From contig NZ_JADOVI010000004.1 of assembly GCF_015752155.1 (NCBI RefSeq), positions 1 to 64,000 on the forward strand: DNA of 64,000 nucleotides. The letters run 5' to 3'. Shown here one piece after another: positions 1-64,000 of the stretch (the first letter of the stretch is position 1; every line of letters starts with the position of its first letter). The stretch comes from Cryobacterium sp. MP_M3 (GTDB lineage Bacteria > Actinomycetota > Actinomycetes > Actinomycetales > Microbacteriaceae). The notes under the pieces were generated by a model that ran no database searches, was not told where the DNA came from, and saw only the letters and a program-made list of their open reading frames with translations. A program made the translations under genes and the position numbers.

Positions 1-229
1 GAAGTGGCCCGCCAAACGCCTCCACCACGCACAATGGCCACAACCCCTCCACGCCTCAGAAATCACCATTCAAAACGCTTAACTGAACGGTCTTGAGGCA
101 AGCCCGGTTACAAGCGCACTGCGCCACTGCCGATTCGGACCGCTCGACCTCGTCGACGTCCCAGGGTTTCAGAGCGGTCGAGACAGCCATGATGCCGCTG
201 CTGCGGAAGCTGCCCAGGATGCCGCGCTC
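1..229 (+). other. Unannotated start of window, holds part of a GTPase reading frame
   Basis: From position 83 the same frame as the next gene is open and reads through a clear G3-like motif, LVDVPGFQSG, at about 155-184. A TAA at 80-82 closes the frame, and no ATG or GTG start is found between 83 and the GTG at 230. The first 79 bases encode nothing resembling a P-loop in any plus frame. The stretch is best read as the truncated front of a GTPase gene joined to unrelated DNA. Confidence 0.5.
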
Positions 230-1573
230 GTGATCGTGGTGCTTCACGTCAACCTGCTGATTGGTGACACCTCCGCACTGGAGCGTCTGCTCGTTGGTGA
301 CGAGGCAAGCATCGGGAGCGCCAGCCGCACTATCTTCGTGATCGGGCGAATCGATGAGGTCGGAGTGGATCCCCATTTCGCTGCACGCGACTTCCTCGTG
401 CGCCGCCATCGGAAGATCGAGGAACTGCTCACGATCTTCCGGTCAAAGAGCATCGTCGTCAGGCCACAGCAGGTACTCGCCGTCGCCGCTGATCCGTACG
501 GTCTGGTCGGCGACCGTTCACCCGTAACGCAGGCAGACTACGCACCCGCCGCGCGGGTCTGGGATGGCGTGGCCGCGCTGTGTGAACCACTGCTCTCACT
601 TGATGGCGAGCGCCTGCTCAGTCTTGCCGTGGAGGCGGCGCTGGATCGTGCGCGCTCGGCACTCCGACTTGCGAAGCACCGTGTGGAGTCTGAGATCGAT
701 GACCTAGATGCGGCCCAGTCCGCACGCGCGCGGCTGGAGCGGCTCGTCGAGATGTCGCTGGCCGAACTGAGGCTGCTGACGCGCTCGATCAAGGGGCGGA
801 CTCGTCGCGTTGCAGAAGACCACGCCAGCGAAGTTTTGGCCGAAGCGCTCGGAGCCGGTCCAGACGCGGTCGATGTCATGGCGAAACGGCTGGATACCTG
901 GTGGGAGGATCCGCGGCTTGGAAGCGCGATGGACTCGCTGTCGGTAGAGATTGAGCGCGAACTCGACGAGTGGTCACGCCGTCACGCATCCGAGTTTGAC
1001 CGCGAGCTGAAGCGTTTCGAGTTTGCGGCGGAAACCAAGAGGAGCGGGAAGGACCAAGGCGGGGGGCTGGCTGGAGGCGTTCACGCGGCGGCCGTCGGCG
1101 TCAAACACGTCGGGGTCGTCGTAAAGGCGATCGGCAACCGCGACGCCGTGTACGCGATCGGAAAGGCATTGGGTGCGAAGTTCAAGCCCTGGGGAGCAGT
1201 GAAACTGGGAGCGAAGGTCGGCAAGGCGGGCGCCATCTTGGGGGTCGTGTCCGTGGGCTTTGACATCATGGACTGGGCGATGGACGCCAAGAAGGAGGCG
1301 CGGCGCGAGCTGGCCCGCCAGACAGCCGCAGAGCATATCCGGGCCACGACGGACGATGTTGTGGCAGGCCTGCTTGACCAAGAGGAAGGCCCCATGAACT
1401 ACGTCCGGGGGGTCGATGCGCTATTCGCCGGTCACCTCCAACAGCTCGTCGACCAAGGAATGCGCCAACAACAATCGATGGTCGACGCCGCCCACCGTCG
1501 GGACGGCATGATGGAGTTGCACGCGGCTGGCGAGAGCTTGGCCGAGGTACCTACGGAAAGAGCTGCAAGATGA
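230..1573 (+). CDS. Dynamin-like GTPase, probably 5'-truncated
   Basis: The protein (447 residues from the GTG at 230) has a G4-like motif near its start (FVIGRIDEVG, about residues 36-45). A long helical region, probably coiled-coil, follows, with a hydrophobic segment near residues 325-350. Conserved GTPase sequence, including a G3 motif DVPG, lies upstream in the same frame between 83 and 229, so the true product was longer. The P-loop is absent. It overlaps the next GTPase gene by 4 nt (ATGA), as expected for a co-translated pair. Large bacterial GTPases in tandem occur in dynamin-like and LeoA-type systems and act on membranes. It may be a catalytically dead partner or a decaying gene. 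GTPase ancestry is fairly firm; function is unknown. Confidence 0.6.
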   Translation: MIVVLHVNLLIGDTSALERLLVGDEASIGSASRTIFVIGRIDEVGVDPHFAARDFLVRRHRKIEELLTIFRSKSIVVRPQQVLAVAADPYGLVGDRSPVTQADYAPAARVWDGVAALCEPLLSLDGERLLSLAVEAALDRARSALRLAKHRVESEIDDLDAAQSARARLERLVEMSLAELRLLTRSIKGRTRRVAEDHASEVLAEALGAGPDAVDVMAKRLDTWWEDPRLGSAMDSLSVEIERELDEWSRRHASEFDRELKRFEFAAETKRSGKDQGGGLAGGVHAAAVGVKHVGVVVKAIGNRDAVYAIGKALGAKFKPWGAVKLGAKVGKAGAILGVVSVGFDIMDWAMDAKKEARRELARQTAAEHIRATTDDVVAGLLDQEEGPMNYVRGVDALFAGHLQQLVDQGMRQQQSMVDAAHRRDGMMELHAAGESLAEVPTERAAR

Positions 1574-3180
1574 CAGTGCACTCAGCGACAGAACTCCAGT
1601 CGTGGATCAGCGACGTGTCTGGAGAGGACGACACCGCGAAGTTGAGCGTCGAGTGGGCAGAGTTTGCCGGACGGCGGCAGCCCGTCCTCACTCTGTTCGG
1701 TGCGTTCGATACGGGCAAGAGTTCAATCCTCCGACGTCTCTTGGTCGAGGCGGGCCAGCCGCTGCCCGAGTGGCTAACCATCAGCGCTCGGCACGAGACC
1801 TTCGCAGAGAACCTGATCGAGGTCGACGGCTGCCTGGTCCGCGACACTCCGGGCCTCTCCCCGGAGGGGCAGGATGCGCGGTCGCTGAGCAACTCCGAGG
1901 TAGCGCGCTCAACGCTCGGCCTGACCGACGTGCTTCTGGTCACGTTGAATCCGCAATTGTCGACGGGCGAACGTCCCGAGCTACTCGAAGTGCTCTCAAT
2001 GGGGTGGCCCCCCGGGTGCGTATGGTTCCTCATCTCGCGGGCGGACGAGGGTGGCGTGGACCCTACGCTCAACCTGGACGGGTTCAAGGAGTGGGCCGCG
2101 CGTAAGCGCGATGAATTACGCGAGTCGCTGAGCTTGACCGATGCACACCGCATCTTCGTCATCGTTCCTGACTTCGCTGGACTGGGTGCCTTCGAGTCCG
2201 CCCCAGAGTCGAGCGTCTGGGACTCATCGCGGTCGTGGGATGGGATGGACGAGCTCCATTCGGCGCTCGTCGAGTTGTCCGGGGAAGACCACAAGGATGC
2301 TCGGTGCGCTGCGGAGCTGCGATTCTGGACGCGAGCCGCGTCTGTTCGTCTCGCGAGCGCTACTGCCACGGTTGACGACCTGAAGGTGTCCGCCGATGTC
2401 GCCAACGCTTCACTTCAGCGGAGGAGTCTCTTCCTGAAGCAGGTCGACGCGCTCGTCGGGGCCGCCGAGGCTTCGCTCAACGGTTCGATCGAGGATGCAA
2501 TCCGACGCGCCGTCAACAACCCACAGGTGGACGCCGAGTCGATTCAAAACACTGTCGATCCCGTGCTTGAGGAGTGGTGGCAGAAACAGCAGGTCGGTCT
2601 TGCGCGCATCCGTCAGGACGCAATTCAGGCGCTCGACCAACAGCGCGAGGGCCAGGGCTGGGCGAAGTTCGAGTCCGTCTATCGGCGGTTCACTCAACCT
2701 GCGGAGGAAGATGCAACGAGGGCGCCAAGCCTCGTTCCGCGGCTCGAAGAGCTGGGCCAGAAAGCCATCGGCGCACTTCAAGGCGCGGACCGTCTGTGGC
2801 AGGCACACCTGGCGGCCAAGCAACCTGGAAAGGTCGCCGAAATCACGAAGTCCGCTGGCAAGCTGGGCCTCGCCGGTGGCATCGCCTCCGCCGCACTGCC
2901 CGTCGTCGCCGAACTTGCCTCGATGATCGAGGACAAAGTCCAGATTGACCGCGACAAGGTGCGCCAGCGGGAACAACGGGAGCAACTACACGCAGCGGTC
3001 GCCGAAATCGTGAAAGTTGCGGCCGATGAGGCAATGCGGGCTATGGAACCCAGCATTGAGGCCCTCAGGCGAGAGATCACGGCGCAGACAGTTGAAGAAG
3101 CTGAGGTTAGAAGTCTCGAAGCGGCCGTGCACGAGGCCAGCGATCTCGTGATCCGAGGCAAAGCGCTTCTATCTCACTGA
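1570..3180 (+). CDS. Dynamin-like GTPase, second of a tandem pair
   Basis: This 536-residue protein has a complete GTPase front end: P-loop GAFDTGKSS at residues 44-52, G3 DTPG at 92-95 and a G4-like SRAD at about 156-159. The rest is long and helical, with probable coiled coil, and carries a hydrophobic stretch at about 430-455 (GLAGGIASAALPVVAEL) that could insert into a membrane. This layout fits dynamin-like or LeoA-like proteins. The start overlaps the stop of the preceding GTPase gene, so the two are probably translationally coupled. The pair sits just upstream of the conjugation genes. It could be cargo, for example membrane repair or phage defence, or a transfer accessory. The GTPase call is strong; the role is inference. 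Confidence 0.7.
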   Translation: MTVHSATELQSWISDVSGEDDTAKLSVEWAEFAGRRQPVLTLFGAFDTGKSSILRRLLVEAGQPLPEWLTISARHETFAENLIEVDGCLVRDTPGLSPEGQDARSLSNSEVARSTLGLTDVLLVTLNPQLSTGERPELLEVLSMGWPPGCVWFLISRADEGGVDPTLNLDGFKEWAARKRDELRESLSLTDAHRIFVIVPDFAGLGAFESAPESSVWDSSRSWDGMDELHSALVELSGEDHKDARCAAELRFWTRAASVRLASATATVDDLKVSADVANASLQRRSLFLKQVDALVGAAEASLNGSIEDAIRRAVNNPQVDAESIQNTVDPVLEEWWQKQQVGLARIRQDAIQALDQQREGQGWAKFESVYRRFTQPAEEDATRAPSLVPRLEELGQKAIGALQGADRLWQAHLAAKQPGKVAEITKSAGKLGLAGGIASAALPVVAELASMIEDKVQIDRDKVRQREQREQLHAAVAEIVKVAADEAMRAMEPSIEALRREITAQTVEEAEVRSLEAAVHEASDLVIRGKALLSH

Positions 3181-3345
3181 GAATCGCGGCCTGGCCCCGC
3201 ATGATCTAACTGATGTTCAGGCAGGGCGAAAACCTCGCAGCGCCAAATCCTCAGCACGTTCGCAGGCACGCGACTCACGTGTCGCCGGGACGCCGTACGC
3301 ACCTTCCAAGCAGGTTCTTCTTCCGCCTGCCAAAGGAGCACACCA

Positions 3346-3615
3346 GTGATTGACATCGGCCCCAACACCGACGGCCTACCGGGCATCGAACAACTGCGCG
3401 TCATCGTCGGCGCAGCGATGACCGTGGGGCTCATCCTCGCAGTCCTCGCACTCATCATCGCGGCCGTCGTCTGGGGCTTCGGTGCAAACTCCTCCAACCC
3501 TCACCTCGCGTCCCGCGGCAAGCTCGGCGTGCTCGTGGCATGTGGGGCGGCGATTGTCTGCGGCGCATCCGTGACCCTCGTGAACTTCTTCTGGACCGTC
3601 GGCCAGTCGGTCTGA
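3346..3615 (+). CDS. DUF6112-like small membrane protein of the conjugation operon
   Basis: An 89-residue protein with two hydrophobic segments (about 18-47 and 58-83) and the pattern SSNPHLASRGKLGVLVACGAA between them. This matches what I recall of the DUF6112 family, which precedes TrbL-like genes in actinobacterial conjugative elements. By size and topology it could be the VirB2-like or other small inner-membrane subunit of the transfer channel. It is the first gene of the T4SS run, 165 nt after the GTPase pair; that gap probably holds the operon promoter. A GGAG motif a few bases before the GTG start supports the start. Confidence 0.7.
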   Translation: MIDIGPNTDGLPGIEQLRVIVGAAMTVGLILAVLALIIAAVVWGFGANSSNPHLASRGKLGVLVACGAAIVCGASVTLVNFFWTVGQSV

Positions 3616-3645
3616 CGCCTCATCGACACTTGGGCGGCAGAGCCG

Positions 3646-4962
3646 ATGAGCGTGTGTGACGTGCCGGTCATCGCGACTGTGTGCGATTCGGTTGGCGAGG
3701 GCGTCGCATCGCTCGTGTCAGCACCGTTCGATTGGCTCGCGCAGGCGATGGGTCAGGCGGCCGCGTGGATGTTCGAGGCGGTCTGGGGTGTGTTCGACAC
3801 GACCACGCTCGTTGATGTGACGGGCGGGCAATACATCGACGTGTACAACGTGCTCTTCGGTGTGGCGGTCTTCGTCATGCTCATCTTCTTCTGCCTCCAG
3901 CTCATCACCGGCCTCGTGAACCGCGACCCGATGGCACTCTCACGGGCGGGCCTCGGCCTCGCCAAGTCAGTACTCGGCTCGTTCATCGCGATCTCGCTCA
4001 CCGCGACGCTGCTCGAAGTGGTGGATCAACTCGCCATCGGAGTTGTGCAGGCGACCGGCAACACGATGGAGGGCATGGGTGATCGGATCACGCTGCTCGC
4101 TGCCGGGCTCACGACCATCAACATCGCCTCACCCGGCGTCGGCGCGATCGTCACGATCTTTCTCGCCGGTCTCGGCATCGCAGGCGCGGCGATCGTGTGG
4201 TTCTCACTACTCATTCGCAAGGCGCTGCTACTGGTGGCGATCGTCTTCGCACCCATCGCGCTCGCCGGGTTCACCTGGGATACGGCGAAAGGATGGTTCG
4301 CTAGGTGGGCCGCCTTCGTCATTGCCCTGATCTTCTCGAAGCTCGTGCTGGTCGTCATTTTCCTCGTCGCCATCGAGCAGGTCAGCGCCCCAATCGACCT
4401 CGACCTCGCCTCAATTAGCGATCCAATCTCGGGCATCGTGCTCATGTTCATCGCAGCCTTCGCCCCATACCTGACCTACAAGTTCATCTCCTTCATCGGC
4501 TTCGACATGTACCACGCGATGTCGAGCGAGCAGGAGGCGAAGTCGGCGATGAATCGGCCGATCCCGATCCCGGTCAAGCCCCAGCCGAACGCCGCGAAGT
4601 CAGTGCTCGACGGGCAAAGCAGCTCGGGCGGCAGCCCTACTCCCGCGCCGAACGCGGCAGCCACGGCGACTCCGGCCACCAGCGGAACGGCAAGCGGAGC
4701 TGCCGCCTCGGGCAGCGGCGCTGCGGCGTCGAGCGGAGCGGCAGGAGCGGGGGCGGCTGCCGCCGGCCCTGCCGCCGCCGCAGTCGTTGGCGCACAGGTC
4801 GTCAAGGCCGCGACCACCGCAGGGCCGAAGGTGGGGGCCGCGGTGGGCGGCGCTGCGATGGGGCACGCAGAGGCCGCTCCCCCGACGTCTGCTCCCTCAC
4901 CGGCCTCCACCGTCCGCCAGCGACCGCCCGCTCCCACGCCCGTCGGGTCACGAAAGGGGTAG
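3646..4962 (+). CDS. TrbL/VirB6-like conjugal transfer membrane protein
   Basis: A 438-residue polytopic membrane protein with hydrophobic segments near residues 68-92, 108-128, 165-188, 190-212, 218-245 and 262-285. A hydrophilic tail from about 318 onward is rich in Ala, Gly, Ser and Pro. This architecture fits the TrbL/VirB6 family, which forms the inner-membrane channel core of type IV secretion systems. It follows the DUF6112 gene by 30 nt and precedes the SCO6880 gene by 3 nt, so they are almost certainly co-transcribed. The low-complexity tail may reach the cytoplasm to contact the ATPases; that is inference. Confidence 0.75.
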   Translation: MSVCDVPVIATVCDSVGEGVASLVSAPFDWLAQAMGQAAAWMFEAVWGVFDTTTLVDVTGGQYIDVYNVLFGVAVFVMLIFFCLQLITGLVNRDPMALSRAGLGLAKSVLGSFIAISLTATLLEVVDQLAIGVVQATGNTMEGMGDRITLLAAGLTTINIASPGVGAIVTIFLAGLGIAGAAIVWFSLLIRKALLLVAIVFAPIALAGFTWDTAKGWFARWAAFVIALIFSKLVLVVIFLVAIEQVSAPIDLDLASISDPISGIVLMFIAAFAPYLTYKFISFIGFDMYHAMSSEQEAKSAMNRPIPIPVKPQPNAAKSVLDGQSSSGGSPTPAPNAAATATPATSGTASGAAASGSGAAASSGAAGAGAAAAGPAAAAVVGAQVVKAATTAGPKVGAAVGGAAMGHAEAAPPTSAPSPASTVRQRPPAPTPVGSRKG

Positions 4963-4965
4963 ATC

Positions 4966-6432
4966 ATGGCGACGCATCACGACCCGACGAACGGCCAGCA
5001 GCTCTCATCGATGCAGTTCTCCCGGCTGCCTCGGCGCGGTATCCTGCTCGGGCTGTCGGTCTCGCAGCTCCTCGTTTTCGGCATCGGGATCGTCACGTTT
5101 GTGATCGCGATCTACTCGGGCGGCGCAATGGTTGTCGTCGGGTCGTCGCCAATCTGGCTAACCTGCCTCCTGCTCGCCTCCGTCTTGGTGAGGGGCCGCA
5201 AGCTCGTCGACTGGCTGCCGATCGTCACCCGCTGGACGTGGCGCAGCACGGCAGGCCAGCTGATCTTCCGGCATCGGGTCATCAAACCGCGGCCCGTGGG
5301 CACGCTCTCGTTGCCGGGTGACGCGGCGGCACTCCGTGAGTGGGTCGATCCCGAGACCGGCGCAGCGATGGTGCACGATCCGCACGCGCAGACACTCACC
5401 GCCGTCCTCGGCGTCACACACCCCGCCTTCGTGCTGCTCGACCCCGGCGAGCAGCAACGGCGAGTCAGCGGCTGGGGACGAGTGCTCGCCACCGCATGCC
5501 ACTCGGGCAGGATCGCCCGCCTCCAAGTATCGGAGCGAACCCTTCCCGACTCCGGCAGCGGACTCGCCGAGTGGTGGGCGACGCACGGCAAAGACGACGA
5601 CTCCTGGCCCGCGACGACGTACCGCGAACTGATCGAACGCGCGGGGCCGACCAGCGAGCGTCACGCGACGACAATCTCGCTCGCGCTCGACATGCACGCT
5701 GCGGCGCGGCAGATCCGCTCCTCGGGCGGCGGTCTCCGCGGGGCTGCCTCGGTGCTGCGGCAGGAGATGACCACGCTCGTCACCGCGCTGCGCGCCGCCG
5801 ACCTCACGACGACCGGCTGGCTCTCACCGGGTGAGGTCGCGGTCATCCTCCGCTCGGCCTACGATCCGGCTGCCGCGCCCGCCCTCGAACGACACTCCGA
5901 GATCAGCCGGTCGCTCGCCACCGCGGGGCCGGTCGCGTTGACCGAAAGCTGGGACAAGATGCGGACAGACTCGGCGCACCACACGGTGCTCTGGATCTCA
6001 GAGTGGCCGCGCTCGCAGGTCTACCCAGGGTTCCTCGCCCCCATGCTGCTGACCTCGGGAGTCAAGCGCACGTTCTCGCTGATCTGCACACCGGTGCGCG
6101 CCGACCTGGCGGTGCGCGACATCCGCAAGAAGAAGGTTGGGCTCCTCTCGGACGCGGCGCAGCGCGCGAAGATCGGGCAGATCGAAGACGCTGCCCGCAC
6201 CGCCGAGTACCAGGACGTGCTCCAGCAGGAGTCCGACCTCACCGCCGGCCACGGTGTACTCCGCTACACCGGGCTCATCGCCGTCTCGGCTCCGACCGTC
6301 GACGAACTGGATGCCGCCGTCGCCGCGATCGAACAGGCCGCCGTACAGGCGTCGTGCGAGACGCGGCGGCTGGTCGGGCAACAAGCCCAAGCGTTCGCCG
6401 CGGCCGCTCTGCCACTCTGCCGGGACGTGTGA
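4966..6432 (+). CDS. SCO6880-family conjugation protein
   Basis: A 488-residue protein with two hydrophobic helices near the N-terminus (about 25-75) and a long soluble part, with no Walker motifs. The sequence, including the region around LRYTGLIAVSAPTVDELDAAV, fits the SCO6880 family of actinobacterial conjugative elements. As I understand the family, it combines a PrgI/VirB3-like membrane part with the N-terminal part of VirB4, while the ATPase part is a separate gene. That matches this locus, where a short VirB4-like ATPase lies at 11477-12970. The two are separated here by a 4.6-kb cargo insertion, which is unusual. Confidence 0.75.
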   Translation: MATHHDPTNGQQLSSMQFSRLPRRGILLGLSVSQLLVFGIGIVTFVIAIYSGGAMVVVGSSPIWLTCLLLASVLVRGRKLVDWLPIVTRWTWRSTAGQLIFRHRVIKPRPVGTLSLPGDAAALREWVDPETGAAMVHDPHAQTLTAVLGVTHPAFVLLDPGEQQRRVSGWGRVLATACHSGRIARLQVSERTLPDSGSGLAEWWATHGKDDDSWPATTYRELIERAGPTSERHATTISLALDMHAAARQIRSSGGGLRGAASVLRQEMTTLVTALRAADLTTTGWLSPGEVAVILRSAYDPAAAPALERHSEISRSLATAGPVALTESWDKMRTDSAHHTVLWISEWPRSQVYPGFLAPMLLTSGVKRTFSLICTPVRADLAVRDIRKKKVGLLSDAAQRAKIGQIEDAARTAEYQDVLQQESDLTAGHGVLRYTGLIAVSAPTVDELDAAVAAIEQAAVQASCETRRLVGQQAQAFAAAALPLCRDV

Positions 6433-6533
6433 CCGATCCGCGGGAGCACATGAATGGCCGTGACCTCAGGACTGGGCTGGGGCCATGCTCTCCAGCCGTC
6501 CCGCTGCCCTCTCCGAAAGCTTCGCCAAGTCCG

Positions 6534-6932
6534 TCAACACCTCTCGGCCTTCGCGTGGGCGTCAGCTTGCAGAGTGGCGTAGTCGGCGCGGCGGTCCTTG
6601 TGGTCCGCGAGTTCCAGCCGATAACGCTCCATCCGGTTGCGATGCTCCGAAGGATCGTCCGCCTCGCAGTAGTCATCTTGGGCCCGTTCGAGATCGCGCT
6701 GAACCTTGGTGATCTGCGTGTCCATTCCAGCCAAGATTGGGGCGCTGTCACTGAGATCCGGGCCCTCCGGCACCTCCAACCATTGGCGAGCCCGCGACAA
6801 TCCAAGCCAGGATCGCCTCGTGTTGCCCTTGCTGGCCGCTACGAAGACGTTCCTTTGTACTCGCAGGCGAGTCCTTGGCCTGCCCTGGATACAACTCGAC
6901 CCCCAGTGGAATCCAGGGGTCGAATCGTGCAA
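6534..6932 (-). CDS. Small coiled-coil protein, possibly a gene remnant
   Basis: The minus frame has GC-rich third positions and encodes a charged helical C-terminal half that starts at an internal Met (6725) and contains TKVQRDLERAQDDY, likely coiled coil. The part upstream of that Met also looks coding (RSWLGLSRARQWLEVPEG), so this may be the tail of a longer gene cut by insertion of the neighbouring cassette. The short version would be 6534-6725. No ribosome binding site decides the start, and I recognise no family. Confidence 0.3.
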   Translation of the reverse strand: MHDSTPGFHWGSSCIQGRPRTRLRVQRNVFVAASKGNTRRSWLGLSRARQWLEVPEGPDLSDSAPILAGMDTQITKVQRDLERAQDDYCEADDPSEHRNRMERYRLELADHKDRRADYATLQADAHAKAERC

Positions 6933-7016
6933 TCAGAGATAGAAATGGAATAGAGAGTCCGTCACCAAGAAAATCCAAACACGGGGTTTGCCTACCGGAC
7001 AAGTACCAGCAAGGAG

Positions 7017-8420
7017 CTAGCTACGCTCACGACCGGTCAGCAAATCAATATCCTCACGTGCGAGCGGCGACTGGAATGCCAATAGCCGTGTCGCTTCCAC
7101 AAAGGAAGCTACCGGCGCGTTCGGTGCTGATGCGGTCATAGCCCCGAAATCGACAACGATCGCGACATTCTCCTCGTCGTACTCTCTGCGGACTGTTGCG
7201 GATGGAACATGAAAATCATCCTGGATCGTATTGCGAATACTGAGGACATCTTCGAAGACGTTTGCCGACTTTTCCCCTTCAACGCGTACGGACCGAGAGA
7301 GGCCTTGCAGCTGAACTGCCCCGACAATGAGTGAATCGAAAAGTGGGAAGAGATTGTCCCACCTAGCTGCCCCGCGGGCATCTCGACCCTTCAAGCGACG
7401 TTGATCCGCAGTCAGGAACATCGTCCAGGGCCCTACATCTGCGGCGAGCAGGCGAGCTTTGATTCGCCAACCCGACGAAGGAGCCACACCTTCAATCTCC
7501 TCCGCAAACGTTAATTGAGCCCGTGAAGCGCCCCACCTTTCCACGTTCGCTGAAACAAGAGGAGTGAGGTCTAACCCAGCAAGATCGTCGGCGATGGATT
7601 CGAGCCTGCCCAGATCCATTAATCCGCCGACCGCTGCCCAATACGATCGATTCTTCGTAACTCGCTCGTCCGCAAGCAAGTAGGGCAGCAGTACGCGAAG
7701 TTCACTATCGGACAGTCCCGCGTCTTCGTCAAGGGCCTCGATATCGCCGAGGTCAGTTTCAAGGCCAAGCCGGATAAGTCGAATGGCTTCATGAAGGCGC
7801 GAAGCGGCAGGTGCGAGGAACAGCTGGTCAATCTGGGTTTGAAACGCCATCATCGCTTCAGCTGAATCGGTCGAGTCATTGCCGGACTCAACGAGCGCAC
7901 GAGAGTCCTCTTCTGCTAGAACCCCGCGGCCCCCTCTCACGATGCTGCCACGCACCAGATCAAGGATGGGCGCCTTTCGCACTGTTGAAGTGCTTGGTAC
8001 TTCGACAGCGACTCTGGTCAAGTCGGCAACGGCCGACAACTCGGTTACGAAAGCACGGGGTGCTTCCTTGAATTGATCCCGCACCTCCTCGATGAGTTCC
8101 TTTTCGTCCTCAGTACGTAGGCCAAGCATGACGGGTTCCAGCCCGGCCAGCGCTTCGGCTTGATCCCCCATGGCCATCGATCCAAGCGAGTTACGCAGGT
8201 AGATACGCCGCTCACGCTTCTTGCCCGAATCTCGCCACTGGATCACCATGTCTGGCACATATGAATGATTGAAGTAGTCCGTGAACACAATGTTTGCGTC
8301 CGGATCAAGCATCGTCAGCTCAGCGGCAACGGCAGACTTCACTCCCTGGACTACGTCGCCCTCGCGGCTGGCACTCATTGCTTCGCGGACGGCTGCGACG
8401 CTGTCAAAGATTTCGCTCAT
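7017..8420 (-). CDS. Uncharacterised protein, partner of the nuclease-like gene
   Basis: A 467-residue protein I do not recognise. Its N-terminus resembles the core of a PD-(D/E)XK nuclease: E34, then VPDMVIQW with P56-D57, then a strand RRIYLR (about 71-76). Where an active enzyme has E-x-K, this one has Y-x-R, so it may be an inactive nuclease fold. The remainder is mixed helix and strand with no membrane segment. Its start overlaps the stop of the 8417-9001 gene by 4 nt (ATGA), so the pair is a translationally coupled two-gene unit. Base composition is lower in GC than the flanking T4SS genes, consistent with recent acquisition. A defence or restriction role is plausible but only inferred. 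Confidence 0.55.
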   Translation of the reverse strand: MSEIFDSVAAVREAMSASREGDVVQGVKSAVAAELTMLDPDANIVFTDYFNHSYVPDMVIQWRDSGKKRERRIYLRNSLGSMAMGDQAEALAGLEPVMLGLRTEDEKELIEEVRDQFKEAPRAFVTELSAVADLTRVAVEVPSTSTVRKAPILDLVRGSIVRGGRGVLAEEDSRALVESGNDSTDSAEAMMAFQTQIDQLFLAPAASRLHEAIRLIRLGLETDLGDIEALDEDAGLSDSELRVLLPYLLADERVTKNRSYWAAVGGLMDLGRLESIADDLAGLDLTPLVSANVERWGASRAQLTFAEEIEGVAPSSGWRIKARLLAADVGPWTMFLTADQRRLKGRDARGAARWDNLFPLFDSLIVGAVQLQGLSRSVRVEGEKSANVFEDVLSIRNTIQDDFHVPSATVRREYDEENVAIVVDFGAMTASAPNAPVASFVEATRLLAFQSPLAREDIDLLTGRERS

Positions 8421-9001
8421 TCTGTTCCCCTTCTTCCGAGGACGCTGTGCACTTTGTCCAGTTCTACTTGGGTGAGATTAAGTTGGTGCTGCCGAGCGTT
8501 TACCACCAGCACCCAGAGACGGCCCGCAACTCGGGTCAGGAGGTCTTCGTCTATATCCAACCCGTTTAGTACCTCAGGATGCTTCTCGGTAACCGCAGTC
8601 TTGAGGCGTTCACGAGTGGCGAGTTCAACCCATTTTGTTTGCTCAAACGGATGGGTCGTCACCCACATGAAATTCGCTTTGGGATCTCCGATCCCCTTAG
8701 CTTCCATCTTGGCACTGACACTGTATGCATTAGCGAGGAACTCCCAGAACTCGTCAGGCTGCTTCCCGCCCGGCCCCCCGTAGTCCTTCACTTCGACATA
8801 CAGCGGTTCCTTCGTTGAGAGGATCTTGCCGAAGAGATCATAGGTCTTTATCTCACCGTCAAGGCGTTCGAGAGTGCATAAAGCGGTGTAGTAGTAGGAG
8901 TCAAAACCAAGCTCAATATGCGTGGTGCTTTCGAGCCAGCGCTTGGAATCGAAAACGCCTTTACGACCCTTCTCATGCGCCCCTTCGCGAAGTGATGCCA
9001 A
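8417..9001 (-). CDS. PD-(D/E)XK-like nuclease protein of a two-gene cassette
   Basis: A 194-residue protein from a TTG start at 9001, with AGGAG eight to nine bases upstream on the minus strand; no ATG fits better. It shows a plausible PD-(D/E)XK active site: D55 in YDLFGKI and E70-V-K72 in LYVEVKDYGG, with E24 ahead of them. Length and motif spacing fit a small restriction-like endonuclease. The first residues are very basic. It is co-translated with the 467-residue partner downstream and inserted between conjugation genes, a typical place for cargo defence systems. No methyltransferase accompanies it. The family assignment is by motif only. Confidence 0.55.
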   Translation of the reverse strand: MASLREGAHEKGRKGVFDSKRWLESTTHIELGFDSYYYTALCTLERLDGEIKTYDLFGKILSTKEPLYVEVKDYGGPGGKQPDEFWEFLANAYSVSAKMEAKGIGDPKANFMWVTTHPFEQTKWVELATRERLKTAVTEKHPEVLNGLDIDEDLLTRVAGRLWVLVVNARQHQLNLTQVELDKVHSVLGRRGTE

Positions 9002-9175
9002 TTATCTGCTCCTAGTCAGGTCGTTATTGGAACATTAGCTGCTCTCAGTATTCTCGTGTTTCATTGTCCTGCCCGTTTCCTGGGGGCACGCCGGTCCCCC
9101 GAGGAAACTGACCAACGGTCATCCGAACGAAGCGAACCCCTCGTCGTAAATTGTCCGACTCGGTAGCATCGGGGG

Positions 9176-9391
9176 ATGCCCACAGGACCCGACCACGCCC
9201 GCGCCGTCAACAGCATCGTGAATGGCGAACTCACGCAGGAGGCATTTCCCTGCCGTTGCATGATCGGGGAGGACCACATCGAAGGTCCGACATCGCTGAA
9301 CTATGAGGAAGAGCCTGAAGACCACTCGTTCGCGGGAGCCGAGGAAATTTGGGATTCGAGCGGCAGGGACGAGGACTACGACTTCCGCTAG
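9176..9391 (+). CDS. Small acidic protein of unknown function
   Basis: A 71-residue ORF with a run of G just ahead of its ATG and a strongly acidic C-terminal half (YEEEPEDH). It carries two nearby cysteines (CRC). It starts 174 nt upstream of, and divergently from, the nuclease-like cassette. It could be an antirestriction-like or regulatory small protein, but no family is recognised. Codon usage is only moderately GC-rich, so it may be spurious. Confidence 0.35.
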   Translation: MPTGPDHARAVNSIVNGELTQEAFPCRCMIGEDHIEGPTSLNYEEEPEDHSFAGAEEIWDSSGRDEDYDFR

Positions 9392-9689
9392 TTGAAAGTG
9401 ACTGAGGCGGGCCGCCGCGCGAGAGTCAAAGTGCTAACGCGCCTACTGCGTCGAGAACTTTCATGGTCGCCAGCACAGCGTTGCCCCAGTACTGCTTGCT
9501 GCCTGCCACCTCGCGGACCGCAACTGCCGACCATGAACGAAGACTGGCACGACGATGCTGTGTGCAGTAACAACGGCAACGAGTCGCACCGCCCCTACCT
9601 GCGTGAGTGAGACGACTTCGTGACCAAGGCCGAACTCAAGGAGTCGGCGCGCGATTACGCGGCGGAACTCAACGCCGGTTGACACGCCT
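9392..9689 (+). other. Gene remnants or tiny ORFs between cargo genes
   Basis: One plus frame reads a short peptide at 9533-9610 (starting MNEDWHDDAVC) and then, after a TGA, a second coding-like stretch at 9620-9682 (VTKAELKESARDYAAELNAG). Both have GC-rich third positions. The in-frame stops suggest a decayed gene rather than an intact one. I see no RNA or repeat structure here. Confidence 0.3.
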
Positions 9690-9851
9690 ATGACCAACCA
9701 AGCGGCGAACCCGACGCCGTGGGCGCACCTCGACCTCGATCGTCGCTGCGGGATTCCTACGACGACTGCCGACGTCGAGCGAGGTGGGACCGAGGCTGCG
9801 CTCGCGGCGAGCATCGACGAAGAACTTGCCGAATCGGCTTACGCCGAGTAA
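9690..9851 (+). CDS. Tiny ORF of unknown function
   Basis: A 53-residue ORF from ATG 9690 to TAA 9851. It has a strong GC bias at third codon positions and an acidic alanine-rich end (AASIDEELAES). No clear ribosome binding site precedes it. It sits just before the converging caspase-like gene. It may be an intact small ICE protein or the end of the decayed gene in the preceding stretch. Confidence 0.35.
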   Translation: MTNQAANPTPWAHLDLDRRCGIPTTTADVERGGTEAALAASIDEELAESAYAE

Positions 9852-9860
9852 GCGCCGCTG

Positions 9861-10910
9861 CTACTCCGCTGGGCGAACAAGCAACGTAGCAGCGGGGTCG
9901 ACACCCTCAGACCACGCGAGGGTGGGCAGATCGGCTCCGTTGAGCCCGGCGAGCTGTAGCGCCGCCTGGCCGGATAGATGCGCGGAGTGGATCGACTGTC
10001 CGTTGGCGACCGCAGCGTAGAACTGCGCCGCGTAGCTGATCGCATCGCCGTCGTCGATCTCGTCTGCCATGCCGATTGCGAACGGCACAACGTCCTGAAC
10101 GAGCGCGTCGATCTGGCCGGCCGACCTGCACGAGTTGAGCAGCACGAGCAACGGCGGGTCGTCCGTGGCGCGGATCGCGGCGGCGAATGCTCGCGCGGTC
10201 ACGATTACGCCTTCGTGGGGCTCATCGCGCTCGTCCTCGAAGACGATGAGGTCTTCATTGCTGTGCCCGGAGAAGTGCACGACGTGCGGGCGGAACTTCG
10301 TGATGCCGTCCATGAGGTCTGCAGTCGTGGCCGCCGGGCGTACGTCCAGCGTGATTCGGTCGCGATGCAGCGCGGATTCGACGGCGGCACGGATGCGCTT
10401 CTGTTCACGCCCGACGCGGAGGTCTCCCTCGGAGGAGGCGCCCAGGATCAGCACGCGAAGCGTTTCCGGCTTGGGCGGGCGCAGCTCACGGATTGCCTGA
10501 GTCACGGATTGCTCAGTGTGGACAAGGCGCCGCTCGACCGACGCACGCGCTACGGCTGCCTGCTGCTGGTCGCGTTTGCGACGCTGTTCGGCCGTGTTCG
10601 CCTCTGAAAGCTCTGCCTTGACGAGTTTGCCGGCCAACGCAGCCTCCTCTTTCGCGTATCCCGCAGCACGCGATTGCCAGCGACCTGCTTCTTTGCCGGC
10701 CGCGGCTGCCTCGGACTCACGCCTTTCGGCGTCCCGCAGCTTGGTCTGCACCATGCTGGTGCTCTTGGACTTTGACGCCGCAGAGCGGGCAGCCCCTGCT
10801 TCAGCCCGCTTCTTGGATTCCTTGCTGCGGTATTCGCCCGCCTTCTTGTCGGCGTCAACACGCTGCTTACGTTTCCGCTCAAGTTGGCCGCGGTACATAC
10901 TCGCGCTCAT
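9861..10910 (-). CDS. Coiled-coil protein with caspase/CHAT-like peptidase domain
   Basis: The 349-residue protein has a very basic, Ala/Lys/Glu/Arg-rich helical N-terminal half (about 1-145), predicted coiled coil. A compact alpha/beta domain (about 150-349) follows. That domain carries a caspase-type dyad: His216 in VVHFSGHSNED and Cys261 in LLVLLNSCRSAG. Spacing and surrounding hydrophobic strands match CHAT/caspase-like peptidases. In bacteria such domains often act as effectors of defence systems, cutting proteins when a sensor fires; here the coiled coil may be the sensor or scaffold. It is encoded alone, opposite in strand to the T4SS operon, inside the ICE cargo. The fold call is fairly secure; the target is unknown. 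Confidence 0.65.
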   Translation of the reverse strand: MSASMYRGQLERKRKQRVDADKKAGEYRSKESKKRAEAGAARSAASKSKSTSMVQTKLRDAERRESEAAAAGKEAGRWQSRAAGYAKEEAALAGKLVKAELSEANTAEQRRKRDQQQAAVARASVERRLVHTEQSVTQAIRELRPPKPETLRVLILGASSEGDLRVGREQKRIRAAVESALHRDRITLDVRPAATTADLMDGITKFRPHVVHFSGHSNEDLIVFEDERDEPHEGVIVTARAFAAAIRATDDPPLLVLLNSCRSAGQIDALVQDVVPFAIGMADEIDDGDAISYAAQFYAAVANGQSIHSAHLSGQAALQLAGLNGADLPTLAWSEGVDPAATLLVRPAE

Positions 10911-11024
10911 CCGACCCCTTTGCTGTGACTGACCCCGACCTTACCTGGGGCCTCCGACGTAGGGCGTGTGACGCCGGGTAGCGCCGGCGTACCTCCTTGG
11001 TAATTCCGACCATCAGGAGCCCCG

Positions 11025-11480
11025 ATGCCAACCTTCCACGACCCTGTGGCCGATGCCGCGGAAGCACGCGAGGTGCTGCGGGCATTGGCTCACGCCTCAC
11101 GCACGTTCGATGATCCCGCGCACACGTACACGGTGATAGGCGAGTTGCTCGGCGGTCTCCGGTCGCTCGTGCAGGTGCTGGAGCAGGTCGCCACTGCGCA
11201 CACCTGGGATGAGTCCAGGGCGCACACCGATAGCGGCGACCACTGGGCTGGCGTAGAGGAGGCATTCGCCGCCGCGAACGCGCTTCGGCGGGCGGCGAGT
11301 CTCGTGCGTCGCGCCGAGCTGGCCGTCGATCAGGCGTCCCAGCATTCCGGTCGCGTCGCGTGGGCACCGGCTGCGGAGCGCCGAGGCACCTCGCCTGAGC
11401 AAACGCCTCGGGCTCTCTTCGGCGACGGCGACCGGTTCGCACATCGTGCGCTCTCCGAACGGCGGGGGCTGTCGCTGTGA
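11025..11480 (+). CDS. Hypothetical ICE protein upstream of the VirB4-like ATPase
   Basis: A 151-residue, mostly helical soluble protein rich in Ala, Arg and Glu. I recognise no domain. AGGAG precedes the ATG, and the stop overlaps the GTG start of the VirB4-like gene (GTGA), so it is translationally coupled to the conjugation ATPase and presumably a transfer accessory. Its position marks where the T4SS operon resumes after the cargo insertion. Confidence 0.6.
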   Translation: MPTFHDPVADAAEAREVLRALAHASRTFDDPAHTYTVIGELLGGLRSLVQVLEQVATAHTWDESRAHTDSGDHWAGVEEAFAAANALRRAASLVRRAELAVDQASQHSGRVAWAPAAERRGTSPEQTPRALFGDGDRFAHRALSERRGLSL

Positions 11481-12970
11481 ACGACGACGAGCGCGAGCGC
11501 CTCCACACGACAGTGCTGCTCGACCCGGCGAACGAGCGTCGATCAGTGCGAAGGGCACGGCGACAGGCGGCGCAGCGAATCGCTACCGACGACCGCAAGG
11601 CGCACCAGGCACAGGCCCGAGCCGAGTGGGAAGCCGAGCGCGATGCGCAACGCGCGACGACTTACCTGCCGAGCGCGGGCGAGGCCCGCCCCGCCGCTTT
11701 GCGCACGCCGGGCAAGCTCCGCCTCCCGCGCCACCAAGACACGAGTGCGACGCTCGCGGGCGCATACCCGTTCCTCGCCGAGGGTGGGCTGGGATCGCAA
11801 GGTGTCTTCGTCGGACAAGATCTCTACTCCGGGGCATCCTTCGTCTACGACCCGTGGGTGCTCTATGCGAGGGGCGCCATCACCGCGCCGAACATCGTGC
11901 TCGCCGGAATCGTGGGCTCGGGCAAGTCGTCACTGGCGAAGAGCCTCTACACCCGCAGCATCCCGTTCGGCCGTCGCGTCTACGTGCCCGGAGATCCCAA
12001 GGGTGAGCACACGGCCGTCGCCGAAGCCGTAGGCGGCCGGGCCATCGTGCTCGGGCACGGGATGCCGAACCGCCTCAACCCGCTGGATGAAGGCCACCGC
12101 CCCTCGGCACTCAGCGACACCGAATGGCTGAGCCAAGTCACATCGAGGCGTCGCGACCTCATCGGTGCGCTCGCCGAGACGGTGCTCGATCGACCGCTCA
12201 CACCGCTGGAACACACCGCTATCGACCTCGCCCTCGCCGACGCCGTGCGATCGTCCGACGTTCCGATCCTCCCGATGGTCGTCGACCGCATCCTCGCGCC
12301 CGCCATCGACAACAATGTCGACGGCCGCCTCATCGAAGACGGTCGTGTCGTCGGTCACGCGCTGCGGCGGCTCGTCGCTGGTGACCTCCAGGGCCTCTTC
12401 GACGGGCCGAGCACGGTGAAGTTCGATCCGTCCCTGCCGATGATCTCGCTCGATCTCTCGCGCGTCGCCGAGAACTCGACCCTCGTATCGGTGCTGATGA
12501 CCTGCTCATCCGCGTGGATGGAGTCGGCGCTGCTCGACCCGCAAGGCGGGCAGCGATGGGTGATCTATGACGAGGCGTGGCGCTTGATGTCGCACCCCGC
12601 GCTCCTTCGGCGAATGGATGCACAGTGGCGGTTGGCGAGGCACTTCGGCATCGCCAACATGCTGATCTTCCACAAACTCAGCGACCTCGACAACGTGGGC
12701 GATCAGGGTTCTGCGATGCGCGCTCTCGCGTCGTCGCTGCTCGCCAACGCGGAGACCAGGATCATCTACCGCCAGGAGTCCGACCAGCTCGGCGCAACGG
12801 CGAGCGCGCTGGGGTTGACCGGCACCGAGGAAGGGCTGCTCCCGGGGCTCGGCACCGGACAGGGGCTCTGGCGCATCAAGGACAGAAGCTTCGTCGTGCA
12901 GCACCAGCTCCACCCCGCCGAGCTGGCGGCATTCGACACGACCAGCCGGATGACAGGAGGCGTGCGATGA
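11477..12970 (+). CDS. VirB4-like conjugation ATPase
   Basis: The 497-residue protein has Walker A GIVGSGKSS at residues 144-152 and a Walker B strand RWVIYDEAWRLM near 358-370, followed by a RecA-type core ending in a TraC/VirB4-like tail. It is shorter than classic VirB4 (about 800 residues) because the N-terminal part is absent. In SCO6880-type systems that part is supplied by the separate SCO6880 gene (4966-6432 here). It would energise assembly of the transfer channel and substrate transfer at the membrane. It overlaps neighbours on both sides by 4 nt, marking a tight operon. Confidence 0.8.
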   Translation: MNDDERERLHTTVLLDPANERRSVRRARRQAAQRIATDDRKAHQAQARAEWEAERDAQRATTYLPSAGEARPAALRTPGKLRLPRHQDTSATLAGAYPFLAEGGLGSQGVFVGQDLYSGASFVYDPWVLYARGAITAPNIVLAGIVGSGKSSLAKSLYTRSIPFGRRVYVPGDPKGEHTAVAEAVGGRAIVLGHGMPNRLNPLDEGHRPSALSDTEWLSQVTSRRRDLIGALAETVLDRPLTPLEHTAIDLALADAVRSSDVPILPMVVDRILAPAIDNNVDGRLIEDGRVVGHALRRLVAGDLQGLFDGPSTVKFDPSLPMISLDLSRVAENSTLVSVLMTCSSAWMESALLDPQGGQRWVIYDEAWRLMSHPALLRRMDAQWRLARHFGIANMLIFHKLSDLDNVGDQGSAMRALASSLLANAETRIIYRQESDQLGATASALGLTGTEEGLLPGLGTGQGLWRIKDRSFVVQHQLHPAELAAFDTTSRMTGGVR

Positions 12971-13545
12971 GCAGCACACTGACGAAGCGACGCAAGCCCA
13001 GCTCCAGCAGCGAGACCGAGGCTGCGCGGCCCATACAAGTACCCCCGGTGCTTCCGATCATCGTGATGACCGTCCAGCCGGATGCAACGCTCAGCGTCGC
13101 CGTCGATGGGCAGCCGCTCGACTCGCCGACCTTCGCCCCGCGGTGGCAGCGCCACTCGTTCGCGCAGGTCATCAGCCAGGTGATCGAGCAGCGTCATTCG
13201 CCCGTCCGCGTGGTCATCAACGAGCAGGATGGCAGCGTCTACACCGACATCGTGACGCAGCCGATCCTGGGCACCCTGGCGACTGAGCCAGGCGAGGAAC
13301 CGGCGCCGGTTACGGCTGAACCGAGCGCGGGCATATCTGCGCATTTGCTGGCCGTGCACGGCGACGAGGGATTCATCCCCGGCGAGCAGGTCGCGGTGGC
13401 GATCATCATCCGCCACACTGACGCGCAGAGCGAAGGCTCCGCCCGAGCGCTGATCGAGCCGGGACTACTCGACCTCAGCCCCACCCGCGAGGTTGTCCTT
13501 CTCGGGCGCATGTCGGGCACCTGCATCGTCGGGCAGCCGACGTGA
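12967..13545 (+). CDS. Hypothetical ICE transfer-operon protein
   Basis: A 192-residue protein from an ATG overlapping the VirB4-like stop (ATGA); its own stop overlaps the GTG of the coupling-protein gene. The N-terminus is basic and Ser-rich, followed by a beta-rich region with no signal peptide or clear membrane segment. The invariable position between the two ATPase genes argues for a role in conjugation. No family was recognised. Confidence 0.6.
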   Translation: MSSTLTKRRKPSSSSETEAARPIQVPPVLPIIVMTVQPDATLSVAVDGQPLDSPTFAPRWQRHSFAQVISQVIEQRHSPVRVVINEQDGSVYTDIVTQPILGTLATEPGEEPAPVTAEPSAGISAHLLAVHGDEGFIPGEQVAVAIIIRHTDAQSEGSARALIEPGLLDLSPTREVVLLGRMSGTCIVGQPT

Positions 13546-15314
13546 GCAGCGCGTCGACGCGATCGGGCTCGTTCGGCGACGAGCTGACAAACCTCGCGCT
13601 CGGCGCACTGATCGGTGCGATGGTGCTAGCCGGAACACTGCGGCTCGCGGGCAACGTGGCGGCGTTCCTGACGGGACCGGCACAGCCGACGGCGGGCCTT
13701 GAGGCCGGGTTCGGCGTCGTCTTCCACGCCGACGACCCCGGCTCGGCACTCGGCTCGGAGACCCTTCATCCCGTGGCCTACTGGCTGACTGCCGGTGTGA
13801 TGGTCGCGGGTGCCGGAGTCGCCGGATGGTTTCTCTGGCGATTCGTCCACGAACTGAGTCGTCGCTCGAAAGCCGACCCGAACAAGATCGTCGGTATCGC
13901 CGAGACCGGCGACATCGTGCGCTCCGCCTCGGATCGCGCGCTGCTCACCCGCGCGGGCATCCTTCGTCCCTCGCTCGACAAGCCCCGACCCGTGGACGTC
14001 GGCTATCTGATCGGCACCGCTCACGGGAAGCGGGTCTGGACCTCGGTGGAGGACTCCATCCTGCTCATCGGGCCGCCACGTTCTGGCAAGGGTACGCACA
14101 TTGTCATCAACAGCATCCTCGATGCCCCCGGCGCGGTCGTGACTACCTCGACGCGCCCCGACAACCTCACTGCCACGCTCCGCGCACGCTCGCAGCACGG
14201 ACCGGTCGCCGTCTTCGACCCGCAGCGGCTCGCCCAGGGCGTGCCTGCTGGTCTGCGTTGGAATCCGGTGCGGGGGTGCGAGCTGCCGCTCACGGCGATG
14301 ATCCGTGCCACCGGGCTCGCCGCGGGCACCGGGCTCTCCGGCCCCGCTGTGGAGAACGGCGGCTTCTGGGAGGGCAAGACCCGCACCGCACTTCAAGCAC
14401 TGCTGCACGCGGCCGCCCTCGACGGCAGACCACCCACCGAGCTGTTCCGCTGGACGCTCGATCCCGCGGCGGCAGCGGATGCCGTCGCCATCCTGTCCGC
14501 CTCCTCCGGTGCGGCGACCGGCTGGGCGGAGTCCCTCGACGCGATGCTCCAGTCCGACCCGCGTACGCGCGACTCGATTTGGCAGGGGGTCTCGTTGGCT
14601 CTGGCAGCGCTCGCCGACCCGCGGGTGCTCGAAGCAGTCAGTCCGAGCGAGGACGAGCAGTTCGACCCCGAGGCATTTCTCCGCAACTCGGGCACGCTCT
14701 ACCTGCTGGCAACGGGTGCCGGTGCTGGTGCATCGTCGGCACTCGTCGCCGCATTCGTCGAAGACCTCGTGGAAACCGCGCGCCGTCTCGCCGCGCGCTC
14801 ACCCGGCGCACGACTCGACCCGCCGGTGCTGCTCGCGCTCGATGAGATCGGTAACCTCGCGCCCCTGCCGTCGCTCCCAGTACTCATGGCCGAGGGCGGG
14901 GGTACCGGGCTGACGGTGATGCCCGTCTTGCAGTCGATGGCCCAGGCGCGCGAACGCTGGGGTGAGAATGCGGCGACAGCGATCTGGGATGCCAGCATCG
15001 CCAAGATCGTGCTCGGCGGCGCATCCGGCTCCCGCGACCTTCAGGATCTCTCCACCCTCATCGGCGACCGTGATGAGATCACCGACTCCGTGACCATCGG
15101 CGAGCGCGGGTTGCGCTCGAATCAGCGCTCGACACGGCGCGTGCCGATCATGCCGCCCGACGTCATCCGTACCCTGCCGTATGGCACGGCGCTCGTGCTG
15201 CTCCGCTCCGCTCCGCCCATCGTGACCCGGATGCGCGAGTGGACTGCGCGCCCCGACGCCGCCGATCTGAGCGCGCAGCGGGCTGGGGTCGAGAGGCTGC
15301 TTCGCCGGGGATAA
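13542..15314 (+). CDS. VirD4/TraG-type coupling protein
   Basis: The 590-residue protein has two N-terminal membrane helices (about 17-42 and 78-103). A FtsK/VirD4-like ATPase follows, with Walker A IGPPRSGKGTH near 176-186 and Walker B VLLALDEIGNL near 428-438. A TraM-recognition-type C-terminal region follows. Coupling proteins bring the relaxase-DNA complex to the T4SS channel and pump DNA. Length and topology are typical of the family. It is the last gene of the tightly overlapping T4SS block; the next gene starts 66 nt later with its own ribosome binding site. Confidence 0.85.
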   Translation: MSSASTRSGSFGDELTNLALGALIGAMVLAGTLRLAGNVAAFLTGPAQPTAGLEAGFGVVFHADDPGSALGSETLHPVAYWLTAGVMVAGAGVAGWFLWRFVHELSRRSKADPNKIVGIAETGDIVRSASDRALLTRAGILRPSLDKPRPVDVGYLIGTAHGKRVWTSVEDSILLIGPPRSGKGTHIVINSILDAPGAVVTTSTRPDNLTATLRARSQHGPVAVFDPQRLAQGVPAGLRWNPVRGCELPLTAMIRATGLAAGTGLSGPAVENGGFWEGKTRTALQALLHAAALDGRPPTELFRWTLDPAAAADAVAILSASSGAATGWAESLDAMLQSDPRTRDSIWQGVSLALAALADPRVLEAVSPSEDEQFDPEAFLRNSGTLYLLATGAGAGASSALVAAFVEDLVETARRLAARSPGARLDPPVLLALDEIGNLAPLPSLPVLMAEGGGTGLTVMPVLQSMAQARERWGENAATAIWDASIAKIVLGGASGSRDLQDLSTLIGDRDEITDSVTIGERGLRSNQRSTRRVPIMPPDVIRTLPYGTALVLLRSAPPIVTRMREWTARPDAADLSAQRAGVERLLRRG

Positions 15315-15380
15315 CGCGCGCACCTGTCTAGCAAGCCGAGACCCATTTGGGTCACCTGACCAGACTAAGGAGCATCTCTG

Positions 15381-15815
15381 ATGGCGATCCACACCCAACA
15401 ATCCCTCTCGGGATTCATCGCCACTGATCCGCAACTCTCGTTCAATGCCAACGGCGAAGCACGTCTGCATGCGCGTATCGGCCAAGAGCATTTCGAGCGC
15501 AATCCCGACGGCAGCTTCACGCAGCAGGAGACAACGTTTCACGACCTCGTGATGTACCGCCGGAGTGCGGAGCGGGCATTCGCGCAGCTCGCCAAGGGTG
15601 ACAATTTCGTCGCCGAGGGCTACGTGCACCCGTACAGCTACGAGCGCGATGGACAAACCATCACCGGTGAGGAGTTCGTCGCCAAGCGTCTCGGACATGA
15701 TGCGGCCCGGTCGATCTACGCCGTGGACCGCAGCCGCGGTCAGGGTGCGGGGATCGAGCAAACCGCCCCGGACGCCGCGGCGGCGGCGAAGCCGAGCCGC
15801 CCGATCACGCTGTGA
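15381..15815 (+). CDS. ssb: Single-stranded DNA-binding protein of the ICE
   Basis: A 144-residue protein whose first 110 residues fit the SSB OB-fold (start GFIATDPQL, central TTFHDLVMYRRSAE, then GDNFVAEGYV). The short tail lacks the acidic DDIPF-like end of the housekeeping SSB, as is common in plasmid and ICE versions. AAGGAG lies ahead of the ATG. It probably coats transferred single strands during conjugation. It lies within the transfer region, directly after the coupling-protein gene. Confidence 0.75.
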   Translation: MAIHTQQSLSGFIATDPQLSFNANGEARLHARIGQEHFERNPDGSFTQQETTFHDLVMYRRSAERAFAQLAKGDNFVAEGYVHPYSYERDGQTITGEEFVAKRLGHDAARSIYAVDRSRGQGAGIEQTAPDAAAAAKPSRPITL

Positions 15816-15824
15816 GGCCCGACC

Positions 15825-16418
15825 ATGCCAATCGACGACAACACGCTCGCCATCCCCGGCTTCGACTTCGAGCCGCCGCCGGCCGATGAACCCGAGCCCG
15901 AGCTGATGGCCGCACCCGGCGAAGACGATGCGCACACCCCGGAGCCCCCTCGACCAATCAACTGGAACCTGCTCACCGCCGAGGAGGCGCAGGTCGAATG
16001 GCTGGAGCTCAACGCCTGGATCACCTGGCTGCGGCACACCTACGGACTCAACGTCGGCATCATCCCACCGCTGTGGCACCGGCATCCCGAACTCATCTGG
16101 GAGCTGTCGGCGTTGCGCCAACACTGGCTGAGCGCGTACGACCCGAAGCAGCACGGTTCGGCCCCGACCGGCTGGCACCGTGACTTCGCTGACGCCAAGC
16201 AACGGCTGCACGACTGGGTTGCCGCCTGCGGCACCCGCCTCGACAGCGACCGGCCAACAAGGCAGGCCGCGTGGCCCGGCGAAGACCCCGCCCCGACTAT
16301 CGAGGAATCGGCGATCACCAACCGGGACGAGGACTTCGTGCAGTTCGTCCGTGACGACATCGCTCGGCGTCGCGCAGCAGAGGACGCGTTCTACGCGCAG
16401 CTCGCTGTGGATCATTAG
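15825..16418 (+). CDS. DUF4913-like ICE protein
   Basis: The 197-residue protein has a Pro/Glu-rich N-terminus and a central region with W-L-x-L-N-A-W and IIPPLWHRHPELIWELSALR (about residues 75-95). This matches what I recall of DUF4913, common in actinobacterial mobile elements. It starts 9 nt after ssb, so the two are co-transcribed. Biochemical role unknown; a link to DNA processing or transfer is inferred from location. Confidence 0.55.
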   Translation: MPIDDNTLAIPGFDFEPPPADEPEPELMAAPGEDDAHTPEPPRPINWNLLTAEEAQVEWLELNAWITWLRHTYGLNVGIIPPLWHRHPELIWELSALRQHWLSAYDPKQHGSAPTGWHRDFADAKQRLHDWVAACGTRLDSDRPTRQAAWPGEDPAPTIEESAITNRDEDFVQFVRDDIARRRAAEDAFYAQLAVDH

Positions 16419-16562
16419 GCCGTCGCGCTTGGCACGGTGACGCATGGCGCAGCGGCACCTTCGGAAGCCTTCGCCGGGGCAGCTCAAGTTCGACCCCTGG
16501 GGTCTCGACGAGGCAACCTCCGACGAGACCCTGGCCGCTGCACGCGACGGTGCGACGCTGAG

Positions 16563-17240
16563 CTACGGGCGGTCGCGAGCACGGCGGCAGTCCGCGCAGA
16601 GCCCGTCAATCAGCTCGCCGAGCTGGGCCACGATCGTTTCGCAGCTCAGGCACCGTGTGCCCCGGAAGATCACCGAGGGCTCTCGGTGGATGCTCGGTGA
16701 AGGCCCGACATTGTGGAGATCGGCGTGCGCGGCGAACAACCGCGGGTGCTGGCGTGCTACCGCGCTATGGAATTGGGCCGCGGTGGTCGGCGGCGCGACT
16801 TGGCGTTCGACGAACAGGTCGATCACGAGTGCATAAGCCTCGCGGGTCAGCCGCTCGGCGAGGAACAAGTCGGGGTTCACCGCCGATATGCCGAGGCTGA
16901 TGAGGTCGACTTCAGCGAAATCGTCCACGTCTTCGGTGACGAGGAATGTCGCTCGAGCCGCCTCCGCGTCGGCGAGGATCTGCCTGTCGTTGCCTTTGGT
17001 CGATGCAAACCGGCCCACGATGTCACCGGTCGGCCCGAGTGGGATTTCGAACCGGCGGCGAACATCAGCGGGTGTGACGGCGCGCGGACGTAGGTGCCGA
17101 GCGGCTTCCTGCTCCGCAGTTTCGCTCCAGAGCGCATGGAAGCCGCTCGGCATGCCTCCGACCATGAAGAGAGTGCGGGTGACCGGTTTGGCGAGGACGT
17201 TGGCGTCGAGGAAGACGAGGATGGCGCTACCGAGCGTCAC
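16563..17240 (-). CDS. PIN-domain toxin
   Basis: A 225-residue protein from a GTG at 17240 (an in-frame ATG at 17264 is an alternative). It opens with the PIN strand ILVFLDANVLA, carrying the first catalytic Asp. Later acidic positions sit in FLVTEDVDDFAEVD, so the metal-binding set of a PIN ribonuclease is plausible. The C-terminal part, past the usual PIN length of about 140 residues, has a C-x-x-C pair and a second C-x-x-C-like pattern near its end, which is unusual. The start lies inside the antitoxin gene, so the toxin is translated in a coupled manner. It is probably an RNase that stabilises the ICE. Confidence 0.65.
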   Translation of the reverse strand: MTLGSAILVFLDANVLAKPVTRTLFMVGGMPSGFHALWSETAEQEAARHLRPRAVTPADVRRRFEIPLGPTGDIVGRFASTKGNDRQILADAEAARATFLVTEDVDDFAEVDLISLGISAVNPDLFLAERLTREAYALVIDLFVERQVAPPTTAAQFHSAVARQHPRLFAAHADLHNVGPSPSIHREPSVIFRGTRCLSCETIVAQLGELIDGLCADCRRARDRP

Positions 17241-17595
17241 CAAAAAGGTCCGCCTCGATGTCATCGCGCACCAGCTCCACCATGTCGCCCATCGTCTTGT
17301 CCCAGAACCGCTCGAACTCCTCGTACGGGACGCGGTTGCGATTGCCGACCTTCACCGCGTGGATCTCGCCAGCTTTGATCTTCCGTGAGATCGTCGACCG
17401 GGAGACCCCCATCGCTTCGGCCACCTGCTCGGGCGTCAGCATCCGCTGCTTCGACGTCAGCGTCACCGTTGCGCCCTCGGCGGCGGCCCGCTGTACGTAG
17501 GCGGCAACCTGCTCCAGCCAAACCGGGCGCGAGCCAGTATCCCGCGTACTCGCGCGTACGTCTTCGGGATTGATCGTCAAGTGTGCCAGTGACAT
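17227..17595 (-). CDS. Antitoxin with excisionase-type HTH
   Basis: A 122-residue protein with an HTH_17/excisionase-like domain (MLTPEQVAEAMGVSRSTISRKIKAGEI, about residues 52-77) preceded by a short variable N-terminus. The C-terminal region, with DMVELVRDDIEADLF, likely wraps the toxin. It overlaps the PIN gene by 14 nt. Such HTH plus PIN pairs are known toxin-antitoxin modules; the HTH would also repress the pair's own promoter, which should lie at 17596-17654. Here it likely serves post-segregational maintenance of the ICE. Confidence 0.65.
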   Translation of the reverse strand: MSLAHLTINPEDVRASTRDTGSRPVWLEQVAAYVQRAAAEGATVTLTSKQRMLTPEQVAEAMGVSRSTISRKIKAGEIHAVKVGNRNRVPYEEFERFWDKTMGDMVELVRDDIEADLFGDAR

Positions 17596-17654
17596 GACCC
17601 CATCCTACTTCAGCTTGCACACTCGGTCCAGGGTAAGTGTGCAGTGAATTTCGA

Positions 17655-18899
17655 CTAAGCGACATCGTCGACACCCTCATCAAGCTCGACGGCGCTGAGC
17701 GTCAACTCGCCACCATCCGGCGCGAGTCGTTCGAGAATCTCGGCGGTGACCGGGTTGACGCGCTTCGTAGGCTGAACGTAGTAGGTCTCGGTGACCTCCT
17801 TCGAGGCGTGGCCGAGCAGTTCTGCGGCGAGGTCTATGGAGGCTGCCTGGTCGATTGTCGTGGCTACGGTCTTGCGGAATGTGTGCGGGGTGATGTCACT
17901 CAGGTCGAGGTCCTCCGGCAGCCCCGCCGACGCGAGCACGGCGCGAAGCTGGCGGCGCAGATTGTTCGGGGAGATGAACGTGCCGTTGCGGGTGCTAAAG
18001 ATCGGGTGATCGTCAGGCACGTTGCCCAGCATCGCGAGCCGTGAGCGAATGGCTTGGGCCGTGTAGCTCGGCACGGCGATGATTCGCCAGTCCTTCGAGT
18101 GCTTGACCTGAGGCTGCCGGTACAGACTGTGCCCCCTGCGCTGCACGAGCGTTCCGCTGATCGTGACCTCCGGTGGCGAGACGGTCATGTCGACGTCGCA
18201 CTTGCGGATCGCCAGCGCTTCGCCGATGCGCGCAGACGTTCCAAGGATCGTCTCGATGACGTCGGCGAGCTGACCATCGGGCTTGGGACCGTGCACCTTC
18301 TCGCCCGTGCGCCACTTCGCCACGGCGTCACGCAGCCGCGCCAGTTCGGCGTGATCGAGGCTGCGAATCTCCTTGCGCCCGCGCGGAACGGGCGCGGTGT
18401 CGCGCACCGGGTTCTTGCCTACCGCGTCGTGTCGCACGGCGAGATCGAAGACCAGCGCGAGCACGATCTTGGCCCGACGGGCGCGCGACGGATGTTCGGG
18501 GGCCAGCGCCTTCAGGAACCGATCGACGCGGCCGACGGTCAGCTCCCGTAGCCGCAACTGACCGAGCGCCGGGAGCACGACCACCTCCAGACTGCGCTCG
18601 TAGGCATCGAGCGTCTGCGGAGCCTGCCGCCCAGTAACGCGGACCTCCTCCAGCCAGTAGCTCGCGAGGTCGCGCAGGCTGGTGTTGCGATCCAGATCGC
18701 TATCACCCGCTGTGTCCGCTTGCTCGGCGATCTTCGCCTTGAGCGCGTTCGTGGCCTTTGTCTCGCTGGTTGCCGTGGCCTGGATGCGGAGGTAGTCGCC
18801 GTCCATGTCGCGGTAACGCGTGGTGGCCGCATACTTCGCCCCGAGCTTCCTGACCGAGATTGACCCGTAGGTGCCCAGCGGCTGAACAGGGCGGCTCAC
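17655..18899 (-). CDS. int: ICE tyrosine integrase
   Basis: A 414-residue tyrosine recombinase. An N-terminal AP2-like arm-binding part is followed by a SAM-like core-binding domain (about 70-180). The catalytic domain has Arg in SARIGEALAIR (about 225), H-x-x-R in TPHTFRKTV (about 340), LLGHAS (about 362) and the Tyr in ETYYVQ (about 372). GTG at 18899 is chosen because it overlaps the excisionase stop (GTGA), the usual coupling. Located close to tRNA-Lys, it should catalyse integration at, and excision from, the tRNA 3' end. Confidence 0.9.
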   Translation of the reverse strand: MSRPVQPLGTYGSISVRKLGAKYAATTRYRDMDGDYLRIQATATSETKATNALKAKIAEQADTAGDSDLDRNTSLRDLASYWLEEVRVTGRQAPQTLDAYERSLEVVVLPALGQLRLRELTVGRVDRFLKALAPEHPSRARRAKIVLALVFDLAVRHDAVGKNPVRDTAPVPRGRKEIRSLDHAELARLRDAVAKWRTGEKVHGPKPDGQLADVIETILGTSARIGEALAIRKCDVDMTVSPPEVTISGTLVQRRGHSLYRQPQVKHSKDWRIIAVPSYTAQAIRSRLAMLGNVPDDHPIFSTRNGTFISPNNLRRQLRAVLASAGLPEDLDLSDITPHTFRKTVATTIDQAASIDLAAELLGHASKEVTETYYVQPTKRVNPVTAEILERLAPDGGELTLSAVELDEGVDDVA

Positions 18900-19102
18900 G
18901 ACTGCTCCTCCAGCCAGTCGATCACGTGACTCTCGGGGTAGCGCAGCGCACGCCCCACCTTGACCGCGCGAGGACCGACCTTCTGCGTGCGCCACTCGTA
19001 GAGCGTCTTGACCGGCACGCCGAGATAGTCCGAAAGCTGCTGCACCGTGAGCAATCGCTCAAGGCGGCTCGGCGGCTCTGCGAAGGGGCGAGGCTCGTTC
19101 AT
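18896..19102 (-). CDS. xis: Excisionase (MerR/HTH_17 type)
   Basis: A 68-residue winged-HTH protein with the typical excisionase core LLTVQQLSDYLGVPVKTLYEWR and the tail RYPESHVIDWLEE. The ATG at 19102 fits family length. It is the first gene inside the element from the tRNA, overlapping the integrase by 4 nt. It should bend the attachment DNA and bias the integrase towards excision. Confidence 0.8.
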   Translation of the reverse strand: MNEPRPFAEPPSRLERLLTVQQLSDYLGVPVKTLYEWRTQKVGPRAVKVGRALRYPESHVIDWLEEQS

Positions 19103-19261
19103 ACCTCGTAGGTAGGAACGGACTCCCGGCACCACCCGGAAGTGGGCGGGAAACACCCCGAAACAACCGGATGATGACGCCCGCGGAGGGCGTGTCTGCG
19201 GTGGTTTTTGACGAGTTTCTGACGACTTGAGTGTCGCTGAGGGTATGGGTGAAAACATTGA

Positions 19262-19292
19262 AGCCTCGTAGTTGTGAGGTAACTACGAGGCT
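19262..19292 (-). terminator. Perfect 12-bp hairpin downstream of tRNA-Lys
   Basis: AGCCTCGTAGTT and AACTACGAGGCT form a perfect inverted repeat with a 7-nt loop, followed on the minus strand by a T-rich stretch (TCAATGTTTTC). It lies 14 nt past the tRNA 3' end and fits a Rho-independent terminator of the tRNA. Because it is on the element side, it may also be arm-site DNA for the integrase. Confidence 0.55.
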
Positions 19293-19305
19293 CAGGCCCA
19301 GTGAC

Positions 19306-19381
<76 letters not shown>

Positions 19382-19497
19382 GTGTTTCCGGCCCGGGCTG
19401 ACCCGAACCGACTCTAGAGACTAACATCCCGGAGGGCTCCGATGCGAATCGAGACGCAGACCCGCGAGCCGCTCCCGCAATTACTATTCTTGGACGT

Positions 19498-20328
19498 GTG
19501 ACCGAGCCCCGAACGCCTTCCCTGGACGACGACCTTGCCCTCGCGACCCACCTCGCCGACGTGGCCGATGCCATCTCCCGGGAGCGGTTCACCGCCCTGG
19601 ATCTCGTCGTCACCGAGAAGCCGGACCGCACCCCCGTGACGGATGCCGACCAGGCCGTGGAACGCGCCATCCGTGCCGCACTGGCCGAGCACCGTCCGGC
19701 CGACGGCATTCTCGGCGAGGAATACGGCGCCGAAGGCACAACCGAACGGCAATGGATCATCGATCCCATCGACGGCACTGCCGGCTTCCTCCGCGGAATC
19801 CCGATCTGGGGCACCCTCATCTCCCTGGCCGTGGACGGGGTTCCCGTCGTCGGAATGGTCAGCGCGCCGGCGCTCGGCAAGCGGTGGTGGGCGCGCACGG
19901 GCGGCGGCGCCTGGATGACCGACGAGCGCACTCCCGGCGCCGCCCCCGCCAGGCTGCACGTCTCCGGAGTGACAACCCTGGACCACGCCTCGCTCAGCTA
20001 CAACAGCATCCAGCAGTGGGACCAGGCCGGGCAGCTTGATGCGCTCGTCCGGCTCTCCCGGCAGGTCTGGCGCACGCGCGCCTACGGCGACATGTGGTCC
20101 TACATGCTGCTGGCGGAGGGGCTCCTCGACATCGCGGGCGAATTCGACCTCAAACCGTACGACATGGCGGCCCTCGTCCCCATCGTGCAGGAGGCCGGCG
20201 GCCGGTTCACCTCCGTCGACGGCCGGGACGGCCCCTGGCACGGGAGCGCCCTGGCCACGAACGGCCTGCTGCACGAGGCGACTCTGAGCACCCTCGGCCT
20301 CGCTGAACCAGCCCCCCTCGTCCCCTAG
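19498..20328 (+). CDS. hisN: Histidinol-phosphatase (inositol monophosphatase family)
   Basis: A 276-residue protein with the metal-binding motifs of the IMPase superfamily: GEEYG (about 80-84), WIIDPIDGTAGF (about 86-97) and the C-terminal KPYDMAALVPIV (about 220-231). The form IPIWGTLISL and the length match actinobacterial HisN, which removes phosphate from histidinol phosphate in histidine synthesis. Inositol monophosphatase activity is the alternative. The GTG start is only about 116 nt from the tRNA-Lys 5' end, making it the first chromosomal gene beyond the ICE. It overlaps the following lipoprotein gene by 1 nt. Confidence 0.8.
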   Translation: MTEPRTPSLDDDLALATHLADVADAISRERFTALDLVVTEKPDRTPVTDADQAVERAIRAALAEHRPADGILGEEYGAEGTTERQWIIDPIDGTAGFLRGIPIWGTLISLAVDGVPVVGMVSAPALGKRWWARTGGGAWMTDERTPGAAPARLHVSGVTTLDHASLSYNSIQQWDQAGQLDALVRLSRQVWRTRAYGDMWSYMLLAEGLLDIAGEFDLKPYDMAALVPIVQEAGGRFTSVDGRDGPWHGSALATNGLLHEATLSTLGLAEPAPLVP

Positions 20329-20825
20329 TGCCGGCCAGCAGGCATCGCCCGGCGGCGGCCCCGATCTGCGCGCTGATCGGGGCCGCCCTCACCCTGACCG
20401 GCTGCAGCGCGGTCGCCGATCTGCTACCGGCGGCGCCCCCGAGTGCGACCGCCACCACCCGACCGGTCGCCACGCGCATCGCACCGCGCCTGGCGGTCGC
20501 CGATTGCCTGGACGACCTCGACGCCGCCTCCCCCGCCGGATTTCCGATCGTCCCGTGCGCCGCCGCGCACGCCTACGAGGTCTACGCGATCCTTCCCGTC
20601 CCGGGCGAGGACTACCCGGGCGACGACGCGGTCACGGCAGCCGCCGAGTCAGGCTGCGCCACCCGGTTCGATGCCTTCGCGGGAATCGCTTACCGCGGTT
20701 CGGCCCTCGACTTCGCCTACCTCACGCCGACGGATGCGACCTGGGCCGGCGGCCGCGCCGTGACCTGCGTGATCTACGACCCGGCCGGCGCGGTGGCCGG
20801 CACTCTGGCGGGCGCCGGCCGCTGA
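20328..20825 (+). CDS. Lipoprotein, Septum_form-type
   Basis: The 165-residue protein has a lipoprotein signal peptide with lipobox LTGC near residue 26, then a low-complexity linker. A domain with four conserved-looking cysteines follows (ADCLDDL, IVPCAAAHAYEVY, SGCATRF, VTCVIYD). The CxxxHxxEV-like pattern is typical of actinobacterial Septum_form/DUF4190-associated lipoproteins, probably disulfide-bonded outside the membrane. The GTG start overlaps the hisN stop. Exact role unknown. Confidence 0.6.
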   Translation: MPASRHRPAAAPICALIGAALTLTGCSAVADLLPAAPPSATATTRPVATRIAPRLAVADCLDDLDAASPAGFPIVPCAAAHAYEVYAILPVPGEDYPGDDAVTAAAESGCATRFDAFAGIAYRGSALDFAYLTPTDATWAGGRAVTCVIYDPAGAVAGTLAGAGR

Positions 20826-20862
20826 GTGACCGGGACTCCCGAGGGGACCGTACTCTGGAACC

Positions 20863-21318
20863 ATGAGGATCAATGCGTTCACTGACGTGTGCCTGCGGGT
20901 GGCCATGCTGCTGGCCGCCGCGCCGGACGGCGTGCTGCTCACCTCACGCGTGATCGCCGACGGCGTCGACACCCCGTACAACCATGTCAGCAAGGCGATC
21001 ATCCGGCTGCGGGAGCTGCAGGTCGTCGAGGTGGTCCGCGGCCGGTTCGGCGGCGTGCGCATCAGCTCGGCCGGTCTGGAGACCACGGTCGGCGCTCTCA
21101 TGCGCCGACTGGACACCCGTGCCGACGTGGCCGACTGCGAGACCCCCCACGGGGACTGCCCGCTCAGCGGCGGCTGCGGCCTCCGCGCCGCCCTGCGCCG
21201 GGCACGGGAGGCGTTCTACGCCGAACTGGACGACACGACGATCTCCGGCCTCGTGCCTCGTCGAGGGTCCGGACCCGTCGCCCTGACCTTGGGCGCGATG
21301 ATCGGCAACGCACCGTAG
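20863..21318 (+). CDS. nsrR: Rrf2-family nitric-oxide sensor repressor NsrR
   Basis: A 151-residue Rrf2 regulator with an N-terminal winged HTH (first 70 residues) and three cysteines at positions 92, 99 and 105 (DCETPHGDCPLSGGC), the spacing that binds a [4Fe-4S] cluster in NsrR. Nitric oxide destroys the cluster and relieves repression. The gene lies immediately upstream of hmp in the same direction, and an NsrR-like dyad is present between them. IscR or RirA are less likely given that partner. Confidence 0.85.
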   Translation: MRINAFTDVCLRVAMLLAAAPDGVLLTSRVIADGVDTPYNHVSKAIIRLRELQVVEVVRGRFGGVRISSAGLETTVGALMRRLDTRADVADCETPHGDCPLSGGCGLRAALRRAREAFYAELDDTTISGLVPRRGSGPVALTLGAMIGNAP

Positions 21319-21359
21319 AAGCGGGCGGGTTGCGCATCCGTTCGAGCGCCGAAGAAGCA

Positions 21360-21382
21360 AATTGGCATTTCAGATGCTAGTT
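21360..21382 (+). promoter_or_regulatory. NsrR-like operator upstream of hmp
   Basis: A 23-bp imperfect dyad with 11-bp arms and one central base (21371). Its core is GCAT-N5-ATGC, with outer AA and TT ends. This is the layout reported for Streptomyces NsrR sites (as I recall them). It lies 37 bp before the hmp start and just after nsrR, so it would repress hmp until NO is present. Confidence 0.65.
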
Positions 21383-21418
21383 TGAGAGGCACCCCCTCAC
21401 CCCTCTCAAGGAGCCGGC

Positions 21419-22597
21419 ATGCTGTCACCCCAGTCCCTTCCCCTGATCAACGCGACGCTGCCGATCGTCGGTGAACGCATGCCCGGTATCGCCGAGAACT
21501 TCTATGGCCGCATGCTCACCGCCCACCCCGAACTCTTCGACGGCCTCTTCAGCCGCTCGAACCAGAAGAGTGGAACCCAGCAGCAGGCCCTGGCCGGCAG
21601 CATCGCCGTCTTCGCCACCTACCTGGTCAAGAACCCGGACACCACCCCGGAGGCGATGCTCTCCCGGATCGCCCACAAGCACGTCTCCCTCGACATCCGC
21701 CCCGAGCAGTACGACGTCGTCTACCGATACCTCTTCGAGGCCATCGCCGAGGAACTCAGCGACGTGATCACCGCCGAGATCGCCGCTGCCTGGACCGAGG
21801 TCTATTGGCTGATGGCGCACGCCCTGATCAAGATGGAGAAGGGGCTTTACGCCGGCGCGGCCAGCGACAAGCCGCTCGCGCCCTGGGTCGTGACCGGCAA
21901 GGCGGCGGCCGGCACCGACGCGATCACGTTCACCCTCGAGCCGGCCGACGACACCCCGGTCACGCCGAGCCTGCCGGGCCAGTACGTAAGCGTCACCGTG
22001 CGGATGCCGGACGGCATCCGCCAGGTGCGCCAGTATTCCCTCTCCGCGGGGACCGCGACCACCCGGGTCTTCACCACCAAGCTGGACGCCGACGGCGAGG
22101 TCTCTCCCGCACTGCACCGCGACGTGCAGGTCGGCGACACGCTGATCCTGTCGAACCCGTGCGGCGACATCACCCTGGCCGAGGGCGACACCCCGCTCGT
22201 CCTGGCCTCGGCCGGCATCGGCTGCACCCCGAGCGCCTCCATTCTGCGGTCGCTGGTGGAGAGCGCGTCCACGCGCGAGGTGCTGGTCCTGCACGCGGAG
22301 AGTTCCCTGGAGAGCTGGGCGCTGCGGGAACAGATGCGTGAAGACGTCGCGCTTCTCGAGACGGCCGAGCTGGAACTGTGGTTGGAAACCCCGAGTCTCG
22401 ACACCCCGGCCGACGGCACCCACGACGGCTTCATGTCCCTGAAGAACGTGGCGATCCCCGAGAACGCGTCGGTCTACCTGTGCGGCCCGCTGCCGTTCAT
22501 GCGCAGCCTCCGGGCGCAGGCGCTGGAGTCCGGCGTTCCGGCCGAACGCATCCACTACGAGATCTTCGGCCCCGACCTCTGGCTCGCGAGCGTCTGA
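21419..22597 (+). CDS. hmp: Flavohemoprotein, nitric oxide dioxygenase
   Basis: A 392-residue protein with a globin domain (about 1-138; distal Tyr29 in FYGRM and proximal His in IAHKHVSL) and a ferredoxin-reductase domain. The latter has an FAD motif RQYSLS (about 204-209), an NAD site GIGCTPSASIL (about 263-273) and a C-terminal NAD-binding YLCGPLPFM. It oxidises NO to nitrate using O2 and NADH in the cytoplasm. It is a single-gene unit with an upstream NsrR-like operator and a downstream terminator, giving a self-contained NO defence with nsrR. Confidence 0.95.
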   Translation: MLSPQSLPLINATLPIVGERMPGIAENFYGRMLTAHPELFDGLFSRSNQKSGTQQQALAGSIAVFATYLVKNPDTTPEAMLSRIAHKHVSLDIRPEQYDVVYRYLFEAIAEELSDVITAEIAAAWTEVYWLMAHALIKMEKGLYAGAASDKPLAPWVVTGKAAAGTDAITFTLEPADDTPVTPSLPGQYVSVTVRMPDGIRQVRQYSLSAGTATTRVFTTKLDADGEVSPALHRDVQVGDTLILSNPCGDITLAEGDTPLVLASAGIGCTPSASILRSLVESASTREVLVLHAESSLESWALREQMREDVALLETAELELWLETPSLDTPADGTHDGFMSLKNVAIPENASVYLCGPLPFMRSLRAQALESGVPAERIHYEIFGPDLWLASV

Positions 22598-22614
22598 CCC
22601 GTCGCTCCATGACC

Positions 22615-22645
22615 GAAGCCCGCCGGAGTACCGGCGGGCTTCTTT
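22615..22645 (+). terminator. Rho-independent terminator after hmp
   Basis: A perfect 12-bp stem GAAGCCCGCCGG / CCGGCGGGCTTC with a 4-nt loop, ending in TTT, 18 nt after the hmp stop. Confidence 0.85.
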
Positions 22646-22829
22646 CGGATCGCGGCCTCGGCGCGGTCGGCGATACCAGGCTGGCTCACCGTCGCCAACT
22701 GACGCCGCCCGGCCGGTCGAATTCGACGGAAATTGACCACCATAACCTTTTCCCATGGACCCGGACCTAGCCTGCCGAGTAGGCCATCGGGTGTCACCGG
22801 TCGGCCGATCTGACCGAATGAGGTGCATC

Positions 22830-24044
22830 GTGTCCGAGACCGTCGCCCGCAAGGTGGAGCCGTCCTCAAGCCACCCCGCACCCCGAAGGCGGCGGCACCT
22901 CGGCATCGCCGCCCTCGGAGCCGTGGTGGCGCTCGCCCCGGTGCTGTTCCTGTCGGGTCTGCTCGGCGGCGGTGCAGTGAGCGTGCAGGCGGGCAGCTCC
23001 TATCTGCCACAGACCCGCACCTACTTCCTTGGCGCCGACGAGGTCGTCTGGAACTATGCGCCCGCCGGGGTCAACCAGATCACCGGCCAGCCGTTCGACG
23101 CCGACGCGGCGGTCTTCGTGGAGCCCGGTCCGCAGCGCATCGGCAGCAGCTATCTGAAGTCGCTGTACCGGGAATACACGGATGCCTCATTCGGCACGCT
23201 CAAGCCGCGCAGCGACGCGGACCAACACCTGGGGATGCTCGGCCCGGTCATCCGCGGGGTCGTCGGGGACACGATCAAGGTCGTCTTCCGCAACAACCTG
23301 GACCGACCGGCGAGCGTGCACACCCACGGCGTGTTCTACAAGAAGAGCAGCGAGGGAGCGCCATACGACGACGGCACTGCGCCCACAGACAAGGCGGACG
23401 ATGCCGTGCCGCCGGGCGGCACTCACACCTACACCTATGGGGTGCCGGAGCGGGCCGGGCCCGGCCCGATGGACGGCAGCTCGGTGATGTGGATGTACCA
23501 CTCGCACACGAATGAGGTCGCGGATGACTATGCGGGACTCGTCGGACCGATGGTCATCACCAAGGCGGGTGCCGCCCGCCCTGACGGGACCCCGCGCGAC
23601 GTCGACCGGGAGTTCTTCCTCCAGTTCAAGGTCAGCGATGAGAACCAGAGCCCGTACCTGGCCCGCAACATCGCCGATTTCGCCGGGGACCCGGCATCCG
23701 TCAATCCGCAGGATCCGGAATTCGGCGAGAGCAACCTGATGCACTCGATCAACGGCTACGTCTACGGCAACCAGCCGCTCGACACGGTGACCATGAGGAA
23801 GGGCGAACGGGTGCGCTGGTACCTGATGGGGATGGGCACCGAGGTCGACCTGCACACGCCGCACTGGCACGGCAACACGGTCACCGCCCTCGGGATGCGC
23901 ACCGACGTCGTAAACCTCTTGCCGGCCAGCATGATGGTGGCCGACATGGTTCCGGATGACGCCGGTACCTGGCTGTTCCACTGCCACGTGAACGACCACA
24001 TCACCGCGGGCATGTTGACCCGCTACCGGGTGCTCCCCCGGTAG
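22830..24044 (+). CDS. Secreted multicopper oxidase, ceruloplasmin-like
   Basis: The protein has about 404 residues from the GTG at 22830 (AGGTG upstream); an ATG four codons earlier is possible. An RRRRH-led hydrophobic segment is an N-terminal signal or anchor. All four copper-ligand blocks are present: HTHGVFY, MYHSHTNE, HTPHWHGN and the C-terminal HCHVNDHITAGM, whose Met can be the type-1 axial ligand. The spacing resembles ceruloplasmin/hephaestin-like ferroxidases more than CueO. Likely role is extracytoplasmic oxidation of Cu(I), Fe(II) or similar. It is a single gene between hmp and a converging sulfate permease. Confidence 0.85.
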   Translation: MSETVARKVEPSSSHPAPRRRRHLGIAALGAVVALAPVLFLSGLLGGGAVSVQAGSSYLPQTRTYFLGADEVVWNYAPAGVNQITGQPFDADAAVFVEPGPQRIGSSYLKSLYREYTDASFGTLKPRSDADQHLGMLGPVIRGVVGDTIKVVFRNNLDRPASVHTHGVFYKKSSEGAPYDDGTAPTDKADDAVPPGGTHTYTYGVPERAGPGPMDGSSVMWMYHSHTNEVADDYAGLVGPMVITKAGAARPDGTPRDVDREFFLQFKVSDENQSPYLARNIADFAGDPASVNPQDPEFGESNLMHSINGYVYGNQPLDTVTMRKGERVRWYLMGMGTEVDLHTPHWHGNTVTALGMRTDVVNLLPASMMVADMVPDDAGTWLFHCHVNDHITAGMLTRYRVLPR

Positions 24045-24087
24045 CGGTTCGTTCTCCCCTCGTGGTGCCGACAGCGGTCGGCCCGCG

Positions 24088-25812
24088 TCAGGCGTCTTCG
24101 TCCCAGCGAGTGCCGTCGAGGTCGCCGCGCAGTGTGCCGGTGGCCTCGTCAACGGCCGCTCCCACGGTGTCGGCGAACCGCTCAGGCGGGAACCGTCCGT
24201 TCAGCCCGTAGTCGCGCAGATGGTCCTTCACCGGGCCCTTCATCTCGGCGAAGATGAGGGTGATCCCACGGGAGCTGAGGAAGTCGTCGAGTTCGATCAG
24301 CTCGTCGACGGCGGTCGTGTCGATGTCGGTGATCGGCTCGGCCGCGAGAATGACGGTGTGCACCCCGCCGCCGGCCGCGGTCACCGTCGCCCGCACGTAA
24401 TCGTCGAAGATCCCGCCGTTGGCGAAGAAGAGGGGCGCGTCGAACCGCACGATCACGATGCCCGGCAGTCGCTCACCGTCGGGGTGCCTGGACAGGTCGT
24501 GGTAGCCGCGCAGGCCCCGGATCCTGCCCAGCTCGGCCCGGTACGGCCGCCAGGCATGGCTGACGAAGGCACCCAGCGAGAGCACGATCGCCACCGCGAT
24601 TCCCTCGATCACCCCGACCACCAGCACCGCCAGGAACGCGGCGAGCGAGAGAGCCGCATCGACCTTGTTCATCCGGACGAGCGCGACCAGGCCCCTGACG
24701 TCGATCAGCCCGGCCGCAGCGACCATGACCACGGCCGCGATGGTCGCCGCCGGGAGGTACCCGGTCAGGCCGGGCGCGAGCAGCATGAACGCAAGGATCA
24801 GCACGGCCCCGACCACACCGGTCAACTGGGTGCGTGACCCCGCATTCTCCGCCACGGGCGTGCGCGACGACGACGCCGAGATGGGGAAGCCGCCGAGCAG
24901 CCCAGCGGCGATGTTCGACGCCCCAATCGCCGCCATCTCCTGGCTGCCGTCGACGTTCTCCCCCCGTCGGGCTGCGAACGTGCGCGACAGCACGGCGGTG
25001 TCGGCGAACGCGATGAGGGCGATCCCCAGCGCCGGGGCGATCAACGCGGTGACATCCGCCCAGTCCAGTCCGCCGAGCGCAGGCGCCGGGAGCCCCTTCG
25101 GCAGCGCACCGACCACGCGCACGACATCCTGCAAACTGAAGAGAACGGTCAGGACGGTGGCGATCACCACGGCGACCAGCACCCCGGGGATGCGGGTCCG
25201 GCCCCGGGAGAACAGCACGATCAGGCCCAGTGAACCGAGCCCGAACAGCACGGCGGTCGGGTTGATCCGGCCTTCCACGATGCCGGACACGATGGCGACG
25301 ACATCGCCGTAGGGCGACGCCGACTCGATCGAGAAGCCGAGGAACGCCGGCAGCTGGGAGACGATCACCAGCAAGGCCAGGGCGTTGAGGTAGCCGACCC
25401 GGATCGGCTTCGAGAGCAGGTCGGTCACGAACCCGAGGCGCAGGACCCCGCCGAGGAGCAGAACCAGCCCGACCATGATCGCGAGAAGCCCGGCCAGGGC
25501 GACGGCGCGCCTGTCATCGCCGAGGGAGAGCGGCAGGATCGCGGCCGCGATGATCGGGGCCAGCGCCGAATCGGGGCCGAGAACCAGCACCCGGGACGGC
25601 CCGAATATCGCGTAGGCGGCCAGCGGGATGATCGTGGCGTACAGGCCGGTGGCCGGTGGGAGTCCCGCAACCTCCGCGTAGCCGATGCCCACCGGGATGA
25701 GGAGGGCCGTCAGGACCGCGCCCGCGCGGAGATCCGGAAGCAGCCACGCGCGCCGGTAGCCCAGCGCCGTGTCGATCCCGGGCACCCACCTCCGCAGCCA
25801 CTTCGCAGCCAT
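24088..25812 (-). CDS. SulP-family anion permease with STAS domain
   Basis: The 574-residue protein has about 11-12 membrane segments from residue 28 to about 420, the SulP signature region (IPVGIGYAEVAGLPPATGLY) near the start and a cytoplasmic STAS domain (about 440-545). ATG 25812 is chosen because GGGAGGA precedes it; an earlier GTG would add a non-family extension. It probably imports sulfate or bicarbonate by proton or sodium coupling. It converges on the multicopper oxidase gene and diverges from the beta-propeller phosphoesterase gene. Confidence 0.85.
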   Translation of the reverse strand: MAAKWLRRWVPGIDTALGYRRAWLLPDLRAGAVLTALLIPVGIGYAEVAGLPPATGLYATIIPLAAYAIFGPSRVLVLGPDSALAPIIAAAILPLSLGDDRRAVALAGLLAIMVGLVLLLGGVLRLGFVTDLLSKPIRVGYLNALALLVIVSQLPAFLGFSIESASPYGDVVAIVSGIVEGRINPTAVLFGLGSLGLIVLFSRGRTRIPGVLVAVVIATVLTVLFSLQDVVRVVGALPKGLPAPALGGLDWADVTALIAPALGIALIAFADTAVLSRTFAARRGENVDGSQEMAAIGASNIAAGLLGGFPISASSSRTPVAENAGSRTQLTGVVGAVLILAFMLLAPGLTGYLPAATIAAVVMVAAAGLIDVRGLVALVRMNKVDAALSLAAFLAVLVVGVIEGIAVAIVLSLGAFVSHAWRPYRAELGRIRGLRGYHDLSRHPDGERLPGIVIVRFDAPLFFANGGIFDDYVRATVTAAGGGVHTVILAAEPITDIDTTAVDELIELDDFLSSRGITLIFAEMKGPVKDHLRDYGLNGRFPPERFADTVGAAVDEATGTLRGDLDGTRWDEDA

Positions 25813-25988
25813 GCAGTTCCTCCCACGGCCCATTGTGGCGCATCGGCGTGCATCCATCGCCGACCACTGGGGAATTGGCTCCCGACCTGCGAGATCTTCG
25901 GCCCCGGCTCGCGAAAGTCGTCTGACGTTCATCCGGAGTCTCGACGAACGGCCTCGGGGCGTCGTGCCCCGTTCCTACCGTGGGGACC

Positions 25989-28475
25989 ATGACAATCAAG
26001 ACATCCACCGGGCTGGTCGCCCTCATCGCGCTCGGCCTCGTCGGCGGGATTGCGGCGGCCGCGATCGTCCCCACTGTCGCCGGGCCACAGGCGAACGGAA
26101 CGGCGATCACGCCGGTGGGCCAGCGGGTCACACCGGAGGGGCGCCAGACCAGCCTGGGCGATCTCCCCCTCAACTCCGCTCTCTCGCCCGACGGGAAGAC
26201 GCTGCTCGTCACCAATAACGGGCAGGGCACGCAATCGCTGCAGGTCGTGGATGTGGCGGCCGGCACTGTCGCGCAGACCATTCCGTATTCCACCCCGGAA
26301 TCCCTCTACATGGGGCTCGCCTGGAGCCGTGACGGCACGAAGGCCTTCGCCAGCGCCGCAGCCAACTCCAAGATCCGCACCTACTCGTATGCCGACGGTG
26401 TCCTCACGGAGGGCGCCTCCCTTCCGCTGCCCACCACCGCGCCCGACGGCACCGCCCTCAATCTCTTCCCGGCCGGCCTGGCACTGACCCCCGACGGCGC
26501 ACACCTGGTCGTCGCCGACCAGCTCGCCGACGCGGTCTCCGTGATCGATCTCGGCACCGGCGCCGTCACGACAACCCCGGTCGGGCACCGTCCGCTCTGG
26601 GTGACGGTGGCCACGGACGGACTCACCGCGTATGTGACCAACCAGGGGGCCGCAACCGTGTCGGTGGTCAGCCTCGCCGGCGGCGTACCGGCCACAACGG
26701 GCACTCTGGAGACCGGGCTGCACCCGAACAAGTCGGTGCTGGCCCCGGATGCCGGCCACCTCTACGTGGCCGACGGGGACGCCGACACCGTCTCCGTCAT
26801 CGACCTCGCCGCCGGCACCACGTCAGCGATCAGCGTGGCGCCCACGGCGGACTCACCGATCGGATCGAATCCCACCGGGCTGGCCCTCAACGCCGACGGA
26901 TCGAAGCTCTTCGTGAGCAACTCCGGCAGCAACGACGTGGCGGTCGTCGATCTCGGCACGCAAACCGTCGACGGGGTCGTTCCCGTGGGGTGGTATCCCA
27001 CCTCCCTGTCCTTCGCCGACGGCCGGCTGCACACCACGAACGCCAAGGGGCTGGGCGCCGGACCCAACGCCGGTTCCGGGCATCCTGACCCCGAGTCGGG
27101 TGCGGAGACGGCCGAGGACCAGTACAGCGGCTCGATGATCACCGGCACGCTGAGCAGTTTCGAGGTTCCCGCGGCCGGGGACCTGAAGCGGGCGACCCGG
27201 CAGGTCGCCAGCAACAACCGGTCCGCGGAGGCGGAGGGCGAGGTGATCCCCCGCAAGCCCGGCCAGGACAGCCCGATCAAGCATGTGATCTACGTCGTGA
27301 AAGAGAACCGCACCTACGACCAGGTGCTCGGCACCCTCGACCGGGGCGACGGGGACCCGGCCTTGAACCTCTTCGGCGATGAGTCGGCTCCGAACGTGCG
27401 CGCACTCTCGAAGCAATTCACCACCATCGACAATTTCTACGCCGATGCCGAGGTCAGTGCGAACGGCTGGAACTGGGTGGCCTCGGCGAACTCCAACCCG
27501 TACGCGGAGCAGATGTGGCCGGCCAACTATTCCGGCCGGAAGGCCCCGTACCCGAACGAGAACGCCGACCCCGAGATCGCGGCACAGGAACCCGACAACA
27601 CGTATGTCTGGCAGCGCCTCGCCCAGGCCGGCGTCAGTTTCCGCAACTACGGCTTCTTCGTCGGCCTGGCCGGAGGGCAGGCCACCGCCCAGGACCCGGT
27701 GCTCGACGCCCAGACCGACCACGACTACCGGGGCTACGACCTCTCCTGCCCCGATTCCGCGGGCACCTTCGCACCGCTGAAGGCGGACTGCGGGTCACCC
27801 CGGATCGACGAATGGTCCAGGGACTTCGCCGCCAATGTCGCTGCCGACACCGTGCCGACGGTGCAGTTCGTCCGGCTGCCCAACGACCACACCCAAGCCA
27901 CCCGGGCGGGCAAACCGACCCCGAAGGCCTACGTGGCCGACAACGATTTCGCCCTGGGCCAGCTGGTCGACACCGTTTCGCACTCCCGGATCTGGGGTGA
28001 CACCGCCATCTTCGTCACCGAGGACGACGCCCAGAACGGACCTGACCACGTCGACGCCCACCGCACGGTCGCCCTGGCGATCAGCCCGTACACGCAGACC
28101 GGAAAGGTGGATTCCACGTTCTACAGCACCGCCTCGATGGTGCACACCATCGGACTGCTCGCGGGCATCCAGCCGATGACCCAGTTCGACGCGTTCGCGA
28201 CGCCGATGAGCGCGTCGTTCACCTCGACCGCCGACGACAACCCGTATTCGGCGATCAGGCCCAGCTACGACATGACCACGATCAACGGCGCGAACGCACC
28301 GCTGGCCGGAGCGGTCGAAGGACAGAACACGGACACCGAGGACAAGATCGACGAGCAGCTGTACAACCGGGCCATCTGGAAGTCGGTGCGCGGGTCCGGT
28401 TCGGTGATGCCCGCACCGAAGCACGACATCATCGGGTCCGGAGCGGCAGCCGGAACGGACGACGACGACAACTGA
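25989..28475 (+). CDS. Secreted YVTN beta-propeller plus phosphoesterase protein
   Basis: An 828-residue protein with an N-terminal signal segment (about 5-28). Seven-bladed YVTN-type repeats follow (about 55-370, repeats such as SPDGKTLLVTN and YVADGDADTVSVIDL). A PF04185-like phosphoesterase domain then begins at HVIYVVKENRTYDQVLG. The metal-site motifs ENRTYDQ and FVTEDDAQNGPDHVDAHR fit the alkaline-phosphatase-like fold shared with acid phosphatases and phospholipases C. It probably acts outside the cell on phosphate esters. ATG 25989 is preceded by GGGGA. It has its own terminator. Confidence 0.8.
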   Translation: MTIKTSTGLVALIALGLVGGIAAAAIVPTVAGPQANGTAITPVGQRVTPEGRQTSLGDLPLNSALSPDGKTLLVTNNGQGTQSLQVVDVAAGTVAQTIPYSTPESLYMGLAWSRDGTKAFASAAANSKIRTYSYADGVLTEGASLPLPTTAPDGTALNLFPAGLALTPDGAHLVVADQLADAVSVIDLGTGAVTTTPVGHRPLWVTVATDGLTAYVTNQGAATVSVVSLAGGVPATTGTLETGLHPNKSVLAPDAGHLYVADGDADTVSVIDLAAGTTSAISVAPTADSPIGSNPTGLALNADGSKLFVSNSGSNDVAVVDLGTQTVDGVVPVGWYPTSLSFADGRLHTTNAKGLGAGPNAGSGHPDPESGAETAEDQYSGSMITGTLSSFEVPAAGDLKRATRQVASNNRSAEAEGEVIPRKPGQDSPIKHVIYVVKENRTYDQVLGTLDRGDGDPALNLFGDESAPNVRALSKQFTTIDNFYADAEVSANGWNWVASANSNPYAEQMWPANYSGRKAPYPNENADPEIAAQEPDNTYVWQRLAQAGVSFRNYGFFVGLAGGQATAQDPVLDAQTDHDYRGYDLSCPDSAGTFAPLKADCGSPRIDEWSRDFAANVAADTVPTVQFVRLPNDHTQATRAGKPTPKAYVADNDFALGQLVDTVSHSRIWGDTAIFVTEDDAQNGPDHVDAHRTVALAISPYTQTGKVDSTFYSTASMVHTIGLLAGIQPMTQFDAFATPMSASFTSTADDNPYSAIRPSYDMTTINGANAPLAGAVEGQNTDTEDKIDEQLYNRAIWKSVRGSGSVMPAPKHDIIGSGAAAGTDDDDN

Positions 28476-28486
28476 TCGAAGCAGAG

Positions 28487-28518
28487 AAAGGCCCGGGTCC
28501 CTGGGGATCCGGGCCTTT
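28487..28518 (+). terminator. Terminator after the phosphoesterase gene
   Basis: AAAGGCCCGG and CCGGGCCTTT form a 10-bp stem with a 12-nt loop, flanked by A and T runs, so it can act in both directions. It also lies just beyond the 3' end of the tmRNA gene that is read from the right. Confidence 0.75.
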
Positions 28519-28576
28519 CCCGGTCGACCCGTGGGCCGACGTTCTCGGTGAGTCAACAGCGTGCGATAGCGACCGA

Positions 28577-28951
28577 TGGTGGAGATGCGGGGAATTGAAC
28601 CCCGGTCCACTGCTGTGGTCATATGCCTTCTACGGGTGTATCCAGTGAAATCGTTCTACTCGGCTCCGGAATTTGACACTGTCATCTAATCCGACGAGCC
28701 CAGCCCTCGTTCAAGTCCCCCTACACCCCGCGGCTCAGAGTAGGAGCAAGCTCTCTAAATGACGTCAGGATCCGGGTAGAGAGCATTCCCGGTCTGGCGG
28801 ACTTCTTAGTGCGCTCGCTTAGGCAGCGAGGGCGAAGTCAGTGCGGTTTGAATTGGCACTTATTGTTTTGCAGAGATCGTTTACGAGATAACCCTGCATC
28901 CTCGACCCGCTTCTCATAATTGCGCAGGCAATGTCGAAACCGATCATCCCC
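28577..28951 (-). ncRNA. ssrA: Transfer-messenger RNA (tmRNA)
   Basis: Minus-strand gene of about 375 nt. The ends pair as an alanyl acceptor stem (GGGGATG with CATCTCC), the T arm contains GGTTCAATTCC, and CCA is encoded (28577-28579). The tag frame at 28819-28857 (minus) reads ANSNRTDFALAA followed by TAA; it ends in the ALAA degron. tmRNA rescues stalled ribosomes and tags the product for proteolysis. The partner gene smpB lies just upstream. Confidence 0.95.
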
Positions 28952-29116
28952 CTATGCACTCACTGCCGGCGCGCGGCAGGGCCGTCGCGGCATTCGAGTG
29001 GGTCACTATCACACGCTGTTGAGTTTCCAAGGGTGCGCGAGCCGTTCCGTAGAACACCCCGTGCAGCCTTTAACTCTACAACAGAAACGCTCCCCCGTCG
29101 AGACCCGGAGCGCGCC

Positions 29117-29593
29117 CTAGTCGCCCAGGTTCTTCCTCGCCGAGATCGCCCGGTCGGACTCGCGCTTGTCCTGGCGTTCCCGCAGGGTCTGGCGCTTGTC
29201 GTATTCCTTCTTGCCCTTGGCGACCGCGATCTCCACCTTGGCGTTGCCGTTGCTGAAGTAGATCCGAAGCGGCACGAGGGTGTAGCCACCCTCTTTGGTC
29301 TTGTGGCTGATCTTGATGATCTCCTGCTTGTGCAGGAGAAGTTTGCGCTTGCGCCGCGGCGGGTGGTTGGTCCAGGTGCCCGCCTTGTATTCCTGGATGT
29401 GCACGGCATCCAGCCAGACCTCGCCGGACTCGATGAACGCATAGCCGTCGACGAGGGAGGCGCGACCGGCCCGGAGCGATTTGACCTCGGTGCCGCTGAG
29501 CACCATCCCGGCCTCGTAGGTCTCTTCGATGAGGTAGTCGTGGCGTGCCTTGCGATTGGTCGACACGACCTTCTCGCCTTGTTCCCTGGGCAC
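29117..29593 (-). CDS. smpB: SsrA-binding protein
   Basis: The 158-residue protein shows the whole SmpB family pattern: [20 protein letters not shown] at the N-terminus, [16 protein letters not shown] in the middle and a basic tail rich in K and R that enters the mRNA channel. It binds tmRNA and delivers it to the stalled ribosome. The gene lies between ftsX and ssrA, the usual actinobacterial order. Starting at 29593 gives a normal length. Confidence 0.95.
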
Positions 29594-29674
29594 GGCTTAC
29601 TCCTCAACAATGGTGGGTGTGGCTGCCCGGTGGCAGCCAGCCCACCAGTCTAGCCTGCGGGTGAGACTACCGGG

Positions 29675-30589
29675 TCACACCTTGAGATAGCGGGTGATCG
29701 CGAAGTTCGCCGAGAAGGCCGCGAGCACCGCGCCGACCACGAGCAGGATGGGCACCACGACGAGGGCGTCCTGCATCCCGACCAGCGAGAACCCCTTGAG
29801 CCTCTCGCCGAGGTAGCCCTGCACGAACCAGTTCACCAGGGCCACGATCGCCCCGCCGGCCAGCAGGGAGCCGAGCAGTGCCGCGAAGACACCCTCGAGG
29901 ATGAACGGGGTTTGAATGAACCGGTTCGACGCACCGACGAGCCGCATGATCCCCAGTTCCCGGCGTCTCGAGAACGCGGAGAGCCGGATCGTGGTGGCGA
30001 TCAGCAGCGCGGCCGCCACCAGCATCAGGGCCGCGATTCCGATGGCCGTGTAGCTGGCCACGTTGAGCACCGAGAAGATCTGATCGAGGTACTTGCGCTG
30101 GTCGGCGACGTTCTCGACCCCCGGGATGCCCGACAGGCTCTCCACGAGCACGTCGGATTGCGACGGGTCCTTCAGGTTGACCCAGAAGGTCTGGTTGAGC
30201 TGATCGGGCGTCACGTAGTCGGCCACCGGGTTGCCGGCGAACTGCTTCTTGAAGTTCTCGAAGGCCTGGTCGTGCGTCTCGAAGTAGTACTTGTCGATGA
30301 ACGGTGCGAGCGTGGGCGACTCGAGCTGGGCCTTGACCGCATCGATCTGATCTGCGGACGCCTCGCCGGCCGTGCAGGTCTCGCCCGGGGAGATGGCGGT
30401 GCACATGTAGATCCCGACCTGGGCGCGGTCGTACCAGAAGTTCTTCATCTGGCCGATCTGCATCTGCATCAGGATGGCGGCCCCGACGAAGGTCAGGGAG
30501 ATGAAGGTCACGAGCACGACCGACACCACCATGGAGGCGTTGCGGCGCAGGCCGTTGGCGGCTTCGGAGAGCACAAGTCCGAGTCTCAT
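29675..30589 (-). CDS. ftsX: Cell division ABC permease FtsX
   Basis: The 304-residue protein has four membrane segments (about 20-45, 170-200, 225-250 and 268-293). A large extracytoplasmic loop between the first two carries two cysteines ([16 protein letters not shown]). This is the FtsX plan; the loop regulates peptidoglycan hydrolases such as RipC at the division site. It overlaps ftsE by 4 nt (ATGA), as expected for subunits of one complex. Confidence 0.95.
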
Positions 30590-31740
30590 CGGGTGGGCCC
30601 TACATTCTGTTCGCCGGACGGGTCCGTTTTCTCGCCGGGCGCGCGCAGGCCGAGTTTCTCGGCGAGCGTCAGCTGCTCGGGCACGTCGTGCTGGGTGACC
30701 GGCAGCGCCGGCCGTGCCATCGGGCGGCCTGGGTCGGCGGCCTGGGTCGGTTCCGGCTCCGGTTCGACGTGCGGAAGGGGCATGCCCGTGTCGGCGGCGA
30801 TGGCGGCGGCCTGCGCGCGCCCCGCCCTGGTCGGAGCGGGTTCATGCCGCACTGCGGGTGCGGGTGCGGGCGCGGCGACGGGTTCGGCCGCCGGCGGGAA
30901 GGTGAGCGGCTCGGAAGGCGTCGGCGCGAAGGCCGAGGCGAGCCGTGGCGCCGCGGCGGGAGCCTGGGTGGCAGGGATGGGGGCCGCTGGAGCCGGGGCC
31001 GCCTGGGCGCTCGCGCGCCGGTGGGTTCCGGCGCCTTCGGTGATGGTCGGGATCGCCGCGGTGGCGTAGCCGCCCTGGCGCTCGTCACGCACGATCTTGC
31101 CGCTGGCGAGTTCGATCACGCGGCGTTGCATCTGGTCGACGATGCCGGCCTCATGGGTCGCCATGATCACGGTCGTCCCACCGGCGTTGATCCGTTCGAG
31201 CAGGGCCATGATCCCGGCGCTCGTGGTGGGGTCGAGGTTTCCGGTGGGCTCGTCAGCGAGCAGCACCTGCGGCTTGTTCACGATCGCGCGGGCGATGGCC
31301 ACGCGCTGCTGCTCACCGCCGGAGAGTTCATGCGGGAACCGCTGGGCCTTCTCGGCCAGACCCACCATCTTCAGCGTGTCCGGAACCGCTTCCTGGATGA
31401 ATCCTCGGGACTTGCCGATCACCTGGAGGCTGAACGCGACGTTGTCGAAGACCGTCTTGTTCGGCAGGAGGCGGAAGTCCTGGAAGACGACGCCGAGATT
31501 GCGCCGGAAATACGGCACCTTGCGGTTGGAGATCGACCGGAGATCCTGGCCGAGCACGTGGATGCTGCCGCTGGTCGGTCGGTCTTCCTTCAGGACCAGG
31601 CGCAGGCAGGTCGACTTGCCCGAGCCGGACGCACCGACGAGGAAGACGAACTCGCCGCGCAGCACTTCGACGTCGATATCGTCCAAAGCGGGTCGGTTCG
31701 TTCCCGGATACTTCTTGGTGATGTGGTCAAAACGGATCAT
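30586..31740 (-). CDS. ftsE: Cell division ATPase FtsE with long C-terminal extension
   Basis: The 384-residue protein has a complete ABC ATPase in the first 225 residues: Walker [10 protein letters not shown] at 36-44, signature LSGGEQQR near 139-146 and Walker B VLLADEP near 158-164. Typical FtsE has about 230 residues. Here about 155 extra residues, rich in Ala and Pro with several Arg, form a disordered tail ending in a Glu/Lys-containing segment ([17 protein letters not shown]). The reading frame is open and GC3-rich throughout, so the tail is real. Together with FtsX it controls cell-wall hydrolysis at the septum. Confidence 0.95.
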
Positions 31741-31817
31741 GGCCCCTTGAGCCTAAGCAGGCATCCGGGTTTTTCCTACTGCGACATACCGAACCACAGA
31801 CTCGGTCCGAAAGCGGT

Positions 31818-32930
31818 TCAGTCCTTCGGCGCCTGTTTGCGCCAGCGGATGCCCGCGGCGATGAACGGATCGAGGTCGCCGTCGAACACCTGGCTCGGGT
31901 TGTTCGTCTCGTAGTTGGTGCGGAGGTCCTTGACCATCTGGTACGGCGCGAGCACGTAGCTGCGCATCTGGTCGCCCCAGCTCGCGGTGATGACGCCGGC
32001 CAGTTCCTTCTTGGTCGCGGCCTCCTGTTCGCGCTGCAGGAGCAGCAGCCGGGACTGCAGCACGCGCAGGGCGGCGGCGCGGTTCTGGATCTGGCTCTTC
32101 TCGTTCTGGCAGCTCACGACGGTGCCGGTCGGAAGGTGGGTGATCCGCACGGCGGAGTCGGTCGTGTTCACCGACTGCCCGCCGGGGCCGCTGGAACGGA
32201 ACACGTCAACCCGGATGTCGGTGTCGGGGATCTCGATCGATTCGGTCTGCTCGATCAGGGGCACGACCTCGACCGCGGCGAAGGAGGTCTGGCGCTTGCC
32301 TGCCGAGTTGAACGGGCTCATCCGCACCAGCCGGTGCGTGCCGGCCTCCACGCTGAGGGTGCCGAAGGCGTAAGGGGAATCGACCTGGAAGGTCGCGGAC
32401 TTGATGCCGGCCTCCTCGGCGTAGCCGACGTCGAGCACCTGCACGGGGTAGTTGTGCTGCTCGGCCCAGCGCAGGTACATCCGCAGCAGCATCTCGGCGA
32501 AGTCGGCCGCGTCGACGCCGCCGGCGCCGGAGCGGATGGTGACCACCGCGGGGCGCTCATCGAATTCGCCGTTGAGCAGAGTGTGCACCTCGAGGTCGCC
32601 GAGCACCTTCTTCAGGCTCGCGAGCTCGGCAGTCGCTTCCTGGGCGGACTCCTCATCACCCTGGCCCTCATTGGCCATCTCGACGAGGACTTCGAGGTCG
32701 TCGAGGCGGCGTTCGATGCTCTCGATGCGAGCCAGTTCCGACTGGCGGTGGCTGAGCGCACTGGTGACCTTCTGGGCGTGCTCGGAGTCGTCCCACAGGT
32801 CGGGGGCTCCGGCCTGGTCGTTCAGGTCGGCGATGTCGGTGCGCAGTTGGTCGATGTCGATCACCGCCCGAATGTCGCCAAAGGTGGCCCGCAGTGCGGC
32901 GATCTGCTCCGAAAAGTCCAGCTCAATCAT
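31818..32930 (-). CDS. prfB: Peptide chain release factor 2
   Basis: A 370-residue class-I release factor with the RF2 anticodon-like tripeptide SPF ([12 protein letters not shown]) and the catalytic GGQ ([16 protein letters not shown]). It reads UGA and UAA stops. The ATG at 32930 (MIELDFSEQ) gives the family length; the open frame further upstream overlaps the divergent transporter and is not conserved. No internal UGA frameshift site is present, as the frame is continuous. It is followed by ftsE, the common actinobacterial order. Confidence 0.95.
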
Positions 32931-33002
32931 GTCGGACCCCAGCCTACCGGGCGGTTCCGTGCAGACCATGGCCGTGCGGCGCTGAAGTAGCATCGAGGAG
33001 CC

Positions 33003-34283
33003 ATGAGTAACGCCGAACGCTCCTTCAGCCTGCGCTCCGTTGCCCTCGCCGCATTCCTGCCGACGCTTCTCTTCTCGATCGGAGAGGGGGCGATCATCCC
33101 GCTCATCCCCATCGTCGCCAACAACCTCGGGGCATCCCTCGCCGTGGCCGGTCTCATCGCGGCCATGATCATGGTCGGCGAACTGATCGGCGACATTCCC
33201 AGCGGCTGGGTGGTCTCCCGGATCGGCGAGCGCAACGCGATGATCTGGGCCGCGATGCTCTCGATCATCGCCGTGTTGATCTGCATCGCCGCGCCGAACC
33301 CGTTCGTGCTGGGGCTGGGCATCTTCCTGGTCGGGCTCGCGACGGCCGTGTTCGCCCTGGCCCGCCACGCGTTCATGACCACGTATGTCCCGCTCGCCTA
33401 CCGGGCGCGGGCCCTGTCCACCCTCGGCGGCATCTTCCGGGCCGGCTGGTTCATCGGCCCGTTCATCGCCACCGCACTGATCCGGCTGACGGGCAGCACC
33501 CAGTCGGTGTTCTGGGTCTTCGTGGTCTGCTGCCTCGGCGCGGCGGCCATGCTGCTGCTGCTGCGCGACCCGTCGAGCACCTTCGGCACGCCCGAGCCGG
33601 TCGCCGCCGCCGACGGCACGACGCGCAGCGCGGGCGAGGAACTGGCAGCGGAGGAATCCGAGGGCCTCTTCCGCACCATCTGGAGCTACCGGGCCGTGCT
33701 CGGCAAGCTCGGCACCGGGGCGGGCCTGATCGGCGCCATGCGCGCCACCCGCACGGTGCTCCTCCCGCTCTGGGCGGTGAGCATCGGCATCAACGAACCC
33801 GACATCGCGCTGATCATCGGCATCGCCGGCGGCATCGACTTCGCTCTCTTCTACGCCAGCGGGCAGATCATGGACCGGTTCGGACGGCTCTGGACGGCGC
33901 TGCCGTCGATGGTCGGGCTCGGGGCCGGGCACCTCGTGCTCGCGTTCACCCACGACCTGCCGAGCAACGTGGAGTGGTTCATCGCCGTGGCGATGTTCCT
34001 CTCCCTGGCCAACGGGATCGGCAGCGGCCTCCTGATGACCCTCGGGGCGGACCTCGCCCCCGAGAACAACCCAGCGCCCTTCCTCGGCGCCTGGCGGTTC
34101 ACCGCCGACCTCGGCGGCGCGGCCGCTCCCTTGGCGGTGTCAGGCCTGACCGCACTGGTCTCGTTGTCCCTGGCCAGCGGCGTGATGGGGGTCTTCGGCC
34201 TGTTCGGGGCGGTGCTGCTCGGGCGCTACATCCCGCGCTACGCGCCCCGGCGCCCACGCCCGGGGCCACGCCCAGGGTCGTAG
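33003..34283 (+). CDS. MFS transporter
   Basis: A 426-residue protein with twelve hydrophobic segments. The MFS loop 2-3 motif appears as [20 protein letters not shown] hydrophilic loop in the middle (about 195-225) separates the two halves. It most resembles drug or small-molecule efflux proteins; substrate unknown. It is divergent from prfB with 72 nt between. Confidence 0.8.
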
Positions 34284-34323
34284 AGCAGGAATGCCGGCCG
34301 TGCCGATGGCGTTGAATAGTGAC

Positions 34324-34767
34324 ATGCCACTGCACGGAGAATACGAACCGAGCCCGCAGAAATGGGTGCGCGACCAGGTCGAGCTGTACGAGAGCTCCGG
34401 CGGAACCCAGGGCACCACGATGCGCGGGATGCCCGTGATCGTGCTGACCACGGTCGGCGCGAAGTCGGGCAAGCTGCGCAAGGCCCCGCTGATGCGGGTC
34501 GAGCACGAGGGCCGGTATGCCGCGATCGCGTCGCTCGGCGGCAGCCCGAAGAACCCGGTCTGGCACGCGAACGTGGTCGCGCATCCGCTGGTGGAGCTGC
34601 AGGACGGCCCGCGCAAGTGGGACATGGTCGCCCGCGAGGTGACCGGCGCCGAACGTGACGAATGGTGGGTGCGGGCGGTGGCCGCGTACCCCGACTACGC
34701 GGACTACCAGGTCAAGACCGACCGGGTGATCCCGGTCTTCGTGCTCGAACCCGTATCCGCGTCCTGA
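34324..34767 (+). CDS. Deazaflavin (F420)-dependent nitroreductase family protein
   Basis: About 147 residues from ATG 34324 (an in-frame ATG at 34291 is possible). The fold signature of the DUF385/Ddn family is clear: [28 protein letters not shown], then [24 protein letters not shown]. Members bind F420 and reduce or detoxify small molecules near the membrane. The stop overlaps the start of the pentapeptide-repeat gene (TGATG), so the two are co-translated. Confidence 0.8.
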
Positions 34768-35426
34768 TGAAGGCCCGCTCGGCGACCCGCGGTCCGCTCC
34801 TCGACCCGATCCGGCTCACCGGGCTGGATGCCGCCGACGGTTCCGCACTCAGGGCCGGCGGCAGCTACGACGCGCAGTCCTTCGACGGCTGCGATCTCTC
34901 CGGCCGTGACCTCACCGGCATCGGCTTCCTCGAGTGCGAGTTCCGCGGGGTGTCCCTCGACGACGCGACGCTGCGCGGCGCATCCGTGGCCGAGTGCGTG
35001 GTGAGCGAACTGCACGCCGCTGTGCTGAAGGCGCCACGGTCGGGCTGGCGCGACGTGCGGATCGAACGATCCAGGCTCGGCTCGGTCGAGCTCTACGAGT
35101 CAGAGCTGCGCAGCGTGCAGATCGACGGCTCCAAACTCGATTTCGTGAACCTGCGGAACTCGAAGCTGACCGATGTGCTGTTCTCCAACTGCATCATCGA
35201 GGAACTCGACCTCGGCAGCGTCGTCGCTCAGCGGGTCGAACTGCGCGGCTGCCGGATCGGCACGCTCGACCTGTCCGGCGCCACCCTCAAGCACGTCGAC
35301 CTGCGCGGGGCCGACTTCAGCGTCATCCGCGGCCTCGACGGCCTGCGCGGAGCGACCATCGACGACCAGCAGTTGAGCCTGCTCGCTCCCCTGCTGGCCG
35401 GTCACCTCGGCATCGTCGTCGAGTAG
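34767..35426 (+). CDS. Pentapeptide-repeat protein
   Basis: A 219-residue protein made largely of A(D/N)LxX-type pentapeptides (CDLSGRDLTGIGFLECEF, CRIGTLDLSGATLKHVDLRGADF), expected to form a right-handed quadrilateral beta-helix. Such proteins can mimic DNA and protect gyrase, but many have other roles. The start overlaps the previous stop. No membrane anchor is seen. Confidence 0.8.
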   Translation: MKARSATRGPLLDPIRLTGLDAADGSALRAGGSYDAQSFDGCDLSGRDLTGIGFLECEFRGVSLDDATLRGASVAECVVSELHAAVLKAPRSGWRDVRIERSRLGSVELYESELRSVQIDGSKLDFVNLRNSKLTDVLFSNCIIEELDLGSVVAQRVELRGCRIGTLDLSGATLKHVDLRGADFSVIRGLDGLRGATIDDQQLSLLAPLLAGHLGIVVE

Positions 35427-35451
35427 CCCGGTCGGGCCCGGCCCGCCGGCG

Positions 35452-36354
35452 TCAGGAGATGACGCCGGCCGTGATCTCCAGGTCGGATTTCGGGCGCTCA
35501 CGCTGGGTGGCGATCGCCGCCCCGGCCGCCACGCACACCACGAGGATCGCGATCTGCTGCTGCAGCAGGAACGTCTCGCCCAGCACCAGGGCGCCGAAGA
35601 GCGCGGCGATGACCGGGCCGAAGCTGGTGATGATCGCGTAGAGCCGGGGGGTGATCCGGCGCAGGATGAACGTGTCGAGCGTGTACGGGAACGCCGACGA
35701 GAGCACCCCGACCGCGAGGAGCAGCCCGAGGACATCCCAGTTCAGGCTGGAGTAGTCGACCGTGATCAGGGCGAACGGCACGAGCAGGGCCAGGCTGACC
35801 ACGCTCGCCACCGAGATGCCTTCCAGGCCGGGGAAGGTCACCGCCACCCGCCGGGTGAGCAGGATATAGGCCGCCCAGGCCGCCGCGGCAGCGAGGGCGA
35901 AGAGGATGCCGGGGAGGTTGAGCTCCCCGGTCGACCAGGTGAGCAGGAAGACCCCGGCGGCGGCCGCGCTCGCGCAGACGAAGTCGATCGGCCGACGCGA
36001 CGACGCCAGGGCCAGGGCGAACGGGCCGAGGAACTCGATCGTGGCTGCGACGCCGAGCCCGAGCAGGTCGACGGCCTCGTAGAAGGTCAGGTTCATGATC
36101 GCGAGCACGAGTCCGAGGGCCAGGGCCGGCCACAGCCTGCGCCAGGACAGGGTCGACAGCTTCGGACGGTAGAACGGCAAAACGGTGCAGGCCATCACGA
36201 GCTGCCGGGCCGCCACCACCACGGGTGAGCCGACGAGCGGTATCGCGAGCCCGGCGAGGGATGACCCGAAGTTGATGCTGACTTCGGTCGCGAGCTGGGC
36301 ACCCGCGCCGGTCAAACGGTCGCGCTGGGCGGTCACGGCTCTCCTCGTCCGCAC
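35452..36354 (-). CDS. EamA/DMT-family transporter
   Basis: A 300-residue protein with ten hydrophobic segments in two repeats, as in EamA (drug/metabolite) permeases of the RhtA type. The second half, with GPVIAALFGALVLGETFLLQQ, has the conserved EamA motif. Such proteins export amino acids or other metabolites. It converges on the pentapeptide gene and lies between that region and the pilus operon. Confidence 0.8.
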   Translation of the reverse strand: MRTRRAVTAQRDRLTGAGAQLATEVSINFGSSLAGLAIPLVGSPVVVAARQLVMACTVLPFYRPKLSTLSWRRLWPALALGLVLAIMNLTFYEAVDLLGLGVAATIEFLGPFALALASSRRPIDFVCASAAAAGVFLLTWSTGELNLPGILFALAAAAAWAAYILLTRRVAVTFPGLEGISVASVVSLALLVPFALITVDYSSLNWDVLGLLLAVGVLSSAFPYTLDTFILRRITPRLYAIITSFGPVIAALFGALVLGETFLLQQQIAILVVCVAAGAAIATQRERPKSDLEITAGVIS

Positions 36355-36421
36355 CCGCTCGGGCGCGCTTTCCGAGAGTACCGGGTCGCCGGTCTCGATC
36401 GGGCACCCGGGTGTGCGTCGC

Positions 36422-36928
36422 CTACCGGAACACCGACCGCGCCACAGCCGAGACCTCCAACGGCACGCCCTCCGGCAGGAAGAAGACCACCACCGGCGGG
36501 CGCCAGACCGCGCCCAGCGTGACGCTCGCGCTCTGCCCGTCGGCCGAGCCGGCCCCGGTCAGTTCCACCCCGTCGACGCCGCCGTGGGGTGCCGCCGCCA
36601 GGTAGTCCTCGGCCGCCGCCCGCACCTCGTCGGACCGGAGCACGGGTCGCGGCACCGGCCCGGACGGGTCAGCGGTGACGCCGACCGCGTCGAGCGAGAA
36701 GGACTCAGCCCCGGCGAGCGCGGCACCGTCGGCAAGGGTGAGCAGCCGTTTGTGGTCCAGGTAGAGCGAACTCGCGGCCACGACGACGAGGATCAGCACG
36801 AGTGCGAGGAAGGCGTAGAAGATCGTCAGGATCAGGGTCGAGCCATCCTCGTGCGGGCCGCGGCTGCCCCAGATGCGGCGGACCGCAGCGAACCACCGGC
36901 CCGATCGACCCGTCACCCCCCGGGACAT
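36422..36928 (-). CDS. TadG-like pilus-assembly protein
   Basis: A 168-residue protein with one membrane segment (about 30-55) preceded by DGSTLILTIFYAFLALVL, the N-terminal feature of Tad-like proteins, and a periplasmic or outside part with LADGAALAGAESF. It is the last gene of the Tad operon and overlaps the stop/start of the TadE-like gene before it. In actinobacteria these proteins are probably minor pilins or assembly factors. Confidence 0.65.
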   Translation of the reverse strand: MSRGVTGRSGRWFAAVRRIWGSRGPHEDGSTLILTIFYAFLALVLILVVVAASSLYLDHKRLLTLADGAALAGAESFSLDAVGVTADPSGPVPRPVLRSDEVRAAAEDYLAAAPHGGVDGVELTGAGSADGQSASVTLGAVWRPPVVVFFLPEGVPLEVSAVARSVFR

Positions 36929-37443
36929 CAGCCGGCCCTGCGGAACCGGGACACCGTCTGGGTGGCCACGGCTTCCATCGGGATGCTCGCCGCGCTGCGC
37001 AAGGACAGCAGATCGGGGACAAGCGGCAACGCCACCCGAATCCGCACCGTGACGGAGACCGTGCTGCGCCTGGCCAGGCAGCCTCCGGCCCCGCAGTCGA
37101 TGCTCACCGCGGCGCTGTCTCCGGCGATGCCGTAGTCGTCGAGCCCGACCTGCACCGCCCGGAGCGCCCCGGCCCGGGCAGCGGCTTCGTCGGGCGCCTG
37201 AACGTAGACGCGGGCGGCCTGCCGCGCGGCACCCTCCACCGCGAACGCCCCGCCCTGCAGCGCCGACATGGCCAGCACGAGGTAGACGAGCGGAACGAGG
37301 AGGATCGCCCCGGCGGTGATCAACTCGAGCGCGGCCGACCCGTCTTCCCCGGCGAGGAGCCGGCCGGCGGACCGGTGAACGCCTTCGGTCAGTTTCGCGT
37401 CCGACTGGCGGCGGCTCCTACTCGAGGTCTTCCACGGCGGCAT
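36928..37443 (-). CDS. TadE-like minor pilin, second copy
   Basis: About 171 residues from ATG 37443. A membrane helix follows the TadE start motif EDGSAALELITAGAILLVPLVYLVLAM (positions about 35-60), the class of pseudopilin-like minor subunits. The soluble part carries a disulfide-capable CGAGGC. The start lies within the end of the other TadE-like gene, indicating coupling. A far upstream start is rejected because it overlaps that gene. Confidence 0.65.
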   Translation of the reverse strand: MPPWKTSSRSRRQSDAKLTEGVHRSAGRLLAGEDGSAALELITAGAILLVPLVYLVLAMSALQGGAFAVEGAARQAARVYVQAPDEAAARAGALRAVQVGLDDYGIAGDSAAVSIDCGAGGCLARRSTVSVTVRIRVALPLVPDLLSLRSAASIPMEAVATQTVSRFRRAG

Positions 37444-37822
37444 GCCCCACCACCTCCAGACCGCGATCGAGGCCGAGGAGACCGAGCAGCGGCAGTGGGG
37501 CGATGACCCGCACCTGCACGCTCGGGTAGCCGTCGTATTCGGTGTAACCGGCAACGACATCCGTGGCGTAGCCGGGACCAAGCGCCACGGTGACCAGTTC
37601 CCGGGTGCGCGCGACGCCCTCGGCCAGGCTGCTGTCGGCCACGGCGGCGAACCGTGCGCCTTCGGCCGCCGCGTCGAGAGCGGTGTTGCGCACGTGCAGG
37701 GCGAGCGCGAGTTGCATGACGGTGAGGGTCAGCACCGTGAGCAGCCCGCCCACCATGACGAATTCCGCCGCCGCCGATCCTGTGTCACCGGACGGGGCGG
37801 ATGCGCGTCGCAGGAGAAACAT
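37418..37822 (-). CDS. TadE-like minor pilin
   Basis: A 134-residue protein with the TadE pattern GSAAAEFVMVGGLLTVLTLTVMQL near residues 15-38 (a conserved Glu five residues into a hydrophobic helix, as in type IV pilin processing sites). It probably stabilises or initiates the Flp pilus. It overlaps the next TadE-like gene by 26 nt and follows the pilin-like gene by 9 nt. Confidence 0.7.
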   Translation of the reverse strand: MFLLRRASAPSGDTGSAAAEFVMVGGLLTVLTLTVMQLALALHVRNTALDAAAEGARFAAVADSSLAEGVARTRELVTVALGPGYATDVVAGYTEYDGYPSVQVRVIAPLPLLGLLGLDRGLEVVGHAAVEDLE

Positions 37823-37831
37823 CGTCCGGGG

Positions 37832-38008
37832 TCAGAAACCGCTCACGCGGTCGATGGCCTGCTGGAACACCCCGCTCAGGGCAGGGCCGGCCAGACCCCA
37901 GATGATGATGACCAGACCGGCAGTCATCAGGGTGATCAGGACCCAGCCGGGGACGTCCCCGGTGTCGTCGCTCCACAGGGTCAGGAAACGCCGCCGCAAT
38001 GTGGTCAT
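37832..38008 (-). CDS. Flp-type pilin-like protein
   Basis: A 58-residue protein with a basic front, DDTGDVPGWVLITLMTAGLV (about 15-34) and a single hydrophobic helix, typical of actinobacterial Flp/DUF4244 pilins. GAGGAG precedes two consecutive ATGs; the second, at 38008, has better spacing. It should be the major pilus subunit of the Tad system, processed at the Gly-Asp-Val region. Confidence 0.7.
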   Translation of the reverse strand: MTTLRRRFLTLWSDDTGDVPGWVLITLMTAGLVIIIWGLAGPALSGVFQQAIDRVSGF

Positions 38009-38051
38009 CATGCTCCTCTTTTCCGTGGGAATCACTTGGTGGGTCGGTGGG

Positions 38052-38999
38052 TCAGAAGCCCGACTGCAGGATGAACAGGCCGGGGAAAACCGCGAACAGG
38101 ATGGTCAGGGGAAGAATCAGGAAGACCAAGGGCACGAGCATGGCCACCTCCTTCTTGCCGGCCACTTCGAGAAGTTCCCGCTTGGCGCTGTCCCGGGAGT
38201 CCTGCGCCTGGGCTCGCAGAACCTCGGCCAGGGGCGTGCCACGGTCCAGCGCGCCCGAGACCTGGTCGACGAGACGGGTCACCGCCGGAAGGTGCAGACG
38301 GCCGGCCAGCGTGCCCAGCGCGGAGTGCAGCGGCACGCCGATCCGCACATCGGCGACGACGCCGGCGAATTCCCGCGACAACTCCCCCGTGCTCGTGCGT
38401 GACACCCGGGCGAGCGAGTCGAGGATTCCCTCGCCCGCCGACAGGGAGAGCGTGAGGAACTCCAGGATCGTCGGCAGCTCGCTCTGCATCCGTGCCAACC
38501 GCGCCGTCGCCGCACGGGTCAGCAGCCAGTCCCGCGCCAGGGCGCCGCAGAGCCCGGCCAGAACGGGCACGACGACCGACACCACGACGGGTGCCGTCCG
38601 GAAGATCGGAAGCATGATGGCAAGACCGGCACCCAGCCCGAACGCGACGAGAGCCCAGACCACCTGCTCCGACCGGAATCGATCGACGCTGTGCTCGGCC
38701 CCGGCTTGGCGCAGTCGCCGCTCGATGCCATCCGCACCGCCGAGCACGGCCCCCAGCAGCCGCTTGAGGGCGCCGAAGGCTGGGGCGAACAGCGTGCCGA
38801 GCACGGGGATCGGGTCGACCGAACGCCGGCCGACGAAGGCGCGAGCCTCAACCGACACGTCCAGGATGTAGGGGGCCAGCCTGTGCACGAGTCGCGGCCG
38901 GCTGAGACGCGGGATGGTGCTCACCATCGACCACAGTCCGATGCCCAGCGCGCAGCCGCAGAACAGGCCCCACGCCAGCGACGCACTCACCGGAACCAC
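38052..38999 (-). CDS. tadC: TadC-like pilus platform protein
   Basis: A 315-residue protein with a T2SSF domain: membrane segments near 5-25, 118-160 and 275-310, with the sequence EGILDSLARVSR in the cytoplasmic part. It forms the inner-membrane platform together with TadB. It overlaps tadB by 13 nt. Confidence 0.8.
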   Translation of the reverse strand: MVPVSASLAWGLFCGCALGIGLWSMVSTIPRLSRPRLVHRLAPYILDVSVEARAFVGRRSVDPIPVLGTLFAPAFGALKRLLGAVLGGADGIERRLRQAGAEHSVDRFRSEQVVWALVAFGLGAGLAIMLPIFRTAPVVVSVVVPVLAGLCGALARDWLLTRAATARLARMQSELPTILEFLTLSLSAGEGILDSLARVSRTSTGELSREFAGVVADVRIGVPLHSALGTLAGRLHLPAVTRLVDQVSGALDRGTPLAEVLRAQAQDSRDSAKRELLEVAGKKEVAMLVPLVFLILPLTILFAVFPGLFILQSGF

Positions 39000-39850
39000 C
39001 GGCGTTCCTCAGGGAGCCGGCCCAGGGCCACCATCACCCGGTAGGCCACGACCGACATGCCGAGACCGCCGAGCACGACGGCCACCCCCGCACTGGTGTT
39101 GTACGCGACGGCTGCCTCCGGCCGCGACCCGAGGAGGAGCAGGATCACCCAGGGCGCCGCCACGCCCAACCGTGCGGCGTTCACCACCCATGACTGGCGG
39201 GCCTCGACCTCGGCCCGGATGGCCGCGTCCTGCCGGAGCCAGGCCGCAAGGCTGCGCAGCACGATCGTGAGGTCGCTGCCGCCGACCTCCCTGGCCATCC
39301 GCAGGGTTTCGAGGATGCGATCGGCGACCGGGTCGGCGAGGGACTCCTTCAGGCGGTCCACGGCATAGGCGAAATTGCCGGTGGACCGGTAGTCTCCGGC
39401 GAACGCCGCGAACGCGGCCCTGGTCGTCACCGGGCCGGCGTCCGCCAGGCTGCTCACGCTGTCGGGCAGGGCGAGACCCGACCGCACCGCGGACACGAGA
39501 TGGTCGACGACATCGGGCCAGACTGTCCGGTTGGCCCGACGCGTTGCCCGCGCGCGCCAGGTGACAACCAGCACGGGCACTGCCATGCCGCCCAGCCCCG
39601 CGACGACCGACAGCGCCCCGATGCCGAGGAGCGCCTCGGCAAGCGCGAAGCCGGCCAGTCCAAGGACGAGGGAAATGGCCGCGAACGCGGGCAACGGAAG
39701 CGCACCCAGGCCGGCCTGGGCCAGGTCTGCCCGGAACGCCCCGCGCGGCCGGCCCCGCCCGGGATCGGCCGTCCCGCGCGCCGGCCAGAGGAACGGCGAG
39801 GCCAGCAGCAGCAGGCCGGCCCCGAGCAGGCTCCCGAGAACGATGGTCAT
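38987..39850 (-). CDS. tadB: TadB-like pilus platform protein
   Basis: A 287-residue protein with paired N-terminal helices (about 1-20, 55-95) and C-terminal helices (about 220-270) around a T2SSF domain (LPDSVSSLADAGPVTT). It is the partner of TadC in the inner membrane, driven by TadA. It overlaps tadA by 4 nt and tadC by 13 nt. Confidence 0.8.
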   Translation of the reverse strand: MTIVLGSLLGAGLLLLASPFLWPARGTADPGRGRPRGAFRADLAQAGLGALPLPAFAAISLVLGLAGFALAEALLGIGALSVVAGLGGMAVPVLVVTWRARATRRANRTVWPDVVDHLVSAVRSGLALPDSVSSLADAGPVTTRAAFAAFAGDYRSTGNFAYAVDRLKESLADPVADRILETLRMAREVGGSDLTIVLRSLAAWLRQDAAIRAEVEARQSWVVNAARLGVAAPWVILLLLGSRPEAAVAYNTSAGVAVVLGGLGMSVVAYRVMVALGRLPEERRWFR

Positions 39851-41079
39851 GCCGCACCAGCTCGCAGCACAATGGCGGGGTCGAGGCCCGCCGCGAGGAA
39901 CTTGGTGAGCTTGCCGGGGTGGCCGCCGGTCGCCGTGAGCGTTCCGCCCTCGATGAGGAAGATGGGGCTCGCCTCGATCACGGGGCCGGCAAGCCGACCA
40001 CTCGGCGCCAGGATCTCGATGACCCGGCGACGGCCGTGCCGGTCGATCTCGCAGTGGACCACGATATCGATGCAGCCCGCGACGGTCGGCAGCACGAAGG
40101 CCGAGTCAATGTTGCGACCGGCCAGGAGCGGGAGCGTGGACAGCTTGGCCAGGGCGTCCCGTGCGCTGTTGGCGTGGATCGAGCACATCCCCGGCAGCCC
40201 GCTGTTGAGCGCGATCAACAGGTCGAGGCTTTCCGCCTCGCGCACCTCGCCGACGATGAGGCGGTCGGGCCGCATCCGCAGGGATTCCTTGATCAGCCGG
40301 CGCAGGGTGATCTCGCCGGTGCCCTCGAGGCTCGGCTGGCGGCACTGCATGGCCACGACGTCGCGGGCGGCGAGGTCGAGTTCAAAGGTTTCCTCCACCG
40401 TCACGATCCGCTCGTTGCGGCGCGTGGCGGTGAGGAGCGCGTTGAGCATCGTGGTCTTGCCGGTCTGGGTCGCGCCCGAGACGAGGATGTTCTGCCCTGA
40501 CAGTACGCACATCCGCAGGAATTCCGACGCCTGCTGGGTCAGCGAACCCAGCCCGACCAACTGGTTCAGGTCGCGGATGCGCCGGGTGAACTTGCGGATG
40601 TTCACCGCCCAGTGCTTGCGGGTGATGTCCGGGATGACCACGTGCAGCCGGGAGCCGTCGGGCAGGGACGCATCGACGAACGGGGAGGACAGGTCGACCC
40701 GGCGGCCGGATGCCTGCAGCATCCGTTCGACCAGGTCGCGCACCTCTCGCTCGGAGAGCACCATGTCGGTCAGTTCCGGAACCCCGTCGCGGGCCACGAA
40801 CACCCGGGACGGCGCGTTGATCCAGATCTCCTCGATGCCCGGGTCGTCGAGGAACGGTTGCAGCGCCCCGAACCCGGTCAGCGACGCCACCACTTCCCGG
40901 GCTGCCTGACGCTCGTCGGGGATCAGCGGCAGGGAGGAGCCGAGCGCCCGCTCGCTGTAACGCTGCAGCTCGTCGTGCACGTATTTCTCGGCCAGCACCA
41001 GGTCGGTCGAGAGATCGACGCCGTCGCGGCGCACCCGGGACCGGACCTGCTCGGTGATGATGCGGACGGCCTCGCTCAT
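39847..41079 (-). CDS. tadA: Pilus assembly ATPase TadA/CpaF
   Basis: A 410-residue secretion ATPase of the GspE/VirB11 type with Walker A GATQTGKTTML (about 197-207), Asp box around RPDRLIVGEVRE (about 273-284) and a His box further on. It powers Flp pilus assembly. It is the first gene of a seven-gene tight operon (tadA to the TadG-like gene). No TadZ/CpaE or prepilin peptidase gene is in the window. Confidence 0.9.
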   Translation of the reverse strand: MSEAVRIITEQVRSRVRRDGVDLSTDLVLAEKYVHDELQRYSERALGSSLPLIPDERQAAREVVASLTGFGALQPFLDDPGIEEIWINAPSRVFVARDGVPELTDMVLSEREVRDLVERMLQASGRRVDLSSPFVDASLPDGSRLHVVIPDITRKHWAVNIRKFTRRIRDLNQLVGLGSLTQQASEFLRMCVLSGQNILVSGATQTGKTTMLNALLTATRRNERIVTVEETFELDLAARDVVAMQCRQPSLEGTGEITLRRLIKESLRMRPDRLIVGEVREAESLDLLIALNSGLPGMCSIHANSARDALAKLSTLPLLAGRNIDSAFVLPTVAGCIDIVVHCEIDRHGRRRVIEILAPSGRLAGPVIEASPIFLIEGGTLTATGGHPGKLTKFLAAGLDPAIVLRAGAA

Positions 41080-41163
41080 CCCTGAATGATGCTCCGCCGT
41101 GGCGATGCGCCGGGGAACTTATCCACAGCCCCGTCGCCAGACCCGGGTGAGTTGCAGAGAAAA

Positions 41164-41190
41164 CACCCTCGTCGCGCTGGCGAGGGTGCT
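41164..41190 (-). terminator. Terminator after the SDR gene
   Basis: CACCCTCG and CGAGGGTG form an 8-bp stem with a 9-nt loop. On the minus strand it ends in TTTTC, 14 nt after the SDR stop, and it shields the Tad operon start. Confidence 0.7.
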
Positions 41191-41201
41191 TTCTTCGCAA
41201 G

Positions 41202-42008
41202 TCAGCGGGCGGACCAGCCGCCGTCCATCCCGTAGCTGGAGCCCGTGACCATGGCGGCATCCGCCGACGCCAGCCAGGCCACCAGCGACCCGACCTCCTC
41301 CGGCTCGACCAGCCGTTTGATGGCGCTCTCCGTGAGCATGATCCGGCCGAGCACCTCCGACTCCGGGATGCCGTGCACGAGCGCCTGGTCTGTGATCTGC
41401 TTCTCGACCAGGGGCGTGCGCACATAGCCGGGGCTGACGCAGTTGCTGGTCACCCCGTGTTCCCCGCCCTCGAGGGCGGTCACCTTGGAGAGGCCCTCCA
41501 GCCCGTGCTTGGCCGCGACATACGCCGCCTTGAACGGCGAGGCGCGGATACCGTGCACCGACGTGACGTTGACGATGCGCCCGAAGCCGCGCTCGTACAT
41601 CTGCGGCAAGGCCGCCCGGATCAGCAGGAAGGGAACCTCCAGCATGAGCGTGATGATGCGGCGGAAGTCCTCCGGGGCGAAGTCCTGGATCGGGCTGATC
41701 GTCTGGATGCCCGCGTTGTTGACCAGGATGTCCACGCCCGCCAACCGCAGGGACAGCTCCGGGTCGGTCAGCGCGGCCGGGTCCAGCAGGTTCACCGCCC
41801 AGCTCGACCCGCCGACCTCCGCGGCGAGCGCCGCGGCCCCCGCCTGGTCCATGTCGGCGACGACGACGTGGGCGCCGCGGGCCGCAAGCGCCCGGACGGT
41901 GGCCGCGCCGATCCCGCTCGCTCCCCCGGTGACGAGGGCTCTCCGGCCCTGAAGGGGCCCGGAGCCGCCCCCATCGTGGAGGGAAACGGTCTCTGGTGCT
42001 GCGGTCAT
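41202..42008 (-). CDS. SDR dehydrogenase, 3-hydroxybutyrate dehydrogenase-like
   Basis: A 268-residue classical short-chain dehydrogenase: TGGASGIG cofactor site (about 27-34), NNAG (about 96-99) and YVAAKHG with catalytic Tyr-Lys (about 162-168). The SVHG..SPFKAAYVAAKHG region resembles 3-hydroxybutyrate dehydrogenase (BdhA). It would interconvert 3-hydroxybutyrate and acetoacetate with NAD. It is followed upstream by an MHS-type transporter gene in the same direction, suggesting uptake and oxidation of a hydroxy acid. Confidence 0.7.
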   Translation of the reverse strand: MTAAPETVSLHDGGGSGPLQGRRALVTGGASGIGAATVRALAARGAHVVVADMDQAGAAALAAEVGGSSWAVNLLDPAALTDPELSLRLAGVDILVNNAGIQTISPIQDFAPEDFRRIITLMLEVPFLLIRAALPQMYERGFGRIVNVTSVHGIRASPFKAAYVAAKHGLEGLSKVTALEGGEHGVTSNCVSPGYVRTPLVEKQITDQALVHGIPESEVLGRIMLTESAIKRLVEPEEVGSLVAWLASADAAMVTGSSYGMDGGWSAR

Positions 42009-42067
42009 CAGGTGATCCTTCGTGATGCGGGCTGGCGTGGGCGTGCGGGGACGGTCATCCGGCCGGC

Positions 42068-43474
42068 TCAGCCGGCCACCGTCGCCGGCTCCAGGCCGTG
42101 CCTGCGGGCATCCTCAGCATCGACCTCGCGCAGCGAGATGCCCCTGGTCTCCTTGAGCGTGACCACGGCGACGACGGTGATCGCGCAGGCGATCACCAGG
42201 TAGAACGCCACCGGCAGCCAGGACTTGTACTGCTGGAGCAGCGCCGTGGCGATGATCGGCGCCATCGAACCGGCCAGGATCGAGGTGACCTGGTAGCCGA
42301 GGGACACCCCGGAGTAGCGCATCCGGGTCGGGAACATCTCGGCCATGATCGCGGGCTGCCCGGCGTACATCAGTGCGTGGAAGCACAGCCCGATGGTGAT
42401 GGCCGCCACGATGACGACCGGGTTCAGGGTGTCGAACATCGGGAAGGCGAAGAACGCCCAGGTCGATCCGAGCACGGCGCCGGCGAGGTAGACCGGCTTG
42501 CGTCCGAACCGGTCGGAGAGTCGGCCGACCTGCGGGATCACCAGGAAGTGCACGACGTGGGCGAGCAGCAGGGCGAGCAGGAGCTGGCTCGTGTTGTACT
42601 GGTGCACCGTGACCAGGTAGACGATCGAGAAGCTCACGATCGTGTAGTACAGGATGTTCTCGGCGAAGCGCAGGCCCATGGCCCCCAGGATCCCCTTCGG
42701 GTACTTGCGCACGACCTCCATCACGCCGTAGCTGATCGCCTTCTCCGCCTCGACCTGCGCGCGGGCCTCGAGGAAGATCGGAGCCTCGCTGACGTGGGTG
42801 CGGATGTAGTAGCCGATCACCACGATGATCGCGGAGAGCCAGAAGGCCACCCGCCAGCCCCAGCCGAGGAACTGCTCGGCGGGCAGGATCCAGGACATGG
42901 TCAGCAGCACGAGGGTGGCGAGCAGGTTCCCGACCGGAACGGCCGCCTGCGGCCAGCTCGACCAGAAACCGCGGGTCTTGTTCGGGCTGTGCTCGGCAAC
43001 GAGCAGAACCGCACCGCCCCATTCCCCGCCGACCGCGAAGCCCTGGATGAAGCGCAGGATGACGAGCAGCGCGGGCGCCCAGTAGCCGATGTTGTTGTAT
43101 CCCGGCAGGCAGCCCATCAGGAACGTGGCGGCTCCGACGAGGATGATCGTGACCTGGAGGGTGTGCTTGCGACCGAGGCGGTCACCGATCTGACCGAAGA
43201 CGATGCCACCCAGCGGGCGGGCGATGAAGCCGACGGCGTAGGTGAGGAATGCGGCGATGATGCCGTCCAGTTCGCTGCCCGCGTTGGGGAAGAAGAACTT
43301 GCCGAAGACGAGGCTGGCGGCCGTGGCGTAGAGGAAGAACTCGTACCATTCCACGATCGTGCCGACCATCGACGCCGCCACGATCTTGCGCAGCCCCGAT
43401 TTCTCCTCCGGACTGTCCTGGCCGGACCCGGTCGGTCCTGGCTTCCCGGCTCCGACGCGCTGATTGACGCTCAT
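42068..43474 (-). CDS. MHS-family MFS transporter
   Basis: A 468-residue twelve-helix MFS protein of the metabolite:H+ symporter type (ProP/ShiA/KgtP-like). It has an RPLGGIVFGQIGDRLGRKHTL loop 2-3 motif and VEWYEFFLY in the first helix. ATG 43474 is chosen from the AAGGAG six bases upstream. It is probably the carrier for the substrate of the SDR gene. It diverges from the LysR gene across 146 nt. Confidence 0.8.
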   Translation of the reverse strand: MSVNQRVGAGKPGPTGSGQDSPEEKSGLRKIVAASMVGTIVEWYEFFLYATAASLVFGKFFFPNAGSELDGIIAAFLTYAVGFIARPLGGIVFGQIGDRLGRKHTLQVTIILVGAATFLMGCLPGYNNIGYWAPALLVILRFIQGFAVGGEWGGAVLLVAEHSPNKTRGFWSSWPQAAVPVGNLLATLVLLTMSWILPAEQFLGWGWRVAFWLSAIIVVIGYYIRTHVSEAPIFLEARAQVEAEKAISYGVMEVVRKYPKGILGAMGLRFAENILYYTIVSFSIVYLVTVHQYNTSQLLLALLLAHVVHFLVIPQVGRLSDRFGRKPVYLAGAVLGSTWAFFAFPMFDTLNPVVIVAAITIGLCFHALMYAGQPAIMAEMFPTRMRYSGVSLGYQVTSILAGSMAPIIATALLQQYKSWLPVAFYLVIACAITVVAVVTLKETRGISLREVDAEDARRHGLEPATVAG

Positions 43475-43572
43475 GTCTGTCTCCTTCGGTGTCGTCGCTG
43501 ACACTTAGTGGTGGATGGCCGGGGGTTGAGTTCCACCCAACACGGCTCCACTGAGTATTCACGGAGTCCCCC

Positions 43573-43610
43573 TGTGCATCAATGACCACTTCCACAGACG
43601 GCATGTGCAT
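43573..43610. promoter_or_regulatory. Paired TGTGCAT half-sites in the divergent promoter region
   Basis: TGTGCAT occurs at 43573-43579 and 43604-43610, starts 31 bp apart, about three helical turns. They lie between the transporter operon and the LysR gene, where a LysR regulator would bind. The link is inferred from position only. Confidence 0.35.
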
Positions 43611-43620
43611 AATTGCAGAC

Positions 43621-44571
43621 ATGACCCTCGCTGCGCCGCCGTCACCGACCCCCAATCCCGACGATCTCCTGGTCCTGCTCGCGGTCGCCCGCACGGGCCG
43701 GTACACCGCGGCGGCCGACAGCCTCGGCCTGAACCACACCACGGTGGCACGCCGGATCACCGCCCTGGAGAAGGCCCTCGACGGCCGCGTCCTCTCCCGC
43801 ACGGTGGGGGGCTGGGAGCTCACCGAGCTGGGCAAGAGGGCCTTCAGCGCGGCCGAGAACGTGGAAGCGGCCGTGGCCGTGCTGAACGGTACCGCCGGTC
43901 AACTGGGGCAACTGTCCGGCGTCGTGCGCATGTCGGCGACGGACGGCTTCAGCGCCTACATCGCCGCTCCCGCCGTCGCCGCCCTGCAGCGCACCCATCC
44001 CCATCTCCGGGTGGAGATCGTCACGGTGACCCGGCGGGCCCTCCAGCATCGCTCCGGCCTCGACATCGAGGTGGTGGTCGGCGAACCGCAGGTGCACCGG
44101 GCCGAGGCGGTGCGGCTGGGCCACTACCGGCTCGGCATGTACGCGTCGCGCGCCTATCTCGCCGAGAACGGAACCCCGGAGAGCGTGGCCGAGCTCACCC
44201 GGCATCCGCTGGTCTATTTCGTCGATTCGATGCTGCTGGTCGACGATCTGGATGCCCCGCGCCGGCTGGTCCCGTCGATGCGGGCCTCGCTCAGCTCGAC
44301 CAACGTCTTCGTGCACGTGGAGGCGACCCGGGCCGGCGCCGGCATCGGCTTCCTCCCGTGCTTCATGGCCGACCAGCACCCCGACCTTGTGCGGCTGCTC
44401 CCGTCCCAGTTCAACGAGCAGCTGCAGTACTGGATGGTGCTCCGCCCCGAGTCCCTGCACCAACCCGCCGTCGCCACCCTCGTCGCGGCGCTGCGGCATC
44501 AGGTCGACTCCTTCCGGGAGGCTCTGCACGGCGCACGAACTACACTGGAACCGCAGTCGCGGGAGTGGTGA
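43621..44571 (+). CDS. LysR-family transcriptional regulator
   Basis: The 316-residue protein from ATG 43621 (43582 is an in-frame alternative; neither has a good ribosome binding site) has an N-terminal HTH (VARTGRYTAAADSLGLNHTTVARRI, about 17-41) and a ligand-binding domain. It is divergent from the MHS transporter and SDR genes and probably controls them. Its stop codon lies 13 nt inside the tRNA-Leu gene, an unusually tight overlap. Confidence 0.8.
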   Translation: MTLAAPPSPTPNPDDLLVLLAVARTGRYTAAADSLGLNHTTVARRITALEKALDGRVLSRTVGGWELTELGKRAFSAAENVEAAVAVLNGTAGQLGQLSGVVRMSATDGFSAYIAAPAVAALQRTHPHLRVEIVTVTRRALQHRSGLDIEVVVGEPQVHRAEAVRLGHYRLGMYASRAYLAENGTPESVAELTRHPLVYFVDSMLLVDDLDAPRRLVPSMRASLSSTNVFVHVEATRAGAGIGFLPCFMADQHPDLVRLLPSQFNEQLQYWMVLRPESLHQPAVATLVAALRHQVDSFREALHGARTTLEPQSREW

Positions 44572-44640
44572 AATTGGCAGACACGCAGGATTTAGGTTCC
44601 TGTGCTTTCGAGCGTGGGGGTTCAAGTCCCCTCTCCCGCA
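44559..44640 (+). tRNA. tRNA-Leu (TAG)
   Basis: A long-variable-arm tRNA: acceptor GCGGGAG pairs with CTCCCGC, the anticodon arm is CAGGATTTAGGTTCCTG with anticodon TAG, and the T arm contains GGTTCAAGTCC. CCA is not encoded. The 5' end overlaps the last 13 nt of the LysR gene, and the next ATG is 2 nt after its end. Confidence 0.95.
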
Positions 44641-44641
44641 C

Positions 44642-45310
44642 ATGAACAATGCGTCAGCGCTGGACGGCCAGTTGAACGATCTGCTCGCGGACACCGGGGC
44701 AATCGTCTTCTACCTGCTTGTCTGGGCGCTCGTCTTCGCGGGCACGGCGGTGTTCCTCGGCGTCTTCATCCCCTTCATCACCGGGGATTCCTTGCTCTTC
44801 GGCTCCGGCCTGGTCGCGGCCTCGACCCCGAACCTCAACATCGCCGTGCTCGCCATCGGCACCGGACTCGCCGCATTCCTCGGCGACCAGGTCGGATTCC
44901 TTTTGGGGCGCCATTTCGGCCGCTCCTACCTCGACCGGCACGGCGGGCGGCGCACCAGGTCCGCGATCGCGAGAACCGAGCAGTTCTATCGCTCCTTCGG
45001 CTGGTGGTCCGTGGTGATCGCCCGGTTCATGCCCTGGGCGCGGGTGTTCGTGCCGGTGATCGCCGGGGTCGGCCGGATGAACTACTACAAATTCCTGAGC
45101 AGCAACCTGGTCGGCGCGATCGCCTGGGGTGTCGGACTGACCCTCACCGGCTACTTCGCCGCGGCCATTCCGAGCGTGAAGAGCGCTGCCTACGTCATCG
45201 CCGGGCTGTTCATCGCTGCGTCGGTCGCGTTCGGCGTGCGCACCTGGCGGTCCGAACACGGCACCCGCGCCACGCTCGCACCAGCGGATGACGTCGCCCC
45301 CGAAGTCTGA
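44642..45310 (+). CDS. DedA/SNARE-associated family membrane protein
   Basis: A 222-residue protein with about five hydrophobic segments, GVFIPFITGDSLLFGSG near the front and FMPWARVFVPVIAGVGRM, the DedA core. These proteins flip lipids such as undecaprenyl phosphate or phosphatidylethanolamine. The ATG starts two bases after tRNA-Leu, with no obvious ribosome binding site, so it may be read from processed transcript or leaderless mRNA. A second DedA gene follows. Confidence 0.8.
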   Translation: MNNASALDGQLNDLLADTGAIVFYLLVWALVFAGTAVFLGVFIPFITGDSLLFGSGLVAASTPNLNIAVLAIGTGLAAFLGDQVGFLLGRHFGRSYLDRHGGRRTRSAIARTEQFYRSFGWWSVVIARFMPWARVFVPVIAGVGRMNYYKFLSSNLVGAIAWGVGLTLTGYFAAAIPSVKSAAYVIAGLFIAASVAFGVRTWRSEHGTRATLAPADDVAPEV

Positions 45311-45418
45311 TCGCTGACCGGCGCATACGGGGTTCTCCCGTAATCTGGCGATAGCCTGTACCACAGCACCCACGATCACCGCCGCCCGGCCGTTGTGGCC
45401 ACCGACTGGAGCTCATTC

Positions 45419-46183
45419 GTGATTCCCACCGCCCTGTTTCACACCGCGTCGATTCATTCGGCCCTCATCCCGTGGCTTGACCCCAAGTACCTGATCGACG
45501 GGTTCGGTGCCTGGGCGCTGCTCGGCGTCTGCGCGATCATCTTCGCCGAGACCGGGCTGCTGGTCGGATTCCTCTTCCCCGGCGACACCCTCCTCGTCAT
45601 CACCGGCATCCTCACCTTCAGCGGCGCCATCAAGATCGACATCTGGTGGGTTGCCCTCGCCATCGGCTTCGCCGCGTTCCTCGGCGGGGAATGCGGCTAC
45701 CTGATCGGCCGCAAGTTCGGGCCGCGCGTGTTCGAGCGCAAGGAATCCGGGTTGTTCAGCGTCAAGAACGTGGAGCGCACGAACGCGTTCTTCGAACGGT
45801 TCGGCGGCTTCGCCGTGATCGTCGCCCGTTTTGTCCCGATCGTGCGCACATTCGCCCCGGTGGCCGCCGGCGTCGGCCGGATGAACTACCGCCGGTATTC
45901 GATCTACAACCTCGCGGGCGCCCTGCTCTGGGGCGCGGGAGTGACCTACGCGGGCTTCTTCCTCGGCTACATCCCGCCGGTGCGCGACTTCGTCAGCCAC
46001 TACATCGACCTGATCCTGCTGGGCGCGGTCCTGATCACATTGATCCCGACCGTGTTCCACTACGTTCAGGCGACCATGAAGGCCCGCCGAGCCACCCGGG
46101 CAGGGGTGACGACGGCCACCGGAAGCCTGGTGCTCGACCCCGACGTGTTCGACGGTCACCACGAGCCCAAGCACGACGCCTGA
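45419..46183 (+). CDS. DedA family membrane protein, second copy
   Basis: About 254 residues from the GTG at 45419, chosen because GGAG lies 7 nt upstream. It has GLLVGFLFPGDTLLVITG and FVPIVRTFAPVAAGVGRM, the DedA motifs, and several membrane helices. The C-terminal tail is charged. It probably shares a lipid-flipping role with the gene before it; the pair is separated by 108 nt holding a TACGGG / CCCGTA inverted repeat (45326-45342). Confidence 0.85.
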   Translation: MIPTALFHTASIHSALIPWLDPKYLIDGFGAWALLGVCAIIFAETGLLVGFLFPGDTLLVITGILTFSGAIKIDIWWVALAIGFAAFLGGECGYLIGRKFGPRVFERKESGLFSVKNVERTNAFFERFGGFAVIVARFVPIVRTFAPVAAGVGRMNYRRYSIYNLAGALLWGAGVTYAGFFLGYIPPVRDFVSHYIDLILLGAVLITLIPTVFHYVQATMKARRATRAGVTTATGSLVLDPDVFDGHHEPKHDA

Positions 46184-46250
46184 CGACGGATTCCTGACGC
46201 CTGACGCCTGACGACGGTTACCGGCGCCTCACGACGGATGCCTGGGGCCG
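46184..46250. repeat. Short direct repeats after the DedA stop codon
   Basis: Units related to CCTGACG and CGACGGAT recur several times immediately after the stop at 46183 (for example CCTGACGCCTGACGCC). They resemble slipped copies of the gene end. No RNA hairpin is clear. Confidence 0.5.
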
Positions 46251-46259
46251 GGCGCCGGG

Positions 46260-47171
46260 TCAGTGGTGCGGGTAGTCCTCGTGCGCGGCGTGCTCCGCCG
46301 GCTCCAGCTGGAACGTCGAGTGGTCGACGTCGAAGTGTTCGGCGAGGCACGCGGACAGGGCATCGAGCAACTCCCCTGATCCTCCTGACTGGAGCACCAC
46401 CGGTTCCACCACCACATGGGCGCTGAAGACGTGCGCGCCGGACGTGATCGCCCAGACGTGCACATCGTGCACGGCGACCACACCGGGAGTCTCCAGCAGG
46501 TGCCGCCGGATCTCCGTGACATCCGTGTCGATGGGCGCTGACTCGCTGAGCACCCGCACGACGTCGCGGAGCAGCACGAAAGCCCGGGGACCGATCATCG
46601 CCGCGATGACCAGCGAGGCGATCGCATCCGCCTCGGCGAAGCCGGTGAGCAGGATGACCGCCGCCGCGACGATGACCGCCACCGAACCGACGGCGTCCCC
46701 GAGCACCTCGAGGTAGGCCCCGCGCATGTTGATGGAGCCCTTCGCCGCCGGGCGCAGGAGCAGCAGCCCGGCGATGTTCGCGACCAGGCCGATCGCTGCC
46801 ACGATCAGCATCGGCATCGCCAGCACCTCGACGGGCGAGGAGCTGACCAGCCGGGTCACGGCCCCGACCAGGACGGAGATCGCCACGGCCACGAGGATCA
46901 ATCCGTTGATCAGCGCGCCGAAGACCTCGGCCCGCTGGTAGCCGAAGGTCTGCCGGTCAGTGGCAGGCCGGGCGGCCACGACCGTCGCGACGAGCGCGAT
47001 GACCAGGCCGGCAAGGTCGGAGAACATATGGCCGGCATCCGCCAGCAGAGCGAGGGAACCGGTGAGAGCGGCACCGATGATCTCGACGACGAGCACCGCG
47101 GCGACGATGCCGATCGCCACCGTGAGGCGAACGCGGTTCGTCTGCGAGGTGTGCGCGTGATCGTGGCCCAT
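46260..47171 (-). CDS. Cation diffusion facilitator (CDF) exporter
   Basis: A 303-residue protein with six membrane helices and the CDF motifs ADAGHMFSDLAGLVIAL (helix 2) and later HVWAITSG in the cytoplasmic domain. The N-terminus is His-rich (HDHAHTS), and the end has HxxHE-like residues. It exports Zn2+, Co2+ or similar divalent metals. It lies 49 nt downstream of rdgB and may share its transcript. Confidence 0.85.
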   Translation of the reverse strand: MGHDHAHTSQTNRVRLTVAIGIVAAVLVVEIIGAALTGSLALLADAGHMFSDLAGLVIALVATVVAARPATDRQTFGYQRAEVFGALINGLILVAVAISVLVGAVTRLVSSSPVEVLAMPMLIVAAIGLVANIAGLLLLRPAAKGSINMRGAYLEVLGDAVGSVAVIVAAAVILLTGFAEADAIASLVIAAMIGPRAFVLLRDVVRVLSESAPIDTDVTEIRRHLLETPGVVAVHDVHVWAITSGAHVFSAHVVVEPVVLQSGGSGELLDALSACLAEHFDVDHSTFQLEPAEHAAHEDYPHH

Positions 47172-47220
47172 GCGTCAAAGGTAGCGCGCGCCGGATGATA
47201 GCCGGTTGCGACGGGCGCGG

Positions 47221-47811
47221 TCAGCCGGCGAGCAGTTCCCGGATCACCGGAACGAGCTGTTCGAAGGCCCTGGCCCGGTGGCTCTGCTCGTTCTTCACGT
47301 TCGGCGTGAGCTCGGCGGCCGAGATCGCATAGCCGTCGGGAAGGAAGATCGGGTCGTAGCCGAAGCCGTGCTCCCCGGACGGCTCGGGCAGGATCTGGCC
47401 CGGCCATTCCCCGGTGAGATGGCGTTCCGTGCCGTCGGGAAGGGCCAGGGCCGCGACGCAGGCGAAATGCGCACCCCGGTGGTCCTCCGGCACGTCGGCC
47501 AGTTGCCAGAGCAGCAGCCTCAGGTTCGCCTCCGCGTCCCTGGCCGGCCCGGCCCAGCGTGCGGAGAAGATTCCCGGCGAGCCGCCGAGCACGTCGACGC
47601 AGATGCCGGAGTCGTCGGCGATGGCGGGCAGTCCGGTGTGAGCGGCCGCGGCGCGCGCCTTGATCAGGGCATTCTCGGCGAAGCTGGTGCCGTCCTCGAC
47701 GGGCTCAGGCCCGTCGTAGGCGAGAACCTCGATGCCGGGGAGCCGCGGGGCGAGGATGCGACGCAATTCCTCCACCTTGTGGGGGTTGTGGGTGGCGAGG
47801 ACGACCTGCAC
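47221..47811 (-). CDS. rdgB: Non-canonical purine NTP pyrophosphatase
   Basis: The 196-residue protein has the RdgB/HAM1 signature: VVLATHNPHKVEELR at the start, DDSGICVDVLGG in the middle and FGYDPIFLPDG later. It hydrolyses dITP, XTP and similar to keep them out of DNA. A GTG at 47811 places it 2 nt after the rph stop. Transcription order is murI-rph-rdgB. Confidence 0.95.
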   Translation of the reverse strand: MQVVLATHNPHKVEELRRILAPRLPGIEVLAYDGPEPVEDGTSFAENALIKARAAAAHTGLPAIADDSGICVDVLGGSPGIFSARWAGPARDAEANLRLLLWQLADVPEDHRGAHFACVAALALPDGTERHLTGEWPGQILPEPSGEHGFGYDPIFLPDGYAISAAELTPNVKNEQSHRARAFEQLVPVIRELLAG

Positions 47812-47813
47812 GG

Positions 47814-48544
47814 CTAGCGTCCCAGCGCGTTCTTCTGGAACTCTGTCAGCGTGACAGTGCCGGCCAGCGCCAGGTCGAGCAGGGAATTCAACTCGCTGCG
47901 ATCGAACGGCGCTCCCTCGGCGGTTCCCTGAACCTCGACGAACAGCCCGCGGCCGGTGACGACCACGTTCATGTCGGTCTCGGCCTTCGAGTCCTCGGTG
48001 TAGGCCAGGTCGAGCATGGGGACGCCGCCGACGATGCCGACGGAGATGGCCGCGACGCTGTCGATCAGCGGCTGCGCCTTCTGGCCGAGGAACTTCTTCT
48101 CCCGGCCCCACTCGAGCGCATCCGCCAGTGCCACGTAGGCGCCGGTGATGGCGGCCGTGCGGGTGCCGCCGTCGGCCTGCAGCACGTCGCAGTCCAGGAC
48201 GATCGTGTTCTCGCCGAGCGCCTTCATGTCGACGACGGCGCGGAGGCTCCGGCCGACCAGGCGGCTGATCTCGTGGGTGCGGCCGCCGATGCGGCCCTTG
48301 ACCGATTCGCGGGCCATCCTGTCGTTGGTGGACCGAGGCAGCATGGAGTACTCGGCGGTGACCCAGCCTGCCCCCTTGCCGGCCATCCACCGTGGGACTC
48401 CGTTGGTGAACGAGGCTGTGCAGAGCACCTTGGTGCGGCCGAAGGAGATCAGGGCCGAGCCTTCGGCCTGGTCGCTCCAGCCTCGTTCGATCGTGACCGG
48501 CCGAAGCTCGTCTGTGGTTCGTCCGTCGGCGCGCACAATGTCGT

Positions 48545-48548
<4 letters not shown>
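47814..48548 (-). CDS. rph: Ribonuclease PH
   Basis: The 244-residue enzyme shows RPH features: [16 protein letters not shown] near the start, [16 protein letters not shown] and [21 protein letters not shown], the phosphate-binding core. It trims tRNA 3' ends by phosphorolysis. The GTG at 48548 overlaps the murI stop (GTGA). Confidence 0.95.
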
Positions 48549-49411
<863 letters not shown>

Positions 49412-49657
49412 GACAATCGAGCTTAGTCGGAATCCCTGGATCCCGGCGAAGTGCCCGGCCCGGCCAGGGTTTCGAGCGAGCGCGCCTCTTCGGCCCTCAC
49501 TCCGGCCGATTGTGGGCGTATTCTCAGGGTCCGCGGAGCGGCCGTCACACGTACCAGAGCGGGAATATGGGCGTAACTACACTCGGAATATGGAGCCCGC
49601 CAACCGACGGTAACCGCGCAGGAAGACGACCCATTCGTCGTTTGAGGAGATGACCCA

Positions 49658-50890
49658 GTGAATGATCGAGTCGTAATTACCGGGCTGGGCGCCTTGACGC
49701 CGCTGGGAAACACATGGCGGGAAACCTGGTCGGGTCTCACGAACGGGCGGAGCGGGGTCGCTCGGATCACGCAGTTCGACCCTGAGGGTCTGCCGACCCA
49801 GATCGCCGGCGAAGTCAAGAACTTTGTTCCGGCCGAGCAGATGTCGATTAAGCAGGTTAAGCGGGCCTCCCGCGCATCCCAGCTCGCGATCGCCGCCGCC
49901 CGCGAGGCCGTGGCTGACGCCGGCTTCGGCCCGTCCATGGAGGGAATCGACTCCGCCGTCGTGGTGAACAGCGCCGTTTCCGGCTATGCCGAGATCCAGG
50001 AGGCCACCGAACTCGTCAACTCCGGCGGTTCGCGCCGCATCCCGCCGCGTTTCGTGCCGTCATCGCTGCTCAACATGGCCGCCTGCGAGGTGGCCATCGA
50101 CCTCGGCGTGCACGGCCCGGTCAACGCCAGCGCCCTGGCCTGCGCGAGCGGCGCCTACGCCCTGCTCGAGGCCCGCACACTCCTGATGATGGGCGACGCT
50201 GACGTCGTCATCGCCGGCGGCGTCGAAGCCGCGATCACCCCCGTCATGTTCGCCGGGCTCAACGCCATGCACGCGGCGTCCAAGAACAATGACTCTCCCG
50301 CTGAGGCGAGCCGCCCGTTCGACGCCGACCGTAACGGGCTCGTCTTCGGTGAGGGCGCGGTCATCTTCGTGATGGAGCTCCTCTCCCACGCCAAGGCCCG
50401 CGGAGCCCGCGTCTACGCCGAGGTTCTCGGCGGGGCGCTGACCAGCGACGGCCACAGCATCGTGGCCCCCGAACCGACGGGGAAGTACGCCAGCCTCGCG
50501 ATGACACGGGCCCTCGCTAAGTCGAAGCTGAACCCAAGCGACATCGACATGATCTGCGCGCACGGCACCTCGACCCAGGCGAACGACCGCGCGGAGTCCT
50601 CGGCGATCCGCCAGGCGCTCGGCAATTCGGCCGACGGAATCGCCGTCACGGCTCCGAAGTCGATGACCGGCCACCTGATCGGCGCGGCGGGAGCCCTGTC
50701 CGGCCTGCTCTGCGCCCTGTCGATCCGCACCGGGATCATCCCGCCGACGATCAACTACGTCACCCCCGACCCGGACTGCACCCTCGACTACGTTCCCCTG
50801 ACCGCCCGGGTGAAACCCGTCCGTTACGCTCTCGCGAACGCATTCGGCTTCGGCGGCCAGAACTGCATCGTCGCCTTCGGAGCCCTGTAG
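49658..50890 (+). CDS. fabF: Beta-ketoacyl-ACP synthase II
   Basis: A 410-residue condensing enzyme with the Cys-His-His triad: Cys162 in ALACASG, His302 in HGTSTQ and His339 in GHLIGAAG. It elongates acyl chains in fatty acid synthesis II. The GTG start at 49658 has GAGGAG upstream. In many actinobacteria fabF ends the fabD-fabH-acpP-fabF cluster; here it stands alone beside murI and pncB. Confidence 0.9.
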   Translation: MNDRVVITGLGALTPLGNTWRETWSGLTNGRSGVARITQFDPEGLPTQIAGEVKNFVPAEQMSIKQVKRASRASQLAIAAAREAVADAGFGPSMEGIDSAVVVNSAVSGYAEIQEATELVNSGGSRRIPPRFVPSSLLNMAACEVAIDLGVHGPVNASALACASGAYALLEARTLLMMGDADVVIAGGVEAAITPVMFAGLNAMHAASKNNDSPAEASRPFDADRNGLVFGEGAVIFVMELLSHAKARGARVYAEVLGGALTSDGHSIVAPEPTGKYASLAMTRALAKSKLNPSDIDMICAHGTSTQANDRAESSAIRQALGNSADGIAVTAPKSMTGHLIGAAGALSGLLCALSIRTGIIPPTINYVTPDPDCTLDYVPLTARVKPVRYALANAFGFGGQNCIVAFGAL

Positions 50891-50937
50891 ATCGTCACCT
50901 GGGCCGATCACCGGCCGGTGCGGATAGGGTTTATCGG

Positions 50938-52260
50938 GTGACCGAATCCTCAGCATTCCGCACCGACCGTTACGAACTCACCATGGTGGACGCCGCCATC
51001 CAGAGCGGAACCGCCGGTCGTGAGTGCCAGTTCGAGGCCTTCGCCAGGCGGCTCCCCTCCGGCCGCCGCTACGGCATCGTCGCCGGCACCGGACGCCTGC
51101 TCGAACTCATCCGCGATTTCAGGTTCACGGATGCCGAACTCGCCTGGCTCGATGCCAACGCCGTCGTGCGCCGTCCCACCCTCGACTGGCTGGCCGACTA
51201 CACCTTCCGCGGCGACATCTGGGGTTACCAGGAGGGCGAGGCCTACTTCCCGGGCTCGCCGCTCGTGACGGTCGACGGCAGCTTCGCCGAGTGCGTCGTC
51301 CTCGAAACCCTCATCCTGAGCGTGCTCAACTACGACAGTTCGGTTGCCGGCGCTGCAGCCCGGATGGTGTCGGTGAGCCTGGGCCGGCCGCTCGCAGAGA
51401 TGGGCTCACGGCGCACCGGGGAATACTCGGCCGTCGCAGCCGCCCGGGCCGCTTACATCGCCGGATTCGCGTCGACGAGCAACCTCGAGGCCGGGCGGAG
51501 CTGGGGTGTGCCGACGATGGGGACGGCCGCGCACTCGTTCACGCTGCTCCACGACAGCGAAGAAGACGCGTTCCGCGCCCAGGTTGCCGCCTTCGGGGTG
51601 TCGACCACCCTCCTCGTCGACACCTACGACGTCACCCGCGGGATCGACCTGGCCATCAGTGTGGCCGGGCCCGGCCTCGGCTCGATCCGGATCGACTCGG
51701 GCGACCTGCCGACCGTCGTCGCGGGGGCACGGGCGCAACTGGATTCCCTGGGAGCCGTGAACACCCGGATCACGGTCACCAGCGACCTCGACGAGTATTC
51801 GATCGCCGCTCTCTCGGCGTCGCCGGTCGACGCGTTCGGGGTCGGCACATCCGTCGTCACCGGTTCGGGAGCCCCGGCCGCCGGGATGGTCTACAAGCTG
51901 GTCGCGCACCGGGACGACGCCGGCGAGTGGGTCTCCGTCGCCAAGACGTCCACCGCCAAGGCGTCGGTCGGCGGCCGTAAACGCTCCGTGCGGCGCCTCG
52001 ACGCCGCCGGAATCGCCCGGGCCGAGATCGTGCTGGTCGGTGAGGCCGACGAAGTCCCCACCGGGTTCGAGACGCCGGACGGTCACGACCGGGCCCTGCT
52101 CGTGCCGTTCGTCACCGACGGCGTTATCGACGAGGGCCACCTCGGGGCCGCCGGCACCGTGCGCGCCAGGACCCACAACGCCCGCGTCATGCAGGAACTG
52201 CCGATCGAGGCGTTCCGACTCGGCCGAGGCGATCCCGTCATCCCGACGCTGTACCGGTAA
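50938..52260 (+). CDS. pncB: Nicotinate phosphoribosyltransferase
   Basis: A 440-residue enzyme starting with FRTDRYELTMVDAA, with the catalytic-region motif MGTAAHSF (about 196-203) and the phosphate-binding RIDSGDLP (about 250). It converts nicotinate to NaMN for NAD salvage. GTG start 50938; the short leader carries no clear site. Confidence 0.95.
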   Translation: MTESSAFRTDRYELTMVDAAIQSGTAGRECQFEAFARRLPSGRRYGIVAGTGRLLELIRDFRFTDAELAWLDANAVVRRPTLDWLADYTFRGDIWGYQEGEAYFPGSPLVTVDGSFAECVVLETLILSVLNYDSSVAGAAARMVSVSLGRPLAEMGSRRTGEYSAVAAARAAYIAGFASTSNLEAGRSWGVPTMGTAAHSFTLLHDSEEDAFRAQVAAFGVSTTLLVDTYDVTRGIDLAISVAGPGLGSIRIDSGDLPTVVAGARAQLDSLGAVNTRITVTSDLDEYSIAALSASPVDAFGVGTSVVTGSGAPAAGMVYKLVAHRDDAGEWVSVAKTSTAKASVGGRKRSVRRLDAAGIARAEIVLVGEADEVPTGFETPDGHDRALLVPFVTDGVIDEGHLGAAGTVRARTHNARVMQELPIEAFRLGRGDPVIPTLYR

Positions 52261-52269
52261 GGCCTCCGG

Positions 52270-52554
52270 CTAGCCCTTCATCTTCTCGTAGATGGCCTTG
52301 CAGGTCGGGCAGACCGGGAACTTCTCCGGATCACGTCCGGGCAGCCACTTCTTGCCGCACAGGGCGCGCACGGGCTTTCCGGAGATCGCGGACTCGAGGA
52401 TCTTGTCCTTGGGTACGTAGTGGGAGAACCGCTCGTGGTCGCCCGGCTCGATCTGCTCCTGGTTGATGAGCTCCTCGAGCTCGCGGTCGAGCGTAGAGGT
52501 GCCGCCGCCCGGCTGGCCTGGTTCTGCAATGCTCGCGCGAAAGTCTTCAGTCAT
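52270..52554 (-). CDS. DUF3039 small zinc-ribbon-like protein
   Basis: A 94-residue protein with the DUF3039 pattern: HERFSHYVPKDKILESAISG, then RALCGKKWLPGRDPEKFPVCPTC. Its cysteines (one in LCGKKW and two in VCPTC) and a His can bind zinc. This family is nearly confined to actinobacteria; function unknown. It converges on pncB. Confidence 0.85.
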   Translation of the reverse strand: MTEDFRASIAEPGQPGGGTSTLDRELEELINQEQIEPGDHERFSHYVPKDKILESAISGKPVRALCGKKWLPGRDPEKFPVCPTCKAIYEKMKG

Positions 52555-52596
52555 ACCAACATTGTAGGCAGGAGCGGGGCATCCGTTGTGGGTGGC

Positions 52597-54171
52597 TCAG
52601 GCTCGGATCGCGGACGCGAGCATCTCGGGACCGCGCCGTTCGAACGTGCGAGAGCCGAGCCAGATTCCGCCGCTGAGGGTGAGCAGGCCGACTCCGACGC
52701 CCGAGAACAGCGCCGGCAGGTGCCAGATCGGATCGGCGAATATGCCCAGGACGGCGAAACAGATCGACGGCAGTGACAACAGGATCGAGCCGGTGAAGGT
52801 CAGCGACTGGATCATCGCCGCGGCGGTGTCGGTGGATTGGGGCTGCGCGAACGGGCTGTCTCCCGGTTTCGTCGAGGGGTAGGGGAACCGGGCCGAGGTG
52901 TAGCTCGAGAAGCCGAGCCCGGTGAGGAGGATGCAGGTGCTCACGCCGAGCACGGACGGCAGCACGGTCCAGTCGCCGAAGAACGACACGCTGATGGCTG
53001 AGCCGATCCCGATCAAGGGGATGCCGACGAACAGGGTCGGCACAAGGCGTCCGATCCGGTCGGCGAATCCGCGGGTGCCGGAGGCGACGTGGAGCCAGAT
53101 GGCCGTGTGGTCATAGGCGACGTCGTTGTGCATCGTCCAGCCGAGGAAGATGCACATGAGCGGGACAGGGAGCAGGGCGAGGTACGGAAGCGGCACCCCG
53201 GCGAAGGACAGGGGAAGGATGACCAGCACCGGGATGACCGGGATCATCACCAGCGACATCCAGTACCGCGAGTCCCTGCCCCAGTAGGTGAGGCTGCGGG
53301 CCGCGATGACGCCGATCGGGGTGTGCGGCATCCGGTCGAACCAGCCGAGCCCGCCGTACTGGCGGGCCTGGGCCTCTCGGCCCGGAGTGACGAGCATCCG
53401 TGCCACGAGGGCCTGCCAGGCCAGCCACAAAAGGTAGACCGTGGCGGCGGCGATCAGCAGTTTCAGGACGGCCGGCCCCCACGCCCCGGCGGCGGCGTCT
53501 CCGGGGACCGCCCAGGCTGCGCCCAGGGGCGTCCAGCCGAGGATCGCCGAAAGCCCCCCGAGCAGGTCGAGGCCGTAGCGCTCCCAGTCGAGATTGAGGA
53601 TGAGCAGCACGACCGGGGCGACCATCACCAGGAAGAGCACGCCGATGATGCCCGTGAACTCCCGGGACCGGCGGGTGGACAGCAGGAATGCCGCTATCGA
53701 GGTGCTCACCCGTGAGGCCAGCATGCATGTTGCCAGGAGAAGAGCGGCCGCCACGATGGCCAGCAACGTCTCGACCACTCCCCGCGACCAGGTCACGATC
53801 GTGCCGAGGAGCACCAGCGCCAGCACGAGGGCCGGCACCCCGACCAGCGACGCGAGCGCCAGCCCTGCCGATAGTCGGCGCTTCGGGATGCCCATGGTCG
53901 CGAACTTCCGCGGGTCCATGCTGTCGTCGATGCCGAAGACGAGGGGAACGAGGAAGAACCCGAGCACGACGATCGACCCCGCGACGACAAGTCCGTCGCG
54001 GACGGCGACGACATCTCCGACGAAGCGGAGCCCGACCAGCACGATGACGAGGCCTACGGCCACGGCGAGGCCGTAGACGAGCGCTATCGCGATGCCGACG
54101 ACCTGCCACGGACTGCGCCGGAACAGGTTCGCGAGCAGACGGAGTTTCAGTCCGAGAAACTGTGCAACCAC
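52597..54171 (-). CDS. ABC transporter permease, large membrane protein
   Basis: The 524-residue polytopic protein has about twelve hydrophobic segments and no ATP-binding motif. It is coupled by 25-nt overlap to the ATPase gene upstream, so it should be the permease of that exporter. The family resembles the actinobacterial ABC-2-like permeases with unknown substrates. Confidence 0.75.
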   Translation of the reverse strand: MVAQFLGLKLRLLANLFRRSPWQVVGIAIALVYGLAVAVGLVIVLVGLRFVGDVVAVRDGLVVAGSIVVLGFFLVPLVFGIDDSMDPRKFATMGIPKRRLSAGLALASLVGVPALVLALVLLGTIVTWSRGVVETLLAIVAAALLLATCMLASRVSTSIAAFLLSTRRSREFTGIIGVLFLVMVAPVVLLILNLDWERYGLDLLGGLSAILGWTPLGAAWAVPGDAAAGAWGPAVLKLLIAAATVYLLWLAWQALVARMLVTPGREAQARQYGGLGWFDRMPHTPIGVIAARSLTYWGRDSRYWMSLVMIPVIPVLVILPLSFAGVPLPYLALLPVPLMCIFLGWTMHNDVAYDHTAIWLHVASGTRGFADRIGRLVPTLFVGIPLIGIGSAISVSFFGDWTVLPSVLGVSTCILLTGLGFSSYTSARFPYPSTKPGDSPFAQPQSTDTAAAMIQSLTFTGSILLSLPSICFAVLGIFADPIWHLPALFSGVGVGLLTLSGGIWLGSRTFERRGPEMLASAIRA

Positions 54172-55922
54172 TCCATGCCCTCCGCAACCTTGCGTCCGCC
54201 GGCAAGCTCGATGAACCGCTCTTCAAGGGTCTTCTCACCCCGGACCTCATCGATTGTCCCTGAGGCGAGAACCGTGCCTTGCACGATGATGGCCACGTGG
54301 TCGCACACACGCTGGATCAGGTCCATGCCGTGGCTGGACAGCACCACTGTGCCACCGCTGGCCACGTACTTCTGCAGGATCTCCGTGACGTTGACCGCGG
54401 AGACAGGGTCAACCGACTCGAAGGGTTCGTCGAGAACGAGGAGCCTCGGCGAGTGGATCATCGCGCAGGCGAGGGCGATCTTCTTGGTCATTCCGGCCGA
54501 GTAGTCGGCCACGAGACGGTTGAGCGCGTCCTCGAGGCCGAACGCCGCGGCCAGGTCTGCCGATCTCTTGCGAACCGTCGCACCGTCGAGTCCGCGCAGG
54601 ACGCCGGAGTAGTAGAGCAATTGCGCCCCGGTGAGCCGGTCGAACAGCCGCAGCCGGTCGGGGAGCACGCCGATGATGCGCTTGGCGGCGATGGGGCTGC
54701 CCCAGACATCGATGCCGTGCACGTGGACGGAACCCGCGTCGGGCCGGAGGAGCCCGGTGATCATCGACAGGGTTGTCGTCTTGCCTGCGCCGTTGGGTCC
54801 CACGATGCCGTAGAAGGAGCCCTCACGCACTTCGAGGTCGATCCCGGAGACGGCCACGGTGTTGCCGAAGCTCTTCTTCAGCCCGGTCACCGAGAGTACG
54901 AGCGGGGTGAGGGGACCGTCCTGGATCGGCGGGGCCGACTTGGGGCGCCGTTTCGTCGACGTGCGCGGCGGCCGTGCCGGCGTCTTCCGTGGTGCCCGCA
55001 CGGCCGCTGCCGGGGGCGCAGCGGGATCCGCGTCCGGCGCCAGGACCGGGACTGCGTCGTCGGGCGGAAGGGTCTTGGCGGCCGAGGCCGGCGGGACAAC
55101 GGTTTCGACAGCTTCGTTGACCGGTTCGGGCGTCCCGGCCTCAGCCTCAGCGGCCGCGGGCTCAGAAGCTGTGGGCTCGGAAACTGTGGGCTCGGCGGCT
55201 ACTGCCTCAACCACGGTCGGCTCGGCGACAGCCGGCTCGGCGACAGCCGGCTCGGCGACAGCCGGCTCGGCGACAGCCGGCTCGGCGACAGCCGGCTCGG
55301 CGACAGCCGGTTCGGCGACAGCGGGTTCGGCGACAGCTGGCTCGGCGACGGCATGGAGGGATGCGGCGAGTGCAGCGGCCCGGGTCGCTGCGGCCTTCGC
55401 GGCGCGCGCCTTCGCCGTGTCGGCTCGGGCGGCACTCGATTTCGCGGCCGATTCGGTCTTGGCGGTGGCCGTGCGAGCGGTCGTTGCCTTCGCGGCCGCG
55501 GTCCGTGCGGCGGCCGGCGTTACCGGTGCGGGATCCTGAGATTCGACGCCCGGTTGCGCCGCTGCGGCTGCGGCGGCCTTGGCCCGAGCGGTCGCGGGGC
55601 GTGCTGCGGTCGAGCGCGCCGCGGGCCTGGTCGCCCGGGGCTTCGGTGCCGCCCCGGTGGACGTCGACGGAGCCTCAGAGCCGTCGGCTGGCGTCACGGC
55701 GGATGGTTTCGCGCGCGCAGCAGGGGTTCGGGTGGAACCCGTCGGCCGGGCCGGTGCCTTGCGAACCGGGGCCTTGCGCACGGGCGGCTTGGGTGCCGCC
55801 GACGGGGACACCGGAATGTCACCCTCGTCCGCGGGAATCTCCGGTTTCGCGGGCGTCTCGACCACCGCGGCCGGGACTGTCGTCGGCTCGTCGGGCTCGG
55901 AGTTGGGGGGCACAAGAGTCAC
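54147..55922 (-). CDS. ABC ATPase with long repetitive Ala/Pro N-terminus
   Basis: The 591-residue protein has a normal ABC ATPase in the last 250 residues: Walker A GPNGAGKTTT, a divergent signature segment DYSAGMTKKIALA and Walker B LLVLDEPFE. The first 335 residues are a disordered Ala/Pro/Lys/Thr-rich segment that includes nine tandem AVAEP-type repeats. The GTG at 55922 opens the whole frame, which stays GC3-rich. It could be a fusion or a membrane-proximal tether. It partners the 52597-54171 permease; direction of transport is likely export. Confidence 0.8.
   Translation of the reverse strand: MTLVPPNSEPDEPTTVPAAVVETPAKPEIPADEGDIPVSPSAAPKPPVRKAPVRKAPARPTGSTRTPAARAKPSAVTPADGSEAPSTSTGAAPKPRATRPAARSTAARPATARAKAAAAAAAQPGVESQDPAPVTPAAARTAAAKATTARTATAKTESAAKSSAARADTAKARAAKAAATRAAALAASLHAVAEPAVAEPAVAEPAVAEPAVAEPAVAEPAVAEPAVAEPAVAEPTVVEAVAAEPTVSEPTASEPAAAEAEAGTPEPVNEAVETVVPPASAAKTLPPDDAVPVLAPDADPAAPPAAAVRAPRKTPARPPRTSTKRRPKSAPPIQDGPLTPLVLSVTGLKKSFGNTVAVSGIDLEVREGSFYGIVGPNGAGKTTTLSMITGLLRPDAGSVHVHGIDVWGSPIAAKRIIGVLPDRLRLFDRLTGAQLLYYSGVLRGLDGATVRKRSADLAAAFGLEDALNRLVADYSAGMTKKIALACAMIHSPRLLVLDEPFESVDPVSAVNVTEILQKYVASGGTVVLSSHGMDLIQRVCDHVAIIVQGTVLASGTIDEVRGEKTLEERFIELAGGRKVAEGMEWLHSFSD
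55216..55350. repeat. Nine 15-bp tandem repeats in the ABC ATPase gene
   Basis: Units of GCCGGCTCGGCGACA-type sequence repeat nine times without gaps, with changes mainly in the first (position 2) and the last three copies. On the minus strand they encode AVAEP pentapeptides. Unit length is a multiple of three, so copy-number changes keep the frame. Confidence 0.95.
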
Positions 55923-56123
55923 CCCGCTAACCTACCAAGGACCGTCTGACACCGCAGGTTCGAGGTCAGCCGACGACACAAAAGCGGAGCTGAAACCACG
56001 CCCGTGGTCACGGAATAAGCACGCTCAGGAACCGCCTCTTCCCCCGGATAGAGGGCATAAGGTAGACTGATGCTGGCATAACGGCGTGTCTATACGTGAA
56101 CTTATGAGTGAACCCTAGACAAA

Positions 56124-56158
56124 CTTGTTCGAAACAAGAGTCTTATGCATCGGATGCA
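56124..56158. promoter_or_regulatory. Two dyads upstream of the nucleotidyltransferase gene
   Basis: CTTGTT-CGA-AACAAG at 56124-56138 and TGCATC-G-GATGCA at 56146-56158 are perfect inverted repeats. A run of seven T and the AGGAG site follow before the GTG at 56192. They may be operators or part of the leader of the envelope-polymer genes. The 269-nt gap before them holds nothing else I recognise. Confidence 0.4.
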
Positions 56159-56191
56159 GGGGTCGCTCGAATCTTTTTTTAGGAGATAATC

Positions 56192-56884
56192 GTGACCACC
56201 CAGGTAGTCATTTTGGCAGCAGGCATGGGAAGCAGACTCGGTCGTTCGCTTCCGAAGCCGCTGACCGAACTCAACGACGGTCGAACGATCATGCAGCAGC
56301 AGTTCGACAACATCGCGCACGCCTTCGGCAAGAAGGCCAAGGTCACCATCGTGGTCGGCTACAAGCTCGAGCACATCATCGAGGCGTTCCCGCAGGCATC
56401 CTTCGTCTACAACGAAGAGTACGACCAGACCAACACGTCGAAGAGCCTGATGCGCGCATTGCAGGCGTCGAGCACCGGCGGTGTTCTCTGGATGAACGGC
56501 GACGTCGTCTTCGACCCCGCCATTCTCGACCGCGCTGCGGCCATGGTCGCCCGCGACCAGTCGTTCGTCACCGTGAACACCTCCAAGGTGTCCGATGAAG
56601 AGGTCAAGTACACCACCAGCGCCGAGGGCTACATCAAGGAGTTGTCGAAGACCGTCAAGGGCGGGCTCGGCGAAGCGGTCGGCATCAACTACATCTCGAG
56701 CGCCTACAAGGCGGTCCTGCTTCACCACCTCGCCAAGGTCGGCGACCAGGACTACTTCGAACGCGGCATCGAACTCGCAATCGAGAAGAACAACCTCCTC
56801 GTCGAGCCGCTCGACATCTCGGACTTCTACGCGGTCGAGGTCGACTTCGCTGAGGACCTGGAGCGCGCGAACCTGTTCGTCTAA
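56192..56884 (+). CDS. Sugar/choline-phosphate nucleotidyltransferase-like protein
   Basis: A 230-residue protein starting with the nucleotidyltransferase motif VVILAAGMGSRLG (about 5-17) followed by PKPLTEL, then MNGDVVFD with the catalytic Asp near 110. The short length, without a C-terminal hexapeptide domain, resembles LicC/HddC-like CTP- or GTP-dependent enzymes. It would make an activated sugar or polyol for surface polymers. GTG 56192 follows AGGAG. It is monocistronic, with a strong terminator after it. Confidence 0.75.
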   Translation: MTTQVVILAAGMGSRLGRSLPKPLTELNDGRTIMQQQFDNIAHAFGKKAKVTIVVGYKLEHIIEAFPQASFVYNEEYDQTNTSKSLMRALQASSTGGVLWMNGDVVFDPAILDRAAAMVARDQSFVTVNTSKVSDEEVKYTTSAEGYIKELSKTVKGGLGEAVGINYISSAYKAVLLHHLAKVGDQDYFERGIELAIEKNNLLVEPLDISDFYAVEVDFAEDLERANLFV

Positions 56885-56904
56885 CCAGACGCGACGATGA
56901 ACAT

Positions 56905-56937
56905 GCCCCCGGCACAACCAGGTGCCGGGGGCTTTTT
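56905..56937 (+). terminator. Strong terminator after the nucleotidyltransferase gene
   Basis: GCCCCCGGCAC and GTGCCGGGGGC form a perfect 11-bp stem with a 6-nt loop followed by TTTTT. Confidence 0.9.
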
Positions 56938-57003
56938 CATGCCCGGGACTCGCTGTGTCCCAGGTGGAGCCGTGCCGGGCCGGGCTCACCTACGATTGGT
57001 CGA

Positions 57004-57804
57004 GTGAGTAGTTATGCGGAAGTGCGCCCCGAGCAACGCACGTCATTCGCGCGCTACCGGCATTCGCTCTGGCTGCTGACCCAGCGCGACCTGCGGGTTC
57101 GCTACTCGACGTCGCTCCTGGGTTACTTCTGGTCGATCCTCGACCCGCTCGTCATGGCCGGCATCTACTGGTTCGTCTTCACGCAGGTCTTCCACCGCGG
57201 TGCGGGCCACGAGCCATACATCATCTTCCTGCTCTCCGCCCTGCTTCCCTGGATGTGGTTCAACGGCACCATCTCCGACTGCACCCGCGCGTTCCTGCGC
57301 GAGGCGAAGCTCATCCGCTCCACCCGGATACCCCGCACCATCTGGGTCAACCGGCTAGTGCTGTCCAAGGGCATCGAATTCCTGGCCTCCGTGCCGGTTC
57401 TGCTCTTCTTCGCGATCGTCTCCGGCGCGCCGATCACGGCGGGGGCGTTCCTCTTCCCACTGGCAATCCTCATCCAGACGGTGCTGACCGCCGGGGTAGG
57501 GCTGATGGTCGCGCCCCTCGTCGTCTTCTTCCGCGACCTGGAGCGGGCGGTCAAACTGGTGCTCCGGTTCCTGTTCTACGCCTCCCCCATCATTTACAGC
57601 ACCTCGGACCTGCCCGGCCAACTGCACTTCTGGGCGGCGTTCAACCCGTTGAGCGGGATCTTCAGCCTCTACCGGGCGGCGTTCTTCCCCGGCGACCTGG
57701 ACTGGCTCACCGTCGGCATCAGCGCCGCGATGTCCCTGGCCATGCTCGGCCTCGGGATCCTGGTTTTCAAGCGCACCGAACGTGCAGTCCTGAAGGAGAT
57801 CTAG
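57004..57804 (+). CDS. ABC-2 polysaccharide/teichoic acid exporter permease
   Basis: A 266-residue permease of the Wzm/TagG type with six membrane segments and the typical N-terminal RHSLWLLTQRDLRVRY and LLGYFWSILDPL. Together with the overlapping ATPase it would move a lipid-linked polymer across the membrane. The stop shares 1 nt with the next start. Confidence 0.85.
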   Translation: MSSYAEVRPEQRTSFARYRHSLWLLTQRDLRVRYSTSLLGYFWSILDPLVMAGIYWFVFTQVFHRGAGHEPYIIFLLSALLPWMWFNGTISDCTRAFLREAKLIRSTRIPRTIWVNRLVLSKGIEFLASVPVLLFFAIVSGAPITAGAFLFPLAILIQTVLTAGVGLMVAPLVVFFRDLERAVKLVLRFLFYASPIIYSTSDLPGQLHFWAAFNPLSGIFSLYRAAFFPGDLDWLTVGISAAMSLAMLGLGILVFKRTERAVLKEI

Positions 57805-58550
57805 TGGCGGCGCCAGTCATTTCGCTGACCGGGGTCGGCATCCGGTTCAGACGGAACCGTCGCGGCCGCCGCAGTTTCAAGGATCTCTTCGCCGGCGGTC
57901 GACGGCGCAGCCGGCCCGACGAGTTCTGGGCCCTCCGTGAAGTCTCCTTCACGGTGCAGCGCGGCGAGGCCATCGGCGTCGTCGGCCGCAACGGGCAGGG
58001 CAAGTCGACCCTCCTGAAACTGGTCACCGGCGTGGTCCTCCCCGACGAGGGCAGCGTGCACGTCACCGACGGGGTGGCGCCGCTGATCGAGATCACCGGC
58101 GGTTTCGTGGACGATCTCACGGTGCGGGACAACGTCTACCTCACTGCGGGCCTGCACGGCATGACCCGGGCCCAGATCGACGCTCGCTTCGACGACATCC
58201 TCGACTTCGCCGAGATCGGCGATTTCATCGACACCCCCTACAAGCACCTCTCCAGCGGGATGAAGGTGCGGATCGCCTTCGCCGTGATCTCCCGGCTCGA
58301 GGAGCCCATCCTCCTGGTCGACGAGGTGCTTGCGGTGGGCGACAAGGCGTTCCGCGAGAAGTGCTACCGGCGGATCGAGGAACTCCTCGCCGGCGGGCGC
58401 ACACTCTTCTTCGTTTCCCACAACGAACGCGACCTCCGGCGGTTCTGCACGCGCGGCCTGTACCTGGACAAGGGGGCACTCGTGCTGGACGGACCCATCG
58501 ATGAGGTCCTCGCGCTCTACAACGCCCAGTACGGCATCAAGCCCGCCTGA
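57804..58550 (+). CDS. ABC-2 polysaccharide/teichoic acid exporter ATPase
   Basis: A 248-residue ATPase of the Wzt/TagH class with Walker A GRNGQGKSTLL, signature LSSGMKVRIAF and Walker B ILLVDEVLAVGD. AAGGAG precedes the GTG. It has no C-terminal carbohydrate-binding domain, so it resembles short TagH-like forms. It pairs with the permease before it. Confidence 0.85.
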   Translation: MAAPVISLTGVGIRFRRNRRGRRSFKDLFAGGRRRSRPDEFWALREVSFTVQRGEAIGVVGRNGQGKSTLLKLVTGVVLPDEGSVHVTDGVAPLIEITGGFVDDLTVRDNVYLTAGLHGMTRAQIDARFDDILDFAEIGDFIDTPYKHLSSGMKVRIAFAVISRLEEPILLVDEVLAVGDKAFREKCYRRIEELLAGGRTLFFVSHNERDLRRFCTRGLYLDKGALVLDGPIDEVLALYNAQYGIKPA

Positions 58551-58575
58551 GCGGCGGCCCGACGAGCCAGTGCGC

Positions 58576-58614
58576 CGGGTCAGCGCGACGGGTCAGCGCG
58601 ACGGGTCAGCGCGG
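58576..58614. repeat. Three 13-bp tandem repeats beside the XRE gene end
   Basis: CGGGTCAGCGCGA is repeated three times (last copy with one change). The third copy overlaps the stop and final codons of the minus-strand XRE gene. Confidence 0.8.
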
Positions 58615-58893
58615 TCGCCGGATGAGGACCGGCTCACGGTCGTCGCGCGCCACCGGGAGGTGCTCCGCGGAGAATCCGCTCATCAGCTCGCCCGGTTCGA
58701 GCCCGAGCACCGCGGCGAGCCTGATCAGGGTATGGAACGTCGGGTTGCCGTGGCCCCGATCGATCCGGGCGTAGTTCGACACATTGAGGCCGGCCCGATG
58801 CGCCACCGCCTCCTGATTGAGTGACAGCTGGCGGCGCCGGCGACGGAGGCGGTCACCGAGGATGCGGGATGCTTCGGAGGGAGGCTCTGGCAT
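58606..58893 (-). CDS. XRE-family HTH regulator
   Basis: A 95-residue protein with a Cro/CI-type helix-turn-helix (RLRRRRRQLSLNQEAVAHRAGLNVSNYARI, about 14-45) and a short charged tail. It stands between the exporter genes and the EcsC-like gene. It may regulate neighbouring envelope genes. No phage context is visible. Confidence 0.8.
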   Translation of the reverse strand: MPEPPSEASRILGDRLRRRRRQLSLNQEAVAHRAGLNVSNYARIDRGHGNPTFHTLIRLAAVLGLEPGELMSGFSAEHLPVARDDREPVLIRRPR

Positions 58894-58990
58894 CCTCCAT
58901 CTATAGGCTCCACCTGCGCATCCCGCTAGTGGTCAGGCAGATGTCGACACCGGCACGTAAACTCGTCGGGATACTAAGGAGAGCAGTTCG

Positions 58991-59953
58991 ATGGCAAGGA
59001 AACCCAAACCGATCGTGTCGACCACCGGCGGACTGCCCCAGGGGGGCCAACTGCCACCCGCCCTCACCAAGAGCTTCGACCGGGTGATGGCGATCCACCG
59101 CCCGGCGGTGCTCGCGCACATCCGTTCCATCCGTCGCCGATCTCCCCAGGCCGGCCCCGTGGAGCTCGTGGCAATTCTCGAACGGCGCTACCTCGCCGCG
59201 GTGACTACCGGGGGCGCGGCGGTCGGTGCGACGGCCGTGATACCCGGCGTCGGAACCGGGATCACACTCGCCCTGTCCGGAGTCGAAACGGCCGGTTTCC
59301 TGGAGGCCACGGCATTGTTCACGCAGTCCGTGAGCGAGGTGCATGGAATCACCGTCGATGACCCGGAACGAGCGCGGGCGCTGGTGATGACCATGATGCT
59401 CGGGCATGAGGGCTCAGACCTGGTGCGCCAACTCGCCGGCCAGTTTTCCGGGAACGGCACCGCCCGCACCGCGTACTGGGGGGAACTCGTGACGACCAGC
59501 CTCCCCCGGGCCATCATGGGGCCGCTCTCCGACCGGTTGCAGAGTGCGTTCATCAAGCAGTTCGCGGCCCGCGGGGGTGCCAGCCTGATCGGCAAGGCTC
59601 TGCCGTTCGGGGTCGGCGCGGTCATCGGCGGCGCCGGCAACCACATCCTGGGCAAGCGGGTCATCCACTCGTCGCGGATGGCGTTCGGGCAGGCCCCTGC
59701 CGGGTTCCGCCCTGAGCTCGACCCCCGGGCCAGGGCCGTCATGGTGCGGGAAATCGAGGTGCGGGAGTCGGCCGTGCAGGAAAGCGTCCTGCTCCCGGGA
59801 CGCGCCGGCAGGCTCAGCGAGTTCGGTCACGGAACCCTCGGCAGGCTGCCCGGCCTGGTGCCGAAGGCCCTGCGCCGGGCCAGGGACGAACGCGTCACCG
59901 ATGCCGGCCCGTCGGGCGCCGCAGCGGGTGACCCCGTGAACCCCCCGGCCTAG
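58991..59953 (+). CDS. EcsC-family-like membrane-associated protein
   Basis: A 320-residue protein whose core (TGGAAVGATAVIPGVGTGITLALSGVETAGF, then GGAGNHILGKRVI) resembles the EcsC family, with three amphipathic or membrane segments. The tail is disordered. Function unknown; EcsC in Bacillus is encoded with an ABC transporter, matching its place beside an exporter here. Confidence 0.55.
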   Translation: MARKPKPIVSTTGGLPQGGQLPPALTKSFDRVMAIHRPAVLAHIRSIRRRSPQAGPVELVAILERRYLAAVTTGGAAVGATAVIPGVGTGITLALSGVETAGFLEATALFTQSVSEVHGITVDDPERARALVMTMMLGHEGSDLVRQLAGQFSGNGTARTAYWGELVTTSLPRAIMGPLSDRLQSAFIKQFAARGGASLIGKALPFGVGAVIGGAGNHILGKRVIHSSRMAFGQAPAGFRPELDPRARAVMVREIEVRESAVQESVLLPGRAGRLSEFGHGTLGRLPGLVPKALRRARDERVTDAGPSGAAAGDPVNPPA

Positions 59954-60005
59954 ACGCCGTCGTCGAACCTGAACGTCGTCGTCGAACCTAGACGCCGTCG
60001 TCGGG
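59951..60005. repeat. Three near-identical 19-bp units between convergent genes
   Basis: TAGACGCCGTCGTCGAACC and variants occur in three tandem copies. The first begins at the EcsC-like gene stop and the third holds the stop and last codons of the glycerophosphotransferase-like gene, so the gap is made of copies of a gene end. Confidence 0.8.
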
Positions 60006-61286
60006 ATCGGCCTCGTCCGGGGTCACCGGGCCGGCATCGAGGACGTCGACGCTCGCCGCTGCGGGGTGCATCGCGTCGAACCGGTCCCATTCATCCATCA
60101 GGTGCTGGACTGCGGCATGGAAGCGCTCCGTGGCGACCCCGGCACGTGTGTCTCCGAAGTACCGCTCCACCCACACGGCCAGCCGTTGCTCCACCTCGGT
60201 GTCATGGGTCAGGTCTTCCAGGACGCGCTCGATGTCGCCGGCATCGGCTGCGTCAAGCCACTCGCAGTCGGAGAGGTACCCGCTCGAGTCGATCTGGGCT
60301 TCCGGGCTCGCGGGGCGCGTCACCATCAGCGACTTCCCCGCGGCCAGGCGGTCGTAGATCATGGCAGAGATGTCGACGATGGCCACATCCGCCGCGGAGA
60401 GCTGCCAACCCAGGTCGGGGCTCGAGTCGTAGATGTGCCTCGCGGACGCGTCACGCGCATTCGCCGCGGCGATCGCCGCGATGATCCGCCGGTTCGCGGC
60501 CGCGTACTCGGCGTCCACGACACCGCTGCGCGGGTGAGGGCGGTAGATCACCCGGTGCCGCCCCGAGTCGAGCAGGGCCGTCACGAGTGCAACACCGTGC
60601 GTCGCGATCGAACCGTAGGCCGCGGCCGGCCGGTCACCCTCCCAGGTCGGGGCGTAGAGCACCACCTGGCGTTCGTCGGGGGTGTACGGGAGGGTCCCCC
60701 CGTAGTGGTCGGCCTGCGGGCGCCCGATCTTGATGGTCCGTTTGTCGAAGTCGTAGTCCCAGAGCACCTTGTCGAGGCGGGCCAACGCTGCGTCCCCGGC
60801 GACGAAGGCGTAGTCGTAGGCCTTGATCTGGTTGGTGACCATGTACATTTTGTCGCTCTCACCATGGTTGATGAAGACGTGCCAGCGACGCCCGTAGCGC
60901 ATCATCTGGAAGTTCCGCGGGTTCTGGTTGACGTACAGCACGATCCGGATGTCCTGCTCCTCGAGCACCCGCTCGAGGCTGGAGATCTTGCGGACGTAGG
61001 CAACCGGCACGGGTGATTCGTCGATCAGGGGAAGGGCCCCGCTGCCGCTCCGGCTGAGAATGAGCACCGGCCAGGTCTCGGCAAGCTTCGCCAGCGGTTT
61101 GTACCACTGGCGCATCTGGTAGAGGTTGACATCGCCGTCGGCGAAGTAGACCGCGATTTTGAAGTGCTGGTCCGGCCGGAGATCACGGACCGCAAGGCGT
61201 CCGTCGAGGACTCGTTGAGCCTTGCGTGATGCCATGACGTCCTTGACCAGCTTGAACGCAAGCCTGACGTCTCTTTGTATACCCAC
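59988..61286 (-). CDS. CDP-glycerol glycerophosphotransferase-like protein
   Basis: A 432-residue protein of the TagB/TagF family: FINHGESDKMYM (about 138-149), VLYAPTWEG, YRPHPRSG (about 248-255) and a terminal VDISAMIYDR. The classic SD(Y)SS stretch is replaced by DISAM. It would transfer glycerol-phosphate or a similar polyol-phosphate from a CDP donor to a growing wall polymer on the membrane. It is the last gene of the left-pointing set, 69 nt from the preceding GT2 gene. Confidence 0.75.
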   Translation of the reverse strand: MGIQRDVRLAFKLVKDVMASRKAQRVLDGRLAVRDLRPDQHFKIAVYFADGDVNLYQMRQWYKPLAKLAETWPVLILSRSGSGALPLIDESPVPVAYVRKISSLERVLEEQDIRIVLYVNQNPRNFQMMRYGRRWHVFINHGESDKMYMVTNQIKAYDYAFVAGDAALARLDKVLWDYDFDKRTIKIGRPQADHYGGTLPYTPDERQVVLYAPTWEGDRPAAAYGSIATHGVALVTALLDSGRHRVIYRPHPRSGVVDAEYAAANRRIIAAIAAANARDASARHIYDSSPDLGWQLSAADVAIVDISAMIYDRLAAGKSLMVTRPASPEAQIDSSGYLSDCEWLDAADAGDIERVLEDLTHDTEVEQRLAVWVERYFGDTRAGVATERFHAAVQHLMDEWDRFDAMHPAAASVDVLDAGPVTPDEADPDDGV

Positions 61287-61355
61287 CAGTCAAGAGTACC
61301 GATTGCGTCGGGCCGGCGGCTCCGCGTGACCCCCGAACGGGTGCTCCCGGAGCAG

Positions 61356-62255
61356 TCAGACGATCGGCGGACGCCCGGCCAGGGTCATCCGCCACACGGT
61401 ACGGCCCTTGAGCGGACGCCGCTCCCCCGGGTCGCTGGTCCAGCCCTCGCGGAAACCGCCGAACCAGGCCCGGAGCGCAGGACGGTTGCGCGACCAGCGC
61501 AGCAGCTGGATGCCCAGCCAGGCGCCGGCGTAGACAGGCACGAAGGGGGCGGGGAGGTTGCGGCGGGCGAGCCAGACCCGGTTGCGGGCGTTGAGCCGGT
61601 AGTAGTCAGCGTGCCGGGTCGGCTGGATCACCGGGTGATTGGCGACGAGGTCCCCCGCGTACCAGGTGCGAAGCCCCAGGTCCCAGACTCGCCAGGCCAG
61701 CTCAATGCCCTCATGGGCGTAGAAAAACGGTTCGGCCCAGCCGCCGGTCGCGTCGAAGACCTTCCGGGGCAGGAGCACCGCGCCCTCCCAGACCGAGAAG
61801 ACGTTGCTGGAGTGGGTTGCCTCGCCCTTGCGGATGCGCGGAATCCAGCGGCGGGGCGAGGTGAGACCGGAGGGGTCGACCACCCTCGGCTGCAGAAGGC
61901 CGATGGTCGGGTCGGCGCGAAGCATGGCTATCGCCTCGCTGAGGAACCGAGGGTCGGGGATGCTGGCGTCGTCGTCGAGGAAGAACAGGAACTCACCGGC
62001 GACGGAGGAGACCCCGCGGTTGCGGCCGGCCGGAATTCCGAGGTTGGTCGGCAGCCCGAGGGACTTGACGCCCGCCGGCAACCCGATCGGCTGCCAGCCG
62101 TTGCCAACGCAGACGATGTCGAGGTGCACTTCCTGCTGGTCCAGCAGTGAACGGATGCCGCGGGCCAGGTCGCCCTGTCGCGTCCCCTGGGTGAGCACGA
62201 CCACGCCGACCGTCGGCGTGACCGGACCGATCGGGGTGACCTCAGGAACGGACAC
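61356..62255 (-). CDS. GT2 glycosyltransferase
   Basis: A 299-residue GT-A fold enzyme with VGVVVLTQG near the start and the metal-binding LFFLDDDASIP (about 90-100); a membrane-proximal basic segment lies near the end. It transfers sugars to surface polymers. It overlaps the CDP-alcohol phosphatidyltransferase gene by 14 nt, showing co-translation. Confidence 0.85.
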   Translation of the reverse strand: MSVPEVTPIGPVTPTVGVVVLTQGTRQGDLARGIRSLLDQQEVHLDIVCVGNGWQPIGLPAGVKSLGLPTNLGIPAGRNRGVSSVAGEFLFFLDDDASIPDPRFLSEAIAMLRADPTIGLLQPRVVDPSGLTSPRRWIPRIRKGEATHSSNVFSVWEGAVLLPRKVFDATGGWAEPFFYAHEGIELAWRVWDLGLRTWYAGDLVANHPVIQPTRHADYYRLNARNRVWLARRNLPAPFVPVYAGAWLGIQLLRWSRNRPALRAWFGGFREGWTSDPGERRPLKGRTVWRMTLAGRPPIV

Positions 62256-63054
62256 GCTTGGAGGCCATGATGGCGACGAAGTGGCCGACCAGGGCCAGGA
62301 ACGACAGAGGGATGAGCACGATCAGCACGACCCGGTCGACGAGGGGTTCACCCACGAAGCTGCCGAGAATGGCAGCCACGAACATCAGGATGGTGAGTTC
62401 GACCGAGTGGTACAGGCGGTGGAACGGCACGAATCGGGCGAGGCGCCGCACCTGGGCGAGGCGGCTGGAGGTGAGGGTCTTCTCCCCCCGCGTGTCGGAG
62501 AGTTTGGTGAGACCGGCGTTCGCCCTGGCCACGTGCACCATGTCGTTGAGCGCCTTGTTCAGCACGATGATGAGGGCCAGGAGCAGGGCGAGGGTGGTCC
62601 AGAGCAGGTCCGCCGGGGCCTCGAACGGGAACGCCGCCGCCCTGATGCCGAACGCGATCGGGATGAGGGCCTCAGTTGTGTAATGGCCGACCTTGTCGAG
62701 GAACACCCCGGCCGGGGAGGATTCCTTGCGCCAGCGGGCCACTTCACCGTCGCAGCAGTCCACCAGCATCTGGAGCTGTCCGAGGATGAGCGCCAGCAGC
62801 GCGCCCCAGACGCCCGGGATGAGCAGCGCGGCGGCCGTCGACCAGCCGACCAGGATCATCAGCCCCGTGACCCCGTTGGCGGTGATCCGGGTCTTCAGCA
62901 GCATCCAGGTGACGTAGGGAGAGATGTCGCGCAGGTAGAGCGAGGCGGTCCAATGCTCGGCGTTGGCCCGCAGGCGAACCTCGGGCGGCTGGGCCACGGC
63001 GCGCAGCTCGGCGATCGACGCCGGTCTGGCGGACGCGGGTGTTCCTGGCGTCAT
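62242..63054 (-). CDS. CDP-alcohol phosphatidyltransferase-like membrane enzyme
   Basis: A 270-residue protein with about six membrane segments and the family motif D99-x2-D102-G-x2-A-R-x8-G116-x3-D120-x3-H124. The last position is His rather than the usual Asp, which serves as base in known enzymes. ATG 63054 overlaps the upstream GT2 stop (ATGA). It may attach a polyol phosphate or sugar phosphate to lipid or polymer. The His change may redefine its chemistry. Confidence 0.8.
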   Translation of the reverse strand: MTPGTPASARPASIAELRAVAQPPEVRLRANAEHWTASLYLRDISPYVTWMLLKTRITANGVTGLMILVGWSTAAALLIPGVWGALLALILGQLQMLVDCCDGEVARWRKESSPAGVFLDKVGHYTTEALIPIAFGIRAAAFPFEAPADLLWTTLALLLALIIVLNKALNDMVHVARANAGLTKLSDTRGEKTLTSSRLAQVRRLARFVPFHRLYHSVELTILMFVAAILGSFVGEPLVDRVVLIVLIPLSFLALVGHFVAIMASKRVRS

Positions 63055-64000
63055 GGGTGCCTCCCGGTGTGGGCCGTGATGTTGGTGGTGAGTTTGAGAT
63101 ACCCGAGCAGGAATCCGATGCCCCAGCAGAAGTGGATGCACGGCAAGACTACGAGAAACCACAGGCCGGCACGAAACCCGTCGGGGCGGGTGACGGCCAC
63201 GGTGGCCACGGCCACGATCAGCAGGTAGGCCGCTGGGGCGAGGAATCCGAGCAGCAGCCACGGCGCCGCTCCGGTAGGCAGGGCGGCAAGTCCGGCCAGG
63301 CCGAGTACCAGGCCGAGCACGACGCCGACCACCATCACCGGCGGGGCGAAGTAGCGGATGCCGTTGGCCGCCGGGTAGCGTCGGGCGAGTTCGCCGCGCC
63401 AGAGCCCGGTGGAGACCATTTGCCTGGCCAGGCGCGCGAGGCTCGGGCGGGGACGGTAGACGACGCGCAGGCGCGGCGTGAACCAGACCGTTCCGCCGAG
63501 GTCGCGGATGCGCCGATTGAGTTCCCAGTCCTGGCCGCGTTTGATGCCCTCGTCGAAGAGGCCGACCCGCACCAGGCTGTCCATCCGGAAACAGCCGAGA
63601 TAGACCGTTTCCGCCTTGCCCTCGGGGCCGCCGACGTGCAGGGGTGTTCCGCCGAGGCCGATCTTCGTGCCGTAGGCGCGGGCGACGGCCTTCTGGAAGG
63701 GGGTCTCGCCCTGGGCGTCCATGACGCCGCCGACGTTGTCCGCCCCCGTGCGTTCGAGGGTTTCCACCGCGATGCGCGCGTAGTCCGCCGGCAGCACGGA
63801 GTGGGCATCCACCCGGATCACGACCGGGTATTGCGACGCCCGGATGGCGATGTTCAGGCCGGCCGGCGTCGATCCGACCTCGTTTTCGACGACGCGGATG
63901 CGCGGGTCGACGGAGGCCATCTCCTCGACGAGTTCGGTGGTGCCGTCGATGCTCGGCCCGAGGGCGAGGGTGACCTCGAACGGGCCGGTGTAGTCCTGGT
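63051..64000 (-). CDS. GT2 glycosyltransferase, cut by the window end
   Basis: A partial gene: the frame runs off the right edge, so the N-terminus is missing. The visible part has the GT2 pattern VIRVDAHSVLPADYARI and IKRGQDWELNRRIRDLG, then three C-terminal membrane helices, like exopolysaccharide glycosyltransferases that use DAH/DGH instead of DxD. It heads the overlapping set with the CDP-alcohol transferase gene. Confidence 0.85.
   Translation of the reverse strand, partial: QDYTGPFEVTLALGPSIDGTTELVEEMASVDPRIRVVENEVGSTPAGLNIAIRASQYPVVIRVDAHSVLPADYARIAVETLERTGADNVGGVMDAQGETPFQKAVARAYGTKIGLGGTPLHVGGPEGKAETVYLGCFRMDSLVRVGLFDEGIKRGQDWELNRRIRDLGGTVWFTPRLRVVYRPRPSLARLARQMVSTGLWRGELARRYPAANGIRYFAPPVMVVGVVLGLVLGLAGLAALPTGAAPWLLLGFLAPAAYLLIVAVATVAVTRPDGFRAGLWFLVVLPCIHFCWGIGFLLGYLKLTTNITAHTGRHP

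What the first reader, a model, noticed from the sequence alone, without database searches (positions are those of the whole stretch)
7017..9001. Two-gene cargo cassette with a PD-(D/E)XK-like nuclease and an unknown, perhaps inactive nuclease-fold partner
The small protein has D55 and E70-V-K72; the 467-residue partner has a PD at 56-57 but Y-x-R where E-x-K is expected. The genes overlap by 4 nt, start at TTG, are lower in GC than their surroundings and interrupt a conjugation operon. No methyltransferase is present. I cannot match the pair to any named defence system, so it is the best candidate for an undescribed one.
Basis: partly seen in the sequence, partly recalled or inferred. Interest (0 to 1): 0.75.

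Follow-up and report, generated by a model that had tools for sequence, protein, structure and literature searches.

The report
Two-gene nuclease cassette on mobile DNA
A small gene for a DNA-cutting-type enzyme and a larger partner gene, found side by side on mobile DNA of many actinobacteria and in several cases next to known phage-defence genes, look like an undescribed defence system, but nothing was tested in the laboratory here.

Summary
In detail: two overlapping minus-strand genes, SMALL (194 aa, TTG start) and BIG (467 aa), low in GC, sit in a cargo slot of a conjugative element. A 97% identical element has the slot empty; an 85% one holds only the neighbouring gene. Neither protein matched Pfam, NCBIfam, PHROGs or PADLOC-DB. 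The pair is a real gene family: 28 distinct loci in 12 groups (40% identity), always both genes, SMALL first, 4-nt overlap possible in 24 of 28. SMALL keeps E24, D55, E70-x-K72 in 27 of 27; its best fold matches are Avs/LmuA/Cap4/restriction nucleases (poor model). BIG begins with a restriction-nuclease-like domain (better model); P56-D57 is invariant, but position 74 is always Y/F. BIG's strongest conservation surrounds that site, so 'inactive' is unproven. In at least five groups a restriction-modification system lies nearby; other copies sit beside Shedu, OLD-like or Schlafen-AlbA genes, Tn7-like transposition genes, or in viral contigs. Best reading: an undescribed heteromeric, restriction-like defence nuclease; SMALL cuts, BIG binds DNA and controls it. 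Function is inferred, not shown. 'No methyltransferase' holds for the window (three families searched), not for several relatives.

The parts
8417..9001 (-). SMALL: 194-aa putative PD-(D/E)XK nuclease, TTG start; motif residues E24, D55, E70, K72
   Evidence: fold matches (model pLDDT 62.7)
7017..8420 (-). BIG: 467-aa partner; residues 1-200 restriction-nuclease-like, about 200-295 helical, about 296-467 alpha/beta
   Evidence: (pLDDT 81.0)
8417..8420 (-). 4-nt overlap of the two genes (ATGA); possible in 24 of 28 loci
6433..11024 (.). cargo slot of the conjugative element (empty in L069, CHAT-like gene only in L070)
9861..10910 (-). second cargo gene in the slot: 349-aa protein with a PDC-S66 match and a C-terminal half that I read as caspase-like (CHAT); probably an independent insert

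Best explanation
SMALL and BIG are the two subunits of one restriction-like DNA nuclease that protects actinobacteria, or the mobile element that carries it, against other invading DNA. SMALL is the cutting subunit. BIG carries a second, non-canonical nuclease-fold domain whose conserved site most likely grips DNA, and it positions or licenses SMALL; its C-terminal alpha/beta part probably adds DNA binding. No NTPase was recognised in the pair and no methyltransferase is fixed to it, so self is most likely spared because BIG recognises something found only on the invader (a DNA modification or a DNA structure), or because SMALL is unleashed only after BIG senses infection. Shown: the pair, its conservation, its motifs, its mobile setting and its defence neighbours. 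Inferred: the complex, the DNA cutting, the division of labour and the anti-invader role.
For: Strict pairing: 28 of 28 distinct loci have both genes, same strand, SMALL first, whether found from BIG or from SMALL; 4-nt overlap possible in 24 of 28. Mirror distances r = 0.92 over 120 pairs of 16 representatives, 0 of 2000 permutations as high (shared ancestry not controlled). SMALL E24, D55, E70, K72 invariant in 27 of 27 aligned. SMALL fold matches led by LmuA, Cap4, Avs3, DUF4297 and PaqCI. BIG N-terminal matches: 13 of the 14 best VIA rows are restriction or nicking endonucleases, seven different enzymes (BspD6I nickase Z 7.7, rmsd 4.3, 165 aligned). Neighbours: type I RM (L004, L038, L096), type III RM (L018), type IIG (L021), Shedu SduA 9 nt downstream (L032), OLD-like AAA-TOPRIM (L012, with BLAST homologues in L006, L013, L014), Schlafen AlbA_2 (L008). 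N6_Mtase within 5 kb of the pair in 3 of 14 records tested, 0.19 expected, P 1.4e-4 exact, 1.0e-3 by Poisson; the test was chosen after the neighbours were seen. Carriers: conjugative element, plasmids, Tn7-like surroundings, IMG/VR contigs.
Against: No activity data. No sequence match to any nuclease family (single weak rows only: DpnII E 0.037 and PDDEXK_4 E 0.1, each in 1 of 17 SMALL members). SMALL's model is poor (mean pLDDT 62.7; residues 44-62, with D55, under 50), and non-nucleases such as G6PDH stand among its matches at Z 5.2. No Foldseek match reaches E 0.001 for either protein and all Z are under 8, a range the tool warns about. No complex could be predicted. Some loci show no defence gene among the neighbours looked at (for example L034, L035, L037, beside what I read as an MFS transporter).
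Confidence: 0.58

Rival explanations
1. A sharper version of the best explanation: a modification-dependent (type IV-like) restriction enzyme split over two genes. BIG reads a modified base on the invader's DNA and SMALL cuts nearby; no methyltransferase is then needed.
For: No methyltransferase of three families in the window; AspBHI and MspJI are among BIG's fold matches and MspJI among SMALL's. It would also explain carriage beside RM systems, as a second layer.
Against: Those matches are no better than those to ordinary restriction enzymes; no modified-base-binding domain was identified. Relatives sit beside methylating RM systems, which a modification-dependent enzyme must tolerate.
Confidence: 0.25
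2. Another version: a suicide (abortive-infection) nuclease. BIG holds SMALL silent and releases it on sensing infection; SMALL then degrades all DNA, as proposed for LmuA and Cap4 effectors.
For: SMALL's best fold matches are Cap4, LmuA, Avs3 and DUF4297 proteins; a review describes LmuA effectors, Cap4-type ones included, as acting without discrimination between host and invader (PMC10586767, passages).
Against: Those systems have a dedicated SMC, SAVED, STAND or HerA part (recalled, in part); none was recognised in the pair. BIG's N-terminal part looks like a nuclease, not like any of these.
Confidence: 0.25
3. A heterodimeric type II (type IIT-like) restriction enzyme whose methyltransferase is elsewhere or shared with a neighbouring RM system.
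For: BIG's best VIA match is the large subunit of heterodimeric BspD6I, a large plus small subunit enzyme (PMC6261011, passages; listed as type IIT in PMC4081073, passages); type I, IIG or III systems lie near the pair in five groups.
Against: The neighbouring systems are of three types, and those read in full carry their own restriction part; the window has none. G000 has no PF00145 match and two matches each to PF02384 and PF01555, all on other contigs.
Confidence: 0.12
4. Not defence: a recombination, repair or element-maintenance factor of mobile DNA.
For: Weak matches of BIG's C-terminal part to RdgC (Z 4.5, rmsd 5.3, 145 aligned) and CENP-L/Iml3, and phage RdgC proteins among the BFVD matches of BIG.
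Against: Profile comparison with six RdgC proteins gives nothing; the pair is rare (8 of 394 genomes of the class, own included) and absent from a 97% identical element, so the element does not need it; several copies lie near defence genes.
Confidence: 0.15

Closest known systems
R.BspD6I (Nt.BspD6I + ss.BspD6I), heterodimeric restriction endonuclease
   Same: Large plus small subunit; BIG's N-terminal domain matches the large subunit best (Z 7.0-7.7) and SMALL matches it too (Z 5.5); [quoted passage not shown]
   Different: BIG has the nuclease-like domain first, lacks the acidic residue at the ExK site, and no recognition part like BspD6I's was identified; no methyltransferase is fixed to the pair
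Cap4 / LmuA / DUF4297 / Avs3 nucleases (CBASS, Lamassu, HerA-DUF4297, Avs)
   Same: SMALL's best fold matches; defence setting
   Different: No match to PF14130 or any PADLOC model in 17 SMALL members; no cyclase, SMC, STAND or HerA partner in the pair
MspJI / AspBHI modification-dependent restriction enzymes
   Same: Listed for BIG (Z 4.5-5.0), MspJI for SMALL (Z 4.9); no methyltransferase needed (recalled)
   Different: No modified-base-binding domain identified here
RdgC (and CENP-L/Iml3)
   Same: Weak matches of BIG in two libraries, in the first to its C-terminal part
   Different: No profile-profile match
PADLOC candidate PDC-M70B
   Same: One of 17 BIG members (L037) matches 50 residues at E 0.0017
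   Different: The other 16, the window's included, do not; no PADLOC match for any of 17 SMALL members

Membership tests
PD-(D/E)XK nuclease superfamily (SMALL) | Conserved D ... (D/E)-x-K | tested here: met
   D55, E70-x-K72, plus E24, invariant in 27 of 27 aligned
PD-(D/E)XK nuclease superfamily (SMALL) | Restriction-endonuclease-like fold | tested here: inconclusive
   Best matches are such nucleases, but the model is poor, least certain at the motif
PD-(D/E)XK nuclease superfamily (BIG, N-terminal domain) | Restriction-endonuclease-like fold | tested here: inconclusive
   13 of the 14 best VIA rows are restriction or nicking enzymes, model mostly confident, but Z under 8 and Foldseek E no better than 0.034
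PD-(D/E)XK nuclease superfamily (BIG, N-terminal domain) | Canonical D ... (D/E)-x-K motif | tested here: not met
   D57 invariant, but position 74 is Y or F and 76 is R or K in 27 of 27; an acid at column 86 or 87 in 27 of 27 could be a shifted partner
Cap4_nuclease (PF14130) | Match of SMALL to the family model | tested here: not met
   0 of 17 members at E up to 1; no match anywhere in G000
Lamassu / CBASS / Avs / HerA-DUF4297 | Dedicated SMC, cyclase-SAVED, STAND or HerA partner gene | tested here: not met
   The constant unit is SMALL + BIG; 0 of 17 members of either match PADLOC models of these systems
Type II restriction-modification | Cognate methyltransferase beside the nuclease | tested here: inconclusive
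   None of three families in the window; some relatives lie by RM systems of three types, whose methyltransferases cannot be tied to the pair
Type II restriction-modification | Site-specific cleavage | not testable with these tools
   needs purified proteins
Type IV modification-dependent restriction | Cleavage only of modified DNA | not testable with these tools
   needs phage or plasmid assays
RdgC (BIG, C-terminal part) | Similarity to RdgC | tested here: inconclusive
   hhalign probability 0.0 against six RdgC proteins; weak structural matches

The most novel reading that the evidence does not exclude
A defence system without NTPase and without its own methyltransferase, in which a degenerate but strictly conserved nuclease-fold domain, coupled to a C-terminal DNA-gripping part (perhaps RdgC-like), acts as the sensor of foreign DNA structure or modification and switches on a separate Cap4-like nuclease: self/non-self recognition by a repurposed nuclease fold.
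Probability: 0.25. Interest if true: 0.75.

Novelty: new variant of a known kind. Interest (0 to 1): 0.55.

Why it matters
None of the four family libraries searched here contains the window's two proteins, yet the pair recurs on actinobacterial conjugative elements, plasmids, by Tn7-like transposition genes and in viral contigs, in several cases near RM and other defence systems. If it protects, it would be a compact two-protein system with no recognised NTPase and no fixed methyltransferase, and it would pose a clear question: how is self spared? It also offers a conserved nuclease-fold partner with an altered site, testable by single substitutions.

Tried and rejected
Sequence searches of both proteins against Pfam, PADLOC, NCBIfam and PHROGs: nothing; 17 members of each against Pfam and PADLOC: stray weak rows only. 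NCBIfam and PHROGs were run on the window's proteins alone. Profiles against PDB sequences: two chance rows for SMALL, none for BIG. SMALL and BIG as a duplicated pair: hhalign probability 0.1, no support. RdgC membership of BIG: no profile match. PDC-M70B: one 50-residue match in one of 17 members; the model's own hits, 3 of 197 genomes, were weak; set aside. Cap4 family in the order: 4 of 198 genomes, weak, not used further. Promoter and terminator scan: no more than in shuffled sequence. Repeats round the cassette: short two- or three-copy families and short inverted repeats, not followed.

Rows dropped: L003 (hit antisense to what I read as a peptidase gene). L002 and L018 are one contig by length and score; L020/L038 and L025-L030/L032-L037 are the same places; L094/L096 and L019/L095 are the same records; L001 and L023 are the window's own genes. 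L024/L031 was taken as the same contig as L016 from its length (4,607) and place, not aligned. L022 counts as a locus with both genes, but its BIG is split into two frames and the locus was left out of the 27-row alignments. Family libraries were run on 28 chosen neighbour proteins (10 with PADLOC, 10 and 8 with Pfam; two more proteins are cargo of the conjugative slot), so absence of defence neighbours elsewhere is not shown. The N6_Mtase test covered the records of 14 of the 28 loci. ORFs in the slot were printed for 8 of 20 copies. The genome search covered only the window's phylum and narrower groups, so the actinobacterial limit rests on one genome-contig scan by one peptide pattern.

Literature: ten searches, open-access PubMed Central papers; only part of longer listings was shown; no listed row named this pair, and five accession or locus names of members gave 0 papers. 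Preprint-only or subscription descriptions are not excluded. Passages were read in PMC6261011, PMC10586767, PMC12839542 and PMC4081073; the rest are listings.

Full report
What is there. Two minus-strand genes at 8417-9001 (SMALL, 194 aa, TTG) and 7017-8420 (BIG, 467 aa, ATG) overlap by 4 nt. AGGAG stands before the TTG. Their GC, 55.8%, is far below the window's 67.3%.

Setting. The genes lie between a SCO6880-family gene (E 3e-133) and a virB4-like ATPase gene of a conjugative element. L069, from a genome of the same family, has the SCO6880 protein at 97% identity and the next gene 51 nt on; L070 (85%) has only a homologue (83%) of the neighbouring gene 9861-10910 there; the window has that gene plus the pair, 4,595 nt in all. 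Among the 20 copies fetched (L069-L088), five more hold other genes in or near this slot (L079, L081, L083, L084, L086). One (L085) shows no virB4 in the stretch taken. So the pair is cargo in a slot of changing content.

Family. The four libraries hold neither protein. Homologues were found by tblastn in plasmids, in genomes, and by scans of genome and viral collections; none in the phage records. After removal of duplicates 28 distinct loci remain, the window's included; all 28 have both genes on one strand, SMALL first; a 4-nt overlap is possible in 24 (the others: 8-nt overlap or 1-nt gap in L018, 10-nt gap in L036, 1-nt overlap in L097, and L022 with a broken BIG). All named hosts are Actinomycetota; three loci are IMG/VR contigs. 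The family is rare and patchy: 8 of 394 genomes of the class, own included. Twenty-seven BIG proteins form 12 groups at 40% identity. The window's nearest relatives are in Leifsonia and Microbacterium, 40 and 37% identical.

Motifs. In 27 of 27 SMALL proteins E24, D55, E70 and K72 are invariant. In 27 of 27 BIG proteins D57 is invariant, position 74 is Y or F, and 76 is R or K; an acid stands at column 86 or 87 in every one. Of 12 residues invariant in 16 representative BIG proteins, 8 lie at 28-71; a simple binomial gives P 2e-6, ignoring linkage. The acid on the following helix resembles, from recall, the shifted acid of Cfr10I/Ecl18kI-type enzymes; this was not tested on coordinates, which were not at hand. 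BIG may thus be a DNA-gripping pseudo-nuclease or a nuclease with an altered site.

Structure. BIG: mean pLDDT 81.0, pTM 0.79. Its first 200 residues match restriction enzymes: 13 of the 14 best VIA rows, led by Nt.BspD6I (Z 7.7, rmsd 4.3, 165 aligned), HindIII (6.2, 4.3, 154) and FokI (6.2, 4.4, 146); Foldseek agrees in kind but at E 0.034 or worse. The C-terminal part (296-452) matches RdgC weakly (4.5, 5.3, 145) and CENP-L/Iml3; phage RdgC proteins appear in BFVD, but a profile comparison finds nothing. SMALL: mean pLDDT only 62.7, very low round D55; best VIA matches Avs3 (Z 7.6, rmsd 4.2, 131), LmuA (6.9, 4.8, 146), DUF4297-type proteins and PaqCI, with Cap4 high in the Foldseek list. All Z are under 8, where chance arrangements are common by the tool's own note. 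The case for SMALL rests on motif and fold matches together.

Neighbours. Twenty-eight chosen neighbour proteins were scanned. L038 has hsdM-hsdS-hsdR just upstream on the same strand; L021 a type IIG enzyme just downstream (E 8e-277); L018 a facing type III pair about 1 kb away (mod E 1.6e-76, res only E 5.9e-9); L004 type I hsdS and a shortened hsdM frame about 3 kb away, with an IS481 transposase gene between; L032 a Shedu SduA gene 9 nt downstream (E 5e-18). L096 has a facing hsdR-hsdS-hsdM, identified by an N6_Mtase match and BLAST to the others, and also a DNA_methylase match. L008 has a Schlafen AlbA_2 protein, L036 a ThiF/DUF6791 protein; others scanned were metabolic or unmatched. In Streptomyces (10 related intact copies plus L022) a Mu-type transposase gene lies near the pair in 6 of 11 loci (L005, L012-L015, L017), with TniB and TnsA-like genes in some, and in four loci (L006, L012-L014) an OLD-like AAA-TOPRIM protein. 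Tn7-like transposons are described as carrying defence cargo (PMC8649781, title and start of abstract in the listing). L019 is an IMG/VR contig with a DnaB-type helicase gene, and L009 shares two upstream genes with it; L097 lies beside genes that I read as phage structural genes. N6_Mtase within 5 kb in 3 of 14 records against 0.19 expected gives P 1.4e-4 (1.0e-3 by Poisson), but I chose the test after seeing the neighbours, and one 90-kb plasmid supplies most of the expectation.

Reading. Strict pairing, overlap and matched divergence point to one complex. SMALL's full motif makes it the likely cutter; BIG the DNA-binding or controlling partner. [quoted passage not shown] catalytically inactive restriction-nuclease domains have been proposed as sensors in BREX-related systems (PMC12839542, passages). 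Membership in a named family is not established; the tests are listed in Membership tests. I hold an anti-invader nuclease as most likely (0.58 for the stated mechanism); the modification-dependent and suicide rivals are sharper versions of it, so their odds overlap with it.

Limits. No wet data; two structure jobs, both monomers; one whole-collection genome scan; neighbours scanned selectively; novelty judged against PADLOC-DB of 2023, Pfam, NCBIfam, PHROGs and open-access papers only.

Noticed in passing
window 9861-10910 (-): 349-aa protein matching PADLOC candidate PDC-S66 over residues 1-135 (E 8.5e-10), with a C-terminal half that I read as CHAT/caspase-like (F-S-G-H and N-S-C); an 83% homologue sits alone in the same slot in L070.
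   Followed up: partly
window 230-3180 (+): Two overlapping large genes; the first matches the dynamin-like helical domain (E 3.5e-11), the second only weakly GTPases (E 0.012): perhaps a bacterial dynamin-like pair near the same element.
   Followed up: no
L069-L088, between the SCO6880 and virB4 genes: A cargo slot in a conjugative element: SCO6880-type matches, some distant, in 26 of 100 genomes of the window's family. Empty, CHAT-like gene or other cargo, including 471-aa (L086) and 422-aa (L083) proteins without Pfam matches.
   Followed up: partly
L022 8929-10421: The BIG gene of a [Kitasatospora] papulosa plasmid is split into two frames while SMALL is open throughout.
   Followed up: no
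L032 and L033: The two loci share flanking genes, but L032 has Shedu and further genes between the pair and that flank: a probable defence hotspot.
   Followed up: partly
window 6426-6433 and 10965-10972: CGTGTGAC stands at both ends of the cargo slot; it could be a trace of insertion or chance.
   Followed up: no
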